A DNA stretch of 64,000 bases, taken from positions 62,001-126,000 of the forward strand of contig JAMPEQ010000003.1 of the NCBI GenBank assembly GCA_023665085.1, written 5' to 3'. Positions 1 through 64,000 of this stretch are shown here, in pieces. Origin of the DNA: Bacteroides sp. Lineage in GTDB: Bacteria > Bacillota > Clostridia > Oscillospirales > Acutalibacteraceae. Positions within the stretch are counted from its first letter, which is position 1. Every line of letters begins with the position of its first letter. The translations under genes and the position numbers were made by a program. Below the pieces are notes generated by a model that was not told the DNA's origin, searched no databases, and saw only the letters and a program-made list of their open reading frames with translations.

Positions 1-547
1 TATATCCCATTTCCTTAACATAAGGAACAAGCTCTTCAGCCATTTGTCTGTAAGAAAGAAAATCACCGTTTTCATGCTGTTTCCATGATCCGAAATGAAC
101 TTCATAAATATTAACGGGTTTTTCAAGAATATTTCCTTGTTTGTTTTTATCCACCCATTTTTTATCGTTCCATTTATATGACGGATTTACATAAATTTTT
201 GATGCAGTACCTGGTCTTGTTTCTGCATGAAAGGCATATGGATCAGCCTTTACAATTGTTTTTCCGGTTCTTCCTGTAATTGAATATTTGTAGCAGTTGT
301 ATATATTTATGTTATCAATCTCTGCTTCCCAGATTCCAGGTGAAATAACATTCATTTTATTTTCTTCGGCATTCCAGTTGTTAAAGTCGCCTATAACTGA
401 AACAGCCTGTGCATGAGGTGCCCAGACTCTGAATACAAATCTGTTACCATCTATTCTATGACAACCGAAGAATTCATATGCTTTATAATTCTTGCCGCTG
501 TGAAAAAGATAAAGCGGAAATTTATATTCCTCTTTTATTTTTGGCAT
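1..547 (-). CDS. glgB: 1,4-alpha-glucan branching enzyme, N-terminal part (runs off the window)
   Basis: The first 182 codons of a minus-strand gene whose 3' end lies left of position 1. The translation begins MPKIKEEYKFPLYLF and contains the CBM48 module typical of branching enzymes: CHRIDGNRFVFRVWAPHAQ at about residues 29-47, then GDFNNWN at about 54-60. The start of the catalytic domain, NIYEVHFGSWK, lies near residues 149-159. GlgB makes alpha-1,6 branches in glycogen in the cytoplasm. The start codon at 547 follows a GAGGAG ribosome binding site. This order of motifs is specific for GlgB rather than debranching enzymes. The neighbouring glg genes, if any, lie outside the window. Confidence 0.9.
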   Translation of the reverse strand, partial: MPKIKEEYKFPLYLFHSGKNYKAYEFFGCHRIDGNRFVFRVWAPHAQAVSVIGDFNNWNAEENKMNVISPGIWEAEIDNINIYNCYKYSITGRTGKTIVKADPYAFHAETRPGTASKIYVNPSYKWNDKKWVDKNKQGNILEKPVNIYEVHFGSWKQHENGDFLSYRQMAEELVPYVKEMGY

Positions 548-847
548 TATATCATCTCCTCGTGTGAGTATAAAAATACTCTTTTTAATCATTTGAAGTC
601 TGATTTTTACGGAATATTTTTCTATACAACAACATAATAACATTATTAGAGATAATAATCAAGGCATTTTTGTTTAGTTTGTTACAAAATATAGATAAAA
701 ATTCTTAAATTATGTGTATTTTGCCGCAATTGTGCAATATAAAAATATCATATATTTAGTATTGAACATTTTGCATGTCTTATGATATAATAGGTATAAC
801 CTGAGAGAGCGGAAAATAGTATGGAATAGCAGAAAGATAGCAAAAAT
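548..847. other. AT-rich divergent intergenic region
   Basis: Three hundred bases between the glgB start (minus) and the ANTAR regulator (plus). I see the promoter described separately at 762-791 and no convincing gene, riboswitch or terminator. The sequence is very AT-rich, and the glgB promoter presumably lies near 560-640, but no -35/-10 pair there is strong enough to call. Confidence 0.5.
762..791 (+). promoter_or_regulatory. Sigma-A-type promoter for the ANTAR regulator
   Basis: TTGAAC at 762-767 and a consensus TATAAT at 786-791, spaced 18 bp. The start codon follows about 50 bp downstream of the predicted start site. Confidence 0.55.
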
Positions 848-1366
848 ATGAAAGAAATAATTATAGCATACCCTGTAAAAGATGTTGCCTTACAGCTCCG
901 TTCCATGATTGAGAATGAAGGTTATCATGTTTCGTATATATGTGCCTGCGGTGCTACTGTTTTGAATATTGCCCAAAGAATGAATGAAGGTGTTATTGTG
1001 TGTGCCTCTATTCTGAGTGATATGGGTGCAGGCGTTCTGGCTGAAAATTTGCCTGTTGGCTTTGATGTTGTTGCATTGTCAAAAAACGGTGTTGAAAGCT
1101 ATATGGGAAATCTTATCAGTCTTCCTCTTCCTGTAAACAGGTCAGAGTTTCTAAACACAATTGCAATCCTTGTTAGCTCACGCTCAGGCTTTACAAGGCG
1201 AAAAGATAACGAAAATGAAATTATCTCAGATGCAAAGACAATTTTGATGAATAATAATGATATAACAGAAATGCAGGCACACAAGTATCTGCAAAAGGAA
1301 AGTATGAAAAGCGGTAAAAAAATGGTTGAGCTTGCAAAAGAAATTATAAATGACTTTAGGCAATAA
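848..1366 (+). CDS. ANTAR-domain regulator with degenerate receiver domain
   Basis: A 172-residue protein. Residues 1-115 have the fold pattern of a response-regulator receiver (EIIIAYPVKDVALQLRSMIE, then alternating hydrophobic strands), but the acidic pocket and phospho-acceptor Asp are not apparent. Residues 120-172 match an ANTAR helix bundle: ISDAKTILMNNNDITEMQAH followed by YLQKESMKSGKKMVELAKEI. ANTAR proteins bind paired RNA hairpins and prevent transcription termination, often in nitrogen metabolism genes of Clostridia. Here the gene stands alone between glgB and dapF, so its RNA target is not given by context. The family call is firm; the loss of phosphorylation is my inference from the missing residues. 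Confidence 0.8.
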   Translation: MKEIIIAYPVKDVALQLRSMIENEGYHVSYICACGATVLNIAQRMNEGVIVCASILSDMGAGVLAENLPVGFDVVALSKNGVESYMGNLISLPLPVNRSEFLNTIAILVSSRSGFTRRKDNENEIISDAKTILMNNNDITEMQAHKYLQKESMKSGKKMVELAKEIINDFRQ

Positions 1367-1513
1367 ATTGTAATCCAAACGTGTCTAAACGGTAATTAAA
1401 AACGAACAGAACACCATTTGCATACTTCACAGCATTATTAAATATTTTGTCTGCGGATATTTCAGGTATAATGTTGAAAAAGAAGACTTAATTTATTACG
1501 AGGGTGAAACGAT

Positions 1514-2356
1514 ATGAAATTTACCAAAATGCACGGCTGCGGTAATGATTATATTTATATTGACGGTTTCAAAGAAACAGTTGCTGATGAAAGTGCTGCA
1601 GCAATAAAGCTTTCAGACAGGCATTTCAGCATAGGCGGTGACGGTCTAATTATCATAAAAAAAGGTACAAAAGCCGATTTTGAAATGGTTATGTATAATG
1701 CTGACGGCTCGCGTGGTGCAATGTGCGGCAATGGTATTCGATGTGTTGCAAAATATGTATATGATCATGGTCATACAGATAAATCCTGCTTTTCCATTGA
1801 GTCAATGGGTGCAGTAAAATATATTGATGTTTCAGTTGAAAACGGCAAGGCAGTATCAGCAAAGGTTGATATGGGAAAACCTGCTTTAAAAGCAGCTGAT
1901 ATTCCTGTTGTCAGTAAAGATGACAAGGCTATTATGCAAAATGTAAATATAGACGGCAGAGAATTTAAAATGACATGTGTGTCAATGGGCAATCCTCATG
2001 CAGTTATGTTTATTGATGAGCATCCGAAAGATTTTGATTTGAACAGATATGGTGCTTTTATGGAAAGCAATACAGATTTGTTTCCTGACAGAGTTAATGC
2101 AGAATTTGCCAAAATAATTGACAGAAACAATATTGAAATGCGTGTCTATGAGAGGGGCTCAGGCGAAACACTGGCGTGCGGTACAGGTGCATGTGCAACA
2201 GCAGTTGCGGCAATTCTCAGCGGACTTGCAGATAATGATGTGACAATTCACCTAATTGGCGGTGATTTGAATATTCACTGGGATGGCAGTGAAAACAGCA
2301 GTGTCTTTATGACGGGACCTGCCGAATATGCCTTCAGCGGTGAAGTTGAATTATAA
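1514..2356 (+). CDS. dapF: Diaminopimelate epimerase
   Basis: Interconverts LL- and meso-diaminopimelate, the last step before lysine and the source of meso-DAP for peptidoglycan; cytoplasmic. The 280-residue length is normal. The two catalytic cysteines sit in the expected motifs, NADGSRGAMCGNGIRC (Cys about 71) and ERGSGETLACGTGAC (Cys about 222). The N-terminal MHGCGNDYIYIDG and GGDGLI signatures are also present. A GAGGGTGA ribosome binding site precedes the ATG, and a TATAAT at 1467-1472 may be its -10 element. dapL follows after 20 bp, so the two genes form a DAP-synthesis pair. Confidence 0.96.
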   Translation: MKFTKMHGCGNDYIYIDGFKETVADESAAAIKLSDRHFSIGGDGLIIIKKGTKADFEMVMYNADGSRGAMCGNGIRCVAKYVYDHGHTDKSCFSIESMGAVKYIDVSVENGKAVSAKVDMGKPALKAADIPVVSKDDKAIMQNVNIDGREFKMTCVSMGNPHAVMFIDEHPKDFDLNRYGAFMESNTDLFPDRVNAEFAKIIDRNNIEMRVYERGSGETLACGTGACATAVAAILSGLADNDVTIHLIGGDLNIHWDGSENSSVFMTGPAEYAFSGEVEL

Positions 2357-2376
2357 ATTAATGGAGGTTTGAATGT

Positions 2377-3594
2377 ATGAAGATTAATGAAAACTTTTTG
2401 AAAATTGAATCAAGCTATCTGTTCTCAACTGTTGCAAAAAAGCAGAGAGAATATCAGGCTGCTCATCCCGATGCTGATGTTATCCGTCTTTCAATCGGTG
2501 ATGTAACAAAGCCTCTTGCACCTGTTGTTATTGAGGCAATGCATAAGGCTGTTGACGAAATGGCAAGCGAGGATACCTTCCGCGGTTATCCGCCTGAGTA
2601 TGGCTATGATTTTATTTTAAATGCCATTCAAAAGCATGATTATGCTGACAGAGGTATTGATATTGGCGTTGATGAAATTTTCCTTTCAGATGGTGCAAAA
2701 TCTGACTGCGGTAATATCGGAGATATTTTCTCTGTAGACAATAAAGTAGCTATTTGTGATCCTGTTTATCCTGTATATGTTGATACAAATGTTATGGCAG
2801 GCAGAAGCGGTGTTAAGAATGAAAACGGACTTTGGTCAAACATCATTTACATGCCTTGTACTGCTGAAAATAATTTCACACCTGATATTCCAAGTGAAAT
2901 TCCTGATGTGATTTATCTTTGCTTCCCTAATAATCCTACAGGTATGGTTGCCACAAGAGATCAGTTAAAGAAGTGGGTTGATTTTGCAAACGAGCATAAT
3001 TCACTGATTCTATTTGATTCAGCATATGAGGCTTTTGTTGTTGATGATGATATTCCAAAATCAATTTATGAAATTGAAGGTGCAAAAACCTGTGCTATTG
3101 AGCTTCGTTCTTTCTCTAAGACAGCAGGCTTTACAGGTATGAGATGCGGATATACAGTTGTTCCGAAGGATTTGGTATTTAATGGTACAAGCCTTAATCC
3201 TATGTGGGCAAGAAGACAGGCAACTAAGTTTAACGGTGTTTCTTATGTTACTCAGAGAGCAGCTGAGGCTATTTATACAGAAGAGGGACAAAAGCAGATT
3301 AAAGAGACTCTTTCATATTATCAGAAAAATGCAAAGATTATTTATGACGGCCTTTGTGATGCTGGCTTTGAGTGCTACGGCGGTGTAAATTCACCTTATG
3401 TATGGCTTCGTGTTCCTGAGGGATATACTTCATGGGAATTTTTCGACGAGCTTTTGGAAAAGTGTCAGGTTGTAGGTACTCCCGGCTCAGGATTTGGTCC
3501 TGCCGGTGAAGGATATTTCCGTTTAACATCTTTCGGTAATGCTGAAAAGACAGTTGAGGCTATTGAAAGAATTAAAAATGCTTATAAAAAGTAA
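2377..3594 (+). CDS. dapL: LL-diaminopimelate aminotransferase
   Basis: PLP-dependent class I/II aminotransferase that converts tetrahydrodipicolinate directly to LL-diaminopimelate using glutamate, bypassing the acylated DapD/DapC/DapE route. The 405 residues match the family length. The PLP lysine is in [15 protein letters not shown] (Lys about 248). FPNNPTGMV and the C-terminal [16 protein letters not shown] are family hallmarks, as is [15 protein letters not shown]. It lies 20 bp after dapF, whose substrate is its product, and has a GGAGG ribosome binding site. purC starts 35 bp downstream on the same strand. Confidence 0.96.
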
Positions 3595-3629
3595 TTAAAT
3601 TTTGTTATTATAAAGGAGATGTAAAAATT

Positions 3630-4340
3630 ATGACTAAAACAGAACAGCTTTATGAAGGTAAGGCAAAGAAAGTTTGGGCAACAGAAGATCCTGATGTTGT
3701 TATCGTTGACTACAAGGATGATGCAACCGCCTTTAACGGACTTAAAAAGGGTACTATCGTAGGCAAGGGTGTTGTTAATAATAAAATGTCAAACTTCCTT
3801 ATGCAGATTTTGGAAAAGAAGGGTGTTCCTACTCATTTTGTAGAGGAGCTTTCAGACAGAGAAACTGCTGTTAAGAAAGTTACTATTGTTCCTCTCGAGG
3901 TTATTATCCGTAACCGTGCAGCAGGCTCAATCTGTAAGAGATTAGGTCTTGAGGAGGGTATGGATTTTGTATGCCCGTCAATCGAATTTTCTTACAAGGA
4001 TGATGATCTCGGTGATCCGCTCATCAATGGCTATCATGCTGTTTCATGCGGATTTGCTACACAGAATGAGATTGATACAATCAAGAAGATGGCATTTACG
4101 GTAAACGATGTGCTTAAAGAGTATTTTGCATCAATCGGTGTTGAGCTTATCGACTTTAAGCTTGAATTTGGTAAGACATCAGACGGTACTATTGTTCTTG
4201 CTGATGAAATCAGCCCTGATACATGTCGTTTCTGGGATATTGAAACTCATGAGAAGCTTGATAAGGACCGCTTCCGCAGAGATATGGGCGGTGTAGAAGA
4301 TGCATATGCAGAAATGATGAAGAGAGTAGGTCTTGACTAA
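3630..4340 (+). CDS. purC: Phosphoribosylaminoimidazole-succinocarboxamide (SAICAR) synthase
   Basis: ATP-dependent ligation of aspartate to CAIR in de novo purine synthesis; cytoplasmic. The 236-residue length is typical of the bacterial single-domain enzyme. Motifs: YEGKAKKVW near the N terminus (nucleotide binding), [15 protein letters not shown] near the middle, and [19 protein letters not shown] plus SPDTCRFWD near the C terminus. A strong AAAGGAG site precedes the ATG. Its TAA stop overlaps the purB ATG by one base (TAATG at 4338-4342), which implies translational coupling. Confidence 0.97.
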
Positions 4341-5773
4341 TGCCAAACAATACATATAATTCACCTTTTAATGCACGCTATGCTTCAAAAGAGATGCAGT
4401 ATATCTATTCTCCTGATTTTAAATTTAAAACATGGAGAAAGCTCTGGATTGCACTTGCAGAGGCAGAGAATGAGCTTGGTCTCAATGTTACACAGGAGCA
4501 GATCGATGAGCTTAAAGCTCATGCAGATGATATCAACTATGAAGTTGCACAGAATTATGAACGCAAGTTCCGCCATGATGTAATGAGCCATGTTCATGCG
4601 TACGGCGAGCAGTGTCCTAATGCTAAGGCTATTATTCACCTTGGTGCAACAAGCTGTTATGTTGGTGATAATACAGATGTTATCACTATGAGAGAGGCTT
4701 TGCTTCTTATTAAGAAAAAGCTTGTTAATGCAATTTCCTCTGTTTCTAAATTTGCGGATGAATATAAGGATATGCCATGTCTTGGCTTTACTCATTTTCA
4801 GCCGGCTCAGCCAACAACTGTAGGTAAGAGAGCTACTCTCTGGCTTATGGATTTGGTAATGGACTATGAAGAAATCTGCCATGTAATTGATACCCTTATG
4901 CTTTTAGGATCAAAAGGTACAACAGGCACACAGGCATCTTTCCTTGAGCTTTTTGACGGTGATCATGAAAAGTGCAAAGAGCTTGATAAGAAAATAGCAG
5001 AGAAGATGGGCTTTAAGGCATGCTTCCCTGTAAGCGGACAGACTTATGCAAGAAAGCTTGACACAATTGTTTGTAACTGCCTTGGTCTGATTGCACAGTC
5101 ATGCTGCAAGTTTTCAAACGATTTGAGACTTCTTCAGAATCTTAAAGAAATTGAAGAGCCATTTGAAAAGAATCAAATCGGTTCATCTGCTATGGCTTAT
5201 AAGCGTAACCCGATGAGAAGCGAGCGTATTGCATCCCTCGCAAGATATGTTATGATTGATGCACTTAATCCTGCATGGACTGCATCTGCCCAGTGGTTTG
5301 AAAGAACTCTTGATGATTCAGCTAATAAACGTGTTTCAGTTGCAGAGGCATTTCTTGCTACAGATGGTATTCTTGATTTGTATATCAATATAACATCGGG
5401 ATTGGTTGTTTATCCTAAAGTTATTGAAGCAAGACTTATGAGCGAGCTTCCGTTTATGGCTACAGAAAATATTATGATGGATGCCGTTAAAAAAGGTGGA
5501 GACAGACAGGAGCTTCATGAAAAAATTCGTCAGCATTCTATGGCTGCAGGGGCAGTTGTAAAGGTTGAGGGCGGTAAGAATGACCTTGTTGACAGAATTG
5601 CTGCCGATCCTGCATTCATGACTACAAAGGAAGAAATTATGTCAATACTTGAGCCGCAGAATTTTGTTGGCAGAGCACCAAAACAAACTGCTGATTTTCT
5701 TGCAGAGGTTGTTGCTCCTATTCTTGAAAAAGAAAAGGATTTACTTGGTGTGGATGTTGAAATTAATGTTTAA
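4340..5773 (+). CDS. purB: Adenylosuccinate lyase
   Basis: Cleaves SAICAR and adenylosuccinate, releasing fumarate, at two steps of purine synthesis. The 477 residues belong to the fumarase/aspartase superfamily. The signature loop GSSAMAYKRNPMRSER lies near residues 282-297, and GATSCYVGDNTDVI and THFQPAQPTTVGKR mark the other conserved regions. It starts in the purC stop codon, so the product of PurC is handed to the enzyme encoded next. The transcription unit ends in the strong hairpin at 5793-5832. Confidence 0.97.
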   Translation: MPNNTYNSPFNARYASKEMQYIYSPDFKFKTWRKLWIALAEAENELGLNVTQEQIDELKAHADDINYEVAQNYERKFRHDVMSHVHAYGEQCPNAKAIIHLGATSCYVGDNTDVITMREALLLIKKKLVNAISSVSKFADEYKDMPCLGFTHFQPAQPTTVGKRATLWLMDLVMDYEEICHVIDTLMLLGSKGTTGTQASFLELFDGDHEKCKELDKKIAEKMGFKACFPVSGQTYARKLDTIVCNCLGLIAQSCCKFSNDLRLLQNLKEIEEPFEKNQIGSSAMAYKRNPMRSERIASLARYVMIDALNPAWTASAQWFERTLDDSANKRVSVAEAFLATDGILDLYINITSGLVVYPKVIEARLMSELPFMATENIMMDAVKKGGDRQELHEKIRQHSMAAGAVVKVEGGKNDLVDRIAADPAFMTTKEEIMSILEPQNFVGRAPKQTADFLAEVVAPILEKEKDLLGVDVEINV

Positions 5774-5792
5774 TTATTTATATATGTATATT

Positions 5793-5832
5793 AAAATAAC
5801 CCCTCTCGGCTTAGACCGAGAGGGGTTATTTT
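5793..5832. terminator. Bidirectional Rho-independent terminator (purB / 5849 gene)
   Basis: A perfect 17-bp stem (AAAATAACCCCTCTCGG, 5793-5809, with its complement at 5816-5832) around a 6-base loop. A/T runs on both flanks let it act for the converging purB and minus-strand membrane-protein units. Confidence 0.92.
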
Positions 5833-5848
5833 ATGCTCATATCAAGTT

Positions 5849-6340
5849 TTAATCTTGATTTTCTTCTTCGCTTTGGCCGGTTGTGTTAATACCTGCTCTT
5901 GCAGATATTTCATCGGCAATGGTATTTACACAGTTTTTTGTGGTTAGTCCTATGTCAATAGTAACTACTCTTTCATCTTTTAATGTAATGATTATCTGTG
6001 AACTTCTGTCAATGAAATTTTTTACAAGGCTTGCCTTAGTGTCTTTCTTTGCTTCAACTGAAACAATATCTTCATATGCAAATACGTTGTCATTATCTAT
6101 TGCATTGAATTCAAATTCGTCATCATAAAATTTTACGCCGTTGGTAAGCTCCTGCTTTGTTACAAGCACGGCTATTACAAGTGCAGCTAAATCAGCTACA
6201 GCAAAGAATATTGCATTTGCATTTGCAGCATCGATAAGTTTTTTTATTGCAAAAATTCCATATCCTATAACTGCAATATCAAGAACGGCTATAATAGCAA
6301 GAGTGATAGGTGATAATACTCTTATAAATTTTTCTTTCAT
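5849..6340 (-). CDS. Small two-helix membrane protein of unknown function
   Basis: A 163-residue protein with two hydrophobic segments at about residues 10-32 and 42-60, followed by a cytoplasmic-looking domain of about 95 residues with alternating beta strands (FYDDEFEFNA, VFAYEDIVSVEAKKD, SSQIIITLKDERVVTIDI). The pattern of two helices then a beta-rich domain resembles bacterial PH-like membrane proteins, but I cannot assign it to a named family. Its start overlaps the end of the pseudouridine synthase gene by 4 bp (ATGA), so the two are co-translated. Confidence 0.7.
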   Translation of the reverse strand: MKEKFIRVLSPITLAIIAVLDIAVIGYGIFAIKKLIDAANANAIFFAVADLAALVIAVLVTKQELTNGVKFYDDEFEFNAIDNDNVFAYEDIVSVEAKKDTKASLVKNFIDRSSQIIITLKDERVVTIDIGLTTKNCVNTIADEISARAGINTTGQSEEENQD

Positions 6341-7281
6341 ATGAATTTCCTTTCTTTATAATCGTCAAGAAGTTTTATGTTGTCAGCTTTAAATACTTTT
6401 TTGTTTAAATATGATAAATCATTTTCATCGGTAAAATTAAATTCAAGCTTATAGCTGTAAAGTGCTTGTCGGTATCTGCCCTGCTCAATGCCGTATTTTC
6501 CGTCACCATAGAGAGCATGACCAATATGAGCCAGATGTGCTCTTATCTGGTGAGTTCTGCCTGTAAGAAGGTGTATCTCGAGAAGAGAAGCATTATCATA
6601 ATAATCCAGCACTTTATACTGAGTTATGATTTTTTTTGATCCGTCTGTTTGATTGTCGGTAACGGTTACTTTGTTCTTCTTTTCGTCTTTTTTCAGGTAT
6701 GCAGTCAGAGTTTCACTCTTTCTCGGCATTTTACCATGAACAACTGTGAGATAATATTTTTCTATCTCTCTGCTCTTTATTCTCTCGTTAATAATTTTGA
6801 GAGCATTGGAATTCTTTGCACCGATTACAATACCGCCGGTGTTTCTGTCAATTCTGTTAGCGAGAGAAGGTGTGAAGGATGATTTTTCAGGTGACCATTC
6901 ACCTTTTTCATATAAATAACGCTTTAATCTGGCGACGAGATTGTCGATATAATCTTTTCCGTCGGGATGACAAAGTATACCGACTTTTTTGTTAATCAAA
7001 ATTATATTTTCATCTTCATATATAATGTCAATATCTGTTGAGGCTTTTAAAAAGTCATAGTGCTTTTCTTTTATATGGAGTACATCATCCTTTAAATAAA
7101 GCTCAAGCAGATCACCTGAATTCAATATCTGCTCAGCAGTGCAGCGCTTTTTGTTGACTTTAATATTTTTTTTTCTGATTTCTTTAAACATAAGGGATTT
7201 TGGAAGCATATCAAAGGTTTTCATAATAAACCTGTCAACACGCTGTCCTGCATCCGTATCACCAATTACAAAGCTTTTCAT
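6337..7281 (-). CDS. RluA-family 23S rRNA/tRNA pseudouridine synthase
   Basis: Isomerises uridine to pseudouridine in structured RNA. The 314 residues show an N-terminal S4-like RNA-binding segment (about 15-75), the catalytic motif NRIDRNTGGIVIGAKN (Asp about 145) and the RluA C-terminal signature LLTGRTHQIRAHLAHIGHAL with YGDGKYG. These are diagnostic of the RluA/RluD family. The exact modified position cannot be read from sequence. It is the middle gene of a three-gene minus-strand operon, sharing one base with the gene upstream and 4 bp with the gene downstream. Confidence 0.92.
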   Translation of the reverse strand: MKSFVIGDTDAGQRVDRFIMKTFDMLPKSLMFKEIRKKNIKVNKKRCTAEQILNSGDLLELYLKDDVLHIKEKHYDFLKASTDIDIIYEDENIILINKKVGILCHPDGKDYIDNLVARLKRYLYEKGEWSPEKSSFTPSLANRIDRNTGGIVIGAKNSNALKIINERIKSREIEKYYLTVVHGKMPRKSETLTAYLKKDEKKNKVTVTDNQTDGSKKIITQYKVLDYYDNASLLEIHLLTGRTHQIRAHLAHIGHALYGDGKYGIEQGRYRQALYSYKLEFNFTDENDLSYLNKKVFKADNIKLLDDYKERKFI

Positions 7282-7790
7282 TAGTTGTTTTCGCTTTTCT
7301 GTTTCTTTTCTTCTTCAAGCTCCTGTATTTCCTTGTAGAACATATTTGCTCTTACATAAACTTGAATAAAATCTCTCATTATCTCTGCAAGCTCACCTTT
7401 TTTATAAGGATTAAGAAGCAGTCTTTCGTCATCATCAATAACCAGCGGACCTTTTTCATAATCATTAAAGGTTGGCATAAGAGAATAATTCTGAGCAGTT
7501 TTAACGATTGAAATAAGCGTAAGGTCAGCAGTAGCGTTTACAAAGCCTTTCTTTTTTGTGTATTTTTCAATTGTTGAAAGAGGTGAGTCATCATTATGCT
7601 TTTTTGTGTAGCAATAAGAAATAACCTCTTCGACAAAGCTTTCAATCTGATGGTCTGAATAAGGTGCTTTAAGTAAAACCACTTTATCAATGTCTGCAAT
7701 TTGATATTTGTCACTTTCACCGCAGGGAATACCAATCATATTTTCATTTTCGTCAATATAAACGGATATAGTATAAAATTCTTTTTCCAT
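7281..7790 (-). CDS. Conserved acidic protein of unknown function
   Basis: A 169-residue soluble, acidic protein with no signal peptide or membrane segment. The C-terminal 40 residues (EIMRDFIQVYVRANMFYKEI followed by a Glu/Lys-rich tail) look helical and perhaps coiled coil. I do not recognise a family. It heads the operon with the pseudouridine synthase (1-bp overlap at 7281), preceded by a GAGGTATAATT stretch that can serve as a ribosome binding site. The tight coupling suggests a role around RNA or translation, but nothing in the sequence proves this. Confidence 0.65.
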   Translation of the reverse strand: MEKEFYTISVYIDENENMIGIPCGESDKYQIADIDKVVLLKAPYSDHQIESFVEEVISYCYTKKHNDDSPLSTIEKYTKKKGFVNATADLTLISIVKTAQNYSLMPTFNDYEKGPLVIDDDERLLLNPYKKGELAEIMRDFIQVYVRANMFYKEIQELEEEKKQKSENN

Positions 7791-7926
7791 AATTATACCT
7801 CACTTGAATATTGTATTAATTATAACCTATTTGATTGAAAAATACAATATCAGATGATATAATCTATTTTACGATAGTGTTAATTATTTGTTAAGCATTC
7901 ATAATGCTGAAAGGTTATGATGATTT

Positions 7927-8595
7927 ATGAAAAAGGTTTTGATTACGGGCGGTGCAACGGGAATAGGAAAGGCCGCTGCTGTTCTTTTTAACGAAAAAGG
8001 CTATGATGTTTTTATTACATATAATAATACGATACCTGATTTTAATGGTGCTACAGCAATAAAATGCGATTTGACTAATCTTAAAGATATAGAAAATCTG
8101 TTTAATGAGATAGGAAATATTGATGTTTTAGTGAACAACGCAGGTGTCAGCCTTGTTAAATTGATAAATGATACAACAGAAAATGAATACGATGATTTAA
8201 GCAATGTCAATGCAAAGTCATATTATTTCTGTGCTAAGTATGCTCTTAAATATATGATAAAAAAACACGAAGGAGCAATTATCAATATTTCTTCAATGTG
8301 GGGGCAGGTTGGTGCTTCCTGCGAGGTAGCATATTCAATGAGCAAAGCAGCAGTTATAGGTTTGACCAAGGCTCTGGCTCAGGAGGTTGCACCAAGCAAT
8401 ATAACAGTAAATTGTGTTTGCCCCGGTATAATAGATACCAGAATGAATAAGCAGTTTGATAAGAACGAGCTGGCAGACGAGGTGCCTCTGGGCAGACTGG
8501 GTACTGCCGAAGAGGTGGCTAAGGCAGTTTTATTTTTTGCTGAGAGTGAATATATAACAGGTCAGATACTCGGCGTTAATGGGGGAATAGTATAA
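7927..8595 (+). CDS. Short-chain dehydrogenase/reductase (FabG-like)
   Basis: NAD(P)-dependent SDR of 222 residues. The Rossmann glycine motif TGGATGIGKA is at residues 7-16 and NNAG near 75. The catalytic Ser is in NISSMWGQVG (about 120-129) and the Tyr/Lys in AYSMSKAAVIGLTKAL (about 137-152). CPGIIDTRM and the C-terminal GQILGVNGG are SDR marks. It is slightly shorter than a typical FabG and monocistronic, with no fatty-acid genes nearby. The YmfI-type EF-P 5-aminopentanone reductase is an alternative member of the same family; substrate is undecided. Confidence 0.85.
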   Translation: MKKVLITGGATGIGKAAAVLFNEKGYDVFITYNNTIPDFNGATAIKCDLTNLKDIENLFNEIGNIDVLVNNAGVSLVKLINDTTENEYDDLSNVNAKSYYFCAKYALKYMIKKHEGAIINISSMWGQVGASCEVAYSMSKAAVIGLTKALAQEVAPSNITVNCVCPGIIDTRMNKQFDKNELADEVPLGRLGTAEEVAKAVLFFAESEYITGQILGVNGGIV

Positions 8596-8634
8596 AAATT
8601 TCATAGGGCATTTTTTGACTGTGATAATTAAGTA

Positions 8635-8667
8635 AACCCACGAACAATTAATATTCGTGGGTTATTT
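8635..8667 (+). terminator. Rho-independent terminator after the SDR gene
   Basis: A 10-bp stem AACCCACGAA (8635-8644) / TTCGTGGGTT (8654-8663) with a 9-base loop and a short T-rich tail. Confidence 0.75.
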
Positions 8668-8710
8668 GTGACTCAAAAGCCAGTATATTTGCAATTAGCT
8701 AAACAGAGTT

Positions 8711-9463
8711 TTAGGGTTGATAATTATTTAAAATATCAAGAATACCTTTTTGATAAATATTATCATCTAAAACATTTCCGTTTGGTGAAAAGCATATAGC
8801 TCTGATATCTTTTGGATTTTCATCATATGGACTTGTATACTCTGCATTTTCGTCAAAATATTCGTTGAGATATTTTAATGCGTTTCCACTTGGAAAAATA
8901 ATATTTCCTGAGCCAACAGGAATATGCAGATAATCAAATTCTTTTATTATTTCTCTCGTTCTTTCATTGTATGGGTTGTTATCAGTCTCACTAACGAGCC
9001 AGGCCGGACTTAGTTTTATATTTATTTTTGATTTTGATACACATTCAGCAAAATGCTTCACCGGTTCAAGAGGGATTGTTTCCTGGTGAAATGCATCAAC
9101 AGATAATAGTATTTGACAAACACCGCTGTCCTCAAGTTTCTTAACAACTTTTTCTATTCTATTTGAATCTTTAGTAAAAAAACCATTTGTAATCAAATCA
9201 CGCTTAGAAATTCCCATTTCCTTTGCAGCATTATGAATAGCACATACCACTTCAGGATAGAGCAGAGGCTCTCCGCCAAATGTCATCAAAGATTCAATTT
9301 TATATTTATTACACACTTCACGAATTGCCGTTTGTGCAGATTCGGCATCAATATGACCTGTACAATTTGTATGCTCTCCTTGAGAACAATGTTTACATCT
9401 GCCTGTACAAGACATAGTTACTGCAAACTCAATTCTATTTAAATTTTTAACATATTCATTCAT
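8711..9463 (-). CDS. Radical SAM protein of unknown substrate
   Basis: A 250-residue radical SAM enzyme. The [4Fe-4S] cluster motif CTGRCKHC (CxxxCxxC) is at about residues 20-27, and the SAM-binding GGEP is in TFGGEPLLYP at about 61-70. Further strand motifs are DLITNGFF and ILLSVDAFHQE. The C-terminal region has only isolated cysteines, so a full SPASM domain is not apparent. It is preceded by a 140-bp leader with two tiny ORFs and competing hairpins, described separately. The second tiny ORF overlaps this start codon. The weak spacing of its own ribosome binding site (AAAGGA, about 12 bases away) suggests dependence on upstream translation. Peptide modification is possible but unproven. 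Confidence 0.85.
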   Translation of the reverse strand: MNEYVKNLNRIEFAVTMSCTGRCKHCSQGEHTNCTGHIDAESAQTAIREVCNKYKIESLMTFGGEPLLYPEVVCAIHNAAKEMGISKRDLITNGFFTKDSNRIEKVVKKLEDSGVCQILLSVDAFHQETIPLEPVKHFAECVSKSKINIKLSPAWLVSETDNNPYNERTREIIKEFDYLHIPVGSGNIIFPSGNALKYLNEYFDENAEYTSPYDENPKDIRAICFSPNGNVLDDNIYQKGILDILNNYQP

Positions 9464-9527
9464 AATAAACTACATTCCTTTCAAAATTCATTCTGAAATT
9501 AAGATTATGATGCAGTTTTGACAACAT
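9456..9527 (-). CDS. Tiny ORF overlapping the radical SAM start (23 residues)
   Basis: ATG at 9527 with a GAGG ribosome binding site six bases upstream, 23 codons, and a TGA at 9458-9456 that overlaps the radical SAM start codon region by 8 bp. The peptide begins MLSKLHHNLNF and ends NVVYYE. The start and ribosome binding site lie inside the loop of one hairpin (9509-9570). In the alternative hairpin the GAGG is paired. It may be a coupling ORF or a small precursor peptide. The reading is exact but expression is inferred. Confidence 0.45.
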   Translation of the reverse strand: MLSKLHHNLNFRMNFERNVVYYE

Positions 9528-9573
9528 AGTTAACCTCGATACAATCTGCTGTCAGTATTAAAACTGCATCGAG
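9509..9573 (-). promoter_or_regulatory. Leader with mutually exclusive hairpins ahead of the radical SAM gene
   Basis: Stem one pairs GATGCAGTTTT with AAAACTGCATC (plus-strand positions 9509-9519 and 9560-9570, 11 bp). Stem two pairs CTCGAT with ATCGAG (9535-9540 and 9568-9573). The second includes the GAG of the ribosome binding site of the 23-codon ORF. The stems share bases 9568-9570 and cannot form together. The first stem's 5' arm lies in the last codons of the 11-codon leader ORF. This layout resembles translational attenuators. Confidence 0.5.
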
Positions 9574-9593
9574 CTGCTAATTCGTTTTCTCAT
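9558..9593 (-). CDS. Leader peptide ORF (11 residues)
   Basis: ATG at 9593 preceded by a near-perfect AGGAGAG site (9601-9607) seven bases away; 11 codons reading MRKRISSSMQF, then TAA at 9560-9558. It starts about 30 nt after the predicted transcription start. Its last codons form one arm of both alternative hairpins, so ribosome occupancy here would change the fold downstream. Confidence 0.45.
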   Translation of the reverse strand: MRKRISSSMQF

Positions 9594-9629
9594 TGAGAAC
9601 CTCTCCTAAAAAATATATTTATTATTTAG

Positions 9630-9658
9630 ATCATATCATAAAATAAACCAAAGGACAA
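9630..9658 (-). promoter_or_regulatory. Promoter for the leader/radical SAM unit
   Basis: Minus strand TTGTCC (9653-9658) and TATGAT (9630-9635) with 17-bp spacing. The -35 element lies in one arm of the upstream terminator hairpin. A second TATGAT overlaps at 9635-9640, but with poor spacing. Confidence 0.5.
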
Positions 9659-9680
9659 TATTATCATTATCCTTTGGTTT
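9645..9680 (-). terminator. Terminator of the secreted fibronectin-like gene
   Basis: An 11-bp stem AAACCAAAGGA / TCCTTTGGTTT (9645-9655 and 9670-9680). On the minus strand it is followed by ATTTTATG, a moderate T-tract. It lies 53 bp past the stop codon of the gene ending at 9733. Confidence 0.65.
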
Positions 9681-9732
9681 AAATTTTTGTTATGGTGCTA
9701 TTAACGTTTTATTGACTTCTTATCTTTAAGAT

Positions 9733-10851
9733 TTATTTTTTTGTTGTAACAGATTTTGCATTGCTCCAAGAACCGTAAACCTTTTTCTTGTCAACAGTCT
9801 TGTATGCACGAATCTTTACATAATATTTTTTCTTGCCCTTGAGCTTAGAAATAGTTTTTTGTGTAGTCTTTGCCTTTGATACAGTTACATATTTTGTGGT
9901 TTTCTTTGTGAATTTTGAAGATGTGCTGTATGCAATTTGATAGCCTGTTACATTAGCATCCTTTTTCCATTTTGCTGTAATCTTCTTTGATTTAGTTGAT
10001 TTTACAGAGCTTAATGTGGATTTCTTAGGCTTAATGGTGAATGTTTTTGTCATTACACCATCATACTTTTTGCCGTTGAATGTAATTGTAACAGTTGCTT
10101 TTCCCGGTTTATAATTGTTTTTATAGGTTACTTTGTAGTTTGATGCAGGGATAATATTACCTTTTCTGTCTTTAACTGTAACCTTTGGAGTTTTCTTTTT
10201 GCCGTTGTAGGTTGTTGATGTATATTTAAGAGAAGCTGATTTTGGTGCATAATATGTTTCAATAGCTTTTTCATAACCGCAGTATTTGCAGGGCTGTACT
10301 TTGCCTCCGTCAGAAGAAAGCACTTCTTTTATATCAGTAAGATACTCATAATAAGCTGTGTTTGTGTAGACTTCTGCAAACTCATGGCTGTGTGAGCCAA
10401 CTGTTACATTAGTAGTGTATTTTCCGCATTCTGAACCTGAAAGCATAAAGTAATAGGTTTTGCCCTTAGTCAGCTTTGCAGCTACCTTGAATTCAGGCAC
10501 TTGTGCATCTAAACCTGCTTCGCCGATACCTGAATAAATTTCTTCTTCACTTTCATAATCAAGTGACATAATCATACTCAAAGCCATTCCTGTTGTTGGT
10601 TTTGTGTCACATTTAAATTCATAGAAGGCTGTCGATGAAGGGATTATTTTCAAAATTGCAACCTGCTCATCATAGTTGTTAGACTGTGAATTGATTGAAA
10701 CTGAAACAGTATCTCCCATTTTTACCTGTGGTGAATTGCTGTAAAGCTTCATAATATCATCAAATTCATCAGCAGATGCTGTAAATGATCCTGCACCAAG
10801 GCAGGTAAATGCCATAATAATAGCCATTAATACCGATAATAATTTTTTCAT
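9733..10851 (-). CDS. Secreted protein with Ig-like and fibronectin type III-like C-terminal modules
   Basis: A 372-residue exported protein. A signal peptide is clear (MKKLLSVLMAIIMAFTCLGA, cleavage after about ASA at residue 27). Residues 30-170 are a beta-rich domain of unknown type. A Cys pair (CKYCG, about 190-195) may bind metal. Residues 205-275 form an Ig-like module with YKVTYKNNYKPGKATVTITF. Residues 280-372 form a fibronectin-like cassette with ITAKWKKDANVTGYQIAYST and KKKYYVKIRAYKTV, ending in TTKK. The same cassette ends the proteins at 18182-18697 and 58710-59732 (internally in the latter). Function is unknown; a surface or secreted adhesin-like role is inference. Confidence 0.8.
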   Translation of the reverse strand: MKKLLSVLMAIIMAFTCLGAGSFTASADEFDDIMKLYSNSPQVKMGDTVSVSINSQSNNYDEQVAILKIIPSSTAFYEFKCDTKPTTGMALSMIMSLDYESEEEIYSGIGEAGLDAQVPEFKVAAKLTKGKTYYFMLSGSECGKYTTNVTVGSHSHEFAEVYTNTAYYEYLTDIKEVLSSDGGKVQPCKYCGYEKAIETYYAPKSASLKYTSTTYNGKKKTPKVTVKDRKGNIIPASNYKVTYKNNYKPGKATVTITFNGKKYDGVMTKTFTIKPKKSTLSSVKSTKSKKITAKWKKDANVTGYQIAYSTSSKFTKKTTKYVTVSKAKTTQKTISKLKGKKKYYVKIRAYKTVDKKKVYGSWSNAKSVTTKK

Positions 10852-11026
10852 AATTTTTCTCCTTTTAAACTTGCTGAATATATTTAATTATAAAGTGTAT
10901 GCTTTTTTATCACCTCATATATCAAATTAAAGTATATCTTAATATTATTATACTTCTATAACATAGTCAGTGTAAATAGGAAATATGTCACAAGTTTTTT
11001 CAAATTTTTTGTATGTTATACTAATT

Positions 11027-12820
11027 TTAGCTTTTTCTGTATTTTTCTGCCTGCAGGTTGAACATGTATGCATAGGTTTTGTTTAATTCCATAAGCTCTC
11101 GGTGCGATCCTGATTCAATAATCCGCCCTTTTTCCATAACATATATCTTGTCTGCATTTATTGTTGTTGATAATCTGTGTGAAATAAATATTACTGTTTT
11201 ATCCTTGGCTGCTTCCATCATTGCCTGATTAAGATTATATTCAGCAACGGGATCAAGATTTGCAGAAGGTTCGTCAAGAATTACATATGGGCATTTTTTG
11301 TAAAATGCTCTTGATATTGCAATTTTCTGTGCTTCACCGCCTGATGTCATGACACCGTTATCATCAAATTCTCTTAAAATCTCAGTGTCAGCGCCGTTCG
11401 GAAGATCTTTATCAAATCCTGAATGCTTGAGTGAAGACATAACCCTTTCTTTATCAGGATTTGTATCAAGTGCTACATTTTCGCCCATTGAACAAGCAAA
11501 CAGCTGAAAATCCTGAAACACTGCTGAAAAACGGTTTCTGTGTGACTCAAGTGTAACATCCTTGATGTTTTCATTGTCAATAAGAATTTCGCCGTCAGAC
11601 GCATCATAGAGCCTTAGCAACAGATTTGTTAGAGTGGTTTTTCCTGCTCCGTTATAACCTACAAGTGCAATTTTTTCATATGGTTTTATTGTAATGTTTA
11701 TATCTTCAAGAGTCGGCTTGTCATTACCCGGGTAAGTGAAGGAGAGATTTTTTATCTCAATATTTTTAGGCTTTTCACATGGAATATTTTTTTCACCATC
11801 AAGTATTGTAGGTTCTGTTTTCAAAAATTCTCTGTATTTTTCTATCATTTTGGCTTGCTCTGAAAAATTTCTTACAGCGGATACTGTCAGAAAAGAAAAG
11901 GAAAATGCAATTGATGTTGCTCCGTTAAAGGCTGCTACAAAATCGCCTGCTGAAAGCGAATGCTTTTCCAGTACACAGTAACCAAGATATAATGGCAGTA
12001 AAAACATAAAGCCTAATATCTGAACGCCTGTTTCCTGTATAAAATACAGTATATCAATTTTTCTCACATATTTTACCTGATTATCGCATACAGTTTGTGC
12101 GGCTTCGTTATATCTTTTCATAAGCAGAGGCTTGATATTGTTCATTCTGACTTCCTTTGCATAATCCTGAAGATAAAATACCCTTGCAAAATAATCTGCT
12201 CTTCTGTGAAGTCTGTTGTTGTCTATTCGTCTTTGCATTTGCAGTGTGCCGATCTTTTTGCTTATTGGTGTGAAAATAATAACTATTGCAATTATAATCA
12301 AAAGGCAAAACGGATCAATTGTCAGCAGAATTGAGCATATTGTAAAGAGTGAAACAAGCTCACCTATGTAATGCCTTACATAAGACAGAACATTTTGTAT
12401 ATTGTCTGCGGATGCCTGTATTGTAAGAATAAAATTATTGTAAAAATGCGGATTATCATAATTTTCCAAATCAAGAATTTTAGCCTTTTCATAAAGCGTT
12501 TGATTTAATGCTTTTGAAGCCCGCTCTTTTTCGGCATTCCAGTAAAATTCACGAAACAGTGCAATTGCAAGCTCACTGAGCAGAAGAACTAATGCTATTG
12601 CTATTATAGCTTTTATAATATTTCGCTTGTCTCCGTTTCCGGTTACTGTGTCAATAATATATTTTACACCTACTACAGCAACAATTCGTGTAGGCAGTTT
12701 TTCAATAACTCCCCAAAGAATTTCGCCTATTACAAGACCTGGCGAATGCTTGAACATAAGGCGGATAAAGTAAAATATATTTGAAACCATTGAGCTGCTG
12801 TCCTTCTTTTTATATTTCAT
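11027..12820 (-). CDS. ABC exporter half-transporter (permease-ATPase fusion), subunit B
   Basis: 597 residues: a six-helix type IV exporter membrane domain (about 15-320) fused to an ATPase (about 345-590). Walker A is LVGYNGAGKTT, the signature motif is TSGGEAQKIAISRAF, Walker B is YVILDEPSANLDP, and the switch His is in FISHRLS. No C39 peptidase domain is present. Its start overlaps the end of the partner gene by 11 bp, so the two most likely form a heterodimer. Exporters of this type move drugs, lipids or peptides; nothing fixes the substrate here. Confidence 0.9.
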   Translation of the reverse strand: MKYKKKDSSSMVSNIFYFIRLMFKHSPGLVIGEILWGVIEKLPTRIVAVVGVKYIIDTVTGNGDKRNIIKAIIAIALVLLLSELAIALFREFYWNAEKERASKALNQTLYEKAKILDLENYDNPHFYNNFILTIQASADNIQNVLSYVRHYIGELVSLFTICSILLTIDPFCLLIIIAIVIIFTPISKKIGTLQMQRRIDNNRLHRRADYFARVFYLQDYAKEVRMNNIKPLLMKRYNEAAQTVCDNQVKYVRKIDILYFIQETGVQILGFMFLLPLYLGYCVLEKHSLSAGDFVAAFNGATSIAFSFSFLTVSAVRNFSEQAKMIEKYREFLKTEPTILDGEKNIPCEKPKNIEIKNLSFTYPGNDKPTLEDINITIKPYEKIALVGYNGAGKTTLTNLLLRLYDASDGEILIDNENIKDVTLESHRNRFSAVFQDFQLFACSMGENVALDTNPDKERVMSSLKHSGFDKDLPNGADTEILREFDDNGVMTSGGEAQKIAISRAFYKKCPYVILDEPSANLDPVAEYNLNQAMMEAAKDKTVIFISHRLSTTINADKIYVMEKGRIIESGSHRELMELNKTYAYMFNLQAEKYRKS

Positions 12821-14660
12821 CTTTTTCTACCTCTTCATTGTAGCTGGAGGCTTGCAGGGCAAACATCTCGCTGTATTTTCCATTGGCATTAATAAGCTCT
12901 TCATGACTGCCCTTTTCAAGCAGCTGACCATTGCCAAGCACATATATTATGTCTGACAAAACTGCACTCGACAGCCTGTGAGATATATAAATAACAGTTT
13001 TATCCTTTGTTGCTTCTATAAGGCTTTCATACATTTTGTATTCTGCAATCGGATCAAGCGCTGAGCTTGGCTCGTCAAGGATTGCAAGCTCAAAATCTTT
13101 TGCAAACATTCTTGCAACGGCAGTCTTCTGGGCTTCTCCGCCTGAAAGTCCTGCACCGCTTTCGTCAAACTCACGGCTGAGAACAGTGTCCCCCTTGTTA
13201 TCAAGACGGCAAATTCTTTCCCACACACCGCTTTGCATAAGTGCCGTCTGAGCTTTAATTTTATCATCTTCACTGCATTCACGGCACATAACATTTTCAT
13301 TTACTGAAATTGCAAATGTTTTGTAATCCTGAAATACTGTTGCAAACTTATTTCTGTATTCATCAACGTTATATTCCTTTATGTTTATGCCGTTATATAA
13401 AATTTCTCCTTCATCAGCATCATAAAAACGCAGAAGAAGCTTAACCAGCGTTGATTTGCCTGCACCGTTTATGCCGACAACAGCAACGGTCTGACCTTTT
13501 ATAAATTTTAGATTTATATTTTTTAGCGAATATTCCTTTGCACCGGGATATTTGAAAGACACATTCTTTAATTCCAGGCTTTTAAAATCATCTATACTCT
13601 TATTTCCGGATACTACCTTGCTTTCGTATTCAAAGAAGTCACGCAGATTTTGAAAATACAGTGCTACCTCTGAAAGCGATGACAGGCTTTCAGCTATATT
13701 TGTTGTAGCACTTCTTACAGAATTTATAGAGCTTAAGACAACAGAAAATCCTGATACATCCAAACCTTTTGTTACAACAAACTGATAACCCGAATAAGCA
13801 TATGTACAGAAAATGGGAATAAATTCACCACAGATTGAGCTTAGCATGCTCATCCAGAACAGCTTCCAGCCATATGTTTTGATGATTTTTATATTATCCG
13901 TTACGGCCTTTTCAAATCTTCCGATTATAACGCTGAAAATATTTGATGTTCTTATATCTTTTGAAAATTCTTTCAGATAGACAGTCCTTTGAGTGTAGGA
14001 TTTTATTCTGTTGTTTGTTGTCATTTCCAAATCTCTTTTATATACAACCTTGCTTTTGATAATTTCAACAATGAACACTAAAATTACAGGCAGTAAAAAT
14101 AAAAGATATGCAGGATCAATGCTGGTGACAACGGTTATGACAGACATAAAAGCCATAAAAGAGCCGAATACTATTGATAAATTCCATGAAAACATTATGA
14201 AATATCCATTAGTAAGTATGTCACTCGCACGCTGGTATTTGTCGTAAAATTCAGGATCTTCGTAACAGCTTATATCAACTCTTGATGCCTTTTCAAAAAT
14301 CATATTGTTAAGTGCTTTAAATATCTTTTTCTGTCCTACATTTGTAACATAATCTCCCCAGACAGAAATTATCTCTGTAGCCAGACCTATAATGAGAAAT
14401 AAAGCAAGATTTTTAATGTAGTATTCAAATGTTCCGCTGCCCTCTATCACAGTAAGAAGTACCTTCAAAAATAAAACGCCCTGAACAAACATTTTGAAAA
14501 AGTCTGCTGCACATTCAGACAGTATTCCGCTTATGATAAACCATTTGTCTGCCTTGAAAAGTATTTTTACAGCCCATATTAAGTTTTTCATAACAGGAAC
14601 TTTAACCTTTTCATGCACCGGTATCCATCTCATATTATCACCCCTTTTAGTTTTAGCCAA
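12810..14660 (-). CDS. ABC exporter half-transporter (permease-ATPase fusion), subunit A
   Basis: 616 residues with the same layout as its partner: membrane domain to about residue 330, then an ATPase with Walker A VVGINGAGKST, signature LSGGEAQKTAVARMF, Walker B LAILDEPSSALDP and switch His in YISHRLS. Both subunits keep the catalytic Glu after Walker B, so neither site is plainly degenerate. A possible earlier ATG exists at residue 10 (MRWIPVHEKVK), which follows the ribosome-binding-like AGGGGTGAT; if that is used the protein begins 9 residues later. It lies 38 bp after the metallophosphoesterase gene in the same operon. Confidence 0.9.
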   Translation of the reverse strand: MAKTKRGDNMRWIPVHEKVKVPVMKNLIWAVKILFKADKWFIISGILSECAADFFKMFVQGVLFLKVLLTVIEGSGTFEYYIKNLALFLIIGLATEIISVWGDYVTNVGQKKIFKALNNMIFEKASRVDISCYEDPEFYDKYQRASDILTNGYFIMFSWNLSIVFGSFMAFMSVITVVTSIDPAYLLFLLPVILVFIVEIIKSKVVYKRDLEMTTNNRIKSYTQRTVYLKEFSKDIRTSNIFSVIIGRFEKAVTDNIKIIKTYGWKLFWMSMLSSICGEFIPIFCTYAYSGYQFVVTKGLDVSGFSVVLSSINSVRSATTNIAESLSSLSEVALYFQNLRDFFEYESKVVSGNKSIDDFKSLELKNVSFKYPGAKEYSLKNINLKFIKGQTVAVVGINGAGKSTLVKLLLRFYDADEGEILYNGINIKEYNVDEYRNKFATVFQDYKTFAISVNENVMCRECSEDDKIKAQTALMQSGVWERICRLDNKGDTVLSREFDESGAGLSGGEAQKTAVARMFAKDFELAILDEPSSALDPIAEYKMYESLIEATKDKTVIYISHRLSSAVLSDIIYVLGNGQLLEKGSHEELINANGKYSEMFALQASSYNEEVEKDEI

Positions 14661-14698
14661 ACCTGATTCAAACCACGGCTTTGCTATGATTTATGATT

Positions 14699-15508
14699 TT
14701 AAATAAAAATTTGTGTTGTTTTGAGTGTTTCGGTGTCAAGAAGCTTTACACTGCTTTTGCAGAATTTGTCATATGAATTGCTTCCGCTTCCAGTGCATTG
14801 AATGAGCTTTACACCCATAAGCTCAAGTTCAAAGCTGTTTTTATGATCATGTCCGAAACACATTGCTTTGAGATAAGGAGATAATCTCTCAAGCTCTTTT
14901 GTGTTTATATCCGGAGGGCAGGGACATTCTCCCAAAAAACCGGTATATTTAATGTTTTCCTTGAAACGATAGTATTTTTTACCGTCACGCACTGCACCCT
15001 TTTGTTTTTTCTCGAATACATCTATACAGTCCATAATATCAGGCACAATAATATGCTGAAAAGCTATTGCTTTTTTGCCATTTATCATTTTCAAAGCATT
15101 ATCAATTTGTTCTGTCTTGACTGTGTCATAATAGCTTTCTTCGCCGTCATAATACGAGCCGCTGTCAATGAAGAGCAGGCTTTCTCCCATCATTTCAACA
15201 AGGTAATCTCTTCCGTTTGTAAGCGAATTTTTATATTCTGAAATTATTTCAAGAATTTCATCTTTTTTTGTGCTGCATTCATCATCGTGATTTCCGAAAA
15301 CTGTTGCAAACGGAATATTGCCTGTTAAATCAAGCACCTGTCTCAGATACTTCCTGTAATTTCTTTTTGTAGACGGACCATGAACCGTGTCACCTAAAAA
15401 TACAATTAGGTCAGGATTTGTTTTATTAAATACTTTTTTCAGAGATGCAAGTGTTTTCCTGCTTCCAAGCGGTTTATTATGTACATCTGCAACAAGTAAA
15501 ATTTTCAT
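14699..15508 (-). CDS. Calcineurin-like metallophosphoesterase
   Basis: A 269-residue cytoplasmic metallophosphoesterase. The metal ligands are in ADVHNKP (about residues 7-13), FLGDTVHGP (about 37-45), FGNHDDE (about 71-77), FQHIIVP and FGHDHK, the standard order. Similar proteins act on phosphodiesters or protein phosphates; the substrate is unknown. It is first in a minus-strand operon with the two ABC exporter subunits (38-bp gap). Confidence 0.88.
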   Translation of the reverse strand: MKILLVADVHNKPLGSRKTLASLKKVFNKTNPDLIVFLGDTVHGPSTKRNYRKYLRQVLDLTGNIPFATVFGNHDDECSTKKDEILEIISEYKNSLTNGRDYLVEMMGESLLFIDSGSYYDGEESYYDTVKTEQIDNALKMINGKKAIAFQHIIVPDIMDCIDVFEKKQKGAVRDGKKYYRFKENIKYTGFLGECPCPPDINTKELERLSPYLKAMCFGHDHKNSFELELMGVKLIQCTGSGSNSYDKFCKSSVKLLDTETLKTTQIFI

Positions 15509-15592
15509 TATTTTTCCTCGCGGTTTACTATTTATTGACTATAAAATGTTGTTTTAAATTTTAACATAGTAAAAAAATATTTTCAATGGCTA

Positions 15593-15624
15593 AAAGCACC
15601 TGAGATAATTACCTCAGGTGCTTT
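15593..15624 (-). terminator. Rho-independent terminator of hpf
   Basis: A 12-bp perfect stem AAAGCACCTGAG (15593-15604) / CTCAGGTGCTTT (15613-15624). On the minus strand it is followed by TTTTAG, 16 bp after the hpf stop codon. Confidence 0.85.
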
Positions 15625-15639
15625 GTGGTGTTATATATT

Positions 15640-16188
15640 TTATTCACAGATTAATAAGCCGTAGCCTCGTCCTCGTTTGTAAATAATTTTTGTTTCTCCG
15701 TCAATTCCGAGATATACGAAAAAGCTGTGTCCCAGCATTTCCATCTGAACTATTGCTTCGTCATCTGTCATCATATGAGGAGAAATTGTTTTTCTCCTTC
15801 TGATTTCAACAGAGCTTGAATCAAATAAATCAAAGTTTTCCATTGTCACTTCGTCATTAAGTGAATCAAAGGCACTTGCAATTTCATCAATTCCGCCTTT
15901 TCTTTTCTTGTCAACAAGGTAAGTTTTTAGCTTTCTTATTTTACGCTTTAAATCATCGACTGCCATATCAACTACAGGCTCAATTCTGTCTGCAACAGCT
16001 TCACCTCGGATAAATGATCCTACATTTAATACAGTTATATCACATTTGTATCCGTCTTTTTTCTTTGATAAAGTTACATCAAATGACGCTGCATCGGGAA
16101 GCATTTTTTCTATTCTTTTGAGCTCCTTGTCAATACCGTCCTTTGTTCCTTGCTTCAGCTCGAATCCTCTTGCTGCAATATTAATCAT
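15640..16188 (-). CDS. hpf: Ribosome hibernation-promoting factor, long form
   Basis: Binds the 30S decoding region and dimerises 70S ribosomes into inactive 100S particles in stationary phase. The 182-residue length is the long form: an N-terminal beta-alpha RaiA/YfiA domain (about 1-100, MINIAARGFELKQGTKDGID) joined by a linker to the C-terminal dimerisation domain (about 125-180, IRRRKTISPHMMTDDEAI, GHSFFVYLG). Monocistronic, with its own terminator, and divergent from the GH28 gene. Confidence 0.93.
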   Translation of the reverse strand: MINIAARGFELKQGTKDGIDKELKRIEKMLPDAASFDVTLSKKKDGYKCDITVLNVGSFIRGEAVADRIEPVVDMAVDDLKRKIRKLKTYLVDKKRKGGIDEIASAFDSLNDEVTMENFDLFDSSSVEIRRRKTISPHMMTDDEAIVQMEMLGHSFFVYLGIDGETKIIYKRGRGYGLLICE

Positions 16189-16268
16189 TTATATCAGCCT
16201 CCTGCTGTGTAAAAAATCAGGTTTCCCTGTAATTAAATTATACACTCTTTTTGATGTAATTAACAGTA

Positions 16269-16297
16269 TTTACTTTAAAGTGAATATTTGGTATAAT
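16269..16297 (+). promoter_or_regulatory. Promoter for the GH28 gene
   Basis: TTTACT (16269-16274), 17 bp, TATAAT (16292-16297); the ATG follows at 16334 with GAGGA upstream. Confidence 0.6.
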
Positions 16298-16333
16298 ATT
16301 AAGCTAGATAATTACAATTTTAGAGGATTATTT

Positions 16334-17881
16334 ATGGCTAAGATAAAACGAACACCGATAGATAAGCTGAATACTTTATTTTTTGGTAAGGATTTAAGAG
16401 TTACCGAAGGTGAGCCTTATACAGAAGTCAGAGAATATGATTTTTCTTCCTATTATCCTGAGAATGATTATATACATTATCAAAGTGTTCCTGAGAGCAA
16501 TGTTTTTGATATACGTGATTTTGGTGCATCTGTTGATAACGAAGATAATTCACAGTATATAAATAAAGCAGTTGAAATTGCGTCTCAGTTTGGCGGCACG
16601 GTTGTTGTTTCAGGCGGTGATTATATTTGCAAAACGGTTGAACTGAAATCAGATGTAACATTATTTATCGAGCGTGATTCAGCTATTTGTGCAAATACTA
16701 CAGGCAAGGGGTATGAAAAGAGAAAAGCTCTTATTTATGCTGAAAAATGTAAGAATATAACTTTTACAGGCGGAGGAAAATTAAAGGGCAACGGCAATCT
16801 GTTTGGAAGAAAACCTCTTGCCGACTGCAATAACACTGTTCCTGCCAAATACATAGATGTTATTGAAATGAGAAAAGATTACCGAAGTCAGCTTCGTTTT
16901 GCTCATCCAAGCAAATACGGAGGTCCTGTAGAGCTTAAGAATTGCAAAGACATTACTGTAGAGAATTTTATAATAGAAAACAGTGCTTATTGGACATTTA
17001 AGCTGGTTAATTGTGATAATGTAAGTTTTAGTAATTTTGTTATAAACAATAACCGAAATGTTGCCAATGCAGACGGAATTGATATTGCTGGCAGCAGCAA
17101 TGTGTTTATAAATCACTGCTTTATTTCTACGGCAGATGACGGAGTAGTAATAAAAAATGCTCTCTGGCTTGGCAATGAGGGTGAAATGAATAATATCTGC
17201 ATTACTGACTGTGAGATAATCAGCAGGACTAATGCCATAAAGGTTGGTACTGAAACAACTTATGATATAAATGATATCAATATAACTGACTGCAGACTTT
17301 TTATGACAGATTTATATCCCGGAAGTGTTTCAGGAATTTCTCTTGAGGCATGTGACGGAACAGTTTTGAGTAATATAAATATAAGTAATATAAAAATGAA
17401 CAGATGTACATGCCCTGTATTCATTCGCCTCGGAAACAGAAACCGTGCAAGTGAGGTATCTGCAGAAAGTGCCAATGCCATAGAATTTGGTGCTAAAATT
17501 AATAAGCGCAGTAATATTGGTAAAAAAATGTTTGACGGCAGAAGCAGAGTGAGAGATATAAGAATATCGGATGTTACAGCAGATAATGTGGAAATACCTG
17601 TAATAATTGCAGGCTATCGTCAGGGCTCGGCAGTGAACAGGGTGCAGAATGTTGAGCTTAATAACATAACATTAAATTATGCCGACATTCCTGAAATTAT
17701 TGATAAAAGAATTTTTATTCCTGAATATGCAGATGTTTATCCTGAAGGCTGGCGATTCAGAAATTTGCCGTCTTACAGCTTATGGATAAGACATGCAGAG
17801 AATATTAATATAGAAAATTTTGTATGCAATCATCCTCAGCCTACATGGAAAAAAGAAATTATCAAGGATGATGTTATATAA
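16334..17881 (+). CDS. Glycoside hydrolase family 28 (polygalacturonase-like), cytoplasmic
   Basis: 515 residues forming a right-handed beta helix of the GH28 pectinase family. After an FDIRDFGAS entry motif come NADGIDIAGSSN and STADDGVVIKN (catalytic Asp cluster, about 240-275) and SRTNAIKVGTET (RIK-like motif). I chose ATG 16334 because it follows GAGGATT and lies after a good promoter. The open frame continues upstream to 16046, but that part runs through the hpf gene and the promoter. No signal peptide is present, so it should act inside the cell, for example as an exo-enzyme on imported oligogalacturonides. Confidence 0.85.
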   Translation: MAKIKRTPIDKLNTLFFGKDLRVTEGEPYTEVREYDFSSYYPENDYIHYQSVPESNVFDIRDFGASVDNEDNSQYINKAVEIASQFGGTVVVSGGDYICKTVELKSDVTLFIERDSAICANTTGKGYEKRKALIYAEKCKNITFTGGGKLKGNGNLFGRKPLADCNNTVPAKYIDVIEMRKDYRSQLRFAHPSKYGGPVELKNCKDITVENFIIENSAYWTFKLVNCDNVSFSNFVINNNRNVANADGIDIAGSSNVFINHCFISTADDGVVIKNALWLGNEGEMNNICITDCEIISRTNAIKVGTETTYDINDINITDCRLFMTDLYPGSVSGISLEACDGTVLSNINISNIKMNRCTCPVFIRLGNRNRASEVSAESANAIEFGAKINKRSNIGKKMFDGRSRVRDIRISDVTADNVEIPVIIAGYRQGSAVNRVQNVELNNITLNYADIPEIIDKRIFIPEYADVYPEGWRFRNLPSYSLWIRHAENINIENFVCNHPQPTWKKEIIKDDVI

Positions 17882-18138
17882 ATTTTATTTGCAAATTAAT
17901 ACAAAATGTAAAGGCTTGACGGTAAGCTAAGGTGCTGTAATGCAGTGTTAGTTTCTCTTTTCTGAGTACTTTCACTACGAAACTGCAAAGCATTTAAAAT
18001 TATTGGATTTTCAGATAAAATAAGGCATAAAGTGTCATTTGATTTATTACAGCATAGTTTGACTATGCTGTTTTTTCTTTTACTGCAATGCATCTGATGT
18101 AAACCTGCATTTTTCTATTATCTGTGCTTTTGTATTTG
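17882..18138. other. Intergenic region with no recognisable gene
   Basis: Beyond the terminator at 18049-18077 and the promoter that follows, I see no coding sequence. Bases 17913-17952 contain short nested inverted repeats (for example CTAA/TTAG and TGC/GCA), too weak to call an RNA gene. Confidence 0.4.
18049..18077 (+). terminator. Rho-independent terminator
   Basis: A 9-bp stem ACAGCATAG (18049-18057) / CTATGCTGT (18063-18071), 5-base loop, then TTTTTC. It probably ends the GH28 transcript, 168 bp after its stop codon. Confidence 0.8.
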
Positions 18139-18167
18139 TTGACACAAAAGACTCGGCAATGTATTAT
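18139..18167 (+). promoter_or_regulatory. Promoter for the small secreted protein gene
   Basis: TTGACA (18139-18144), 17 bp, TATTAT (18162-18167), 15 bp ahead of the start codon at 18182, so the 5' leader would be very short. Confidence 0.65.
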
Positions 18168-18181
18168 ATGGAGTTATTGTT

Positions 18182-18697
18182 ATGAAAAAAAGTATTTTTG
18201 TATCTGCAATTCTTGTTATATATATGATAACGGCGTGTTTTACTGCTATGCCTGTAAGTGCCAATGATATTTCATCTACAGCATCTTATGAATATATTGA
18301 CTTGGATAAAATAAATGAAATAAAGGATAATCAAGAAATGTTGGACACAGTAAAAACTGCAGAAATATCATATGAAAATGATATTTCTTTTGCTGGTTAT
18401 CTTAATAAGTGTAATAATCTGGAAAAATTATTGATAAAAAAAGCAACTGTAAAATGGAAAAAAGTATCAGGTGCAACAGGCTATCAGATTCAGTACAGCA
18501 CCTCTTCAAAATTCAAGAGTGCAAAATCTGTAACAGTAGGTAATAACAAAACTACATCAAAAACGATTCCTAAGCTCAAGGCAAAGAAAAAATATTATGT
18601 TCGTATTCGAACTTACAAAACAGTTAAAGTAAACGGCAAGAATACAAAGATTTATCCATCTTGGTCTAAGGCAAAGTCTGTTACAACTAAAAAATAA
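18182..18697 (+). CDS. Small secreted protein ending in a fibronectin-like cassette
   Basis: 171 residues: a signal peptide (MKKSIFVSAILVIYMITACF, cleavage after PVSA at about residue 28), a short linker of about 55 residues, then one fibronectin type III-like module (ATVKWKKVSGATGYQIQYST, KKKYYVRIRTYKTVK), ending SVTTKK. The final module closely matches that of the protein at 9733-10851, but the larger N-terminal domain is absent, so this may be a shortened paralogue. A TATGGAG site precedes the ATG. No catalytic residues are visible. Confidence 0.75.
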   Translation: MKKSIFVSAILVIYMITACFTAMPVSANDISSTASYEYIDLDKINEIKDNQEMLDTVKTAEISYENDISFAGYLNKCNNLEKLLIKKATVKWKKVSGATGYQIQYSTSSKFKSAKSVTVGNNKTTSKTIPKLKAKKKYYVRIRTYKTVKVNGKNTKIYPSWSKAKSVTTKK

Positions 18698-18732
18698 TAT
18701 TGTCAAAAATGTTGTCAAGCTGATTACAAAGA

Positions 18733-18990
18733 CATAAGGAATACTTAAAAGAACATCATAGGGTTATCTATTATAATTTGCTCACAAATGATAAACTTAA
18801 TTCATATCTGCATAAAGTTGATATTAGAGCAAAAGAACAATATGATTTACTTGTCAAACAGCTAGCCGAAAGTCAGGGCGTTACAGAACAACTCAAAGCA
18901 GAAAATCAAATGTTATGGGTGCAGATGATGAATAGCATTTCTAATCAGACCAGAGAAATGATTTTTCATAATATAATTTATGTGATTTGA
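18733..18990 (+). pseudogene. Remnant of a TnpV-like transposon protein
   Basis: The frame reads HKEYLKEHHRVIYYN, then LLTNDKLNSYLHKVD and VTEQLKAENQMLWVQ, a pattern I recognise from TnpV proteins of Tn4451-type mobile elements. The N-terminal half is missing: an in-frame TGA lies just upstream at 18721-18723, and no start codon with a ribosome binding site exists. A TTG at 18778 could start a 70-residue fragment, but that begins in the middle of the conserved block. It marks the left edge of the island at 19-24 kb. A terminator hairpin follows at 19017. Confidence 0.7.
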
Positions 18991-19016
18991 TAATATAGTT
19001 AATTTATCTTTTGAGT

Positions 19017-19050
19017 AAATAGGATACTTGTTTTTAGTATCCTATTTTTT
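19017..19050 (+). terminator. Rho-independent terminator
   Basis: A 12-bp stem AAATAGGATACT (19017-19028) / AGTATCCTATTT (19036-19047) followed by TTT. It separates the TnpV remnant from the marR promoter. Confidence 0.85.
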
Positions 19051-19065
19051 ATTATACTAAATACC

Positions 19066-19094
19066 TTGACCAAATAAAATTGATTTGTTATAAT
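19066..19094 (+). promoter_or_regulatory. Strong promoter of the marR-nitroreductase-SPL-MATE-mutM operon
   Basis: TTGACC (19066-19071), 17 bp, TATAAT (19089-19094). Just downstream, AGTC (19096-19099) and GACT (19108-19111) form a short inverted repeat over the start site that could be a MarR operator. Confidence 0.75.
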
Positions 19095-19131
19095 AAGTCT
19101 GATATTGGACTATTTATTGCGTGGTGATTGT

Positions 19132-19581
19132 ATGACTAAAAACGAAATGCGAAAATATGTAAATCAATACTGCAAAATACTTGATATGCAGTTTGCAGTT
19201 TATGAGCTGTATGCAAGAAAGCACGGATTGACTGCAAAGGAGCTGTTTGTTTTGTACATAATATGGTTTGAACCTGACGGCTGCTTACAGTCGGAAATTA
19301 CGGAGCAATTATCCTTAACAAAGCAAACCACAAGTGCAATTGTAAAAAAGTTTTTGACCAAAGATTACATATTCTTAACCGAGTCAAAAACCGACAGGCG
19401 AAATAAAATAATACAATACACTGCAAAGGGTAAAGAATATGCAAAGCAAATCATTCAGCCTGTTGCCGATGCTGAAATTGCATCAATGTCAGAAATGTCT
19501 GACAAGGATATTACCGAGCTTGTACGCCTTACAACGATTTATTCCGATTATATGAAAGAAAAGTTTGAAAAGGCTTATTAA
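19132..19581 (+). CDS. MarR-family transcriptional regulator
   Basis: A 149-residue winged-helix protein. The DNA-binding core is at about residues 40-95: LTAKELFVLYIIWFE, then SEITEQLSLTKQTTSAIVKK and the wing TESKTDRRNKIIQYTAKG. Flanking helices would form the dimer interface. The ATG at 19132 is chosen because the in-frame TTG at 19105 lies right at the predicted transcription start. It heads an operon with an oxidoreductase and a MATE efflux pump, the usual setting for a MarR sensor of small toxic compounds. Autoregulation through the inverted repeat at 19096-19111 is inference. Confidence 0.88.
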   Translation: MTKNEMRKYVNQYCKILDMQFAVYELYARKHGLTAKELFVLYIIWFEPDGCLQSEITEQLSLTKQTTSAIVKKFLTKDYIFLTESKTDRRNKIIQYTAKGKEYAKQIIQPVADAEIASMSEMSDKDITELVRLTTIYSDYMKEKFEKAY

Positions 19582-19601
19582 ACAGAACAGGAGGACAGAG
19601 A

Positions 19602-20228
19602 ATGGAATTTTATGAAGCTGTCAGCAAAAGAAAAACAACGAGAGAATTTTTGGAAAAAGAAGTCGATTTTGAAGTTATTAAAAGAATTTTGGAGGCGGGA
19701 AACAAAGCTCCTACCTGGAATCATAACCGCAACTGGCAGTTTATCGTTTTAAGAACCGACGAGGAAAAGGAATATGCTTTTCCCGAGGCGAAAGCTATTG
19801 CGGATAAATTTGATGCCGACAGGTATCTGAATATGCCAAGACCTTATCCGATTACATTAGGGCAGAAAATGTACGGCTATGCTATGCCAAAGCAATATAC
19901 AATGCTGAAGGAAGTCCCTTATGTCATTATTCCCGTATTCAAATCAAAGGAACTGAGCGGCGAATACGTATCAAAATTAAACCCTTTTGCTACAATTTGG
20001 TGCGTGATAGAAAACATCTTTTTAGCGGCAACGGCGGAAGGGCTGTCCTGCTCTATGCGTATCCCGCTCAATGAAGAGCACGACACCGTCAAGAAAAGAC
20101 TGAAAGTACCGCCAACCTATATGATACCCGTATTTATCGGAATTGGCTATGCAAATCCCGATGAAGTACAGTTAGAACAGTATACCCCCAACATTGATAA
20201 GCAAATACGATTTGGAAAATGGAAATGA
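19602..20228 (+). CDS. Nitroreductase-family flavoprotein
   Basis: 208 residues, FMN-dependent NAD(P)H oxidoreductase fold. The N-terminal SKRKTTREFLEKEV and KAPTWNHNRNWQFIVL (about 33-50) carry the flavin-binding pattern, and the C-terminal IGIGYANPDEV is typical. It follows marR after 20 bp with AGGAGG as ribosome binding site, and its last codons overlap the SPL-family gene by 10 bp. Codons such as CCC and GCG are more frequent than in neighbouring chromosomal genes, in line with acquisition by transfer. Confidence 0.85.
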   Translation: MEFYEAVSKRKTTREFLEKEVDFEVIKRILEAGNKAPTWNHNRNWQFIVLRTDEEKEYAFPEAKAIADKFDADRYLNMPRPYPITLGQKMYGYAMPKQYTMLKEVPYVIIPVFKSKELSGEYVSKLNPFATIWCVIENIFLAATAEGLSCSMRIPLNEEHDTVKKRLKVPPTYMIPVFIGIGYANPDEVQLEQYTPNIDKQIRFGKWK

Positions 20229-21115
20229 TTATTAAAAAAATTGAAACGAAAAATGTAATAACAAAATCCAATTTGCCTGTGTGTGAATACTCGGTAAATA
20301 CCTACACAGGTTGCACGCACGCCTGCAAATACTGCTATGCATCCTTTATGAAACGCTTTACAGGTCATACAGAGCCTTGGGGTGAATTCATTGATGTAAA
20401 GTATTGGGATGCAATTAAAAATCCTAAGAAATATGAAGGCAAGGAATTATTTATCGGTTCGGTTACAGACCCGTATAATCCGCAGGAGGAAACTTATGAA
20501 CGCACGAAAGCCCTGCTTACAGAACTAAAAGGCAGTGGTGCAAAGCTGAGCATTGCCACAAAATCCGACTTGATTCTGCGTGACTTGGAACTTATAAAAA
20601 CCTTTCCTGATGCCCGTGTTTCTTGGTCAATCAATACACTCGACGAAAATTTCAAAAACGATATGGACAACGCAGTATCAATTGAACGCAGATTTGATGC
20701 AATGAAGAAATTTCACGATGCAGGCATTTGCACAACCTGTTTTATTTCACCGATTTTCCCCGGAATTACAGATGCTAAAGCAATTATAGAAAAAGCAAAA
20801 AATCAGTGTAATTTGATTTGGCTTGAAAATCTTAATCTGCGAGGCGATTACAAAGCAGTCATAATGGCATACATAAGAGAAAAATATCCGCAGCTGCTGT
20901 CACTTTATCAGGATATTTATATTAAGGGTAACCGCAGCTATTGGGAAACACTTGATAAAGAATTAAGACAATACGCTAATAAAATCGGATTGGATTATCT
21001 GACAAATGATGACAGTATCAGCCGTCCGTTAGATGCACCTCCAATTATCGTAAATTATTTTTATCACAGTGAAATTAAAAAATCAGCCGCTCATAATCCA
21101 GTTAACAATAGGTGA
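20219..21115 (+). CDS. SPL-family radical SAM protein
   Basis: 298 residues related to spore photoproduct lyase-like radical SAM proteins. The cluster motif CTHACKYCYASFMKRF sits at about residues 31-46, and the family features PWGEFIDVK, GSVTDPYNPQEE and ISPIFPGITD follow. These are the small Rv2578c-like relatives rather than true SplB, so repair of spore photoproduct cannot be claimed. It overlaps the nitroreductase gene by 10 bp and lies 4 bp before the MATE gene, so it is translated as part of the island operon. Confidence 0.85.
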   Translation: MEMIIKKIETKNVITKSNLPVCEYSVNTYTGCTHACKYCYASFMKRFTGHTEPWGEFIDVKYWDAIKNPKKYEGKELFIGSVTDPYNPQEETYERTKALLTELKGSGAKLSIATKSDLILRDLELIKTFPDARVSWSINTLDENFKNDMDNAVSIERRFDAMKKFHDAGICTTCFISPIFPGITDAKAIIEKAKNQCNLIWLENLNLRGDYKAVIMAYIREKYPQLLSLYQDIYIKGNRSYWETLDKELRQYANKIGLDYLTNDDSISRPLDAPPIIVNYFYHSEIKKSAAHNPVNNR

Positions 21116-21119
21116 TTTT

Positions 21120-22472
21120 ATGACAAATGCAAAAACAAGCTTTAAAAAAGAACTATTAACCATTGCACTGCCTGTTGCATTGCAAAATCTGATGATTGCA
21201 CTTGTCGGTGCATCAGATGCACTTATGCTCGGCAGATTTTCACAGAATGCAGTTGCTGCCGTTTCACTTGCAAATCAGATTTCCTTTATTATGAATTTAT
21301 TTATCAGCACAGTTATCGGCGGATGCAGTGTGCTGATAACGCAGTATTACGGCAAGCGGGATAACGATACGGTCAAAAAGCTTATGTCAATCGGTATAAA
21401 GCTGTGTACTGTAATTTCGTTAATATTCTTTGCCGCAACCTTCTTTTTTCCTGAGGCGTTAATGCGGATTTATACACCCGAGCAGGACTTGATAAATGCA
21501 GGCAGCGAATACCTCAAAATCGTCAGCTGGTCATACCTCTTTGCAGGAATATCACAGGTTTATCTTATGGTTATGAAAATCTGCGGCAGAGCAGCAATGA
21601 GTGCGGTAGTCAGCGTTATGACTGTGATTATTGATATGGTTGTGGATTTGTTCTTGATATACGGTCTGGCAGGCTTTCCTCGTCTTGGTATTGCAGGCTG
21701 TGCAATATCAACTGTAGTTGTTGAGGTCAGTGCCTTCATTTTTTGCCTTGCAGATTCATACAGAAGGGAGCATATCCGACCTGACAAAGTTTCCTTTTTC
21801 TGCCGACCAAAGACATTATACAAGGACTTAACTAAAATTACACTCCCTGTGCTTGCAAGCACACTTACCTGGGGTATCGGTTTCTCTATGCGCTCTATGA
21901 TTATGGGGCATCTTGGTACAGATGCAGTTGCTGCAGATGCCGTTATTGCTGTTATCCTTGAGCTTGCAACCTGCTTCTGCAAAGGACTTTCAAGCGGTGC
22001 AACCATTATGACAGGTCAGCTGCTCGGGCAAAACAAATTGGAGGAAGCCAAGGCTTGCGGTGCAAAATTCTGCAAAATATCCTTTTTATGCGGTATGATA
22101 AATGTTATTCTGTTACTGATTGCAGGACTTATTGCAAAAGCTTTTTTTGTGTTGTCAGATACTGCCAAGGGTTATTTTACAATAATGCTATTTGTTGCAG
22201 CCGCCTATATATTTGCTTATGCACTGAACACAATTATTGTCTGCGGGGTGTTCCCTGCAGGCGGTGACACCATTTATGATGCGAAATCCGTAATTATAAG
22301 CAAGTGGTGCTTTTCACTCCCTCTTGCACTTTTAGGTACATTTGTATTTCACTGGTCTGTAATACTTATTTATGTGATTGTTATGTCTGATGAAATGGTA
22401 AAGCTGCCGTGGATTTACCCGAGATACAAAAAATATATATGGCTTAAAAATCTGACACACGATAATGATTGA
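21120..22472 (+). CDS. MATE-family efflux transporter
   Basis: A 450-residue inner membrane protein with about twelve helices in two six-helix halves, each opening with the MATE pattern (LTIALPVALQNLMIALVGAS, and ITLPVLASTLTWGIGF in the second half). It exports cationic or aromatic compounds in exchange for Na+ or H+. The ATG at 21120 is preferred over an in-frame GTG at 21069 because an AGGTGA site stands five bases upstream and the SPL gene ends at 21115. With MarR and a nitroreductase it forms a plausible detoxification unit. Confidence 0.92.
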   Translation: MTNAKTSFKKELLTIALPVALQNLMIALVGASDALMLGRFSQNAVAAVSLANQISFIMNLFISTVIGGCSVLITQYYGKRDNDTVKKLMSIGIKLCTVISLIFFAATFFFPEALMRIYTPEQDLINAGSEYLKIVSWSYLFAGISQVYLMVMKICGRAAMSAVVSVMTVIIDMVVDLFLIYGLAGFPRLGIAGCAISTVVVEVSAFIFCLADSYRREHIRPDKVSFFCRPKTLYKDLTKITLPVLASTLTWGIGFSMRSMIMGHLGTDAVAADAVIAVILELATCFCKGLSSGATIMTGQLLGQNKLEEAKACGAKFCKISFLCGMINVILLLIAGLIAKAFFVLSDTAKGYFTIMLFVAAAYIFAYALNTIIVCGVFPAGGDTIYDAKSVIISKWCFSLPLALLGTFVFHWSVILIYVIVMSDEMVKLPWIYPRYKKYIWLKNLTHDND

Positions 22473-22496
22473 ATTTATTAAAACGAGGAGAAAACT

Positions 22497-23321
22497 ATGC
22501 CCGAATTACCCGAGGTGGAAACGATAAAAAATGTTATTAAACAGCAGATAGAGGGACTGAAAATTGACAGACTACTACTTGAACGACCTGAAATTATAGC
22601 ACATCCGACTGCTGAGGAATTCTGCAATACTATCACAGGTCAGATAATATCCTCAATGTCACGAAGAGGAAAATTCATAATTATCAATCTTAACAGTGGA
22701 GATTGTGTTATTATTCATCTAAGGATGACAGGCTGTTTGCTTGTAACGCCGTCTGATTATCCGAAAGAAACACACACACATATTATTTTCAGCCTCAGCA
22801 ACAGTACGCAGCTGCGATTTTCAGACACTCGCCGTTTCGGTCGATTTTGGCTGATAAGAGATAATGAAACAGATATATACAGTGGCATACATAAATTAGG
22901 CATTGAGCCTTTTGATGATGAGCTGACTGCTCAATATTTGCAAAAGAATTTCGGTAAGCGAAAAAAAGCGATTAAAGAGTGCCTGCTTAACCAAAGCGTT
23001 GTTGCAGGGATTGGCAATATTTATTCGGATGAAATTTTGTTTAAAGCAAAAATTAATCCGTCACGCTCTGCAAACAGTCTCAGCCAAATTGAATGGAAAA
23101 TGCTTGCTGATGTTATCCCTGAGAGGTTGTCATATTTTATTGAAAGGAATGTGATTACTCCTTTTGATTATCTTGAAACCAAAGGCAAGGAGTATCGCAA
23201 CACACCGTTTTTGCAGGTGTACGGTCACAGTAATCAACCGTGTCCTGTCTGTGAAAGTATCTTAATTAAAACAGTTATAGGTGGCAGGAGCAGTGTATTT
23301 TGTCCTGATTGCCAAAAATAA
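22497..23321 (+). CDS. mutM: Formamidopyrimidine-DNA glycosylase
   Basis: Bifunctional DNA glycosylase/AP lyase that removes 8-oxoguanine and FaPy lesions. The catalytic N terminus MPELPEVETIKNVI is intact: Pro2 is the nucleophile and Glu3 the acid. HLRMTG and FSDTRRFGRF follow. A QSVVAGIGNIYSDEILF helix-two-turn-helix lies at about 166-182, and a four-Cys zinc finger (CPVCESILIKTVIGGRSSVF, then CPDC) ends the protein. 274 residues is the normal length. It is the last gene of the marR operon, with a GAGGAG site 24 bp after the MATE gene. Confidence 0.94.
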   Translation: MPELPEVETIKNVIKQQIEGLKIDRLLLERPEIIAHPTAEEFCNTITGQIISSMSRRGKFIIINLNSGDCVIIHLRMTGCLLVTPSDYPKETHTHIIFSLSNSTQLRFSDTRRFGRFWLIRDNETDIYSGIHKLGIEPFDDELTAQYLQKNFGKRKKAIKECLLNQSVVAGIGNIYSDEILFKAKINPSRSANSLSQIEWKMLADVIPERLSYFIERNVITPFDYLETKGKEYRNTPFLQVYGHSNQPCPVCESILIKTVIGGRSSVFCPDCQK

Positions 23322-23361
23322 TTTTATAAAGTTAATGCAAAAAGTATTCAGATAAAATTCA

Positions 23362-23390
23362 TTGACGGAAGTAAAAGTATTTGCTAATAT
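23362..23390 (+). promoter_or_regulatory. Promoter for a predicted stand-alone RNA
   Basis: TTGACG (23362-23367), 17 bp, TAATAT (23385-23390). No coding sequence starts in the next 400 bp on this strand. Confidence 0.55.
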
Positions 23391-23396
23391 TTAAAT

Positions 23397-23593
23397 ACAA
23401 AATTGAATATGTGTTTATGTTTTTAGTGATGTAAATCATCACTACCTATCCCTTTCTGTTTTATAAAGACAGTTTGGATAGGATATAATTCAAGATTAAA
23501 ATTAAGTCGTTTACATAGTGATAAACACTCTATGCATGTGGAGTTAATAGCTCTGCTGGCTTGTGTTATTCACTTATGTAAACGGCTTTTTCT
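23397..23593 (+). ncRNA. Predicted structured RNA with own promoter and terminator
   Basis: About 195 nt holding three consecutive hairpins. A: TAGTGATG / CATCACTA at 23424-23444, perfect 8 bp. B: CCTATCC / GGATAGG at 23445-23482, with an inner CTGT/ACAG. C: a long imperfect hairpin at 23504-23588, pairing AAGTCGTTTACATA with TATGTAAACGGCTT (one G-U) and GTGATAAACAC with GTGTTATTCAC, ending in a T-run as a terminator. The contiguous helices, clean promoter and lack of a downstream plus-strand gene argue for a trans-acting RNA. I cannot match it to 6S, SRP, tmRNA or a riboswitch class that I know. Confidence 0.5.
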
Positions 23594-23821
23594 TTTATCA
23601 GAATTTGTAAATTAACTGTTAATTATTCGAAAAAGCAACACATTTGAGCATTGAAATATCCTTATAGTGTGGAACAATAATTTGAAAATATATCTGTAAA
23701 AATGTCAAAGTATTAAGTAATAAGGTGAAAATATGATTGGCTTTTAAGCAGTTTTTATGATTATAAAAAAGTATGTCCATACTTTAGCGAGCATCGGATT
23801 TTGACATACAAAATCCAAAAA

Positions 23822-23944
23822 GTCAGGGAACACCTAAAGAATGTAAGAAAGTACACTGATTCTGAAACCTTAACGGCTGAAATGGTAAATGGACTAATTG
23901 CAAACGACAGCAGAAAAGACTGTTGGTACAAACAATCTGCTTAA
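23822..23944 (+). pseudogene. C-terminal remnant of a large serine recombinase
   Basis: One frame reads VREHLKNVRKYTDSETLTAE followed by MVNGLI, matching the conserved RKYTD..ELT.E.(L/V)N..I block near the C terminus of DUF4368-type serine recombinases of transposons such as Tn4451 relatives. It then degenerates to NDSRKDCWYKQSA and a TAA at 23942-23944. There is no resolvase catalytic domain anywhere nearby, so this is a relic. Together with the TnpV remnant it brackets the marR-to-mutM island. Confidence 0.6.
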
Positions 23945-23950
23945 ATGCAC

Positions 23951-23990
23951 AAAGACGGCACAGTTTTTCAACTGTACCGTCTTTATACAT
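23951..23990. terminator. Rho-independent terminator
   Basis: AAAGACGGCACAGTT (23951-23965) pairs with AACTGTACCGTCTTT (23970-23984) with one C-A mismatch. It lies between the recombinase relic and the converging GDPD gene. Confidence 0.75.
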
Positions 23991-24072
23991 AAAACTTCGT
24001 TATATCGCCTTTGCATTATCGAGTGTACGCCTTTTGTCTTTGCTTAATGATGTTATAGATGAGCAGTTTTAT

Positions 24073-24951
24073 TTAGTAGCTGATACAGTTTGTGGTAATA
24101 ACGTTTACACCGTTATCTACAAGCTTATCAAGCACATCGGGTTTATCAATAGTCCATGAAGCAAGAGACAATCCTGCATCGGCACAATTTTTAATCATAT
24201 TATTGCCGTTATCGCCAACCTCGTAATTTTCTTCTTTATTTCCGTTAAAGCTGATACCGCAGTTATCAATCTTTAATGCTTCGTCAATATCTTCCTGCTG
24301 AATTTCCTGCACAAGATAATATACAGGTGCATCAGTTAAAGCTCTGATTTTTACAAGGTTTTCATGGTGGAAGGAAATATACTGTGCATCAAGCTGATAT
24401 TTTTCTACAAGATTTACAACCTCGTCGTAATGCTCGGTATTATTTGTTCCTTTGAGCTCAACAATAGGAACCATATCATACTGCCGGCAGATTTTAAGAT
24501 AATCTTCAAATGAACATATCTTAAGATCCGGATAATCTTCCAGCTTAGCACCATTATTGACTGTAAGCTTCATAAGGTCTTCGTAAGTGGATTTTTCAAT
24601 AAATACAGATTTATCCATCATGCGATATGTATTTATATCATGCGATACTATCCATACACCGTCAGAAGTTCTATATATATCACACTCAGCACCCCAGTAA
24701 TTGTTTTTGCCGGCCTGTTCAAAAGAAGCAGTTGTATTTTCAGGAGCTAAACTGCTCATTCCTCGGTGAGCAATAAGTGATACCTGCTGTTCTGTTTTTG
24801 TAACAGTGTATTCAGAAACTTTGCAGTACATGTTAAGTGCAGTTACACCTGCAACAACAATCAGTACGATAAGTGCAAAGATAACTGAAATTACAGCAAC
24901 AATTACCTTTTTCTTTTTTGACCATTTTTTATTTGCTGTGCCGTCATTCAT
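24073..24951 (-). CDS. Membrane-anchored glycerophosphodiester phosphodiesterase
   Basis: 292 residues: a short basic N terminus, one membrane helix at about residues 15-37, then an extracellular GDPD TIM-barrel. Motifs: LIAHRGMSSLAPENT (catalytic His/Arg and Glu), AECDIYRTSDGVWIVSHD (metal ligands and second His) and VELKG. The enzyme hydrolyses glycerophosphodiesters or lipoteichoic acid-derived units to glycerol 3-phosphate outside the cell. It overlaps the upstream nitroreductase gene by 8 bp, so the two form an operon. Confidence 0.9.
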   Translation of the reverse strand: MNDGTANKKWSKKKKVIVAVISVIFALIVLIVVAGVTALNMYCKVSEYTVTKTEQQVSLIAHRGMSSLAPENTTASFEQAGKNNYWGAECDIYRTSDGVWIVSHDINTYRMMDKSVFIEKSTYEDLMKLTVNNGAKLEDYPDLKICSFEDYLKICRQYDMVPIVELKGTNNTEHYDEVVNLVEKYQLDAQYISFHHENLVKIRALTDAPVYYLVQEIQQEDIDEALKIDNCGISFNGNKEENYEVGDNGNNMIKNCADAGLSLASWTIDKPDVLDKLVDNGVNVITTNCISY

Positions 24952-25735
24952 TTTCGCTCTCTCCTTTGTTTTCGTCGGTATTGGTGTTGGGCAGCTTTAT
25001 GATTTTGCTGTCCTCAGTGCAGAACTCGCCTTTGAAATTCCATTCTCCTTTAACTCCAAGAGAGGCAGCACCAAGATTGAAGTGAAGCTGGGCAATACCA
25101 AATTCTATGCTTTTGTCTGAATATGGCTCATCAACATAAGCAGACATAACACCATTTTCATATTTAAAATGAATATCTCTTCTGTTTGTATCTGAGGGAG
25201 CTTTTTCAACCAGCTTCATTGCCTTTTCATAATATGGCGGAAGCTTTGCATCACATACCTCAAACATTTTTTGATATGGCTTATTTTGTTTGTGATTTAT
25301 GTTGCTGATAAATTTTTCTTTTCGGCTGAGCTTTTTCTTTGGTATGCCGATAATAATTATTCCGTAAAGTCTTTCATTTTTCGGAAGCTTCAGTCTGGCA
25401 AGAACTTTATTTTCATCATATGTTCCTGTTACCCAGCAAGTACCGAGCTCGTGATAAACGCATTGAAGAACTATTGTTTCGCCCCAATAGCCTATTTTTA
25501 TTCTTGTTTTTTCACTGTCATCACCGCACATGGCAATTGCAGAGTATTTTCCGGAAATAAGCTTTGAAACACCTGTTGCATCTTCTATAAGTCTGAATCG
25601 AATGTCCTCATTCTGATTTGCAATATCAACAAGCTGTCTGATAACGGATACAGTTGTGTCGTCCATAAGCCTTGGGGCATAAGCTCTGCGCGATACACGC
25701 ATTTCTATTGCTTTTATATATTCTTCGTTTGTCAT
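24944..25735 (-). CDS. Nitroreductase-like flavoprotein
   Basis: 263 residues of the two-lobe putative nitroreductase type. The N-terminal RVSRRAYAPRLMD is the flavin-phosphate binding region, GETIVLQCVYHELGTCWVTG sits mid-protein, and the C-terminal half (IEFGIAQLHFNLGAASLG) repeats the fold, as in TM-nitroreductases. Substrate unknown. It is unrelated at sequence level to the nitroreductase in the island at 19602. The acidic C-terminal tail overlaps the GDPD start by 8 bp. Confidence 0.8.
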   Translation of the reverse strand: MTNEEYIKAIEMRVSRRAYAPRLMDDTTVSVIRQLVDIANQNEDIRFRLIEDATGVSKLISGKYSAIAMCGDDSEKTRIKIGYWGETIVLQCVYHELGTCWVTGTYDENKVLARLKLPKNERLYGIIIIGIPKKKLSRKEKFISNINHKQNKPYQKMFEVCDAKLPPYYEKAMKLVEKAPSDTNRRDIHFKYENGVMSAYVDEPYSDKSIEFGIAQLHFNLGAASLGVKGEWNFKGEFCTEDSKIIKLPNTNTDENKGESENE

Positions 25736-25779
25736 ACATAAATTTCCTATCCTGATATAGTAAATTTATTATAACACAA

Positions 25780-27603
25780 TTATATATCAAACTCAACATT
25801 ATAATTTTTTGCCCAAATATATATCTGATAAATGTATGCAAGAACCTGCGGTGCCTGCATAAGCTGACCATACCACGGCTCTGTCATGCTGTCAGGATGT
25901 TCCATAAGATTAAATATTGCTTTTTTGTTCAGCATATCTCCGATTGGCGTATTCTTGTCATCCAAAGCTTCTTTAGCTAAATCACAAACATATTTAAAAT
26001 ATATAGGATTGTGAGTTTTAGGATAAGGGCTTTTCTTTCGCCATGCAATTTCATATGGCAGTGACGTATCAAAGGCTTTTCTTAATATTCCTTTTTCTCT
26101 GCCGTCAAGGGCTTTTATGCTCCAAGGCATATTATATGCGTATTCTACAAGTCTGTAATCACAGAAAGGAACTCTTACTTCCAGTGATGCCTCCATGCTC
26201 ATAACATCTTTTCTCGCCAGCAAAGTCTGCATAAAGTAGTTCATATTAAGCATAAACATTTCTCTCATGCGTTTTTCCAGAGGGGTGTCACTGTCAAGAA
26301 AATCAGTGTTTTTGACTGTAGACAGGTATGCATTTCTGGCATATTCGTCACCATTAGGTAAGAAGCCGTTTTTTAGTATACTTCTTCTTACGTCTGTTGA
26401 TCTTGACCATGGGAAGCAGTCTTCAAAAAGTATTTCTTTTCTGTGATACCATGGATAACCTCCGAAAATTTCGTCGGCACATTCCCCTGAAAGACATACT
26501 GTATAATTCTTTTTTACTTCTTTGCAGAAAAGAAGCAGTGAAGAATCCACATCTGCAAATGCAGGTACACCTCTTGCAATAGCAGCAGGTGCAAGTGCCT
26601 TTGCAACATCACTGTTGTCAAGAATGATATTATGATGCTTTGTCCCTATAAAATCAGATATCATGCCGATATAGTCGCTGTCTTTGTTAGGTTGAAACAG
26701 ACTTTTTTTGAAATATTTGTCGTTATCAACATAATCGACGGAGTAGGTGTTGAGAGTTTTGCCGTCAGACTTAAAATAATCACCTGCAACCTTTGATATG
26801 ATTGATGAATCAAGTCCGCCGCTTAAAAATGTTGCTAACGGAACATCTGAAACAAGCTGTCTTTCTATAGAGTCCTTTACCAGATAGTATGTATGCTCTA
26901 TTGCTTCATTTATTGTCTCATTTTGTTCTTTTGCCTCAAGCTTCCAATAGCTTTTTATATTAATTTTTCCTTTTTTATAAGTCATATAATGAGCAGGCGG
27001 GAGTTCGCTGATATCTCTAAATATGCCGCTGCCTATTGTTTTTGCAGGACCAAGCATGAATATTTCATTAAGTCCGTTTTCGTCAACAACAGGTTTTATT
27101 TCAGGTATGCACAGCAAACCGGCTATTCTGCTGGAAAAAGCAAATAAATCACCTACCTTTGAGTAATATGCAGGCTTTACACCAATTCTGTCACGGGCAT
27201 AAAACAGACTGTTGTCTTCTTCATTATATACTGCATAAGCGAATATTCCGTTAAGCCTTTTTACGCTTTCATCCTGCCACTTGTCATATGCCTTAAGTAC
27301 AACTTCAGTATCACAATGTGTGTTGAAATTATATCCGAAGCCTGTCAGCTCATCTCTTACCTCTGCCGTGTTGTAAAGCTCGCCGTTATAGACAATAATA
27401 TATTTTCCGAAGCGCATCGGCTGAGCACCCTTTGCAACATCAACTACAGACAGTCTTCGGTGAATTAAAGCAGTATTTGCGGTAATATATTCACCCTTTC
27501 CGTCAGGACCTCGCTGTTTTAACGTGTTGCTGATTCTTTCAATTAATGGTTTTTTTGCTCTTAAATCTATTGATTGACATAATATTCCTGCTATGCCGCA
27601 CAT
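25780..27603 (-). CDS. asnB: Glutamine-hydrolysing asparagine synthetase
   Basis: Makes asparagine from aspartate, ATP and glutamine. 607 residues: an Ntn-type glutaminase domain with nucleophile Cys2 (MCGIAGILC), NTLKQRGPDG and YNGELYN, followed by a synthetase domain with the PP-loop FLSGGLDSSIISK (about 255-267). CLSGECADEIFGGYPWY, MSMEASLEVRVPFCD and EIAWRKKSPYP are the remaining signatures. All catalytic elements look intact. The gene stands 45 bp before the nitroreductase on the same strand. Confidence 0.96.
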   Translation of the reverse strand: MCGIAGILCQSIDLRAKKPLIERISNTLKQRGPDGKGEYITANTALIHRRLSVVDVAKGAQPMRFGKYIIVYNGELYNTAEVRDELTGFGYNFNTHCDTEVVLKAYDKWQDESVKRLNGIFAYAVYNEEDNSLFYARDRIGVKPAYYSKVGDLFAFSSRIAGLLCIPEIKPVVDENGLNEIFMLGPAKTIGSGIFRDISELPPAHYMTYKKGKINIKSYWKLEAKEQNETINEAIEHTYYLVKDSIERQLVSDVPLATFLSGGLDSSIISKVAGDYFKSDGKTLNTYSVDYVDNDKYFKKSLFQPNKDSDYIGMISDFIGTKHHNIILDNSDVAKALAPAAIARGVPAFADVDSSLLLFCKEVKKNYTVCLSGECADEIFGGYPWYHRKEILFEDCFPWSRSTDVRRSILKNGFLPNGDEYARNAYLSTVKNTDFLDSDTPLEKRMREMFMLNMNYFMQTLLARKDVMSMEASLEVRVPFCDYRLVEYAYNMPWSIKALDGREKGILRKAFDTSLPYEIAWRKKSPYPKTHNPIYFKYVCDLAKEALDDKNTPIGDMLNKKAIFNLMEHPDSMTEPWYGQLMQAPQVLAYIYQIYIWAKNYNVEFDI

Positions 27604-27654
27604 AGTATCACCTCAACAATAATATATGAAGATATTATGCATATTGTTACAATT

Positions 27655-28032
27655 TCAAAATATGTTTCCGAAAGATATTTCCTGTCCTTTTTTCATTGCC
27701 TTTATCTGATTTTTCAGTTCTATCAGTGAATCCTCCAGACTGTCACTTTTCTGCTCTGCCAAATCCTCTAATGAACTGATACTGAGTGATGCATCCTCAA
27801 GACTTCCGTGATCCACCATTGCTGACATTAACGGATAATTTTTCTGCCAGAGTTTGTTTAAATCACTGCATAGTCTTTCAGTTTGTTTATAATCATCTTT
27901 TTTTATGGCAGTAACTGCCTGACTGATAATTTCTGAAGAGCTTTCATACATTTTTGAAACAATCACCTGCTCGGTTGTGCATAAAGAAATTGCTATAATC
28001 AGGAAAGAAATGGCTGCATATATTCTTTTCAT
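27655..28032 (-). CDS. DUF4363 family protein
   Basis: 125 residues with an N-terminal signal-anchor (MKRIYAAISFLIIAISLCTT) and a helical remainder (SDLNKLWQKNYPLMSAMVDH, SLEDLAEQKSDSLEDSLIEL) of the DUF4363 type. Proteins of this family are found beside DUF421 genes in spore formers, as here (19 bp downstream of one). Function is unknown; a sporulation or membrane role is often supposed. Confidence 0.75.
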   Translation of the reverse strand: MKRIYAAISFLIIAISLCTTEQVIVSKMYESSSEIISQAVTAIKKDDYKQTERLCSDLNKLWQKNYPLMSAMVDHGSLEDASLSISSLEDLAEQKSDSLEDSLIELKNQIKAMKKGQEISFGNIF

Positions 28033-28051
28033 TTTTTATTCACCTTTTATA

Positions 28052-28723
28052 CTACTGTTCTTTATCAATTTTATAGATGTTTCTATTATTATCTATAGTA
28101 AAAAGCATAGTCTTTTCTTCTTTTGTACTATTGGTTTTCAGTATCAGCTCAATTTGAGCTCTGTCAATTTTTTCATCACTGAAATATTCAGACACCATTT
28201 TTCCGTCAAGAACGATAATCATAGGCATTCCGTTTTCTTCTGTATTTATTTTTACTGTTTTTGCAGTAAGCGGCTGTTCCTCTGCTTTCAGGAGAACTGA
28301 TACTGAGCCGTTGGTTTCAATAATGGCATCCTGAACATGAGATATATCAAAAACATCCTTTTGTCTTAATGCATCCACGAGGTCATCCATTGTAAAACGA
28401 AGCTTTTTTAATTTTTTTTGATCAAGCTTACCGTTTCTGATAATAAATATCGGTCTGCCCTGAAGAAGATTTCTGAACCAAAGACTTTTCATTGAAATTA
28501 CTGATGCTGTTATTTCAAGACTTGCAAAAAGCAGTATTGGGATAATACTGTAAGCAAGAGGCATTGAATTATCTTCTAAAGGTATTGCAGCAACTGCACT
28601 TACAAGAATTGTAATAACCAGTTCGTGTGGTTTCATTTCTCCCACCGTGCGTTTGCCCATAAGCCGAATTGCAATTATTACGAATACATAAATTATTCCT
28701 GCTCTAATAAAATTTATTGTCAT
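28052..28723 (-). CDS. DUF421 (YetF-like) membrane protein
   Basis: 223 residues: three N-terminal membrane helices with the family pattern IRLMGKRTVGEMKPHELVIT (about 20-39), then a soluble two-part domain containing NLLQGRPIFIIRNGKLDQKK and RQKDVFDISHVQDAIIETNG. This matches YetF/YdfR relatives, which in Bacillus are spore-associated membrane proteins. It pairs with the DUF4363 gene and is divergent from the gerA operon. Confidence 0.88.
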   Translation of the reverse strand: MTINFIRAGIIYVFVIIAIRLMGKRTVGEMKPHELVITILVSAVAAIPLEDNSMPLAYSIIPILLFASLEITASVISMKSLWFRNLLQGRPIFIIRNGKLDQKKLKKLRFTMDDLVDALRQKDVFDISHVQDAIIETNGSVSVLLKAEEQPLTAKTVKINTEENGMPMIIVLDGKMVSEYFSDEKIDRAQIELILKTNSTKEEKTMLFTIDNNRNIYKIDKEQ

Positions 28724-28817
28724 ATTTTCACCAAGATTATTTTGAGCAAAAAGTCGGAATTTATTTCTGCAATGAATAATTTTTATAAATTTGCAAAAAT
28801 TAATTTTGGTGAAGTAT

Positions 28818-30296
28818 ATGACAAATCTGTTTTCGGGTTATGATGACAATAAAAATAAATTTGAAGAAGACTTTAAAGACTGTTCTGATTTTCTTCTTCG
28901 AGAGGCAATAACCAGCGGTCAAAGATGCTTTTTCTGTGTTATGGACGGTCTTGTTGATTCTCTTCAGTTAAGCGAAATGATAATGACTCCTATTCTTGAA
29001 AGAAAATTTGAAAAGGGCAAAAACTTTAAAACCAATAACGAGCTTATGGAGATAATCAAGCTCAAGGCTGTTAATTCGCTTGAGCTTGATGAGGCCTTAA
29101 CCTTTGAGGACTGCTATTACTTTTTGATGAGCGGTTTCTGCGTTCTTATTTTGGAAAATTGCAAAAGGGCGTTAGTTTTTGGTATACAGGGATGGTCTAG
29201 GCGTTCTATTGATGAACCGTCGAATGAAAGCAACGTAAAAGGTGCTAAAGAATGCTTTATTGAATCTCTTAATGATAACAAAGCTTTAGTAAGAAAACGT
29301 CTTAAAACTCATCATCTGAAGTTCAAACAAATTAAGCTTGGAAGTGCAGCTGAAACACCGGTGGCTATTACTTATATTGATAATCGTGCAGACAGCGAAT
29401 TGGTTGCAGGAGTAGAGAAAAGGCTGAAAAATGCTGAATTCAATACAGTTATCGATTATGGAGAGCTTGTACCTTTTATTGATACTGATATAAAATCATT
29501 TTTTTCATGTGTCGGTAATACCGAAAGACCTGATGTAGTAGTATCAAAGCTGCTGGAGGGAAGGGTTGTTATTATGATGGAAGGAACACCCTTTGCTATA
29601 TATGTTCCGTATCTTTTCAGTGATAATTTTCAGTCTGTTGACGATTATGATAATCCTCCCTTTTACAGCAGTTTTATACGAATTATTAAATATTTTTGTT
29701 TTGTGATATCAATATTTCTGCCGAGTCTTTATGTTGCAATCGGAACCTTTCATCAGGAATTAATACCGACTAATTTGCTGTTTACTATAGCTTCTGAAGA
29801 AATAACTACTCCTTTTTCTTTAATGACAGAAGCGATAATTCTTCTGGTTTTATATGAGATAATGAGAGAAGCAGGTTTGAGATTACCAAGTGCAATAGGT
29901 CATGCAGTATCAATTATAGGCGGTATTATTATAGGCGAAACCACTGTGTCGGCAGGTGTGGTAGGTGCGCCTATGCTGGTTATAATTGCGATGACAGCCA
30001 TATCTTCTTATGTTGTGTATTCACTTTATGAAAGTGTGGCAGTTTTAAGATTTGTATTTATCATTGTTGGCGGGGTTTTCGGAATGTATGGTATTGTTTT
30101 CGGTGCGGCATTAGTGTTTGTAAATATCTGCGCATTAAATCCGTTTGGTATACCGATGTCTTCTCCGATATCGCCGCTTAATACAAATTCATTAGGGGAT
30201 ATTTTTTATCGTGAAAGCTGGCGTAAACTTTCACAGCGTAAGGTAAGAGTAAGTAATTTCAGAGGTGTTAATATAGATGCAGGCAATGAGAAATAA
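28818..30296 (+). CDS. Spore germination protein, GerA family (A subunit)
   Basis: 492 residues. A soluble N-terminal region (about 1-260) with the family motifs RSIDEPSNESNVKGAKECFIE (shortened here) and IDNRADSELV is followed by about five membrane helices (from about 300) with LPSLYVAIGTFHQELIPTNL and REAGLRLPSAIGHAVSIIGG. GerA-type A subunits are part of the nutrient receptor in the spore inner membrane. ATG 28818 is chosen for its GGTGA site; an in-frame TTG at 28791 lacks one. It overlaps the B-subunit gene by 20 bp. Confidence 0.94.
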   Translation: MTNLFSGYDDNKNKFEEDFKDCSDFLLREAITSGQRCFFCVMDGLVDSLQLSEMIMTPILERKFEKGKNFKTNNELMEIIKLKAVNSLELDEALTFEDCYYFLMSGFCVLILENCKRALVFGIQGWSRRSIDEPSNESNVKGAKECFIESLNDNKALVRKRLKTHHLKFKQIKLGSAAETPVAITYIDNRADSELVAGVEKRLKNAEFNTVIDYGELVPFIDTDIKSFFSCVGNTERPDVVVSKLLEGRVVIMMEGTPFAIYVPYLFSDNFQSVDDYDNPPFYSSFIRIIKYFCFVISIFLPSLYVAIGTFHQELIPTNLLFTIASEEITTPFSLMTEAIILLVLYEIMREAGLRLPSAIGHAVSIIGGIIIGETTVSAGVVGAPMLVIIAMTAISSYVVYSLYESVAVLRFVFIIVGGVFGMYGIVFGAALVFVNICALNPFGIPMSSPISPLNTNSLGDIFYRESWRKLSQRKVRVSNFRGVNIDAGNEK

Positions 30297-31320
30297 AATC
30301 GCACCGATCAGTATATTTTTTCTTTTGTTTATCAGCAGAATTGTTGTAAGCATGACTACTACTCAATCGTTGACAACAGGCTTTATAGGTTCTGACATGG
30401 TTGTGAGCATAGTAATTGCACTGCTTGCGGTGACACTGTTATCTGTTCCGTCCATTCTATGTGTGAAATATAACAAAAATCCTTTTGATATTGGTTGGCT
30501 GAGCTGCCTTTACGGATTATATTTTATTTTTCTGGCAGGGGTTAATGTAAGCAGATTTTCATATTTTGCATCAACAACACTTAATCCTGATTCTCAGCCA
30601 TGGATATTTACGCTTATTGTTATACTTTGTGCCTTTTACGGTGCATATTTGGGAATTGAAGGCTTATCTCGTTTTTCGGCATTTGCTTTTTTTCTTCTTA
30701 TGCTTGCTACTATTATTGTTTTAGGGTGCAATATAAAAAATTATGATGAACTGAATTTTTATCCGGTTATCAATAATGGAGCACAAAATATGCTTAACAA
30801 TTCTGCTGTTGTTATAAGCTCTACTGTTGAGATGTCGCTGTTTTTATGCTTATCTAAAAGAGTAAATGGTGTAGCGATAAAACAATATATTTATGCAATT
30901 ATCGGTGCATTTGTGATATTAATTCTTTTGTTTTTATTTGCCACGGCTGTTATGGGTGATTATGCTTCTTCACAGGCTTTTCCGATTTACAGCCTTTTTC
31001 AGCAGGCTAAAATAGGCGGTTTTGAACGAATAGACGTAATTCATGTTTCGTTCTGGATTTTGGGAGTATATGTTAAAACGACGCTTCTCATTTACTGTGC
31101 ATCTGTTTCATTTAAAAGAATTAAGCAAAAAAACAGCGTGATTTTTTCATCAATTGGAACATTTATCGTTGCTGCACTGATATCATTGATATTTAAAGCA
31201 GGCAGTATTACTATTGCTGCAACAGTTGTCCCGTTTATAGTATTTTGTATAGTTATTCCTTTGGCAGTTGTAATATTTAAAAAGAAAAGTTTTGGTGATA
31301 GGCTTGTTGAAAATTATTAA
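30277..31320 (+). CDS. Spore germination protein, GerB-type permease
   Basis: 347 residues with about ten membrane helices, of the endospore germination permease family within the amino acid-polyamine transporter superfamily. Visible features: KIAPISIFFLLFISRIVVSM at the N terminus, YFASTTLNPDSQPWIFTL, and GGFERIDVIHVSFWILGVYVK near residues 245-266. It binds the germinant in characterised receptors. It overlaps gerA by 20 bp and gerC by 14 bp. Confidence 0.92.
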   Translation: MQAMRNKIAPISIFFLLFISRIVVSMTTTQSLTTGFIGSDMVVSIVIALLAVTLLSVPSILCVKYNKNPFDIGWLSCLYGLYFIFLAGVNVSRFSYFASTTLNPDSQPWIFTLIVILCAFYGAYLGIEGLSRFSAFAFFLLMLATIIVLGCNIKNYDELNFYPVINNGAQNMLNNSAVVISSTVEMSLFLCLSKRVNGVAIKQYIYAIIGAFVILILLFLFATAVMGDYASSQAFPIYSLFQQAKIGGFERIDVIHVSFWILGVYVKTTLLIYCASVSFKRIKQKNSVIFSSIGTFIVAALISLIFKAGSITIAATVVPFIVFCIVIPLAVVIFKKKSFGDRLVENY

Positions 31321-32440
31321 AATCATTTCTGTTCCTTTAATATGTTTGTTTCTCATGTCAGGATGCATGAATAAAACGAATCTTAAGGATATAGTTGTTG
31401 TTGAGGGAATGGCAATAGATAAAAGCGAGGATGAAAGCAGTAAGCTGGAGCTGACTGTACAAACACTTAATGTAGCTAAAAATGCCAGCAATGGTGAAGC
31501 TCCCAGCGGAAATATGACGCTTAATATCAGTGGTAACGGCAATACAATTGTTGATGCTGCAGCTTTGATGTCAAAAAAGCTTTCAAAGAATTTGTTTTAT
31601 GGTCAGACTAAATTAATTGTTTTCAGTGAAGAAATGGCAAAAGACGGATTGGCAGATGATTTTGACTATTTTCTTCGCTCTTCACATGCCAGAAGTGATT
31701 TAGCTGTATGTATATCTGCCGACAAGTCAAAATATATTCTTGAAAGCAATGAGAATGACAGTCGAGTGCCAAGTGAAAATTTACTTTATCTGATGAAAAA
31801 TGGTGAGCTGGCAGGAGTCAGTGCCTATGTTACCACAAGTCAGCTTTTAAATCAGTTTGAGGATAAGGTTGCTGACTGCTATCTTCCTGTTCTTAAGCCT
31901 GATAAAGATAATAAAAATGTTCAGACTCAGGGAATAGCTGTGTTTAATGGCGATAAGCTGTCGTATATTTTAAACGATGACGAAACCATGGGCTTTTTGT
32001 TGATAAGTAACCTTGTGCATAAATGCACTCTTGAATTCGATGATGCACAGTTTGGTAAAGTCGGTGTAGAGATATCCAATATAAAGGTAAAAAATGCAGC
32101 AGATGTAAAAAATTCAAATATAGTTTTCAGTACGGATTTATCAGCTTCTCTGATTATAAATGAGGTTGAAAAAGGCTCTGTGACGAAGCTTGACAGCAGA
32201 GATGAAGAAAATATATGTCATGAAGCTGAACAATATGTAAAAAAGCTTTGCAGTGATTCTTTTTACGCCTGTCAAAATGCTGAAAGCGACTGTTTTAGGG
32301 TAGGAGAATATACAGCGAAAGATTTACCTGAAACCTACAGCACTTGTGAAAAAGACTGGAAATCATACTATTCTTCAGCAGACTATTTTTCTTCAGTGAA
32401 AATGGATCTCAAAAAGCTGAGTGAAAATAATCAGCAGTAG
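31307..32440 (+). CDS. Spore germination lipoprotein, Ger(x)C family
   Basis: About 377 residues. A lipoprotein signal peptide ends in the lipobox LMSGC (Cys about 16 from the chosen start), followed by NLKDIVVVEGMAIDKSED, the standard opening of GerC proteins. KNLFYGQTKLIVFSEEMAKD and DFDYFLRSSHARSDL are further family marks. I prefer TTG 31307 because GGTGA lies eight bases upstream, but TTG 31304, GTG 31295 and TTG 31292 are in frame too. It completes a full A-B-C germinant receptor operon, closed by the hairpin at 32447-32486. Confidence 0.9.
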   Translation: MKIIKIISVPLICLFLMSGCMNKTNLKDIVVVEGMAIDKSEDESSKLELTVQTLNVAKNASNGEAPSGNMTLNISGNGNTIVDAAALMSKKLSKNLFYGQTKLIVFSEEMAKDGLADDFDYFLRSSHARSDLAVCISADKSKYILESNENDSRVPSENLLYLMKNGELAGVSAYVTTSQLLNQFEDKVADCYLPVLKPDKDNKNVQTQGIAVFNGDKLSYILNDDETMGFLLISNLVHKCTLEFDDAQFGKVGVEISNIKVKNAADVKNSNIVFSTDLSASLIINEVEKGSVTKLDSRDEENICHEAEQYVKKLCSDSFYACQNAESDCFRVGEYTAKDLPETYSTCEKDWKSYYSSADYFSSVKMDLKKLSENNQQ

Positions 32441-32606
32441 CATTATGCTGTGTTTCACTGATAAGTGAGATACAGCTTTTGTTTTGTCTGAAAATATTGA
32501 TGAGATCTTTTTTTGTGCTTGCTTCACTTACAGCAAAGCTTACAATTATCGGTACTGCAACCGTAAATGCAAATACAATAAAAAAGATAATCAGGTGTTT
32601 TTTCAA
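32409..32606 (-). CDS. Possible 65-residue single-helix membrane protein
   Basis: A minus-strand frame starting at TTG 32606, nine bases after an AAGGAG site. It begins with a strong hydrophobic segment (KKHLIIFFIVFAFTVAVPII) and then a short polar tail. Its 3' part is antisense to the end of gerC and to the gerC terminator, which weakens the case. It could be the truncated N terminus of a sporulation protein such as SpoIID, a real micro-protein, or chance. No family is recognised. Confidence 0.3.
   Translation of the reverse strand: MKKHLIIFFIVFAFTVAVPIIVSFAVSEASTKKDLINIFRQNKSCISLISETQHNATADYFHSAF
32447..32486 (+). terminator. Rho-independent terminator of the gerA-gerB-gerC operon
   Basis: A 13-bp stem with two G-U pairs, GCTGTGTTTCACT (32447-32459) / AGTGAGATACAGC (32464-32476), GATA loop, then TTTTGTTTT. 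Confidence 0.85.
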
Positions 32607-32619
32607 ATTTGTCAACTCC

Positions 32620-32648
32620 TTGACTTTGATTTGGTTTATATGTATAAT
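32620..32648 (+). promoter_or_regulatory. Promoter of the citrate synthase gene
   Basis: TTGACT (32620-32625), 17 bp, TATAAT (32643-32648), 66 bp upstream of the start codon. Confidence 0.75.
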
Positions 32649-32714
32649 AAATTGATATAGCGTTTTACTAAGTGTTACAGCACAATCGACAGGTTTGCAG
32701 AAAGGAGATTGATT

Positions 32715-34091
32715 ATGCCATCTAATTATATTTCACCGATTTCAATGGATGCTCTTTCAAATTTATGCGGTGAGCTTGATAAAAATAACTCTATAAAAAA
32801 ATCTGATTATGAAAGATATCATGTTAAGCGCGGTCTCAGAAACAGTGACGGAACAGGTGTTATGGCAGGCCTTACAAGAGTTTGCTCTGTTGAGGGATAT
32901 TATATTCTTGACGGTGAGCGTGTTGCCAAGGACGGAAAGCTTTCATACAGAGGCTATGATATAAATGATATTGTAAACGGTTGCATTAAGGATGATCGTT
33001 TTGGATATGAAGAGGTTGTATGGCTTCTTCTGTTCGGAGAACTTCCAACAACCAGCCAGCTTGTAGGACTTCGTGAGGTTATTGCAGAATGCCGTGCATT
33101 GCCTGATGAATTTATTGAAGACGTAATAATGAAAAATCCATCAAAGGATATTATGAATAAAATGGCACGCTGTGTGATGATTTTATATTCCTTTGATGAT
33201 AATCCTGATGATACATCTATTCCGAATGTTCTCAGACAATCACTTCAGTTGATTTCTCAGCTTCCTACTATCATGAACAGTGCATATCAGGTAAAAAGAC
33301 GTGCATTTTATGACAAAACAATGTTCCTTCATCCTATAAGAAAGGATCAGACAACTGCGGAATATATATTAAATCAGCTCAGAGCAGATAAACAATTTAC
33401 AAGAGAGGAAGCAAAGCTTCTTGATATTTGCCTGATGCTTCATGCAGATCACGGCGGTGGTAATAACTCAACATTTTCTACCAGAGTTCTTACATCAAGC
33501 GGAACAGATACATATTCTGCTATAACTGCCGGATTCGGTTCTCTTAAAGGTCCTCGTCATGGCGGTGCAAATCTTCGTGTTGCAGAGCAGATGAATGAAG
33601 TTATGGAATGTGTGCCTGATTCTACAGATCCTGCACAGGTCAAGGATTATCTTGTAAAAATTATGAAAGGTCAGGCAGGCGACGGCTCAGGTTTGGTTTA
33701 CGGCATGGGCCATGCAGTTTATACATTGTCAGATCCTCGAGCAGTAATTCTTAAGGAAAATGCAAGAAAGCTTGCTTACGAAAAAGGATATGAGAAAGAG
33801 TTTAAAACTCTTGAAAATATAGAATTGCTTACACCGCAGGTTTTCGCTGAGCTTAAAGGTACTGATAAAGCAATGTGCGCAAATGTTGATTTATATTCGG
33901 GACTCGTATATAAAGTTCTCGGTATTCCACAGGATTTGTATACACCATTATTTGCTACTTCAAGAATAGCGGGTTGGTGTGCTCATAGATTAGAAGAGCT
34001 TACATCAGGCGGAAGAATTATGCGTCCTGCATATAAGAGTGTCAGCAAGCCGAGAAAGTTTGTTGAGCTTAAAAATCGAAACGATAAGTAA
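32715..34091 (+). CDS. gltA: Citrate synthase
   Basis: Condenses oxaloacetate and acetyl-CoA to citrate. 458 residues, the long form found in Clostridia. LSYRGYDINDIVNGC opens the fold, LHADHGGGNNSTF carries the first active-site His, GFGSLKGPRHGGAN and GMGHAVYTLSDPRA carry the next, and CANVDLYSG carries the Asp. ATG 32715 follows AAAGGAG by seven bases; an in-frame TTG at 32709 is unlikely. In an anaerobe this probably feeds glutamate synthesis rather than a full cycle. The next gene starts 15 bp downstream. Confidence 0.95.
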   Translation: MPSNYISPISMDALSNLCGELDKNNSIKKSDYERYHVKRGLRNSDGTGVMAGLTRVCSVEGYYILDGERVAKDGKLSYRGYDINDIVNGCIKDDRFGYEEVVWLLLFGELPTTSQLVGLREVIAECRALPDEFIEDVIMKNPSKDIMNKMARCVMILYSFDDNPDDTSIPNVLRQSLQLISQLPTIMNSAYQVKRRAFYDKTMFLHPIRKDQTTAEYILNQLRADKQFTREEAKLLDICLMLHADHGGGNNSTFSTRVLTSSGTDTYSAITAGFGSLKGPRHGGANLRVAEQMNEVMECVPDSTDPAQVKDYLVKIMKGQAGDGSGLVYGMGHAVYTLSDPRAVILKENARKLAYEKGYEKEFKTLENIELLTPQVFAELKGTDKAMCANVDLYSGLVYKVLGIPQDLYTPLFATSRIAGWCAHRLEELTSGGRIMRPAYKSVSKPRKFVELKNRNDK

Positions 34092-34106
34092 TAAGGAGAA
34101 TTCAAG

Positions 34107-34928
34107 GTGCAGAAGACTAAAGTAAGATTGCCAATACTTTTAATAGTAGTAACGGTAATTGCTGCTTGTTTTCTGCGCTTTTTTCAGTTGATTCATTATA
34201 CTGATATTTCAACAGGCCTTGTAACTGACGGATTTAATTTATCTTATACAATATACGGTTTGCTGTTTCTGATTATGATAATATCAATAGGAAATGGTAT
34301 TGCATTTACAAAAAGGTGTGAGACCGTTTTTTCTGATAACCATAATAGAAAAATTGTCTTTTCTTCGGCTTTTGCCGCACTTTGTATGTTTGCCGATTTT
34401 GTCAATCAGTGCCATAACTGTTATTTTTATGTAGCTGACAGCGAATATATCGAATACGGATATATGATTCCTTTGGGAATTTCTGTTTGCTTTGCTCTTG
34501 TAAGCAGTTTTTATTTTATGACTGTATTTATAACTGCCAGAGGCGGAAATTTTGATATAAAGAAGTTGATATGGCTTCATTTTACTCCTATAATTTGGGC
34601 AGTTTTCAGGCTGATTTCAATTACTGCCAAATTCATTAACTTAGAAAGCGGTATTGAAATTGCACTTGAATTTTTGTTTTTGACATCATTTATTTTTTTC
34701 TGGTTCAGTGTAATGCTTTCTTTTGACGGCAGAAAAAAGTCAACGGATATAGTGCTTACAGTTACTTCTGTTTTTTCTTTTTGCTTATCTGCGGTATTAT
34801 TTTTACCTGAAATTTTGTTTGCATTAATAAATTTTGAAGCTAATTATAAAAGCTTTGTCATAACATCTCTGTGCTATATGAGTCTTGGTATAATAGCTTT
34901 GTGCTTTTGTGGCAGAGATAATAGTTAG
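34107..34928 (+). CDS. Multi-spanning membrane protein of unknown function
   Basis: 273 residues with about seven predicted membrane helices, for example LPILLIVVTVIAACFLRFF near the N terminus, IYGLLFLIMIISIGNGIAF, IPLGISVCFALVSSFYFMTV and FVITSLCYMSLGIIALCFCG at the end. No catalytic or transport motif is recognised. GTG start 34107 follows AAGGAG by nine bases. It lies between gltA and an AEC transporter on the same strand with short gaps (15 and 23 bp), so all three may be co-transcribed. Confidence 0.7.
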   Translation: MQKTKVRLPILLIVVTVIAACFLRFFQLIHYTDISTGLVTDGFNLSYTIYGLLFLIMIISIGNGIAFTKRCETVFSDNHNRKIVFSSAFAALCMFADFVNQCHNCYFYVADSEYIEYGYMIPLGISVCFALVSSFYFMTVFITARGGNFDIKKLIWLHFTPIIWAVFRLISITAKFINLESGIEIALEFLFLTSFIFFWFSVMLSFDGRKKSTDIVLTVTSVFSFCLSAVLFLPEILFALINFEANYKSFVITSLCYMSLGIIALCFCGRDNS

Positions 34929-34951
34929 ATCTATTTAGTGAGGAGAATATT

Positions 34952-35884
34952 TTGTTTTTAGAGAATTTAAAGACCATAGGGCTGCAGGTGCTTATTTTGT
35001 ATTTGATTGCAGGAATTGGTTTTGTAACTGACAAGATAGGTGTTTTTAAGCAAAAGGATGCAAAAAGGCTTATTGATTTGCTTTTTAATGTTATACTTCC
35101 TATTGCTATTATACATACTTTCATTACAATGGAATATTCAAAGGAGCATGTAAAGGGATTGCTGATTGCATTCATATGTGCTTTTGCAACTCACCTTGTG
35201 GGTGCTCTGATTTCCTTTTTAACTTTCAGAAAAAGATCTCTTAAGGAAAGAGGTATTTACCATTATGCAACAATTTTGTCAAACGCAGCATTTCTTGCAT
35301 TGCCTTTGGCTAAAAATGTAATCGGCAATGAGGGAATATTTTACTGCTCGGTTTATGTTGCTGTATTTAATATTGTGGCATTTACCTTGGGAATTTATGA
35401 AATGTCAGGGCACAGTGCAAAAATTGACTTGAAAAAACTTATTTTTAATCCCGGTTCAATGTCTGTAATTATTGGATTGCCGCTGTTTTTTCTGCAGATC
35501 AAACTTCCGTATTTTATAGAATATCCCATGGAGGTGGTAGGTAACTGCAATTCGCCGCTGGCAATGATTGTTTTCGGCACATTTCTTGCAAACTCAAGCT
35601 TTAAGCATATGTTTGCAAAAAAGGAAATATATTTTGTTTCTTTTTTAAGACTGGTGCTCATTCCTATGTGCATGATGGGAATATTCTATGTCTGCGGTAT
35701 TCGCGGTGAGCTTCTGGTAGCTATGATTATTTCGGCATCTGCACCTACAGCAACAAATACGGCAATGTATGCAGCAAAATACGATAATGATACTGCTCTC
35801 GGCTCAGAGCTTGCAGCACAGTCGTCGGTTCTGTCTATTGCCACTATGCCTGTTATAGTTGCACTGGCATCAGTATTAAGTTAA
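34952..35884 (+). CDS. AEC (auxin efflux carrier)-family transporter
   Basis: 310 residues, about ten membrane helices in two inverted five-helix halves. GIGFVTDKIGVFKQKDAKRL and LLFNVILPIAIIHTFI at the N terminus, AAFLALPLAKNVIGNEG mid-protein and the C-terminal SASAPTATNTAMYAAKYDND are diagnostic of the family. Bacterial members move organic acids such as malate. The TTG start at 34952 follows GAGGAG. Its position after citrate synthase suggests an organic acid substrate, which is only inference. Confidence 0.9.
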   Translation: MFLENLKTIGLQVLILYLIAGIGFVTDKIGVFKQKDAKRLIDLLFNVILPIAIIHTFITMEYSKEHVKGLLIAFICAFATHLVGALISFLTFRKRSLKERGIYHYATILSNAAFLALPLAKNVIGNEGIFYCSVYVAVFNIVAFTLGIYEMSGHSAKIDLKKLIFNPGSMSVIIGLPLFFLQIKLPYFIEYPMEVVGNCNSPLAMIVFGTFLANSSFKHMFAKKEIYFVSFLRLVLIPMCMMGIFYVCGIRGELLVAMIISASAPTATNTAMYAAKYDNDTALGSELAAQSSVLSIATMPVIVALASVLS

Positions 35885-35928
35885 AAAATACAAATTGTAA
35901 ATTTTGTTTTAAGTTATTTGACAATCTG

Positions 35929-35957
35929 TTGAATTTAATTGCTTTTTATTGTATAAT
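35929..35957 (+). promoter_or_regulatory. Promoter of the darA-holB-ricT operon
   Basis: TTGAAT (35929-35934), 17 bp, TATAAT (35952-35957), 67 bp before the darA start codon. Confidence 0.7.
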
Positions 35958-36024
35958 TTTGGTTGTGAACGAAATTTTCAAGATAACCTAAATACGATAT
36001 TATACAAGGATAAGGTGATTATTT

Positions 36025-36348
36025 ATGAAACTGGTTATCGCAATAGTGTCAAATAAAGATCTGGCAAACGTTCTGTCAAACACAAGCAGAGAAGGATTTT
36101 TTTCTACAAAGATTTCTACTTCAGGTCAGTTCTTGGAAAGCGGACAGACCACTATTCTTTTTGGCACAGAAGATGATAAGGTTGAAAAACTCTTTGAAAT
36201 AATTGAAAAAAGCGTAACAAAGAGAATAGTAAGAAAAACCGGTGTTGAGAGCACTATTGAAGGCTCATTGTTAAAGAAGCCTGTTGATGTTGAGGAATTT
36301 GGTGCAGTTGCGTTTGTTATTAATGTTGATGAATTCAGAAAGCTTTAA
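36025..36348 (+). CDS. darA: Cyclic-di-AMP receptor DarA (PII-like)
   Basis: 107 residues of the YaaQ/PstA/DarA family: trimeric PII-like proteins that bind cyclic di-AMP. KLVIAIVSNKDLANVLSNTS opens the fold, REGFFSTKISTSGQFLESG carries the ligand loop, and the B-loop/strand GQTTILFGTEDDKVEKLF follows. Length is normal. The gene neighbours holB and ricT exactly as in the conserved Firmicutes yaaQ-yaaR-holB-yaaT region, though tmk and yaaR are absent here. A strong AAGGTGA site precedes the ATG. Confidence 0.92.
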   Translation: MKLVIAIVSNKDLANVLSNTSREGFFSTKISTSGQFLESGQTTILFGTEDDKVEKLFEIIEKSVTKRIVRKTGVESTIEGSLLKKPVDVEEFGAVAFVINVDEFRKL

Positions 36349-36357
36349 TTAATAATT

Positions 36358-37341
36358 ATGAAGAAAATAGACTTTGCGGGAAATGAAAAGGTTATTGAAC
36401 AGCTTGGTTATCTTATAGATACCAAGCGTTTTCCTCATGCCCTGATAATTGAGGGTGAGCACGGTCTAGGCAAAAGAACTCTGGCAAGGAACATTGCAGC
36501 TGCTTTGGTTTGCAGAAATGAAGAAAAGCCGTGTATGGAATGTTCTCAGTGCCACAAGGCTAAGGAAAATATTCATCCTGATATATTCGAGCATTCAGCA
36601 GGGGGCGGAGCTAATTCGTTTCATGTTGACGTTGTAAGGAATGTTATAAAAGATGTTTATGTTCAGCCTAATGAAGCTGAGCATAAAGTTTATATACTGG
36701 GGAATGCTGATTGTATGAGTGTATCTGCACAAAATGCATTGCTGAAGGTATTGGAAGAACCTCCAAAATATGTTGTGTTTATTTTAACAGCTCAGTCAAA
36801 ATCAAGATTGCTTGAGACTGTACTTTCCAGATCAGTTATTGTAACCCTTGAGGGTGTTAATGCTGACGAGGGTGCTTCGTATATTGTTAAAAACAATCCG
36901 GCTATTATTTCAAGTAAGGCGAGAGAAGCAGTTTTAAATCTTAACGGAAATATCGGAAAGGCAATTGATTTTCTGGAAAACGGAAGAGAAAGTGAGCTTG
37001 TAGATGTTTGCTGCGATATGTGCAAGGCTCTTGTTGATGACAATGAGTATGCGCTTCTTAAGCTGTGCTCAGCATTTCAGCGAGACAGGCAGGGAATAGT
37101 ATTTGCATGTGATTTTTTGAAAAATATTTTCAGAGATGCGCTGGTATATAGTGATAAAATTGATTTGACTACAGGAAAAAAAGAGCTTGCAAAGCATCTA
37201 AAAAATAAACTTAATCAGCAAAAACTTGTTGACTTAATCAATGTTTGTGATACACTAAAGATATCGGCAAATATGAATTGCAACAATTCGTTGCTGATTA
37301 CTAAAATCTGCTACAGCTTAAGAGAGGCAGCCGGCAGATAA
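36358..37341 (+). CDS. holB: DNA polymerase III, delta' subunit
   Basis: 327-residue AAA+ subunit of the clamp loader. Walker A-like GEHGLGKRTLARNIA is at about 34-48, a four-Cys zinc module (CRNEEKPCMECSQCHKAK, about 58-75) follows, then SVSAQNALLKVLEEPPKYVVF (sensor 1/box VI area; longest run shown is one motif) and SRLLETVLSRS (SRC-like motif, here SRS). The C-terminal collar domain is present. Partner of DnaX and HolA in loading the beta clamp. It starts 10 bp after darA. Confidence 0.92.
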   Translation: MKKIDFAGNEKVIEQLGYLIDTKRFPHALIIEGEHGLGKRTLARNIAAALVCRNEEKPCMECSQCHKAKENIHPDIFEHSAGGGANSFHVDVVRNVIKDVYVQPNEAEHKVYILGNADCMSVSAQNALLKVLEEPPKYVVFILTAQSKSRLLETVLSRSVIVTLEGVNADEGASYIVKNNPAIISSKAREAVLNLNGNIGKAIDFLENGRESELVDVCCDMCKALVDDNEYALLKLCSAFQRDRQGIVFACDFLKNIFRDALVYSDKIDLTTGKKELAKHLKNKLNQQKLVDLINVCDTLKISANMNCNNSLLITKICYSLREAAGR

Positions 37342-37353
37342 TGGAGGATATAT

Positions 37354-38166
37354 ATGACAAAGGTTGTTGGTGTTCGTTTTAAGGACACAAGCAAGACCTA
37401 TTATTTTGATCCAAAGGAATTGGAAATAAAAAAAGGTCAAACCCTTATAGTTGAAACTGCTAAGGGCATAGAAAGCGGTATTGCACAGTCAGATGTAAAA
37501 GAGGTTGAGGATGACGAAATTGTATCTCCTCTTAAGCCTGTTTTGAGAATTGCTACCGATGAAGATTTAAAAACTATTGAAGAAAATAAAAAGAGTGAAA
37601 AGGAAGCACTTGTTGTTTGTGCGGAAAAAATAAAAAATCACGGACTTGGAATGTCGCTGACAGGAGCAGAGTATTCTTTTGACAGATCAAAGATTATCTT
37701 TTTCTTTACTGCTGACGGAAGAGTTGATTTCAGAGAGCTTGTAAAGGACCTTGCTACTCATTTTCACACAAGAATAGAGCTTAGGCAGATTGGTGTAAGA
37801 GATGAAAGCAGATTAATCGGCGGTCTCGGAATTTGCGGCAGACCATTTTGTTGTTCAACATTTCTTGATGACTTTCATTCCGTAACAATAAAAATGGCTA
37901 AGGATCAGGGATTGTCACTTGCACCCGGAAAAATCAGTGGTACTTGCGGCAGACTTATGTGCTGTCTTAAGTACGAGCAGAATTCATACGAACATCTTCA
38001 TAAAATTACACCAAGAAAGGGTGCAATTGTTGACTGTCGTGAGGGCAGGGGTACTGTTGTTGATGTATCTCTTCTTACGGGTATGCTTAAAGTTCAGCTT
38101 GATAGTTCACCTGAGGGATTGCCTGTTATTGTAAACAGAAGTGAGGTAAGAGTTGTAAAAGGATAA
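37354..38166 (+). CDS. ricT: PSP1-domain protein RicT (YaaT)
   Basis: 270 residues. The PSP1 C-terminal domain is clear: RQIGVRDESRLIGGLGICGR, PFCCSTFLDDF and GTCGRLMCCLKYEQNSYE. Conserved cysteines suit binding of the Fe-S clusters seen in the RicAFT complex. In Bacillus this protein with RicA and RicF acts on RNase Y maturation of transcripts and on entry to sporulation. It lies 12 bp downstream of holB, the conserved order. Confidence 0.93.
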   Translation: MTKVVGVRFKDTSKTYYFDPKELEIKKGQTLIVETAKGIESGIAQSDVKEVEDDEIVSPLKPVLRIATDEDLKTIEENKKSEKEALVVCAEKIKNHGLGMSLTGAEYSFDRSKIIFFFTADGRVDFRELVKDLATHFHTRIELRQIGVRDESRLIGGLGICGRPFCCSTFLDDFHSVTIKMAKDQGLSLAPGKISGTCGRLMCCLKYEQNSYEHLHKITPRKGAIVDCREGRGTVVDVSLLTGMLKVQLDSSPEGLPVIVNRSEVRVVKG

Positions 38167-38213
38167 TGTTTTTTTCATTGTGAGAAATGTATTAGAAAAT
38201 AATAAAAAAATTC

Positions 38214-38242
38214 TTGATTTTTTTACATTATACTGTTATAGT
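38214..38242 (+). promoter_or_regulatory. Promoter of the ferredoxin gene
   Basis: TTGATT (38214-38219), 17 bp, TATAGT (38237-38242). Confidence 0.65.
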
Positions 38243-38276
38243 AGTCATAGAAGTTTGGTGTAGGAGGTGTATCATA

Positions 38277-38447
38277 ATGGCATACGCAATTTCAGATGAT
38301 TGCATTTCATGCGGTGCTTGCGCTGCTGAGTGTCCTGTAAGTGCTATTTCAGAGGGTGACGGCAAGTTCGTTATCGATGCTGATAGCTGTATCGAGTGTG
38401 GTGCTTGTGAGGGTGTTTGTCCTGTAGGCGCTCCTGCTCAGGCATAA
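38277..38447 (+). CDS. Clostridial-type 2[4Fe-4S] ferredoxin
   Basis: 56 residues with two CxxCxxCxxxCP motifs (CISCGACAAECP and CIECGACEGVCP), the classical small electron carrier for pyruvate:ferredoxin oxidoreductase and hydrogenase. ATG 38277 is chosen because a perfect AGGAGGTG site stands seven bases upstream; the frame open from 38214 includes the promoter. Monocistronic, with its own promoter and terminator. Codon use is biased to frequent codons, in keeping with high expression. Confidence 0.96.
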   Translation: MAYAISDDCISCGACAAECPVSAISEGDGKFVIDADSCIECGACEGVCPVGAPAQA

Positions 38448-38465
38448 TGTGGATACATAATTGTG

Positions 38466-38499
38466 AAAAGCGTACTTTTCAGTACGCTTTTATTTTTTA
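38466..38499 (+). terminator. Rho-independent terminator of the ferredoxin gene
   Basis: An 11-bp stem AAAAGCGTACT (38466-38476) / AGTACGCTTTT (38481-38491), TTTC loop, then ATTTTTTA. Confidence 0.9.
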
Positions 38500-38549
38500 T
38501 ATATTTTATGTATATTTATTCATATATGTAATGAATATTGACGTTTTTA

Positions 38550-38578
38550 TTTACAATTTAATCCTGTTATGATAAAAT
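38550..38578 (+). promoter_or_regulatory. Promoter of putP
   Basis: TTTACA (38550-38555), 17 bp, TAAAAT (38573-38578), 30 bp before the start codon. Confidence 0.6.
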
Positions 38579-38607
38579 AACATCATTATGAATTAAGGAG
38601 GAGTAAA

Positions 38608-40143
38608 ATGACAACATCACAGATTTGTATAATGATTTCTATTGTTGCATATTTATCAATTGTAGTCATCATTGGTGTTATTTATTCTAAAAAGACAAAA
38701 AATGTCGGTGACTTCTATCTTGGAGGGCGTAAGCTTGGACCACTGGTTACAGCAATGAGTGCCGAAGCCTCTGATATGTCCAGCTATTTGTTAATGGGCC
38801 TTCCCGGATTAGCTCTTGCAGCAGGTCTTGCAGAGGTTGGTTGGACTACCATCGGTCTTGCAGTAGGTACATATTTTAACTGGCTTATTGTTGCTAAGCT
38901 TCTGAGAAACTATTCAGCAAAAATCGGTGCTATCACAATTCCTGATTATTTCTCTTTAAGATATAAAGATAAAAGCAGAGTGCTTATGGCAATCGCTGCT
39001 GTTATGATTATTATCTTCTTTGTTCCTTATACAGCGTCAGGTTTTGCTGCATGCGGTAAGCTTTTCGGTACTCTTTTCGGTGTTGATTACCATATTGCAA
39101 TGATTATTTCTGCAATTGTTATTGTTGGATATACTTCTTTAGGCGGTTTTACAGCTGCTTCAATAACAGACTTTATTCAGTCAATTATTATGACCATTGC
39201 ATTGCTTATTGTTTTGGGATTTGGTATTTATAAAGCAGGCGGTATGGATGCAGTAATTGAAAATGCAAGAAACCTTAGTGGTTACCTTAATATGTTCCAG
39301 GGGTATAATGCTGAAACTAATTCGGCAGGAACATATTCTGCATTGTCTGTTGTATCAACACTTGCATGGGGACTTGGATACTTCGGTATGCCTCATATTC
39401 TCTTAAGATTTATGGCTATTGAAAATCCTGACAAAATAAAGCTTTCAAGAAGAGTGGCTTCTGTCTGGGTTGTAATTTCAATGGCAATTGCTGTTTTGAT
39501 TGGTGTAGTTGGTATGTCAATGATTAAAGCAGGTGTTATTCCGGCTATTGATGACAGTGAGACTATTATTATTCAGATAGCAACTTATCTTGCAGATTCC
39601 GGTATTATTCCGGCTCTTATTGCCGGTATTATACTGGCTGGTATTCTGGCATCAACAATGTCTACTGCAGACAGCCAGCTTCTTGCAGCATCATCTGCAG
39701 CCAGTGAAAATATTGTTGGCGGTCTCTTTAAAATTAAGCTCAGTGAAACGGGCAAGATGGTTATAGCAAGAGTTACTCTTATTATAATTTCTGTTATAGG
39801 TGTATTTATTGCATGGGATTCAAATTCATCAGTATTTGGTATAGTATCATTTGCTTGGGCCGGATTTGGTGCAGTATTTGGTCCTGTAGTAATTCTTTCT
39901 CTGTTCTGGAAGAGATCAAATAAATACGGTGCTATTGCAGGTATGATTGTAGGCGGAGTAATGGTATTCCTTTGGAAAAATGTTATTTCAGGTCTTGCAC
40001 CGATACTTAATATATATGAGCTTTTACCTGCATTTGTTATCAGCATTGTTGTAAATATTGTTGTTTCACTGCTCACACCTAAGCCTGAGCAAAGCATAAT
40101 TGATGACTTTGAGGCTGTAAAAGCAATGAACAAGAAAAAGTAA
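38608..40143 (+). CDS. putP: Sodium/proline symporter
   Basis: 511 residues, sodium:solute symporter family with about thirteen membrane helices. The PutP-type opening GDFYLGGRKLGPLVTAMSAE and ASDMSSYLLMGLPG is present, as are GYTSLGGFTAASITDFIQS and SAASENIVGG. Na+-site residues on helices 1 and 8 appear conserved. It imports proline as a nutrient or osmolyte. An AAGGAGGAG site precedes the ATG, and the gene is monocistronic with a strong terminator. Confidence 0.92.
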   Translation: MTTSQICIMISIVAYLSIVVIIGVIYSKKTKNVGDFYLGGRKLGPLVTAMSAEASDMSSYLLMGLPGLALAAGLAEVGWTTIGLAVGTYFNWLIVAKLLRNYSAKIGAITIPDYFSLRYKDKSRVLMAIAAVMIIIFFVPYTASGFAACGKLFGTLFGVDYHIAMIISAIVIVGYTSLGGFTAASITDFIQSIIMTIALLIVLGFGIYKAGGMDAVIENARNLSGYLNMFQGYNAETNSAGTYSALSVVSTLAWGLGYFGMPHILLRFMAIENPDKIKLSRRVASVWVVISMAIAVLIGVVGMSMIKAGVIPAIDDSETIIIQIATYLADSGIIPALIAGIILAGILASTMSTADSQLLAASSAASENIVGGLFKIKLSETGKMVIARVTLIIISVIGVFIAWDSNSSVFGIVSFAWAGFGAVFGPVVILSLFWKRSNKYGAIAGMIVGGVMVFLWKNVISGLAPILNIYELLPAFVISIVVNIVVSLLTPKPEQSIIDDFEAVKAMNKKK

Positions 40144-40152
40144 AATTATAAA

Positions 40153-40185
40153 ATAAAGCTCTGTCACGGGGTGACAGAGCTTTAT
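40153..40185 (+). terminator. Rho-independent terminator of putP
   Basis: A perfect 15-bp stem ATAAAGCTCTGTCAC (40153-40167) / GTGACAGAGCTTTAT (40171-40185) with a GGG loop; tail AATTTATT. Confidence 0.85.
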
Positions 40186-40205
40186 AATTTATTAGGATGT
40201 TTTTT

Positions 40206-40835
40206 ATGAATTATAAATCTTTTGACAAAAAAACTGCATATAATAATGAAAAAGCAAATAAAGCAGTAAATTTTACGTTTCTTAATAAAAATTACTGCAT
40301 TGAAAACCAAACTGTTCTTGCAGGGGATTCTATAACAGAAATCTGCAATATGGAATTGTATAGCAAATATAGCGAAGAAAGTGGATTAAAAGTTTACAAC
40401 AGAGGCATAAGCGGTGATACCAGTAACCGCCTGCTTGAAAGATTTGAGGAAAATGTTCTTTTGCTAAAGCCACGAAATCTTGTTATTATGATAGGTACAA
40501 ATGATTTGTCACAAAAAGCAGAAGTGGGCTATGTTGCAGATAATATTGATAAAATGATTTCGCTATCGAAGAAGAGTAATCCTGATATGAATGTTGTTCT
40601 TCAATCTGTTTACCCTGTAGTACATACAAACAAAAAGAAAAATGAGAAAATTACTCAATTAAATTCACTTATTAAGTCGATTGCAGATAAATACGGAATT
40701 TTATATCTGGATATTCACAGTCTTCTGCTTGATGATAAAAACGGATTAAATCCAAAATTCACTTATGATGGTCTGCATCCCAATGTATTTGGATTTGATA
40801 TTGTGGTAAAGGAAATTATTCCTTGCCTTAAATAA
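40206..40835 (+). CDS. SGNH/GDSL-family hydrolase
   Basis: 209 residues, no signal peptide. Block I is VLAGDSITE (catalytic Ser in GDS), block II has RGISGDTSNRLLERF, block III IMIGTNDLSQ (GxND), and block V YDGLHPNVFGF (DxxH). All four catalytic positions are there. The family covers esterases, lipases and acyl-hydrolases; the substrate is unknown. ATG 40206 is favoured over ATG 40197, as AGGA is at the right distance. The gene's end overlaps the converging aminopeptidase gene by 8 bp. Confidence 0.87.
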   Translation: MNYKSFDKKTAYNNEKANKAVNFTFLNKNYCIENQTVLAGDSITEICNMELYSKYSEESGLKVYNRGISGDTSNRLLERFEENVLLLKPRNLVIMIGTNDLSQKAEVGYVADNIDKMISLSKKSNPDMNVVLQSVYPVVHTNKKKNEKITQLNSLIKSIADKYGILYLDIHSLLLDDKNGLNPKFTYDGLHPNVFGFDIVVKEIIPCLK

Positions 40836-42618
40836 GTTCTTTTGTAACGTTTTTCAGCCATTCTCTTTCCGTATCTGTAAGATAAGGAGAGAGGGTGGCA
40901 TATACTTTTTCATGGTATTTGTTAAGGGCACTTATTTCGTCACTGTTTAAAAGTGAGATATCTATAGCATCGCAGTCAAAGGGAACTACAGTGAGATTTT
41001 CAAAATGCATGAAACGACCATAGTCGTTTTTTTCTTTTTCCTTTACCAAGACAAGATTTTCGTGCCTGATTCCGAATTTCCCTTCAATATATACACCCGG
41101 CTCATTTGAAACAATCATTCCTTCTTCCAGAGGGCAGCTTGCTGAGTTTGATGTTGTCCAGCTGATTCTTTGCGGTCCTTCGTGCACATTAAGCAGATAA
41201 CCTACACCGTGCCCCGTTGAATGATTGTAGTCAAGTCCTGCACACCACAGAGGATATCTGGCAATATAATCCAAATTTTCGCCGCTTACGCCGTATTTGA
41301 ATTCGGCCATAGACATGTTAAGGTGACCTTTTAAAACAAGCGTATAGGCTCTTTTTTCTTCATCTGTGAGACTGCCTAGTGCAATTGTTCGAGTAATATC
41401 AGTTGTTCCCTCATAATAATGTCCGCCTGTGTCAGCAAGACAGAAGCTTTTTGCTTCCATTTTTATATTAGTATCCTCTGTAGGCTCATAGTGAACTATA
41501 GCACCATGGTGACCATAAGCAATAATCGGATCAAAACTTGGACCTAAATATCCATCACCCATGTTTCTGAACTCTTCAAGCTTGCTTACCGCATCCAGCT
41601 CTGTTATATCTTCATTCTGCACGGTCTGCTTAAGCCATCGAATAAATCTTGTTATGGCAACACCATCCTTTATATGTGCTTTTTGCATGTTTTCAATTTC
41701 CTGTGGTGTTTTAACCGCTTTCATTTTTGTGACAGGGCTTATGTTGTCAATAATATTATTTTGTGAGGTTATACTTTTGATAACGCAGTAGTTTGCAGTG
41801 CTGCTGTCAATCATAATTTTTTTGCTTTTGTCAATTGAAGAAATAGTGCTGTAAAAATTATTGTATGGCAAAATGCTGATGCCTGCATTATTAAGCTTTT
41901 TGCAGATTTCTTCAGTGAGGATTTCTTTTTGCATAAATAAATTTGCACTTTCATTTGTGATTATCATATATGATAAAAATACAGGTGTGCATTCAACATC
42001 ATTGCCTCTGAGATTTAAAAGCCATGCAATTTCATCAAGTGCAGTTAAAAGCAGTATATCCGCATTATCCTCATTCATTTTTTCTCGAAGTAAAATAAGC
42101 TTTTCTTCTCTTGTCAGTCCTGAATATTTTACATCTAGCTCCCAGACAGGCTCTGCAGAAAGTGCCGGCCGATCGGCCCATATTTCATTAATTAAATCTT
42201 TCTGCCATGAAAAAGTGATGTTTTTTTTGTTTACCTTTTCTTCAATATGCTGGGCAAAGTAATTGCTTACCGTTCTGCCGTCAAAGCCAATAACAGCATT
42301 ATCGTTCAGATTTTGTTCAAGATATTCGGGGATAAACGGAACATTTTTCTCTCCCATTTTCATTAGTGTTATACATGTGTTTTTCAGTTGATCCTCTGCT
42401 TGAAGAAAATATCTGCCGTCAGTCCATAACAGTGCCTTGCTGTGCGTAACAACAAGAGTTCCTGCTGATCCGCTGAAGCCGGACATGTATTCACGTGCTT
42501 TGAAATATTTTCCTACATATTCAGAGTTGTGGAAATCACCTGAAGCTATTATATATGCATCAATATTGTTCTGCTTCATAAGTGTTTGCAGAGCATTGAT
42601 TTTTTCATTTACAGTCAT
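40828..42618 (-). CDS. Aminopeptidase P family (Xaa-Pro) metallopeptidase
   Basis: 596 residues: two N-terminal creatinase-like domains (about 1-300) and a C-terminal pita-bread M24 domain. Metal ligands are in LADTGGHYYEGTTDITRT (two Asp), HSTGHGVGYLLNVHEGP (His), SNEPGVYIEGKFGIRHEN (two Glu). This long three-domain form removes N-terminal residues ahead of proline in the cytoplasm. The ATG at 42618 follows GAGGAATA. Monocistronic on the minus strand. Confidence 0.93.
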   Translation of the reverse strand: MTVNEKINALQTLMKQNNIDAYIIASGDFHNSEYVGKYFKAREYMSGFSGSAGTLVVTHSKALLWTDGRYFLQAEDQLKNTCITLMKMGEKNVPFIPEYLEQNLNDNAVIGFDGRTVSNYFAQHIEEKVNKKNITFSWQKDLINEIWADRPALSAEPVWELDVKYSGLTREEKLILLREKMNEDNADILLLTALDEIAWLLNLRGNDVECTPVFLSYMIITNESANLFMQKEILTEEICKKLNNAGISILPYNNFYSTISSIDKSKKIMIDSSTANYCVIKSITSQNNIIDNISPVTKMKAVKTPQEIENMQKAHIKDGVAITRFIRWLKQTVQNEDITELDAVSKLEEFRNMGDGYLGPSFDPIIAYGHHGAIVHYEPTEDTNIKMEAKSFCLADTGGHYYEGTTDITRTIALGSLTDEEKRAYTLVLKGHLNMSMAEFKYGVSGENLDYIARYPLWCAGLDYNHSTGHGVGYLLNVHEGPQRISWTTSNSASCPLEEGMIVSNEPGVYIEGKFGIRHENLVLVKEKEKNDYGRFMHFENLTVVPFDCDAIDISLLNSDEISALNKYHEKVYATLSPYLTDTEREWLKNVTKELI

Positions 42619-42771
42619 ATTTATTCCTCGCAGATGTTTGATAAATTCATATTATCAAATATTTTTTTCTAAGTCAAATTGTATTGAGTTTCTGAAAATA
42701 ATTATTTGTTGCCATATATTAATCATTAATGTATAATCAAATTAGAATCATTACCTATAGGGAGAAGTTTT

Positions 42772-43905
42772 ATGAAAAAAGTATTAGCTGTTTTGCTGGC
42801 AGTGTTGATGACATCATCAATGCTTTCTGCCTGCACTTCAAATCAACAGTCAGGTAATTCTGCTGAAAGTGTAAGTACAAGCACTGAAATAATAGAAGCA
42901 GTATATCCGGCGAATAATTCAGTTGTTAAAATACATACAGAGAGGCAGAAATCAGGACTTGAAAAATCAGACTCTGTTATGTTCTTTTATGCACGCGGTA
43001 AAAAAGAACAGAGCCGACCTGAACCCGTAGAGTTTAAGTGGAAAAGCAGTATTCAGAATGACAATTCCGAATATGTTTTGAACATAAGTGAAAATGAAAA
43101 TATGGCAGAGTCGGTTTCATATTACTCTTCAACAGAAAGCTTGGATGTTTATAATTTAAAAATAGATACAACATATTACTGGACTGTTACATTAAACGGA
43201 ACAACCGGCAGTGTTAATGAATTTACAGTTGATAGTGCTTGCCCGAGAAATTTATATGTTGACGGTGTTACAAATGTTCGTGATATAGGCGGCTGGAATA
43301 CTGAAAATGGATTAAAAGTAAAGCAGGGATTATTGTTCAGATGCGGAAGACTGAATGAGAGCAGTGCAGAAACGGTAAATATTGAAGTAACCAATGCCGG
43401 TAAAAATGTTATGCTTAATGACCTTAAGATTAAAAGTGAAATTGATCTGCGAAAGGCTGATGACGGAGAAATCGGCGGTATATCCTCGAGTCCTTTAGGT
43501 GATACTGTTGCATATTATAATTGCCCTATGGAGTGGGAAGGAGATATGTTTGCAGATAATCGTGAACAGATTTTAAATGTATTTTCTATTCTTTCAAATG
43601 AGAAAAATTATCCGGTTATATTCCATTGCAATATTGGGACTGACAGAACAGGTATGATTTCATTTTTAGTTAATGCACTCCTTGGTGTACCCGAATATAA
43701 TTTGCTGAGAGACTATATGTTCTCTAATTTTGCGGATATTGGCGGATCAAGAAAGGTATCAGGTGTAACTGAAAGCGGATATTATAAAGCTGTTATGAAT
43801 GCCGATGGTAATTCGCTGAGTGAAAAAACCTACAATGCTCTTCTACAGCTTGGTGTGCCAAAGTCTCAGCTTGACTCTGTTATTGAAATATTGTTGGAAA
43901 AATAA
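42772..43905 (+). CDS. Lipoprotein with C-terminal tyrosine-phosphatase-like domain
   Basis: 377 residues. A lipoprotein signal peptide ends in the lipobox LSAC (Cys about 21), followed by a Ser-rich linker, an Ig/fibronectin-like region (about 40-155; TTYYWTVTLNGTTGSV), then a Tyr phosphatase family 3 domain starting VTNVRDIGGW. The P-loop HCNIGTDRTG (HCX5R) has catalytic Cys and Arg, both intact. The enzyme would lie on the outer face of the membrane. Such secreted family 3 phosphatases may act on phosphoinositides or phosphotyrosine; the substrate is unknown. Confidence 0.85.
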   Translation: MKKVLAVLLAVLMTSSMLSACTSNQQSGNSAESVSTSTEIIEAVYPANNSVVKIHTERQKSGLEKSDSVMFFYARGKKEQSRPEPVEFKWKSSIQNDNSEYVLNISENENMAESVSYYSSTESLDVYNLKIDTTYYWTVTLNGTTGSVNEFTVDSACPRNLYVDGVTNVRDIGGWNTENGLKVKQGLLFRCGRLNESSAETVNIEVTNAGKNVMLNDLKIKSEIDLRKADDGEIGGISSSPLGDTVAYYNCPMEWEGDMFADNREQILNVFSILSNEKNYPVIFHCNIGTDRTGMISFLVNALLGVPEYNLLRDYMFSNFADIGGSRKVSGVTESGYYKAVMNADGNSLSEKTYNALLQLGVPKSQLDSVIEILLEK

Positions 43906-43906
43906 T

Positions 43907-43970
43907 AAAAAGTGATTGGAATTTAAGCAGTGCTGCGTTATAGCATCTCAGCTTTTTCCAATCACTTTTT
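43907..43970. terminator. Bidirectional terminator between the phosphatase gene and agrC
   Basis: AAAAAGTGATTGGAA (43907-43921) pairs with TTCCAATCACTTTTT (43956-43970) around a 34-base insert. A/T runs on both sides suit the converging genes. The right arm reaches the agrC stop codon. Confidence 0.8.
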
Positions 43971-45262
43971 TAGTTTACGTTAAATATAATAGAAACACTA
44001 AATTGATTTTCTGTGTCGTCATATTTCCATGCTAAATCGCCGTCATATTTTTTTATACATCGCAAAACACTTTTGAATCCTAATCCATGAAATTCTTTAT
44101 TCGGTTTTGCTGAAATAAGTCTGCCGTTTTTTACGATTGGTTTAGTATCACAGGAATTGACTATATCTAAGATAAACATATCTTCAATTCGGCTTACGTT
44201 GAGTGAAACTGTTTTTTTATGGCTTTTTGCTGCTGCTTCAACAGCATTATCCAGCAGATTATTGAAAATAGATGTTAAATCATTGTCTGCAATAAAATAT
44301 AAGTCGGTATTCGTTATATTTTTTATAAAATCAATATTATTTTTTTTACATATGTAATTGTAGTTGTTTATTATTAAATCAAGAAGTTTGTTTGAAGATT
44401 TTCCAATACGGTTTGCAGTATCTAAATCATTAATAATTTCTTCTATATATTTTTGGGCTTGCTCGGTGTTATCTAATATGTCATATAAATTTTTATAGTG
44501 TTTTTTTGTATCGTGTACAAAAGTCTGAAGCTCTTCATTCTGGTGTTCAAGAAGTTCGAAATATGTTTCGTTAAGCTGTTGCTCCTGATAAATTGATTTG
44601 AGCTCTAGTAATTCTTTTTCTTTTCTTGATTCACTTTGTTGAACAATATTTATTAATATAACCGGAATTATTAAAATAAAACTTGATACTGCTACTAAGG
44701 CCCTTGATTTATCTGATAAATTCTCTTCATATGACACAATTGAAAGTATAATAACTTCTAACAGCATTGATACAGGATATGCCAGTAAAATGAAATTAAA
44801 TTTTTCATTTGTTTTGAATTTGTTTATTATTGATGATATTATTTGCAAAGATACCAGCAATAGTGATTTGCTGATGAGAATATGAATGAAATATGAAAGA
44901 TTGTCGTCATTTTTATAGAAATGCGGATTCCCGTTTGCTGCTGAAATAATATTTATTGCAACAAGCTCTGTTGTACCGACAAGGCATACAATTATTATGG
45001 CATACATTAATGAAAACAGAGGTTTTTCTTTATATAGTATTAGTGCAAAGAAAAATTGAAATGCACATAACACAATTGCATTAACTAAAGAATTATATTC
45101 GAAAGTTAAGTTGATTACACACATAATAATGTAGCTTATTATAATGATAGCCGAGTTTTTTATTTTGATTTTCTTTGCCGAATTATTTATACTTTCATAA
45201 AATGTAAATGTAATAAGACCTTCGATAATCTGAAGTATTACATTCAAAGCATTTGATAGCAC
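43970..45262 (-). CDS. agrC: AgrC-type sensor histidine kinase
   Basis: 430 residues. The N-terminal ~200 residues hold six to seven membrane helices, as in peptide-sensing AgrC. A coiled-coil stretch follows, with the phospho-acceptor box FVHDTKKHYKNLYDIL (about residue 250), then a GHKL ATPase with NNLLDNAVEAA (N box) and FHGLGFKSVLRCIKKYDG (G box). It should detect the cyclic peptide made from agrD by agrB. GTG start with AAGGAG upstream; 3 bp separate it from agrA. Orientation is opposite to agrD-agrB, unlike the staphylococcal BDCA operon. Confidence 0.88.
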   Translation of the reverse strand: MLSNALNVILQIIEGLITFTFYESINNSAKKIKIKNSAIIIISYIIMCVINLTFEYNSLVNAIVLCAFQFFFALILYKEKPLFSLMYAIIIVCLVGTTELVAINIISAANGNPHFYKNDDNLSYFIHILISKSLLLVSLQIISSIINKFKTNEKFNFILLAYPVSMLLEVIILSIVSYEENLSDKSRALVAVSSFILIIPVILINIVQQSESRKEKELLELKSIYQEQQLNETYFELLEHQNEELQTFVHDTKKHYKNLYDILDNTEQAQKYIEEIINDLDTANRIGKSSNKLLDLIINNYNYICKKNNIDFIKNITNTDLYFIADNDLTSIFNNLLDNAVEAAAKSHKKTVSLNVSRIEDMFILDIVNSCDTKPIVKNGRLISAKPNKEFHGLGFKSVLRCIKKYDGDLAWKYDDTENQFSVSIIFNVN

Positions 45263-45265
45263 AGT

Positions 45266-45973
45266 TTACCTTCTCCTTCTAATATAATCATCAAAAAATT
45301 CCCTAAAGTCCTTTTGACATCTGTATGAAATAGGAATTATTTCATTATTTGTCAGTATAACCTCACATCTTTTATATTTTTTTACATAATTGAGATTTAT
45401 TATGAAACTTTTGTGAATTCTGCGAAAACAAGCCAAAGTAAGCTCTTTCTGCCAGTCGTCAATTAATTCTTTTGAATAATATGTTTCGTTTTCAGTAACA
45501 ATTTTTGTTTTGCGGCTTAATGTTTCAATATATAAGATATCATTTGAATTAATTTTTGTGATTTTTGATGATTCTTTTATGTATACATCTAAAGGTATAT
45601 TACTGATAAGTTCAACTGCACGATCAAGACCGCTGTAAAATCTGGAATAATCAAGAGGTTTTTTCAAAAATCTGAGTGCCAGATAATCCATTGCATTATC
45701 CATGTATTTTTCGTAATTTGTTATAAAAAATATAATTATATTTTTATTTTTCTTTTTCAGATGTTCTGCAATATCCAGACCTGTTTTTTTATCAATTTCT
45801 ATATCCAAAAATGCTATATTGTATAATGATTCAGATTTAGCTGCCTCTTCAGTATTATCAAAGCTATCATAAAAGCAATCAATGTTGTGTTCGTCACAAT
45901 ATTTTTCTAAATAGTTAATAATAGTTTCACTGCATGTTTGCTCATCGTCACAAATAAGTGCATTAATTGTCAT
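45266..45973 (-). CDS. agrA: AgrA-type LytTR response regulator
   Basis: 235 residues: a receiver domain (about 1-120; acidic pair in ICDDEQ, phospho-acceptor Asp in AFLDIEIDKKTG, Lys in FLKKPLD) and a C-terminal LytTR DNA-binding domain (about 135-235; FRRIHKSFIINLNYVKKY). This is the AgrA architecture. ATG 45973 has a perfect AGGAG site; the open frame upstream to 46033 lacks one. LytTR regulators bind 9-bp direct repeats spaced by about 12 bp, and such a pair lies before agrD. Confidence 0.9.
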   Translation of the reverse strand: MTINALICDDEQTCSETIINYLEKYCDEHNIDCFYDSFDNTEEAAKSESLYNIAFLDIEIDKKTGLDIAEHLKKKNKNIIIFFITNYEKYMDNAMDYLALRFLKKPLDYSRFYSGLDRAVELISNIPLDVYIKESSKITKINSNDILYIETLSRKTKIVTENETYYSKELIDDWQKELTLACFRRIHKSFIINLNYVKKYKRCEVILTNNEIIPISYRCQKDFREFFDDYIRRRR

Positions 45974-46059
45974 GTTATCTCCTAAAAATAAAAAAAGACT
46001 CAAAGCATTAAACTTTAAGTCTAATATTACCATATTATTACATCTTTATCAATCTCTAT

Positions 46060-46386
46060 TTAAAGATTTTTGCTTTCTACATAAGTTAGCAGCAATTTAA
46101 AAATTGTTTCTTTTTCTTGTTGAGTCAGTTCACGTATTAAATCAATAATATTATCATCAACAGTATCTTTTATTGCACCTGAAAGAAGCTGACAGGGACA
46201 AACATCCAGCTCCTTGCATAGACTTATTAAGGTGTTGAATGAAAGATTATTTTTTCCCCGTTCAAGATTTGAAATTTCCGTAACGGATAAATCTATTCTT
46301 TCTGCAAGTCCCGCCTGTGTATATCCATTTGCTTTTCTAAAGTTAGAAATTCTTTTTCCTATTATTTCACTGCTGTCTATTCGCAT
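46060..46386 (-). CDS. XRE-family helix-turn-helix regulator in the agr locus
   Basis: 108 residues. A five-helix Cro/C1-type HTH at about 8-65 (IGKRISNFRKANGYTQAGLA, ISNLERGKNNLSFNTLI), followed by a short C-terminal helix pair. ATG 46386 follows AAGAGGCGAT; the upstream in-frame codons lack a site. It lies first in the minus-strand unit, 86 bp ahead of agrA and divergent from agrD, so it is well placed to regulate one or both directions. A role in agr control is inference. Confidence 0.85.
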   Translation of the reverse strand: MRIDSSEIIGKRISNFRKANGYTQAGLAERIDLSVTEISNLERGKNNLSFNTLISLCKELDVCPCQLLSGAIKDTVDDNIIDLIRELTQQEKETIFKLLLTYVESKNL

Positions 46387-46515
46387 ATTATCGCCTCTTG
46401 CTAATATTAACATTATTAAAGCGTTATTAAAATATAACAGTGTTTCAAAACTACCAGTTAAACTTGAAAAATATTAAAATGAATTTTATATTTTTATGTT
46501 TTATTTGAAAAATGT

Positions 46516-46545
46516 GCAGTTTGGTAATAAAAATCTGCAGTTAAG
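46516..46545 (+). promoter_or_regulatory. Probable AgrA binding box (two 9-bp direct repeats)
   Basis: GCAGTTTGG (46516-46524) and GCAGTTAAG (46537-46545), period 21 bp with a 12-bp spacer. The staphylococcal AgrA repeat is ACAGTTAAG with the same spacing. The pair ends 9 bp before the -35 element of the agrD promoter. A further single CCAGTTAAA is at 46454-46462. Confidence 0.75.
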
Positions 46546-46554
46546 GTGAATTTA

Positions 46555-46583
46555 TTGATAATTTAATCGTGAAATTGTATAAA
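46555..46583 (+). promoter_or_regulatory. Promoter of agrD-agrB
   Basis: TTGATA (46555-46560), 17 bp, TATAAA (46578-46583), 20 bp ahead of the agrD start codon, overlapping nothing but directly preceded by the AgrA-type repeats. Confidence 0.75.
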
Positions 46584-46603
46584 AATTAAAAGGAGGTATA
46601 AAA

Positions 46604-46744
46604 ATGAAAAATAAAAAGGTATCAAAAATAGTAAATTTAATTAACTTTTCTTTAAAAGTTGATGCAAATTCAACTAGCACGCTATCTGTTTTTCAGCCTA
46701 AAATGCCAAAGCAGTTAGAGCAGTTCAAGAAGAATAATGATTAA
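46604..46744 (+). CDS. agrD: AgrD-like cyclic autoinducer precursor peptide (46 residues)
   Basis: 46 codons from ATG 46604 behind a perfect AAAGGAGG site. It has the three parts of an AgrD precursor: a basic amphipathic N-terminal helix (about 1-19, MKNKKVSKIVNLINFSLKV), a central peptide ANSTSTLSV (about 21-29) and the conserved acidic/lysine tail FQPKMPKQLEQFKK (30-43). By alignment with known precursors (five-residue ring then [Y/F]xPK), the ring would be Ser25-Thr-Leu-Ser-Val29, a lactone, since Ser replaces the usual Cys. The last 8 bp overlap agrB. Identification is from pattern and context. Confidence 0.88.
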   Translation: MKNKKVSKIVNLINFSLKVDANSTSTLSVFQPKMPKQLEQFKKNND

Positions 46745-47330
46745 TAAACTATCAGCTTATCTAACAAATGTTATGATAAATAAAAAAATAATCGAGCCGG
46801 ATGAATTTGAATTATATCATTATGGATTATTTGTAACAATTACAGAAGCATGGCTTATGATATTCTGCATCCTTGCAGGGATAATATTCAATGTTATACT
46901 TCAAAGTATAGTGTTTTTTATTATGTTTTTTCTTGTGCATAGATTTGCAGGTGGTTTTCACGCAAAAACCGAGTGGCAATGTCAGATAATAACATTATCC
47001 ACCTTTTTTCTTTGTATAGCAGGAATAAAGTATGAAACTAACATCAATATGATATATATGATTGTTGTATATATTGTATGCTGTGTTGTCATAATTATAC
47101 TGTCGCCTGCAGATACTCCGCAGAAACCGCTTAGCAAGGCGGAAAAAATGAAATTCAAGAAAATAACTGCTGTAATTGTTTTAATATGCTCAGTTATTGC
47201 TGCATTGTTTTTATTAAACAGCAAGACCGTTACTTTTGCATATGCAATCATAAATGGCATGATGCTGCAAACAGTATCGGTTATATTCGGAAGATTGCTA
47301 AATCAAAAAGTGCTTTCGGAAAAACAGTAA
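46737..47330 (+). CDS. agrB: AgrB-type peptide-processing membrane protease
   Basis: 197 residues with about five to six membrane helices. The catalytic dyad of AgrB is present: His75 in HRFAGGFHAKTEWQC and Cys82, with seven residues between them as in S. aureus (His77, Cys84). It cleaves the AgrD tail and closes the ring, at the inner membrane. It overlaps agrD by 8 bp, an order (D then B) reversed from staphylococci. The transcript ends in the hairpin at 47334-47372. Confidence 0.92.
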   Translation: MINKLSAYLTNVMINKKIIEPDEFELYHYGLFVTITEAWLMIFCILAGIIFNVILQSIVFFIMFFLVHRFAGGFHAKTEWQCQIITLSTFFLCIAGIKYETNINMIYMIVVYIVCCVVIIILSPADTPQKPLSKAEKMKFKKITAVIVLICSVIAALFLLNSKTVTFAYAIINGMMLQTVSVIFGRLLNQKVLSEKQ

Positions 47331-47333
47331 AGC

Positions 47334-47372
47334 AAACCTCTATGGTGTAAAAACGCTATAGAGGTTTTGTTT
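47334..47372 (+). terminator. Rho-independent terminator of agrD-agrB
   Basis: A 10-bp stem AAACCTCTAT (47334-47343) / ATAGAGGTTT (47358-47367), then TGTTTTG. Confidence 0.8.
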
Positions 47373-47387
47373 TGTCCTAAATACTGT

Positions 47388-47415
47388 TTGATTTTTTATT
47401 TATCTGTGTTACAAT
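47388..47415 (+). promoter_or_regulatory. Promoter of the Gfo/Idh oxidoreductase gene
   Basis: TTGATT (47388-47393), 16 bp, TACAAT (47410-47415), 19 bp ahead of the start codon. Confidence 0.55.
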
Positions 47416-47433
47416 ACACTTGGAGTGATCAAT

Positions 47434-48393
47434 ATGGATAAATTCAAATGGGCATATATCGGAAGCGGAAATATTGCAAACAGTACCGCAAAAAGTATTT
47501 TAAAAGGAAATCATAAGATAGTATCTGTATACAGTAGAAATTTTGAAAAGGCAAAGAATTTTGCACAAAAGTACGGTGCGTTGGCTTTTGATTGTTTTGA
47601 TGATGCTGTAAACAGAGATGATGTTGACGGAGTATATATTGCAACCCCTCATACTTCGCATGTTGATTATGCAGTTCGTGCAATGAAGCTTGGCAAACCT
47701 GTGCTTTGCGAAAAGCCTGTTGGCGTGACTGTTAATGATGTTGACACATTAGTCAGTGCATCAAAAAAGTATGATAAGTATTTTTGCGAGGCTATGTGGA
47801 CCTGGTTCAGTGATGTTGCACTTACCGTAAAAAAATGGGTGAATGACGGTGAAATAGGAAATATAACCGATGTTGAAATTAATTATGCTTTCCCCGGTAT
47901 TATGATGCCAAAAAAATCAAGAGTGCTTACACCGTCTACTGCGGGAGGTGCACTCCTTGATATCGGAATTTACCCTATAACGTATTGTTATAATCTTTTC
48001 GGTATGCCTAATAAAATAACCTGCAGCGGCACAATAAAGAACGGAATAGATATTGAGGAAACAGTTGTTCTTGAATATGCAGGATTTAAGTGTAATCTTA
48101 ATATGTCTTTATGCAAACTTAAGGAGAACGCTGTAATAAACGGCACGGAAGGAAGAATTACTTTACCTGTATTTTTTCATATGGCGTCAAAGGCAGTGCT
48201 GAAAAACAAAAACGGAAGATTTACATTTAATGGAAAGACAGATTATCTCACTGAATTTACAAGGGCATCAGAGGAAATCAGAAACGGCAAAAAGGAGTCT
48301 GAATACATTCCTTTTTCTGCTACAAAAAATTGCATGATGATTATGGATGAATGCAGAAGACAGATGAATCTGGTTTATCCGTTTGAAAAGTAA
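47434..48393 (+). CDS. Gfo/Idh/MocA-family oxidoreductase
   Basis: 319 residues, NAD(P)-dependent sugar or polyol dehydrogenase. Rossmann motif YIGSGNIAN is at about 7-15, and the family EKP in GKPVLCEKPVGVT near 90-102 carries the catalytic Lys. GGALLDIGIYPITYCYNLFG (about 168-187) holds the substrate-side Asp/His region, with Tyr in place of the more usual His. ATG 47434 is chosen over GTG 47425, which overlaps the GGAG site. An acetyltransferase gene follows after 20 bp. Confidence 0.88.
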   Translation: MDKFKWAYIGSGNIANSTAKSILKGNHKIVSVYSRNFEKAKNFAQKYGALAFDCFDDAVNRDDVDGVYIATPHTSHVDYAVRAMKLGKPVLCEKPVGVTVNDVDTLVSASKKYDKYFCEAMWTWFSDVALTVKKWVNDGEIGNITDVEINYAFPGIMMPKKSRVLTPSTAGGALLDIGIYPITYCYNLFGMPNKITCSGTIKNGIDIEETVVLEYAGFKCNLNMSLCKLKENAVINGTEGRITLPVFFHMASKAVLKNKNGRFTFNGKTDYLTEFTRASEEIRNGKKESEYIPFSATKNCMMIMDECRRQMNLVYPFEK

Positions 48394-48413
48394 AAAAATA
48401 GGGAGGGTTAAAT

Positions 48414-49016
48414 ATGACTGAAACAGAAAAAATGGAAAAGGGCTTGATTTATGACTGCTCAGCAGATGAAATCATGGAGGTTCAGACAAAATTTGTAACA
48501 CATATGAAAGAATATAATACTCTTGGACTCGGTGACGAGAAAAGAATGAACGAATTAATGCCTCTTATGTTCAATGAAGTAGGTGAGGGCAGTTTTGTTC
48601 AGCCACCGTTTTATGCTAATTGGGGCGGTGCTCATGTTCATATCGGAAAAGAGGTATATGCAAACTTTAATCTGACACTTGTTGATGACGGGCATATTTT
48701 TATCGGAGATAAAACTATGATAGGACCTAACGTGACTATTGCTACTGCAGGGCATCCGATTATGCCTGAGCTTCGTGAAAAAGGGCTTCAGTTTAATGTT
48801 GATGTTCATATCGGAAGAAATGTTTGGATAGGTGCAGGTGCTGTTATTATTCCAGGTGTTACGATTGGTGATAATACAGTTATCGGAGCCGGCTCAGTTG
48901 TTACAAAGGATATACCATCTAATGTGGTTGCAGCAGGTAATCCATGCCGTGTAATGCGAGAAATAAGTGATCATGACAGAAAATTCTATTATAAAGATAA
49001 AAGAATTAACGATTAA
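48414..49016 (+). CDS. Sugar O-acetyltransferase (maltose/galactoside acetyltransferase type)
   Basis: 200 residues: an N-terminal helical maltose-acetyltransferase domain (about 5-60) and a left-handed beta-helix of hexapeptide repeats. The catalytic His lies in ATAGHPIMPELRE, and GRNVWIGAGAVIIPGVTIGD and NTVIGAGSVVTKDIPSN show the coils. Uses acetyl-CoA to acetylate sugars in the cytoplasm. It sits 20 bp after the oxidoreductase with a GGGAGG site, so the two are likely one small sugar-modifying operon, ended by the hairpin at 49029-49071. Confidence 0.92.
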   Translation: MTETEKMEKGLIYDCSADEIMEVQTKFVTHMKEYNTLGLGDEKRMNELMPLMFNEVGEGSFVQPPFYANWGGAHVHIGKEVYANFNLTLVDDGHIFIGDKTMIGPNVTIATAGHPIMPELREKGLQFNVDVHIGRNVWIGAGAVIIPGVTIGDNTVIGAGSVVTKDIPSNVVAAGNPCRVMREISDHDRKFYYKDKRIND

Positions 49017-49028
49017 TAAATGTAACTA

Positions 49029-49071
49029 AAAAGATAAAGGTCCGTAGTTATTTTACGGACCTTTATCTTTT
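49029..49071. terminator. Bidirectional Rho-independent terminator
   Basis: A perfect 18-bp stem (49029-49046 with 49054-49071; core AAAGGTCCGTA / TACGGACCTTT) between converging genes. Confidence 0.92.
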
Positions 49072-49088
49072 ATATTTGGATTATTAAA

Positions 49089-49670
49089 TTATTTTTTTAT
49101 AACTGTACCCATTGTATTTGGTGCCATGCCTGCAGCATTTGCTTCGTCAGTATCGATGTGCATTGCAAGTGCATATGAATCTGATACTCTTACAACAACA
49201 TCGCCGAAGGTAAGATTTCTGCCGTTAGCTGTAGGGATTTCAACTGAAACGATTTCGCCGTTTTCAAGTCCCATTTTTTCTGCATCAGCTGTTGTGGCAT
49301 GAATATGTCTTTTTGCTGCGATAACACCTTCTGTAAGCTCAACCTCACCTGCAGGGCCTACTAATTTGCAAGCACCTGAACCGCTGATGTCGCCGCTCTC
49401 GCGAACAGGAGCCTGAACGCCGATTGAGCGTGCATCGGTAAGAGAAAGCTCAATCTGAGTTGCATTTCTGCAAGGGCCGAGAATTGATACAGCAGGGAAT
49501 TCACCCTTTGTGCCGATAACCTTAACTCTTTCTTCACAAGCATACTGTCCCGGCTGTGAAAGCTCCTTCTTTACAGTAAGCTCATATCCTGCACCGAAGA
49601 GAGTTTCCAAATCTTCTTTAGACACATGAACATGTCTTGCAGAGATTTCTACTAAAACTTGATTTTCCAT
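49089..49670 (-). CDS. pduL: Phosphate propanoyltransferase/phosphotransacylase PduL
   Basis: 193 residues, two tandem beta-barrel PduL domains. Zinc-binding histidines are in ISARHVHVSKEDLE (HVH, about 12-16) and AAKRHIHATTADAEKMG (HIH, about 120-124), with a last His in ALAMHIDTDEANAAG. GPCRNATQIELSLTDAR is the CoA site region. It converts acyl-CoA and phosphate to acyl-phosphate. No shell or diol dehydratase genes are near and there is no encapsulation peptide, so it is probably the housekeeping phosphotransacetylase. Monocistronic. Confidence 0.93.
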   Translation of the reverse strand: MENQVLVEISARHVHVSKEDLETLFGAGYELTVKKELSQPGQYACEERVKVIGTKGEFPAVSILGPCRNATQIELSLTDARSIGVQAPVRESGDISGSGACKLVGPAGEVELTEGVIAAKRHIHATTADAEKMGLENGEIVSVEIPTANGRNLTFGDVVVRVSDSYALAMHIDTDEANAAGMAPNTMGTVIKK

Positions 49671-49783
49671 AGTTTTTCTCCTTATTTAAAAATATTAACA
49701 GTGATATTTTATACCTATTAACATGGTTTTTCAATAGCAAATTTGGTATTTTAAGATAAGACAGAAAAATATATTAAAATTTC

Positions 49784-49811
49784 GAAACCTTTTTTATTTT
49801 CCATTCGTTAC
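49784..49811 (+). promoter_or_regulatory. Possible ECF-type promoter before the sigma factor gene
   Basis: GAAACC (49784-49789) and CGTTAC (49806-49811) with 16 bp between them and a T-rich spacer. This is close to the GAAAC/CGT pattern used by Bacillus ECF sigma factors and lies 33 bp ahead of a sigma factor gene, which fits autoregulation. Confidence 0.45.
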
Positions 49812-49844
49812 TATTGTGAAAGGACCTTTCAATGAGTGGTGATT

Positions 49845-50327
49845 ATGACAGAGAGTGAATTTATAAGAGCTGTAAAGCGCAATAATCAAAGATTGTATCT
49901 TATAGCACTTTCATTTACAAAAAACACTGATGATAGTGAAGATATAATTCAGTCAGTATTTGAAAAGATGTGGTGCTGTAATAAATCATTTAACGATGAT
50001 GAGCATATGGATAAATGGCTGACTGCTGTATGTGTAAATGAAAGTAAGGATCTGCTGAAATCTTTTTTTAAAAGCAGACGTGCTGATATTGATGAATATA
50101 TTGACAAGGGTGCTTTTGATGAGTGCAGGGATTATGATTTGTTCAATGCTGTTATGAAATTGCCGAAAAAAGAACGAGTCGTAATACATCTGTTTTACTA
50201 TGAGGATTTGACTGTAAATAAAATTGCAGAGATTTTAAAAACAAACAGCTCTACGGTAAAAACAAGATTACGGCGAGGGAGATTAAAATTAAAAGAAATG
50301 TTGGGGGATGATTGGATAAATGAATAG
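49845..50327 (+). CDS. ECF-type RNA polymerase sigma factor
   Basis: 160 residues with only sigma region 2 and region 4. Region 2 is about 5-70 (LIALSFTKNTDDSEDIIQSV, FEKMW), and region 4 about 105-155 (LPKKERVVIHLFYYEDLTVN, then KTNSSTVKTRLRRGRLKLKE as the recognition helix area). ATG 49845 is preferred; two GTG codons just before it coincide with the GTGGTGA ribosome binding region. The downstream membrane protein gene overlaps by 8 bp and is the likely anti-sigma. Confidence 0.9.
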   Translation: MTESEFIRAVKRNNQRLYLIALSFTKNTDDSEDIIQSVFEKMWCCNKSFNDDEHMDKWLTAVCVNESKDLLKSFFKSRRADIDEYIDKGAFDECRDYDLFNAVMKLPKKERVVIHLFYYEDLTVNKIAEILKTNSSTVKTRLRRGRLKLKEMLGDDWINE

Positions 50328-50736
50328 TGATAATTATAAGAAGGCTTTTTCTAATATCCGTCCTTCTGACAAAAGATTGGAAAGGATTTTTGATATGACG
50401 GAAAAAAAGAAAAGAGCAAGAGGTTTTAAGAAAGGTCTTATCGTGGTTATAGCTGTGATGAGCGTGTTGATGTGTGGAGCATTGACGGCTAATGCTGCAA
50501 CTGACGGTGCACTTTTTGAGGGCGTCAAGCTCGTTATAAATGGTGAAGAAGCAAATATTTCAGACTATCTTAAGAATCATAATTCATATAAGAATGATGA
50601 CGGAGATGTTGTTGATCAGTACACATTTGATTTGCCTGATGATGCCGGCTCAATTTCATATGAAATGGTTGGTGGTGCAGCAGATAACACAGCTTCAATA
50701 GAAATTCAGACTGACGAAACCACAACCGAAAAGTAA
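50320..50736 (+). CDS. Probable membrane-anchored anti-sigma factor
   Basis: 138 residues. A cytoplasmic N-terminal part (about 1-38) with a Lys/Arg-rich end (EKKKRARGFKKG), one membrane helix (about 39-60, LIVVIAVMSVLMCGALTANA), then an acidic outer domain of about 75 residues. This single-span layout, with an 8-bp overlap with an ECF sigma gene, is typical of cognate anti-sigma factors. I see no HCC zinc motif, so it is not a ZAS type. Function is from context. Confidence 0.75.
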   Translation: MNSDNYKKAFSNIRPSDKRLERIFDMTEKKKRARGFKKGLIVVIAVMSVLMCGALTANAATDGALFEGVKLVINGEEANISDYLKNHNSYKNDDGDVVDQYTFDLPDDAGSISYEMVGGAADNTASIEIQTDETTTEK

Positions 50737-50766
50737 TATATTAGATAATTAAATACTAACCGATTT

Positions 50767-50799
50767 TAAGCAGTAAGGATATAAAATTCTTACTGCTTA
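50767..50799 (+). terminator. Rho-independent terminator of the sigma/anti-sigma unit
   Basis: An 11-bp stem TAAGCAGTAAG (50767-50777) / CTTACTGCTTA (50789-50799), followed by TTTATATTG. Confidence 0.8.
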
Positions 50800-50805
50800 T
50801 TTATA

Positions 50806-50834
50806 TTGTTTTTGTTCTTTGGTTTTGGTATAAT
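50806..50834 (+). promoter_or_regulatory. Promoter of the uracil-DNA glycosylase gene
   Basis: TTGTTT (50806-50811), 17 bp, TATAAT (50829-50834), 17 bp ahead of the start codon. Confidence 0.55.
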
Positions 50835-50851
50835 ATTTTCGGGTGATAAAA

Positions 50852-51415
50852 ATGACATTAGATGAACTTGAATTGAAATGTAAAAACTGCACAGAGTGCG
50901 GACTTTGTGAGGGAAGAACCAATCTGGTTTTCGGTATGGGCAAAAAGGATGCTGATATTATGCTTATTGGCGAAGGTCCCGGTGAAAATGAGGATTTGCA
51001 GGGGAAACCATTTGTGGGCAGATCAGGTCAGCTTCTTGATAAATTTCTTGCAAGTGTAGATTTATCAAGAGAAAAGAATGTGTATATTGCAAATATGGTA
51101 AAATGCCGTCCGCCGAAGAACCGTGATCCTAAGCCTGAGGAGCAGGATACATGCATTAAATGGCTTAGAGAGCAGTTTAAGATTATAAGACCTAAGCTTG
51201 TTATATGTGTTGGCAGAATATCGGCTCAAAGACTCATTGATAAAAATTTTAAGGTAACACAGCAGCATGGCGAGTTTATAGATAAGAATGGTACTCTGTT
51301 TATGGGAACTTATCATCCTGCTGCTATTTTGCGTAATCCTAATAATAAAGAACTTGCTTTTGGTGACTGGCTTAAGGTAAGAGACAAGATTGAAGAGCTT
51401 GGAATTGAAATTTAA
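50852..51415 (+). CDS. Family 4 (Fe-S) uracil-DNA glycosylase
   Basis: 187 residues. Four Cys for the [4Fe-4S] cluster are visible: CTECGLC near residue 12-18 and, further on, C in NMVKCRPPKNRDPKPEE and in DTC. GEGPGENEDLQGKPFVGRSG is motif A and GTYHPAAILRN the C-terminal motif with catalytic-site His. It removes uracil from DNA after cytosine deamination. ATG 50852 is used; a GTG at 50843 lies in the ribosome binding region. Confidence 0.93.
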   Translation: MTLDELELKCKNCTECGLCEGRTNLVFGMGKKDADIMLIGEGPGENEDLQGKPFVGRSGQLLDKFLASVDLSREKNVYIANMVKCRPPKNRDPKPEEQDTCIKWLREQFKIIRPKLVICVGRISAQRLIDKNFKVTQQHGEFIDKNGTLFMGTYHPAAILRNPNNKELAFGDWLKVRDKIEELGIEI

Positions 51416-51453
51416 AATCTTTATTATTTCTTTACTTTTCCTTTTCATTATGT

Positions 51454-51482
51454 TTGAACAAGTGTGATTTAATGTGTATATC
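51454..51482 (+). promoter_or_regulatory. Promoter of the two-component system
   Basis: TTGAAC (51454-51459), 17 bp, TATATC (51477-51482). Confidence 0.55.
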
Positions 51483-51517
51483 GGAAAAGGGATTATTTAT
51501 TATTTGGGAGATTAAAA

Positions 51518-52207
51518 ATGAAAACAGTATTGGTTTGTGATGATGACGAGGCAATTTTGGAATCACTGCGAATTTACCTTGACAATGCAGGCTATAACGT
51601 TATAACTGCAGTTGACGGAATGGATGCACTTGAAAAGGTTATTAAAAATGAAATTCACTGTGTTGTCCTGGATATTATGATGCCGAAACTTGACGGTCTT
51701 AAAACAACACTCAAAATCAGAGAAAAATATAATTTTCCTATTATTCTTCTTTCTGCCAAGAGTGAGGACACTGATAAGATTGCAGGGCTCGGATTTGGTG
51801 CGGATGATTATGTTACAAAGCCTTTTAATCCGCTGGAATTGGTTGCACGAGTTAATTCGCAAATCAGACGTTATGTTACACTTGGAAGCCTTGTGATCAA
51901 GGAAAGCCAGCTTGTTACAGGCGGTATTGTTCTTGATAAGGATACAAAGTCTGTAACTGTTGACGGTGATGAAGTCAGACTTACTGCCATGGAATATAAG
52001 ATACTTGAACATCTTATGAGCAATATGGGTAAAGTTTTATCATCATCACAGATTTATGAGGCAGTGTGGAATGAACCTTCGTATTCCAGTGAAAAAACTG
52101 TTACTGTTCACATTAGAAATCTCAGAGAAAAGATTGAAATTAATCCTAAAGAGCCGAAATACATAAAGGTGGTATATGGACTTGGATACAAATGTGAAAA
52201 GATTTAA
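51518..52207 (+). CDS. OmpR/PhoB-family response regulator
   Basis: 229 residues: a receiver domain with the acidic pair in VCDDDE (about 6-11), the phospho-acceptor in VVLDIMMPKLDG (Asp about 51) and Lys in YVTKPFNP, followed by a winged-helix output domain (about 130-229; LTAMEYKILEHLMSNMGKVL, SEKTVTVHIRNLREKIE, YIKVVYGLGYKCEK). It looks VanR-like. The kinase gene starts 32 bp before its stop codon, so the two are translationally coupled. Confidence 0.93.
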   Translation: MKTVLVCDDDEAILESLRIYLDNAGYNVITAVDGMDALEKVIKNEIHCVVLDIMMPKLDGLKTTLKIREKYNFPIILLSAKSEDTDKIAGLGFGADDYVTKPFNPLELVARVNSQIRRYVTLGSLVIKESQLVTGGIVLDKDTKSVTVDGDEVRLTAMEYKILEHLMSNMGKVLSSSQIYEAVWNEPSYSSEKTVTVHIRNLREKIEINPKEPKYIKVVYGLGYKCEKI

Positions 52208-54572
52208 TTATTCAATGCTTAAAAAAATTATTTGTGTAATTCTGTGCTTTATAACCTTAATTATGGCAACTGATAAAATAGTTGAAACTTTTATCGGATG
52301 GTATTATTTTAATGATGAAACAGACTATACTCAGGTAACGGATTTTACGGAAAATATTACATTCCAGAATTATATGTATTCTGATATAAGCAACATCAAT
52401 TCAACGTTTAGTGAAATGAAAAGGCATGATGATGCAGAAAAGTCTCTGAAGAATGTAAAAGATGATGTAATCCAAAGGGCTTATGACAAAGCGGTACAGC
52501 TTTTAGCTTCTGCACCAAAGCTTGAAGAATATGATGAAAACTACGAAGAAGTTGCCGACTATTATTATAAAAACATAAATATAAAAGCAGGAAATTATGC
52601 TTTTACCTTTAATTTGAACAGCTTGGCAACAAACAATGATTTTGAAGTAAATATAAGTAATATTAAAAAGCAGTTATCTGAAATCTATGACAGCTTTGTT
52701 GATTCAACATTGTATGAAGTCGGATATGATTATTATCCGGTATCCTATGATTCAAGCCTTAAATTCTATGCTGAAAATTACGGTGAGAAGCTTTCAAATA
52801 CCTTTTTGGAAGAAAAGCCTGCTTTAAGCGATATAAAATCTCATGATATGTATTATATCTATGAGAACGGAAAGGCTGAGCACAAGGGCATCAGTAAGAC
52901 CTTTGCAGACTCAATAGCCAAGGATATTGACAAGGGATTAACCCTGTATCTGTATTTCCAGTTCCCTGAATATAAAGATGATAATATTATAGACGGTATT
53001 ATTCAAAGAGCAGAAAATTATGATAACAGATATGAGGGAATAAGGGATTTATTTGTCACTGCAAAAGAAAGCAGAGAAAATATTAATAAAAACTGTGTAT
53101 TATCAGTCATATATATAGTGCTGTCCTTTGTATTCGGATTTTTATATCTTGCCGTTGCAGGAAAAAAGGACAGGTATGAAAAAGCAAAGCTTGCATTTAT
53201 AGATTATCTCCCTGTAGAGTTTCATTTAGCAATTACCGGCGGACTCGGAACGGGTGCTACGATGCTGATGTTTACGGTTGCTGACTCAATAGGTATATCA
53301 AAGTATACTAATGATGTTATTGTGATTTATGCAGCTGCTATCTGGATGCTTGCAATGGAGCTTTCCTCTTCAATTGTAAGGAGTTTCAGGAGCGACAGAA
53401 AATGGTATAAATTCTTTTTTACCTATTGGTTTGTTTATGGATTAATATGGTTTAATAAAATTTTATTTAAATGTCTCGGCAAATTATTCAGTGCAATGAA
53501 AAAATCATCGGCCAGAACAAAGGGCAGATTAAGAGCAACTGTTCATTCCATAGCTTATAAGCCAAAGACGTTTAAGAGAAATATTATTTTATTGTCAATA
53601 GCATATTTGATGATAAATATTATCTTATCAATTATCGGCGGACTTTCGATAAGTGAGGATTTTTATATTTTTACAATATTAACTGCAATTGTGTTCATTG
53701 CTTTCAATGCCTTTGTGCTTTATCATGTAATAAGATATATAAGTCAGCTTGATAGAATAATTGCATGTTCAATTGAGCATAAGGAGTATGACAGTGATTT
53801 AGACAAGCTTTATAATTCACTTCGATATCTTGCCGACAGTATGAAATATACTAATACTGAATTACAAAAAGCAGTTGCAAAGGCGGTAAAGGATGAGCGG
53901 CTCAGAACAGAGCTTATAACAAATGTTTCTCATGATTTAAAAACACCTCTTACGTCAATTATTAATTATGTTGACTTGCTTTCAAAGTGTGATATTAATG
54001 ACGAAAAAGCTCAGTCTTATATTAAAGTTCTTGATGAAAAGGGCGCTAAACTGAAGAGACTTATTGATGATTTGATTGAGGCATCAAAGGTTACCAGCGG
54101 TAATGTATCGGTTAATCTTGCGCCTATCAATTTGACAGAGCTTTGTCTGCAGGCAACTGTGGATGTTCAGGATGATTTTGATAAAGCAGGACTGTCACTG
54201 ATAATTAAATCAGATGAAACATCGAACATGATTATTGCTGACGGACCTAAAACCTTCAGAATTGTAGAAAATCTGCTGTCAAATGCCAGAAAATACAGTG
54301 CAGTGTCAACAAGAGTTTATGTAAGCACTTATGAAGAAAAAGGCTTTGGTGTTTTTGAAATTAAGAATATATCTGCACAGCCTTTGGATATTTCTGCCGA
54401 TGAGCTTACGGAGCGCTTTGTTCGCGGTGATAAATCGCGAAATAAGGAGGGTAATGGTTTAGGCTTATCAATAGCAAAGGAATTGACTAAGCTGCAAAAC
54501 GGTGAACTTGAAATAACTATTGACGGTGATTTGTTCAAGGCTAGGGTTAAGCTTCCTTTAAGAAACAATTAA
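52176..54572 (+). CDS. Large multi-spanning sensor histidine kinase
   Basis: 798 residues. One membrane helix at about 15-37, a large outer sensor domain (about 38-305), several further membrane helices (about 308-330, 350-400, 410-430 and 470-520), then the kinase core. The H box is NVSHDLKTPLTSIINYVDLL (His about 590), the N box NLLSNARKYS, and the G box GNGLGLSIAKELTKLQNGEL. Partner of the OmpR-type regulator it overlaps. The additional membrane helices between sensor and kinase are more than in standard VanS-type kinases. The stimulus is unknown. An ATG at 52215 is an alternative start. Confidence 0.9.
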   Translation: MDLDTNVKRFNYSMLKKIICVILCFITLIMATDKIVETFIGWYYFNDETDYTQVTDFTENITFQNYMYSDISNINSTFSEMKRHDDAEKSLKNVKDDVIQRAYDKAVQLLASAPKLEEYDENYEEVADYYYKNINIKAGNYAFTFNLNSLATNNDFEVNISNIKKQLSEIYDSFVDSTLYEVGYDYYPVSYDSSLKFYAENYGEKLSNTFLEEKPALSDIKSHDMYYIYENGKAEHKGISKTFADSIAKDIDKGLTLYLYFQFPEYKDDNIIDGIIQRAENYDNRYEGIRDLFVTAKESRENINKNCVLSVIYIVLSFVFGFLYLAVAGKKDRYEKAKLAFIDYLPVEFHLAITGGLGTGATMLMFTVADSIGISKYTNDVIVIYAAAIWMLAMELSSSIVRSFRSDRKWYKFFFTYWFVYGLIWFNKILFKCLGKLFSAMKKSSARTKGRLRATVHSIAYKPKTFKRNIILLSIAYLMINIILSIIGGLSISEDFYIFTILTAIVFIAFNAFVLYHVIRYISQLDRIIACSIEHKEYDSDLDKLYNSLRYLADSMKYTNTELQKAVAKAVKDERLRTELITNVSHDLKTPLTSIINYVDLLSKCDINDEKAQSYIKVLDEKGAKLKRLIDDLIEASKVTSGNVSVNLAPINLTELCLQATVDVQDDFDKAGLSLIIKSDETSNMIIADGPKTFRIVENLLSNARKYSAVSTRVYVSTYEEKGFGVFEIKNISAQPLDISADELTERFVRGDKSRNKEGNGLGLSIAKELTKLQNGELEITIDGDLFKARVKLPLRNN

Positions 54573-54582
54573 ATATTATAAC

Positions 54583-54617
54583 AAATAAGTGCCGGACAAA
54601 ATATCCGGCACTTATTT
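54583..54617. terminator. Bidirectional Rho-independent terminator
   Basis: A 14-bp stem AAATAAGTGCCGGA (54583-54596) / TCCGGCACTTATTT (54604-54617) between the converging kinase and FG-GAP-like genes. Confidence 0.88.
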
Positions 54618-54629
54618 CTATTTGATATT

Positions 54630-56225
54630 TTATTTATTAGGAAGGTAGTTGCTGTTGATTTTTTGGATAGTGCTTATGGTGTCATTTACTGCTTTATCAA
54701 AATCATAGTCTTTTTTGCCTGAAAGATAGGTAACTATATATTCACCTGAATCAAATCCCTCGTTATCATTCAGGAACATAGGAACTTTGTGCCCTTGTGA
54801 TTCAAACTGAGATTCATATGAATATTCGCCGTCAAGGTAATAATTTTTATAGCCATAATCATAATCCATTCTAGCATTATATACAGTATCAAATTTTTCT
54901 TTTTTCAGTCTGTAAATTCTTGATGTTGCAGTATAAGTGTAAGAGGTTTCAAATGAATATGAATTGATGCATATTTCAGCACCTTTACTTGTTTTGTGAA
55001 GCATTACATAATTTACAGTGTCATTTTCAAGATAGTTTGATACAGAATCTTTACTGAAAATCTTTTTGGCAATTGTGCCGTTCCAGCTGTAGACCTCTAT
55101 GCAGTAGGTGGGTTCTTCAATGACAATATAATTTCCGGTGTAGTAATCAGTTGAACTTTTTTTCATCTGTTTTCTGTATGCGATTACAAGCTCCTCGTTT
55201 TTATCGTTGTTGAAGTCAATTAAATCCACGTATGCAAGACCGTCAATATAATTCACACCTTTTTCGGATTTTACTTCAGCTTCACCATACTGTGAAATTC
55301 GCTTTTCGATTATTTCATAATATGCATCATTTCGTCTTTGAGTTTCGCTTTTCTGATTTTCAAGCTGTGCTAAAGATACACTTGAAAATGTTTCCAGATT
55401 GTTTGTCACTATTTCGGTAATGTATTCAGCTCGTGAGCTTTTTATAGCAGAAAGCTTAATTGTTTCAAAATCCTCGGCATTTATTTTACCTTTGACAGAA
55501 TAAATATTATTTTTATAATCGTAATCACATTCACCGGACTTTTTGAATTTATCACCCTTAAGTGTATATAAAACAACATTTTCAGGTGTTGCTTTTTCTG
55601 ATTTGCAAATATAATATTTGTTGTTTTTGTGATAAAAGCCAATCCAGCTTCCGTCCTTTACATCTTTGGTTGAATTTGCTTCCTCACTGTAAACCTTTGA
55701 AAACTTTTTGTCAACGTAGCTGAAAATTTCAAGTTTATAGATATTATTTTCGTTATAGCACACCATAAGCTCGACTTTGCCGTCATTATCAAAATCCATC
55801 TGTCTTGCATAGCATAAGCCGATAAGCCTTGCCTTGTCTTTACCATAGGTGTCACTATCAAGTCGTTCCCATTTAACAGAGCCGTATTCTGTTATAATAT
55901 CTGTGCACACTTTTCCTGCATCTGTTTTAAATTGATGCAGCTTTTTGTTTTGTATGCTGATTGTGTGGCTGAAACATATAATAATTATCAGTACAAATAT
56001 AATAAACATTGCAAAGGCAAGCAGTTTAAGCATTGCACTTTTTATGTTTGGCAGCTCACGCATCTGCTTTGCAGTTTCGCCGTGCAAAATATCTTCAATA
56101 GTATATTTTGCATTATAGGCAAGGCGGCGCATGTCTAACTTGTTTTTTAACTTTTGAAATGTCTGTGCACCGAGTTTTTCTCTTTCTTCGTTTTCAAAGT
56201 CATCGTCAAAATAATTGTAGCTCAG
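54630..56225 (-). CDS. Membrane protein with FG-GAP/VCBS-like repeats, probable CTG start
   Basis: About 531 residues if translation begins at CTG 56225, or 500 from ATG 56132. The extension reads LSYNYFDDDFENEEREKLG and continues in frame into MRRLAYNAKYTIED. A single membrane helix (LLAFAMFIIFVLIIIICF) follows, and the outer part has repeats with calcium-type Asp-rich loops (DFDNDGKVELMVCY, DFNNDKNEELVIAYR). The CTG is nine bases from a perfect GGAGG, whereas ATG 56132 has no site and no other start lies between. Function unknown; a surface or sensor protein is inference. Confidence 0.7.
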   Translation of the reverse strand: MSYNYFDDDFENEEREKLGAQTFQKLKNKLDMRRLAYNAKYTIEDILHGETAKQMRELPNIKSAMLKLLAFAMFIIFVLIIIICFSHTISIQNKKLHQFKTDAGKVCTDIITEYGSVKWERLDSDTYGKDKARLIGLCYARQMDFDNDGKVELMVCYNENNIYKLEIFSYVDKKFSKVYSEEANSTKDVKDGSWIGFYHKNNKYYICKSEKATPENVVLYTLKGDKFKKSGECDYDYKNNIYSVKGKINAEDFETIKLSAIKSSRAEYITEIVTNNLETFSSVSLAQLENQKSETQRRNDAYYEIIEKRISQYGEAEVKSEKGVNYIDGLAYVDLIDFNNDKNEELVIAYRKQMKKSSTDYYTGNYIVIEEPTYCIEVYSWNGTIAKKIFSKDSVSNYLENDTVNYVMLHKTSKGAEICINSYSFETSYTYTATSRIYRLKKEKFDTVYNARMDYDYGYKNYYLDGEYSYESQFESQGHKVPMFLNDNEGFDSGEYIVTYLSGKKDYDFDKAVNDTISTIQKINSNYLPNK

Positions 56226-56262
56226 AACGCCTCACCTCCGAATTTACATATTTTTACATCTT

Positions 56263-56291
56263 ATTTTAACACATTTATAAATAATTATCAA
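56263..56291 (-). promoter_or_regulatory. Promoter of the FG-GAP-like protein gene
   Basis: Minus strand TTGATA (56286-56291), 17 bp, TAAAAT (56263-56268). The predicted start site lies about 30 bases before the CTG codon, leaving just room for the GGAGG site. Confidence 0.65.
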
Positions 56292-56343
56292 CTATATAAT
56301 ATATGCAGGAATTATTGTATTAATAATTGAAGCGGAAAAATCA

Positions 56344-56377
56344 AAAAACTGCCGGCAATAACAAACCGGCAGTTTTT
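56344..56377 (-). terminator. Rho-independent terminator of the dnaD-dnaI operon
   Basis: A perfect 12-bp stem AAAAACTGCCGG (56344-56355) / CCGGCAGTTTTT (56366-56377), 3 bp after the stop codon of the loader gene. Confidence 0.9.
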
Positions 56378-56380
56378 GTT

Positions 56381-57349
56381 TTATTTTATGTATCTTATAT
56401 CATTTCCTAACAGTATCATAGTGTTATATTCGCCTGTAATGCGTGATGTAATACGCTGATCGTATTTTTCTTCTATTTCTTTTATACTGAAATTAGTTGA
56501 TACAATTGTAGGCAATTTTGCTGAAAGACGGGTGTTAATGATATTATAAAGGCAGGCAACCGTATAACTGTTTTTAAACTCAGTACCCAAATCATCAATT
56601 ATAAGCAGATCGCAGTTGAGCACATCATTTTCAGTGTACCTGATATTATCTGTTCTGCCGAAATTTTCATTCTGCAAATCACTTAAAATATTTTGTGAAG
56701 TGCCGTAAATTACGCTGTATCCTTTGTTGATTACAACATTAGCAATAGCGAGTGACAAGTGAGTCTTGCCTAAGCCTGTTCCGCCCATAAATAAAATATT
56801 AGGTGATTTTCTTGTGAATCCGACAGCGTATTTTGAACAGCTTTCTTTTATTCTTTCCGCCTTTGTTCTTGGAGAAATTCCTACGTAGGCTTCATCAGGA
56901 TAATAATTTGTATTAAAGCTGTCAAATGTGCATTCGTCAAGAGGTGCTATCTTTTGCAGTTTATCCCTTTCAATGTCCTTCAACAGCTCATTGTAGCATT
57001 TGCATTTTCTGTTATGTATAAAGCCTGTATCGCAGCAGGCAGAGCATGAGTATTTTACTGATAAATCCTCTTCGCTATAGCCGTTTTTTCTAAGCAGCTC
57101 TTTACGCTCTTCCTGAAGAGAAAGACTTTCCTTCATAAGTCTGTCCATATCATTTTTTTTATCATTGCTGTATAGAAATACTTTTGATATACTTAAGCCG
57201 ATTTGAGAGAGCTTTGTTTTTATGTTCATTAGCTCAGGTATCTTTTCACTGATTTCTTCAAGCTTTGCGTCTGCTTTATATTCAGCATTTTCTCTTCTTC
57301 TGGCTAAAATATCTTCAGCCTTATTAAAAGTTTCAATAGAGTATGACAT
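56381..57349 (-). CDS. DnaI/DnaC-type helicase loader ATPase
   Basis: 322 residues. A zinc module (CSACCDTGFIHNRKCKC, about 100-116) precedes an AAA+ core with Walker A FMGGTGLGKTHLSLAIANVV (about 182-201), Walker B LLIIDDLGTEF and sensor 1 IVSTNFS. This is the domain order of primosomal DnaI. It delivers the replicative helicase to DNA at the origin and at restart. It follows the DnaD-like gene after 14 bp, a common Firmicutes pair. Confidence 0.9.
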   Translation of the reverse strand: MSYSIETFNKAEDILARRRENAEYKADAKLEEISEKIPELMNIKTKLSQIGLSISKVFLYSNDKKNDMDRLMKESLSLQEERKELLRKNGYSEEDLSVKYSCSACCDTGFIHNRKCKCYNELLKDIERDKLQKIAPLDECTFDSFNTNYYPDEAYVGISPRTKAERIKESCSKYAVGFTRKSPNILFMGGTGLGKTHLSLAIANVVINKGYSVIYGTSQNILSDLQNENFGRTDNIRYTENDVLNCDLLIIDDLGTEFKNSYTVACLYNIINTRLSAKLPTIVSTNFSIKEIEEKYDQRITSRITGEYNTMILLGNDIRYIK

Positions 57350-57363
57350 ATTCTACCTCATAT

Positions 57364-58377
57364 TTATATAATATCTGTATTATTCATAGAATCCTTCATG
57401 AATTTTTCAAGATCGTATGACGGCTTGCTTTGCAGTCTTTCGCCATCTTTTTTATCCTGCTTTTGCTTTTCAAATTCTTCTTGCTGTGCCTTAACCTGTG
57501 CAGGATTTGTAATTCCGTTTTTACGCCATTTTTTTATTATTGAATCCATATATGCCAGTTTTGGTTCAGGTATGTTTTCTTTCATAAGATCAGCTGCAAG
57601 GCTTATCATTGCTATGTCAAAATCAGTAAACCATGATGTTACCATTTTTCTTTGATTATCAGTAGGCCGTCTGTGTTTGATTCCTGTTATCGCAACAATT
57701 TCGTTCCACAGTCTGTCACTTTGCTCAATTTCTTTCAGCTTTTCTTCGGCGGCAGTAACAGTAACTATGCCCTCGTCAGACCAGTTTTTTGCCATTGAAT
57801 TTATATAGTTGATACCTATTGATTTTCCCCGTTTTTTTTCACAACGGTAAAATTCAAGTATCATAAGGATAACTTCTACAGGCAGTCCGTAGTAATTTAC
57901 CATATTTATCAGCATTTCCTGTTCTGCGTGGCTGATTGTTCTGCCAAGTACATGCTGTGCCTGTTCAAGAAGAGTAGCTATATCGCTGCTTTCTCTTATG
58001 CATATTACTATATCCTTTGGTGAAAGACGGGGAGGAGACAGCTTTTCTCTTGATGAAATTTTCATTTCTTTTTCTTTTTCTTCTTTAATTTCATCAATAA
58101 TAACAGGTTGGGGAATAGGTGTTACTGTTTCTCCGTTTACTGCAAGCACACCTTCCTCATTCCAGAATTCAAGCAAATCATCAATATCACCTGCAGTCTG
58201 ACCTAAAGCTTTTGCAATTTCTGCTGAAGATGACTGACCGCCGTTTCTTAAAATATAAAGCAGTGCCTTTAATTGATATTCACTTGCCAGCTTAAGATAT
58301 TTATCAAGAAGCTGATTTGGAACATTGAATATTCCGTTTTTCCAAATATCACCGAAAGGTGCTATGCTGTAGTCCAT
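57364..58377 (-). CDS. DnaD-domain primosomal protein
   Basis: 337 residues. An N-terminal winged-helix part (about 25-95; YQLKALLYILRNGGQSSSAE) is followed by a Lys/Glu-rich linker and the C-terminal DnaD/DnaB-II domain (about 125-205; LINMVNYYGLPVEVILMILE, INYINSMAKNWSDEGI), and a second similar helical repeat ending KKWRKNGI (about 235-290). Takes part with the helicase loader in replication initiation. First gene of the unit, with GAGGAGT upstream of the ATG. Confidence 0.88.
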   Translation of the reverse strand: MDYSIAPFGDIWKNGIFNVPNQLLDKYLKLASEYQLKALLYILRNGGQSSSAEIAKALGQTAGDIDDLLEFWNEEGVLAVNGETVTPIPQPVIIDEIKEEKEKEMKISSREKLSPPRLSPKDIVICIRESSDIATLLEQAQHVLGRTISHAEQEMLINMVNYYGLPVEVILMILEFYRCEKKRGKSIGINYINSMAKNWSDEGIVTVTAAEEKLKEIEQSDRLWNEIVAITGIKHRRPTDNQRKMVTSWFTDFDIAMISLAADLMKENIPEPKLAYMDSIIKKWRKNGITNPAQVKAQQEEFEKQKQDKKDGERLQSKPSYDLEKFMKDSMNNTDII

Positions 58378-58494
58378 ATTTACTCCTCTTTAACAGATAT
58401 AATAAAAACTGTGTAACATTTATTTTATCAAAATTTATTTAATATGTAAATAGCAAATAATAACAGAGAAAATAATATTTTTTTCAAAAATCTA

Positions 58495-58523
58495 TTGACA
58501 AATTATTAAAGTCTTTGTATAAT
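58495..58523 (+). promoter_or_regulatory. Promoter of tRNA-Gly
   Basis: Consensus TTGACA (58495-58500), 17 bp, consensus TATAAT (58518-58523), 12 bp before the mature tRNA. Confidence 0.9.
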
Positions 58524-58535
58524 ACATTTGCATTT

Positions 58536-58611
58536 GCGGATGTAGCTCACCCGGTAGAGCGCAACCTTGCCAAGGTTGAGGTAGCGAGTTCGAGCCTCGT
58601 CATCCGCTCCA
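58536..58611 (+). tRNA. tRNA-Gly (anticodon GCC)
   Basis: 76 nt with encoded CCA. Acceptor stem GCGGATG / CATCCGC, D arm GCTC/GAGC, anticodon arm CAACC-TTGCCAA-GGTTG with GCC at the centre, T arm GCGAG-TTCGAGC-CTCGT. Reads the GGC and GGT glycine codons. A single-gene transcript with a consensus promoter and its own terminator. Confidence 0.97.
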
Positions 58612-58612
58612 C

Positions 58613-58640
58613 AGCTACGCTTTATGCGTAGCTTTTTTCT
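58613..58640 (+). terminator. Rho-independent terminator of tRNA-Gly
   Basis: An 8-bp stem AGCTACGC (58613-58620) / GCGTAGCT (58626-58633) followed by TTTTTCTTTTT, starting 2 bases after the CCA end. Confidence 0.9.
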
Positions 58641-58654
58641 TTTTATAAATAATT

Positions 58655-58689
58655 AAACCCCTGTAAATTTAAAAATCTACAGGGTTTTA
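58655..58689 (-). terminator. Rho-independent terminator of the PepSY/fibronectin protein gene
   Basis: AAACCCCTGTA pairs with TACAGGGTTT with one bulged C. The hairpin lies 21 bp past the stop codon of the minus-strand gene ending at 58710. Confidence 0.65.
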
Positions 58690-58709
58690 ATTATTTAAGC
58701 GGTTAATTA

Positions 58710-59732
58710 TTAGTCATCGTTATAATTTTCAACTGATCGTTCTATAATTTTCCATGTGCTTGCATTAATTTCATATTCATATTCTTTAATTGATGTATGA
58801 AATTCGATGTCGTAAACTTCAATGCCATCATCGTAGTCAAGTTTAACTTTTGTGAATGTTACTTTTGATGATTTCAGTCCTGCATCTTTTAATGCAATGC
58901 TTTTTGCTTTTTCTTTGCCGTTAAGTTTTGCAGAAGCGGAAGAAGAGCTTGCGTTTTTTCCTATGCTCTTCTTTGCTGAATACGGACCGTAAAATTTTTT
59001 TCCATTGACAGTTTTATATGCTCTTACTCGTACATAGTATTTTTTATTGCTTTTTAGACCTTTAATGGTTTTTGATGTTGTGCTTTTTTTTGAAACTGTG
59101 ACTTTCTTTGATGAGCTGAAATTACTGTTCGTTGAATACTGAACTTGATAGCCTGTTACATTATTGTCCTTTTTCCATTTGACAGTTAAATTTGTTCCGT
59201 TTTTCTTAATTGATGTCAGTGAGGATTTTTTAGGTTTAATTGTAAAGTTTTTTTTGAATGTTCCATGATATTTTTTATCATTAAACTTGATTGTTGCAGT
59301 TGCTTTGCCGGGTTTTGTATTATTTTTATAAGTTACCTTATAATAAGAAGAAGAAATATTTGAGCGTCCGTCGTCAGTTTTTATAGTTACTGACGGTTTT
59401 TTAGCCTTTCCATTATATATATAGGTTTTAGTTGAAAGACAAATATCAAGGTCACTATCTCTGCTAACTATTTTTCCTGTTGATGCATTGATTTCATACT
59501 CATATTCTGTTAAATTCGTATAAAATTCAATATCATATATCTTTATTCCATTATCATAATCCAATTTGTTTTTTGTGAATTTTACCTGAGATGATTTCAG
59601 ACCTGCATCTTGAAGTGCGATTGCTTTTGCTTCGCTTTTGTTTATTTTTGATGCTGCTTGTGCCGTTATCATTCCGGTAAAACATGTTGAAATCATAAGA
59701 AATGATAATAAAATTGATAATGTTTTTTTCAT
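58710..59732 (-). CDS. Secreted protein: two PepSY-like repeats around Ig-like and fibronectin-like modules
   Basis: 340 residues with a clear signal peptide (MKKTLSILLSFLMISTCFTG, cleavage near AQA at 26). The mature protein has a PepSY-like repeat (about 30-90; SEAKAIALQDAGLKSSQVKF, YEYEINASTGKIV), an Ig-like module (about 95-175), a fibronectin-like module (about 178-262; LTVKWKKDNNVTGYQVQYST), a Ser/Ala linker, and a second PepSY-like repeat (about 273-335; KAKSIALKDAGLKSSKVTF, YEYEINASTWKII). The two repeats are nearly identical, so a recent duplication is likely. PepSY domains often hold proteases inactive; the target here is unknown. Confidence 0.82.
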   Translation of the reverse strand: MKKTLSILLSFLMISTCFTGMITAQAASKINKSEAKAIALQDAGLKSSQVKFTKNKLDYDNGIKIYDIEFYTNLTEYEYEINASTGKIVSRDSDLDICLSTKTYIYNGKAKKPSVTIKTDDGRSNISSSYYKVTYKNNTKPGKATATIKFNDKKYHGTFKKNFTIKPKKSSLTSIKKNGTNLTVKWKKDNNVTGYQVQYSTNSNFSSSKKVTVSKKSTTSKTIKGLKSNKKYYVRVRAYKTVNGKKFYGPYSAKKSIGKNASSSSASAKLNGKEKAKSIALKDAGLKSSKVTFTKVKLDYDDGIEVYDIEFHTSIKEYEYEINASTWKIIERSVENYNDD

Positions 59733-59815
59733 GAAGATTCTCCTTTGTTATTTATTTTATGTATTCATTATAAAATCGAAATATTAAAAATACATTAAAA
59801 TTTTAATATTCTAAT

Positions 59816-59856
59816 AAAAAATGCTGTCTTAAATTTTTATTTAAGACAGCATTTTT
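59816..59856 (-). terminator. Rho-independent terminator of ilvA-ridA
   Basis: GCTGTCTTAAA (59823-59833) pairs with TTTAAGACAGC (59840-59850), extended by A/T pairs on both sides; 30 bp past the ridA stop codon. Confidence 0.88.
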
Positions 59857-59885
59857 GTTGCTTTATATTGATTAATAAGTTTATG

Positions 59886-60257
59886 TTACAGTTTTGCGAT
59901 TAATTCGATTTCGCAAAGAACTCCTTTTGGCAGGTCCTTTACTGCTACGCATGATCTTGCCGGCTTTGATACAAAATAGTTGCCGTAAATTTCATTGAAT
60001 TTTGCAAAATCATTTATATCTGCCAAAAAGCATGTGGTTTTTACAACCTTATCCATTGAAGTTCCTGCTGCCTCAACTACAGCCTTGAGATTTTCACAAA
60101 CCTGAGTAGTCTGCTCTTCAATTGTTTTTGCATCAACATCATTTGTTTGAGGATTGATTGCTATCTGACCTGATGTAAAAAGCATGCCGTTTGCTTTTAC
60201 AGCCTGTGAATAAGGTCCGATTGCGTTTGGCGCATTATGAGTTGATATGTATTCCAT
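59886..60257 (-). CDS. ridA: RidA family enamine/imine deaminase
   Basis: 123 residues, trimeric YjgF/YER057c/UK114 fold: AIGPYSQAVKANGMLFTSGQ, then FAKFNEIYGNYF and the C-terminal PARSCVAVKDLPKGVLCEIE with the active-site Arg. It hydrolyses the reactive 2-aminoacrylate or 2-aminocrotonate released by PLP dehydratases. ATG 60257 has an AAAGG site eight bases upstream and gives the usual length; the open frame upstream overlaps ilvA. Placement 35 bp after ilvA matches its known role precisely. Confidence 0.95.
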   Translation of the reverse strand: MEYISTHNAPNAIGPYSQAVKANGMLFTSGQIAINPQTNDVDAKTIEEQTTQVCENLKAVVEAAGTSMDKVVKTTCFLADINDFAKFNEIYGNYFVSKPARSCVAVKDLPKGVLCEIELIAKL

Positions 60258-60292
60258 ATTGTTAATACCTTTCTTTTTAAATTTATTTATAC

Positions 60293-61492
60293 TTAATCGC
60301 AAACCTCAAAGCCTGCGTCCTTAAGTGCTTGCTTAATTTGAACAATGTGCTGATAATCTCTTGTTTCAACGCCTATTCTTAGATAACAGTCAGTGATATT
60401 CATATCAAGATCGGTGCTGTCGTAATTTACTGAAACGACATTTGCACCAAGCTGTGCAATAATCTGGCTTACTCCGAGAAGCTGACCTGGTTTATCAGAA
60501 AGAGCAATAGTAATGTTGGCAGTTCTGCCTCCCATTTTGAGACCTCTTTCAACAACTCTTGAAAGAATAGTTACATCAATATTACCGCCTGATACAAGAC
60601 AGCAAACCTTTTTGCCTGCGATATCCGGAATTTTACCATTCATTATTGCTGCTACAGGAACTGCCCCTGCACCTTCTGCAATAAGCTTTTCCTGCTCAAG
60701 CAGAGTAAGTATAGCCAAAGCAATTTCATCATCTGTTACTGTAAAAATACCGTCAACATATTTTTGAGTGAGCTCAAATGTCAGGTCACCTGGCGTTTTT
60801 ACAGCAATGCCGTCGGCAATTGTCTGAACTTTAGGAAGAGTTTCAATTTCTGAATTCTTAACTGACTGCTCCATTGAAGGTGCACCTGCTGCCTGAACTC
60901 CATATACTTTGCAGTTAGGATTGATTTGTTTGATTGTATATGCGACACCTGCAATCAGTCCGCCGCCGCCTATTGGAACAACTACCGCGTCAACATCCGG
61001 AAGCTGTTCTAATATTTCAAGACCTATTGTGCCCTGACCGGCAATTACATCAGGATCGTTAAAAGGATGAATAAAGGAATATCCTTTTTGCTCCTTTAAC
61101 TCAAGTGCTTTGTTATAAGCATCATCATAAACACCTTTAACCATGCATACTTCTGCACCATATCTTTTAGTGGCCTCTATTTTGCTGATTGGTGCTCCAT
61201 CAGGCAGGCAGATAAGTGATTTAATACCGTTTTTAGCGGCGGCAAGTGCAACACCCTGTGCATGATTTCCTGCTGAGCAGGCAATTACACCATTAGCTCT
61301 TTCTTCTTCGGTAAGCTGACTGATTTTAAAATATGATCCACGGATTTTGAATGATCCTGTTACCTGCAGGTTCTCTGTTTTTAAGTAAATTTCTGCATCG
61401 TTGCTTAAATTTTTTGCAGGTATCATATCGGTTTTTCTTAAAACCTCCTGAAGCACCCGTTTCGCTTTGTAAACTCTGTCTAATGTTAACAT
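60293..61492 (-). CDS. ilvA: Threonine ammonia-lyase (threonine dehydratase)
   Basis: PLP enzyme that converts threonine to 2-oxobutanoate for isoleucine, or in catabolism. 399 residues: PLP Lys49 in VTGSFKIRGSYFK, ACSAGNHAQGVALAAAKNGI, the phosphate-binding glycine loop VPIGGGGLIAG, and a C-terminal ACT-like domain (about 325-399; ITIALSDKPGQLLGVSQIIA). The single ACT-like domain and length fit the biodegradative-like TdcB/IlvA short form. An AGGAGGT site precedes the start; ridA is downstream in the same operon. Confidence 0.94.
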   Translation of the reverse strand: MLTLDRVYKAKRVLQEVLRKTDMIPAKNLSNDAEIYLKTENLQVTGSFKIRGSYFKISQLTEEERANGVIACSAGNHAQGVALAAAKNGIKSLICLPDGAPISKIEATKRYGAEVCMVKGVYDDAYNKALELKEQKGYSFIHPFNDPDVIAGQGTIGLEILEQLPDVDAVVVPIGGGGLIAGVAYTIKQINPNCKVYGVQAAGAPSMEQSVKNSEIETLPKVQTIADGIAVKTPGDLTFELTQKYVDGIFTVTDDEIALAILTLLEQEKLIAEGAGAVPVAAIMNGKIPDIAGKKVCCLVSGGNIDVTILSRVVERGLKMGGRTANITIALSDKPGQLLGVSQIIAQLGANVVSVNYDSTDLDMNITDCYLRIGVETRDYQHIVQIKQALKDAGFEVCD

Positions 61493-61513
61493 TTTCTATT
61501 ACCTCCTATATGA

Positions 61514-61549
61514 CTTGACCAAACAAAATTGGGTTTGACTACTCATTGC
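61514..61549 (+). repeat. Segment similar to the marR upstream region
   Basis: CTTGACCAAACAAAATTG (61514-61531) matches 19065-19082 in 17 of 18 bases, and GACTACTCATTGC (61537-61549) matches 19108-19120 in 11 of 13. Between the blocks about 20 bp present at 19088-19107, including the -10 element, are missing here. Confidence 0.5.
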
Positions 61550-62110
61550 CTACCATGTAAATTCACATTTGGCATAGTATACAGTGCCTGTTGAATCTGC
61601 ATAAACAGTCAGCGACTGGTTTTGAGAATTAATATAAACTGCAATATAGTTTACTGAGTCTATACCGTTATCACCAAAGCTTAACTGCTGGATATCTGTG
61701 CTGAAACGCTCAATTTTTTTGTTGTCCGGATAATTATTTTTTATTTCTTTTACAAAAGCATCAATGTTTTCAAAGGCTTCTTTTTCCATTTCATCGCTGT
61801 ATTCCTGTGAATACATTTTTGTTTCATCCAAATCAGGATTTTTATATTCAAATCCACCGTCACTTTGAACGGCTACATCTTCTTCAGGTACATTAAGAAC
61901 AGAAGAAACATTCTTCTTTAATTTATTTGCCTTACTTTCATCCTTTTTTGCTTTGGCTGTGGTGCTTGCTTTTGGTAAAGCTTTTTTTGTTGTCTGTTCT
62001 GTTACTGTAACGGCAGAAGAAACTTCGTTACTTTTGTCAGTTGTTTTTGAGCATGCACAAAAGCCTGCAATTAATACAACTGATAATGCTATTGCTATGT
62101 ATTTTTTCAT
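61550..62110 (-). CDS. Lipoprotein of unknown function
   Basis: 186 residues from ATG 62110 (a GTG at 62116 is possible, but lies in the ribosome binding region). A lipoprotein signal peptide ends in the lipobox GFCAC (Cys about 21), followed by a Thr/Ser/Lys-rich linker (about 25-75) and a globular C-terminal domain of about 110 residues with LNVPEEDVAVQSDGGFEYKN and YADSTGTVYYAKCEFTW. I do not recognise a family. Its start overlaps the end of sfsA by 4 bp, so it is co-translated with it. Confidence 0.75.
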   Translation of the reverse strand: MKKYIAIALSVVLIAGFCACSKTTDKSNEVSSAVTVTEQTTKKALPKASTTAKAKKDESKANKLKKNVSSVLNVPEEDVAVQSDGGFEYKNPDLDETKMYSQEYSDEMEKEAFENIDAFVKEIKNNYPDNKKIERFSTDIQQLSFGDNGIDSVNYIAVYINSQNQSLTVYADSTGTVYYAKCEFTW

Positions 62111-62787
62111 AAGCACACCTCAATTTTTTTATCAATAATCATACTGTCTTCGGTTACTTTGCAGTCAACAGCAATTATTTCAACATCATTATCATACGCC
62201 TTTTTAAGTTCATTTGCAAATAGCGTATCTGTTTCGTAGTTTGGCATAAATTTTGTACAGCCTTTCATTTGCACAACAAAAATTATTGCTGCTTTGTAGC
62301 CTTCTTTTTTTGCTTTGATAAGCTCTGTAATATGTTTTCTGCCTCTTTCTGTAGGTGCATCGGGGAATATTGCGGTATTGCTCATTTCCAGAGTAACACC
62401 TTTAACCTCAACAAAGCATTTTTCAATTTTGTTTTCAAGATAAAAGTCAAGCCTTGAACTGCCGTATTTTGCTTCAGGCTTTAAAAATGTCGGATTGCTG
62501 ATTAATTCACCATTTTTCAGCCATTCGTACACAGCTTTATTAGGTGCTTGAGAATCCATGTTTATCAGAGTGCTTCCTTTATAGACAGCAATGAGATCGT
62601 ATGCTGTCTTTCTATTTGGATTATCACTTTTTTGAAGAACAACTTTTGCATTAGGAATAAGAAGCTCCTTGCATCTTCCTGTATTTTTTACATGTACTGT
62701 CTGCTCAGCACCTTCTGCATTTACCTTGGCAATAAATCTGTTTGGTCTGCTGATAAAACTTCCGCTAAGAGTGTTTGTATATTTCAT
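62107..62787 (-). CDS. sfsA: SfsA family DNA-binding/nuclease protein
   Basis: 226 residues. The N-terminal OB-like part has FISRPNRFIAKVNAEG and HVKNTGRCKELLIPNAKV. The C-terminal nuclease-like fold has RLDFYLENK, CFVEVKGVTLEM (the D-ExK pattern) and IFPDAPTERGRKHITEL, all diagnostic of SfsA. First described as a regulator of sugar fermentation in E. coli, later considered a nuclease. It heads a two-gene unit with the lipoprotein. Confidence 0.93.
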   Translation of the reverse strand: MKYTNTLSGSFISRPNRFIAKVNAEGAEQTVHVKNTGRCKELLIPNAKVVLQKSDNPNRKTAYDLIAVYKGSTLINMDSQAPNKAVYEWLKNGELISNPTFLKPEAKYGSSRLDFYLENKIEKCFVEVKGVTLEMSNTAIFPDAPTERGRKHITELIKAKKEGYKAAIIFVVQMKGCTKFMPNYETDTLFANELKKAYDNDVEIIAVDCKVTEDSMIIDKKIEVCL

Positions 62788-62910
62788 AATATTTTTTATT
62801 TTGTTCGGTTCTAGGCATTATAACGGACGAATTTATTTATATTGTATATAGATTAAGACAAATCTTTTAAGCTGTCAAGAGTTAATTGCAAGATGAGACT
62901 TTATTTTCTA

Positions 62911-62939
62911 TTGACTTTATTGTGATTATAATATAAAAT
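62911..62939 (+). promoter_or_regulatory. Promoter of the solute-binding lipoprotein gene
   Basis: TTGACT (62911-62916), 17 bp, TAAAAT (62934-62939), 38 bp before the start codon. Confidence 0.65.
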
Positions 62940-62977
62940 TGATGTAGAATTTATTAGTTCTTTAGGAGGATAATGAT

Positions 62978-63832
62978 ATGACATCAATCAAAAAGATTAT
63001 TGCATTAATTCTTTGTGCAATAACAGTTGTTCTGTGCTTTGCAGGATGCTCAAAGGCAGAGGAAGCAGCTGAAATCACAGATGAAACAATGCTTATTGCT
63101 TATACAGAAGAAAAAGCACCTTTTATTTACACTGAGAATGGAAATCTTACAGGATTTGATGTAGAGATTTTTAAAGGTATCTTTAATGATATAAAAAATG
63201 AGTATAAAAATTATGAATTCGTTAAGGTTGATGAAGGATACAAGGTAGGGGAAGATCCTGCATATATTGATGCCGAAGGAAAAGAGTATATTGCTTATGT
63301 AATGATTGGCGGAGTGCAGACAAATACAGGCACTTTCAATAAGGATTTTACTTTCAGCGAAAGTGTTATTGATAACAGAATTATTACAGTAACGGCGTCA
63401 GGAAGCAAGATTGCTACATATGCTGATATGGCAGGTGCAAAAGCAGGTGTTGTAACTGATCAGGCTAAAGCTGCTCTGGATAAAAATGCTTCTATTAAAG
63501 CTTCCTGCAAAAGTGTAAAGGAATATGCAGATGTAAATACTGCACTTGCTGATCTTGATGCAGGAAAAATAGATGCAGTTGTTGTTGACGAATTTTCATT
63601 TATGGTGCTTGAGAATAAAGACAGTTATGCAATTCTTAACGGCGAGCTTGATACAATAAATTATGTATACGCATTCAAGAAAAATGACTGGTATGTTGAA
63701 TCTATTAATGAAGCTATTTATCAGCTGAAGAGTCCAAATTATAATGATGCAGATAACTTCACTCCTCTTGTTGAAAAGTATTTTAAATATAATGCATCTA
63801 ACTTTAATTTCGTACCGGATGAAAAGAAGTAA
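62978..63832 (+). CDS. Solute-binding lipoprotein (family 3, amino-acid type)
   Basis: 284 residues. Lipoprotein signal peptide with lipobox CFAGC (Cys about 24), then a periplasmic-binding fold of the family 3 type: LIAYTEEKAPFIYTENGNLT, GFDVEIFKG, TFSESVIDNRIITVTAS (hinge and ligand region) and DAVVVDEFSFMV. Such proteins pass amino acids to ABC permeases or serve as sensor partners. No permease or ATPase gene follows: a terminator stands right after the gene. It is therefore an orphan or works with a system coded elsewhere. An AGGAGG site precedes the ATG. Confidence 0.9.
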   Translation: MTSIKKIIALILCAITVVLCFAGCSKAEEAAEITDETMLIAYTEEKAPFIYTENGNLTGFDVEIFKGIFNDIKNEYKNYEFVKVDEGYKVGEDPAYIDAEGKEYIAYVMIGGVQTNTGTFNKDFTFSESVIDNRIITVTASGSKIATYADMAGAKAGVVTDQAKAALDKNASIKASCKSVKEYADVNTALADLDAGKIDAVVVDEFSFMVLENKDSYAILNGELDTINYVYAFKKNDWYVESINEAIYQLKSPNYNDADNFTPLVEKYFKYNASNFNFVPDEKK

Positions 63833-63854
63833 TTAAATCATATAATTTAACAAT

Positions 63855-63895
63855 GCAGACCGATTGAAAATTTTCAGTTTGGTCTGCTTTTTTTA
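63855..63895 (+). terminator. Rho-independent terminator of the solute-binding protein gene
   Basis: GCAGACC (63855-63861) / GGTCTGC (63881-63887) with further inner A-T and G-U pairs, then TTTTTTTTAT. Confidence 0.85.
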
Positions 63896-64000
63896 TAAGC
63901 GTTTAGATATAAATAACAATAATTTTCATGATTCTATTGACTTTTTGTGGATAATGTTATAAATTTTAATTGTAATGTACTGTTATCAGCTGCATTTTTC

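Follow-up and report, generated by a model that had tools for sequence, protein, structure and literature searches.

The window, i.e. the whole stretch of 64,000 nucleotides that was analysed, carries a complete agr locus, and the predicted ring-closing column of its autoinducer precursor, AgrD, is occupied by threonine (Thr26, codon ACG, 46679–46681). Since this precursor has no Cys, the signal, if cyclised, would be an ester (lactone) and not a thiolactone; by comparison with related sequences, Thr26 is predicted to close the ester ring TLSVF, i.e. a threonine lactone. We give a probability of about two in three to this model as a whole, in which AgrB would cut after Phe30, a TLSVF ring would form, AgrC would sense it and AgrA would regulate through its box. 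The locus comprised the following features:

43970–45262, minus strand: agrC, sensor kinase of 430 aa with a GHKL ATPase domain and a GTG start (PF14501, 71 bits, 7e-20)
45266–45973, minus strand: agrA, LytTR response regulator of 235 aa (PF00072, receiver, 45 bits; PF04397, LytTR, 69.9 bits)
46060–46386, minus strand: xre, HTH_3 regulator of 108 aa between agrA and agrD (PF01381, 2.5e-12)
46515–46542, plus strand: candidate AgrA-type box, direct repeat TGCAGTT-N14-TGCAGTT, 21 bp repeat to repeat
46555–46583, plus strand: probable agrDB promoter, TTGATA-N17-TATAAA, 12 nt 3′ of the box, found by eye
46590–46596, plus strand: Shine-Dalgarno sequence of agrD, AAGGAGG, read from the sequence
46604–46744, plus strand: agrD, precursor of 46 aa, core DANSTS-[TLSVF]-QPKMP (TIGR04223)
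46737–47330, plus strand: agrB, AgrD peptidase of 197 aa (PF04647)
47334–47367, plus strand: intrinsic-terminator-like hairpin, 3′ of agrB

The genes agrD and agrB overlap by 8 bases, and agrA, agrC and xre are divergent from them. AgrD was recognised by the NCBIfam AgrD model TIGR04223 (22.4 bits, cut-off 19) and AgrB by Pfam (PF04647, 126 bits, cut-off 23), and an AgrC sensor kinase and a LytTR AgrA were both present, as identified by the matches to PF14501, PF00072 and PF04397. The first-pass annotation, which had described a complete locus with agrC and agrA on the minus strand and agrD overlapping agrB on the plus strand and had proposed a search with AgrD family models, was borne out on these points; the xre gene, the tandem direct repeat and two further agr loci of the host genome besides that of the window were missing from it. 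It had rightly stated that the gene order differs from that of staphylococci, and this order, D before B plus divergent C/A, is the usual arrangement in the family, with AgrA/AgrC divergent in 40 of 43 relatives; xre was detected by tblastn in 28 of the 43 wider relatives. Judged from the sequence, the locus is probably functional for quorum sensing; its family occurs in Oscillospirales-like gut and rumen bacteria. It was also observed that the host bacterium is a relative of gut species.

The AgrB comparison consisted of 81 rows, i.e. the window and 80 loci kept of 107; 17 rows in which the filter found no adjacent AgrD were left out, three of which (L091, L108 and L124) seem to have an AgrD. 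Two loci with Cys25, L107 and L095, were counted in the C25 group, and AgrD start codons in relatives were picked by Shine-Dalgarno score. In the AgrB tree, the window fell into a clade of 44 rows (bootstrap 96, SH-aLRT 92) and, within it, into a sub-clade of seven with Thr26 (100/100), and all 11 C25 rows of the tree fell outside the 44-row clade. The conservation of the 46-codon frame in relatives, which had been anticipated, was found: the six further loci of the Thr sub-clade each have an AgrD of 43–52 codons in the equivalent place, with a Shine-Dalgarno match of 5–6 bases. Identity of the window's proteins to these six relatives was 45–51% for AgrC, 50–63% for AgrA and 40–69% for Xre. 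No extra Thr members were found by AgrD alignment in 394 genomes of the order or by AgrB in 398 genomes of the family plus three genera; the AgrB matches at E 1e-35 or better, window aside, were the same six loci, and the Thr clade therefore stays at seven. A mobile origin was rejected, as AgrB gave 2 matches to 50,697 phage records (32–33% identity, under half of the protein), 1 match to 72,556 plasmid records and, in an IMG/VR scan, 2 loci at 21–24% identity.

Alignment of the relatives' AgrDs was free of gaps from Asn22 to Pro32. Across the 44-row clade, column 26 contained Cys (25 rows), Ser (12) or Thr (7) and nothing else, and column 25 contained Thr (30), Ser (11), Asn (2) or Gly (1). 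At residue 26, a Cys/Ser swap was seen between loci whose AgrBs are 95.5% identical (L069/L080). Thr26 was present in 7/7 members of the sub-clade, encoded by ACA, ACT or ACG, with residues 27–29 variable; since the seven sequences share one ancestor, they represent one event, not seven, to which L102 is added, a second, distant Thr26 precursor (TAATWVFNQPK) without any Cys or Ser. At the homologous ring-closing column we thus found neither Cys nor Ser in the sub-clade, and residue 26 of the window is not the Ser in place of Cys that marks serine-lactone AIPs of the S. intermedius type.

The first-pass annotation had the letters STLSV-FQPK correct, and its lactone stands in that the lack of Cys implies an ester if the peptide is cyclised; its choice of Ser25 as closing residue and STLSV as ring was off by one, because the Cys position had been borrowed from Listeria (7 before the Pro of xPK), whereas the family Cys lies 6 before, at Thr26. 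Closure of an STLSV ring by Ser25, with cleavage ahead of Phe30 on the Listeria and staphylococcal model, would be in keeping with the Cys position of the 11 C25 rows, 7 residues before Pro, and serine lactones are known (passages of PMC12312760), but none of those rows belongs to the 44-row clade. Moreover, residue 25 is Ser in 5/7 and Asn in 2/7 members of the sub-clade (L052 and L056, both with Thr26 kept) and Gly in L076, and Ser25 is retained beside Cys26 in six cysteine-type rows of the clade and in the host genome's own cysteine paralog, NSTSCMIYYQPK. As a candidate ring residue Ser25 was rejected by this column comparison, lying outside the ring column and being Asn in two relatives, and the reading built on it appears rather unlikely.

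With Thr26 as the nucleophile, a four-residue ring, TLSV, might be closed instead if the cut were made before Phe30. Position 30 is Y/F in 57/64 rows, and this aromatic residue and QPK are conserved in both registers, so that Phe30 could belong to the leaving group in both; it is the retention of the aromatic in the Cys25 rows that makes the shorter ring possible. Such rings would, however, end in Ala, Ser or Val, without a bulky residue, and the AIP rings tabulated in the portion of PMC12312760 consulted have five or more residues, which makes closure over four residues unlikely. Similarly, a larger ring closed by Ser23 or Thr24, by analogy with GBAP and its nine-residue Ser ring (same portion of PMC12312760), or a linear signal would agree with the invariance of both residues in the seven Thr sequences. 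Yet Thr24 (41/44) and Ser23 (35/44) are frequent in the Cys26 and Ser26 relatives too and hence look like recognition residues, and column 26 is limited to Cys, Ser and Thr in 44/44 rows; we regard this possibility as very improbable.

The peptidase that would form the TLSVF ring keeps the catalytic residues His75 and Cys82, as had been noted from the sequence, and both are invariant in 44/44 rows. Comparison revealed that the window AgrB carries the clade-specific residues His68, Phe70, Phe74 and Gln83: residue 68 is His in 6/7 of the Thr clade and Arg in 37/37 others, Phe74 adjoining His75 occurs in 7/7 versus 2/37, and Gln83 adjoining Cys82 in 7/7 versus 5/37, the other 37 having mostly Tyr70 and Tyr74. 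Arg at position 68 corresponds by offset to R70 of S. aureus AgrB, in which R70G abolishes peptidase activity (passages of PMC10196373). Counting against the model, a Ser precursor could not be processed by S. aureus AgrB1 and AgrB2 (passages of PMC10482373). The clade-specific filter was passed by 21 AgrB positions, only about 7 of them near His75/Cys82 in sequence, and the branch of the Thr sub-clade is long (1.2 changes per site); the changes may be drift on this branch. A search for a solved structure of an AgrB relative found none, giving 3 unrelated transporter sequences at E 0.26–0.35.

A decayed locus from which no signal is made might be suggested by the absence of Cys and by the patchy distribution of the system, which was present in 4 of 80 genomes of the genus. 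Against this, all seven Thr loci retain intact xre, agrA, agrC, agrD and agrB, with AgrB identities of 43–56% and both catalytic residues, and Thr26 has been preserved through different codons behind good ribosome sites; decay is thus extremely unlikely.

Starting from the gene set, the Thr column and the boxes, we infer the cut site and the ring chemistry of the threonine lactone as follows. AgrB (Cys82/His75) would cleave AgrD after Phe30 and retain the peptide as a thioester, which would then be attacked by the hydroxyl of Thr26, in the place of the relatives' Cys or Ser, to give the five-residue ester ring Thr-Leu-Ser-Val-Phe bearing a short tail such as NSTS. Once secreted, this threonine-lactone peptide would be sensed by AgrC, and AgrA would bind the tandem TGCAGTT box, raising agrDB as well as a small gene set including two subtilases and an RHS protein.

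The box pattern was derived from the site upstream of agrD; by shuffling, 0.05 tandem boxes per window are expected at ≤1 mismatch. The adjacent agrDB promoter was missed by a consensus scan because the scan demands a T ending the second hexamer. The host genome contained 6 exact and 13 one-mismatch boxes (control, 0): four of the exact boxes lay outside (the agrD site and 3 non-coding sites) and two inside open frames of 100+ codons, and the 4 of 13 one-mismatch boxes inspected all lay across open frames. The half-site pattern GTGCAGTTTKGTA had 27 matches in this genome at ≤1 mismatch versus 4 in the control, and among the 19 places beyond agrD where the surroundings were read, many were within genes. 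Five more non-coding sites of this genome carry the box, upstream of two subtilases, an RHS protein, a DNRLRE protein and a giant frame; the five exact matches of the refined pattern are not independent, since it was composed from known sites. In the genomes of the six relatives, no exact tandem site was found, and the 19 one-mismatch matches versus 20 in the reversed control are noise; a stricter pattern gave 0/6 but is unfit, as it differs at 3 positions from the box of the window itself. Visual inspection showed single half-sites upstream of agrD in L051 and L055.

The locus shares with the agr systems of Staphylococcus, Listeria and Clostridium (Cys-thiolactone AIPs) the AgrB family, the AgrD family HMM, an AgrC-type GHKL kinase, a LytTR AgrA and a direct repeat before agrD; it differs from them in D-B order, divergent C/A plus xre, a nucleophile column one residue nearer xPK, and Thr replacing Cys. 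The serine-lactone AIP of S. intermedius/S. pseudintermedius, RIPT[STGFF], has a five-residue AgrB-made ester ring, as predicted for the window, but with Ser at the Cys position instead of Thr. According to passages of PMC12312760, C. difficile agr2 (NSA[SSWVA]) is a clostridial agr with a Ser ring, and agr1 (agrD1B1) has D before B like the window, while the C. difficile ring residue is three after Asn and the predicted one of the window four. Also close are the Oscillospirales-like Cys26/Ser26 loci (for example L061, L080, L094 and the locus on contig 11 of the host genome), with a similar operon layout and a common N-S-T-x-[nucleophile]-xxx-[Y/F]-QPK core, distinguished by Cys or Ser at 26 and by the Arg68 form of AgrB. 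In the review passages seen, AIPs close via Cys, rarely Ser. Literature searches, which missed most subscription papers, found no threonine-lactone AIP and no description of this peptide, in line with the earlier supposition that it is undescribed; the word threonine is absent from the main text of PMC12312760, PMC3673130, PMC10196373, PMC10482373 and PMC8748961, and in the excerpts consulted from PMC13220807 and PMC10301443 it is mentioned only in unrelated contexts. We consider the chances somewhat better than even that these are the first natural threonine-ester AIPs, belonging to an agr clade of at least three genera in which the change moved with AgrB active-site changes, and whose genomes can also keep a Cys agr (in one MAG, a Ser agr).

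Cys, Ser and Thr in one column, with one Cys/Ser swap between AgrBs of 95% identity, constitute a natural experiment both on nucleophile acceptance by AgrB and on how AgrC reads sulphur, oxygen or a methyl-bearing ester. AIP discovery directed at thiols would miss ester signals, for which resistance to thiol exchange would be expected. For the host, the box yields a short list of candidate targets that includes two subtilases and an RHS protein, and the agr system may turn on large proteins, secreted proteases among them.

By gene content, the window locus is an agr system. All of the agr genes named in the first-pass annotation were found, together with a regulator gene (xre) absent from its list; agrA and agrC are divergent from agrD and agrB.

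46060-46386, minus strand: HTH_3 regulator (xre), between agrA and agrD
46604-46744, plus strand: agrD, overlapping agrB by 8 bases
46737-47330, plus strand: agrB, with a Pfam AgrB match

GHKL, receiver and LytTR domains were found in AgrC/AgrA, and the scores of AgrB (126 bits, Pfam AgrB cut-off 23) and AgrD (22.4 bits, NCBIfam AgrD cut-off 19) both passed. Judged from sequence, the system should work as agr systems do. Two more agrB genes, each adjoining a cysteine precursor, are present elsewhere in the genome, the other agr loci having the order D before B on contig 11 and B before D on contig 30. A tyrosine phosphatase gene (Y_phosphatase3, 94 bits; 42772-43905) with a lipoprotein-like start adjoins agrC and gave no sign of membership in the agr system.

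Ser25 had been taken as the ring residue (ring STLSV), an assignment that the column comparison does not support: when AgrDs of window-type layout from the genus were aligned, the stretch Asn22 to Pro32 needed no gaps and its cysteine column fell at residue 26, one position further on. The aligned cores were ANSTSTLSVFQPK for the window, ANSTSCMIYYQPK for its own paralog, and ANSTTCGAVYQPQ, ANSTTCAHIYQPK and SNSTTSVTAYQPK for other genus members. Scanning of GTDB genome contigs (84,980 species) with the AgrB alignment gave 107 relatives, 80 of which were kept, and pairing of AgrB with the upstream AgrD by script yielded 64 rows, made up of the window plus 63 of these 80. Residue 26 was Cys in 32 rows, Ser in 13 and Thr in 8, the other 11 having Cys at residue 25; within the 44-row AgrB clade containing the window, it was Cys in 25, Ser in 12 and Thr in 7. 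Since Thr (30), Ser (11), Asn (2) and Gly (1) all occur at residue 25 in this clade, that residue need not be a nucleophile. In the seven Thr loci (the window and its six nearest AgrB relatives, L051-L056), Thr26 is encoded by ACG, ACT and ACA, residue 25 is Ser in five and Asn in two, and the predicted rings are TLSVF, TMMAY, TTVAF, TLAAF, TGAAY, TFLSF and TTMAF. AgrDs of different types are encoded at four loci (L036, L038, L043 and L048), where SEWDV, SDWCT or a similar sequence stands ahead of Y/FQPK and serine is in the column-25 register; L036 has two adjoining AgrD copies.

In the predicted ring-closing column, the window AgrD has Thr instead of the usual Cys or Ser of an agr precursor. 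Literature listings on threonine with AgrD or AIPs showed no Thr ring, and passages of reviews, including PMC12312760 and PMC10482373, name only Cys and Ser rings. On these grounds, the window agr is regarded as a variant within the known agr systems. In the published scheme, as outlined in PMC4979651, the AgrD nucleophile attacks a thioester on the AgrB Cys. Here, Thr26 would be the attacking nucleophile and the product would be an ester. In general, acyl transfer from a thioester to an alcohol is downhill. Cleavage after Phe30, which would leave a five-residue ring, is favoured, the ring size being that of most AIPs in the table passages of PMC12312760; a four-residue ring is possible, and the length of the peptide tail would be a guess.

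His75 and Cys82 of AgrB were unchanged in 44/44 rows. Residue 68 is His in six of the seven Thr-clade AgrBs (Arg in L054) versus Arg in all 37 others, and Phe70, Phe74 and Gln83, each present in 7/7, occur in 4/37, 2/37 and 5/37 of the others, respectively. Residue 68 corresponds to R70 of S. aureus AgrB when matched by spacing to His and Cys alone. According to PMC10482373, a Ser precursor was not processed by S. aureus AgrB1 or AgrB2, and therefore some adaptation to a hydroxyl would be expected. In all, 21 AgrB positions passed the clade-specific filter, only about seven of them within residues 68-88, so the changes may as fairly be put down to drift, given the long branch (1.2 changes per site), as to adaptation.

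Divergent AgrA and AgrC were located upstream in 40 of the 43 relatives in the 44-row clade, and an XRE match in 28; for two of the three layout exceptions (L063 and L082), the contig measures about 3.4-3.5 kb. The full set of xre, agrA, agrC, agrD and agrB is present at each of the seven Thr loci. L055 additionally contains, downstream of agrB (6728-9552), an AgrA-like gene and a second full-length AgrC (45% to that of the window), probably a duplicated receptor. At E 1e-35 or better the system is patchy, being found in 4/80 genomes of the window's genus and in 2/39 and 1/22 of two other genera.

A tandem direct repeat, predicted to be an AgrA-type site (box), precedes agrD.

46515-46542: TGCAGTT-N14-TGCAGTT, before agrD; 0.05 expected in the window at ≤1 mismatch
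After the box, before agrD: TTGATA-N17-TATAAA, read by eye

The exact repeat occurs at six sites in the whole genome (reversed-pattern control, 0), of which that at agrD and three others are outside open frames of 100 or more codons and two are within such frames. A wider form, composed from sites already seen, gave six sites at ≤1 mismatch, none in such frames, and two at two mismatches, both within frames (control, 0). The five sites other than agrD (L191, L193, L194, L201 and L204) precede the following genes, a candidate regulon in this genome.

Contig 7: subtilase, 763 aa
Contig 27: subtilase, 789 aa
Contig 27: RHS-core protein, 1385 aa
Contig 21: DNRLRE and OmpL47-type domain protein, 966 aa or more, cut by the contig end
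Contig 22: frame of 2225 or more codons, no match in NCBIfam and PADLOC

A hydrophobic signal-like start was seen by eye in all but the last. Weaker half-sites precede two further genes, one of the DUF4062 family and one for a 344-aa product that matched no family. Neither the exact repeat nor the wider form was found at the agr loci on contigs 11 and 30, and which AgrA-like regulator binds the box we infer from the agrD site alone. The genomes of the six relatives had no exact repeat and 19 one-mismatch hits versus 20 in the control; therefore, the target list is valid at most for this genome.

In a tree built with IQ-TREE from AgrB only, the seven Thr loci grouped at 100/100 support, the AgrBs of L051-L056 being 43-56% identical to that of the window, and this group was nested in the 44-row clade (96/92), which contained none of the 11 rows with Cys at 25. 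The eighth Thr26 row (L102, 5730-6552, TAATWVFNQPK; from a distant Oscillospiraceae MAG, with an open AgrB frame) was far off in the tree. Placing the four nucleophile labels on the tree required 12 changes. By sequence comparison, Cys and Ser interchange at residue 26: L069 (Ser) and L080 (Cys) have AgrBs 95.5% identical and precursors, NSTTSGFMF and NSTTCWAVY, that differ in both nucleophile and ring, as if the peptide type had been switched while the enzyme stayed almost the same. One MAG (Lapin-020 bin106) carries a Thr, a Ser and two Cys agr precursors (L054, L062, L064 and L085), and three predicted ring chemistries may thus be together in one cell.
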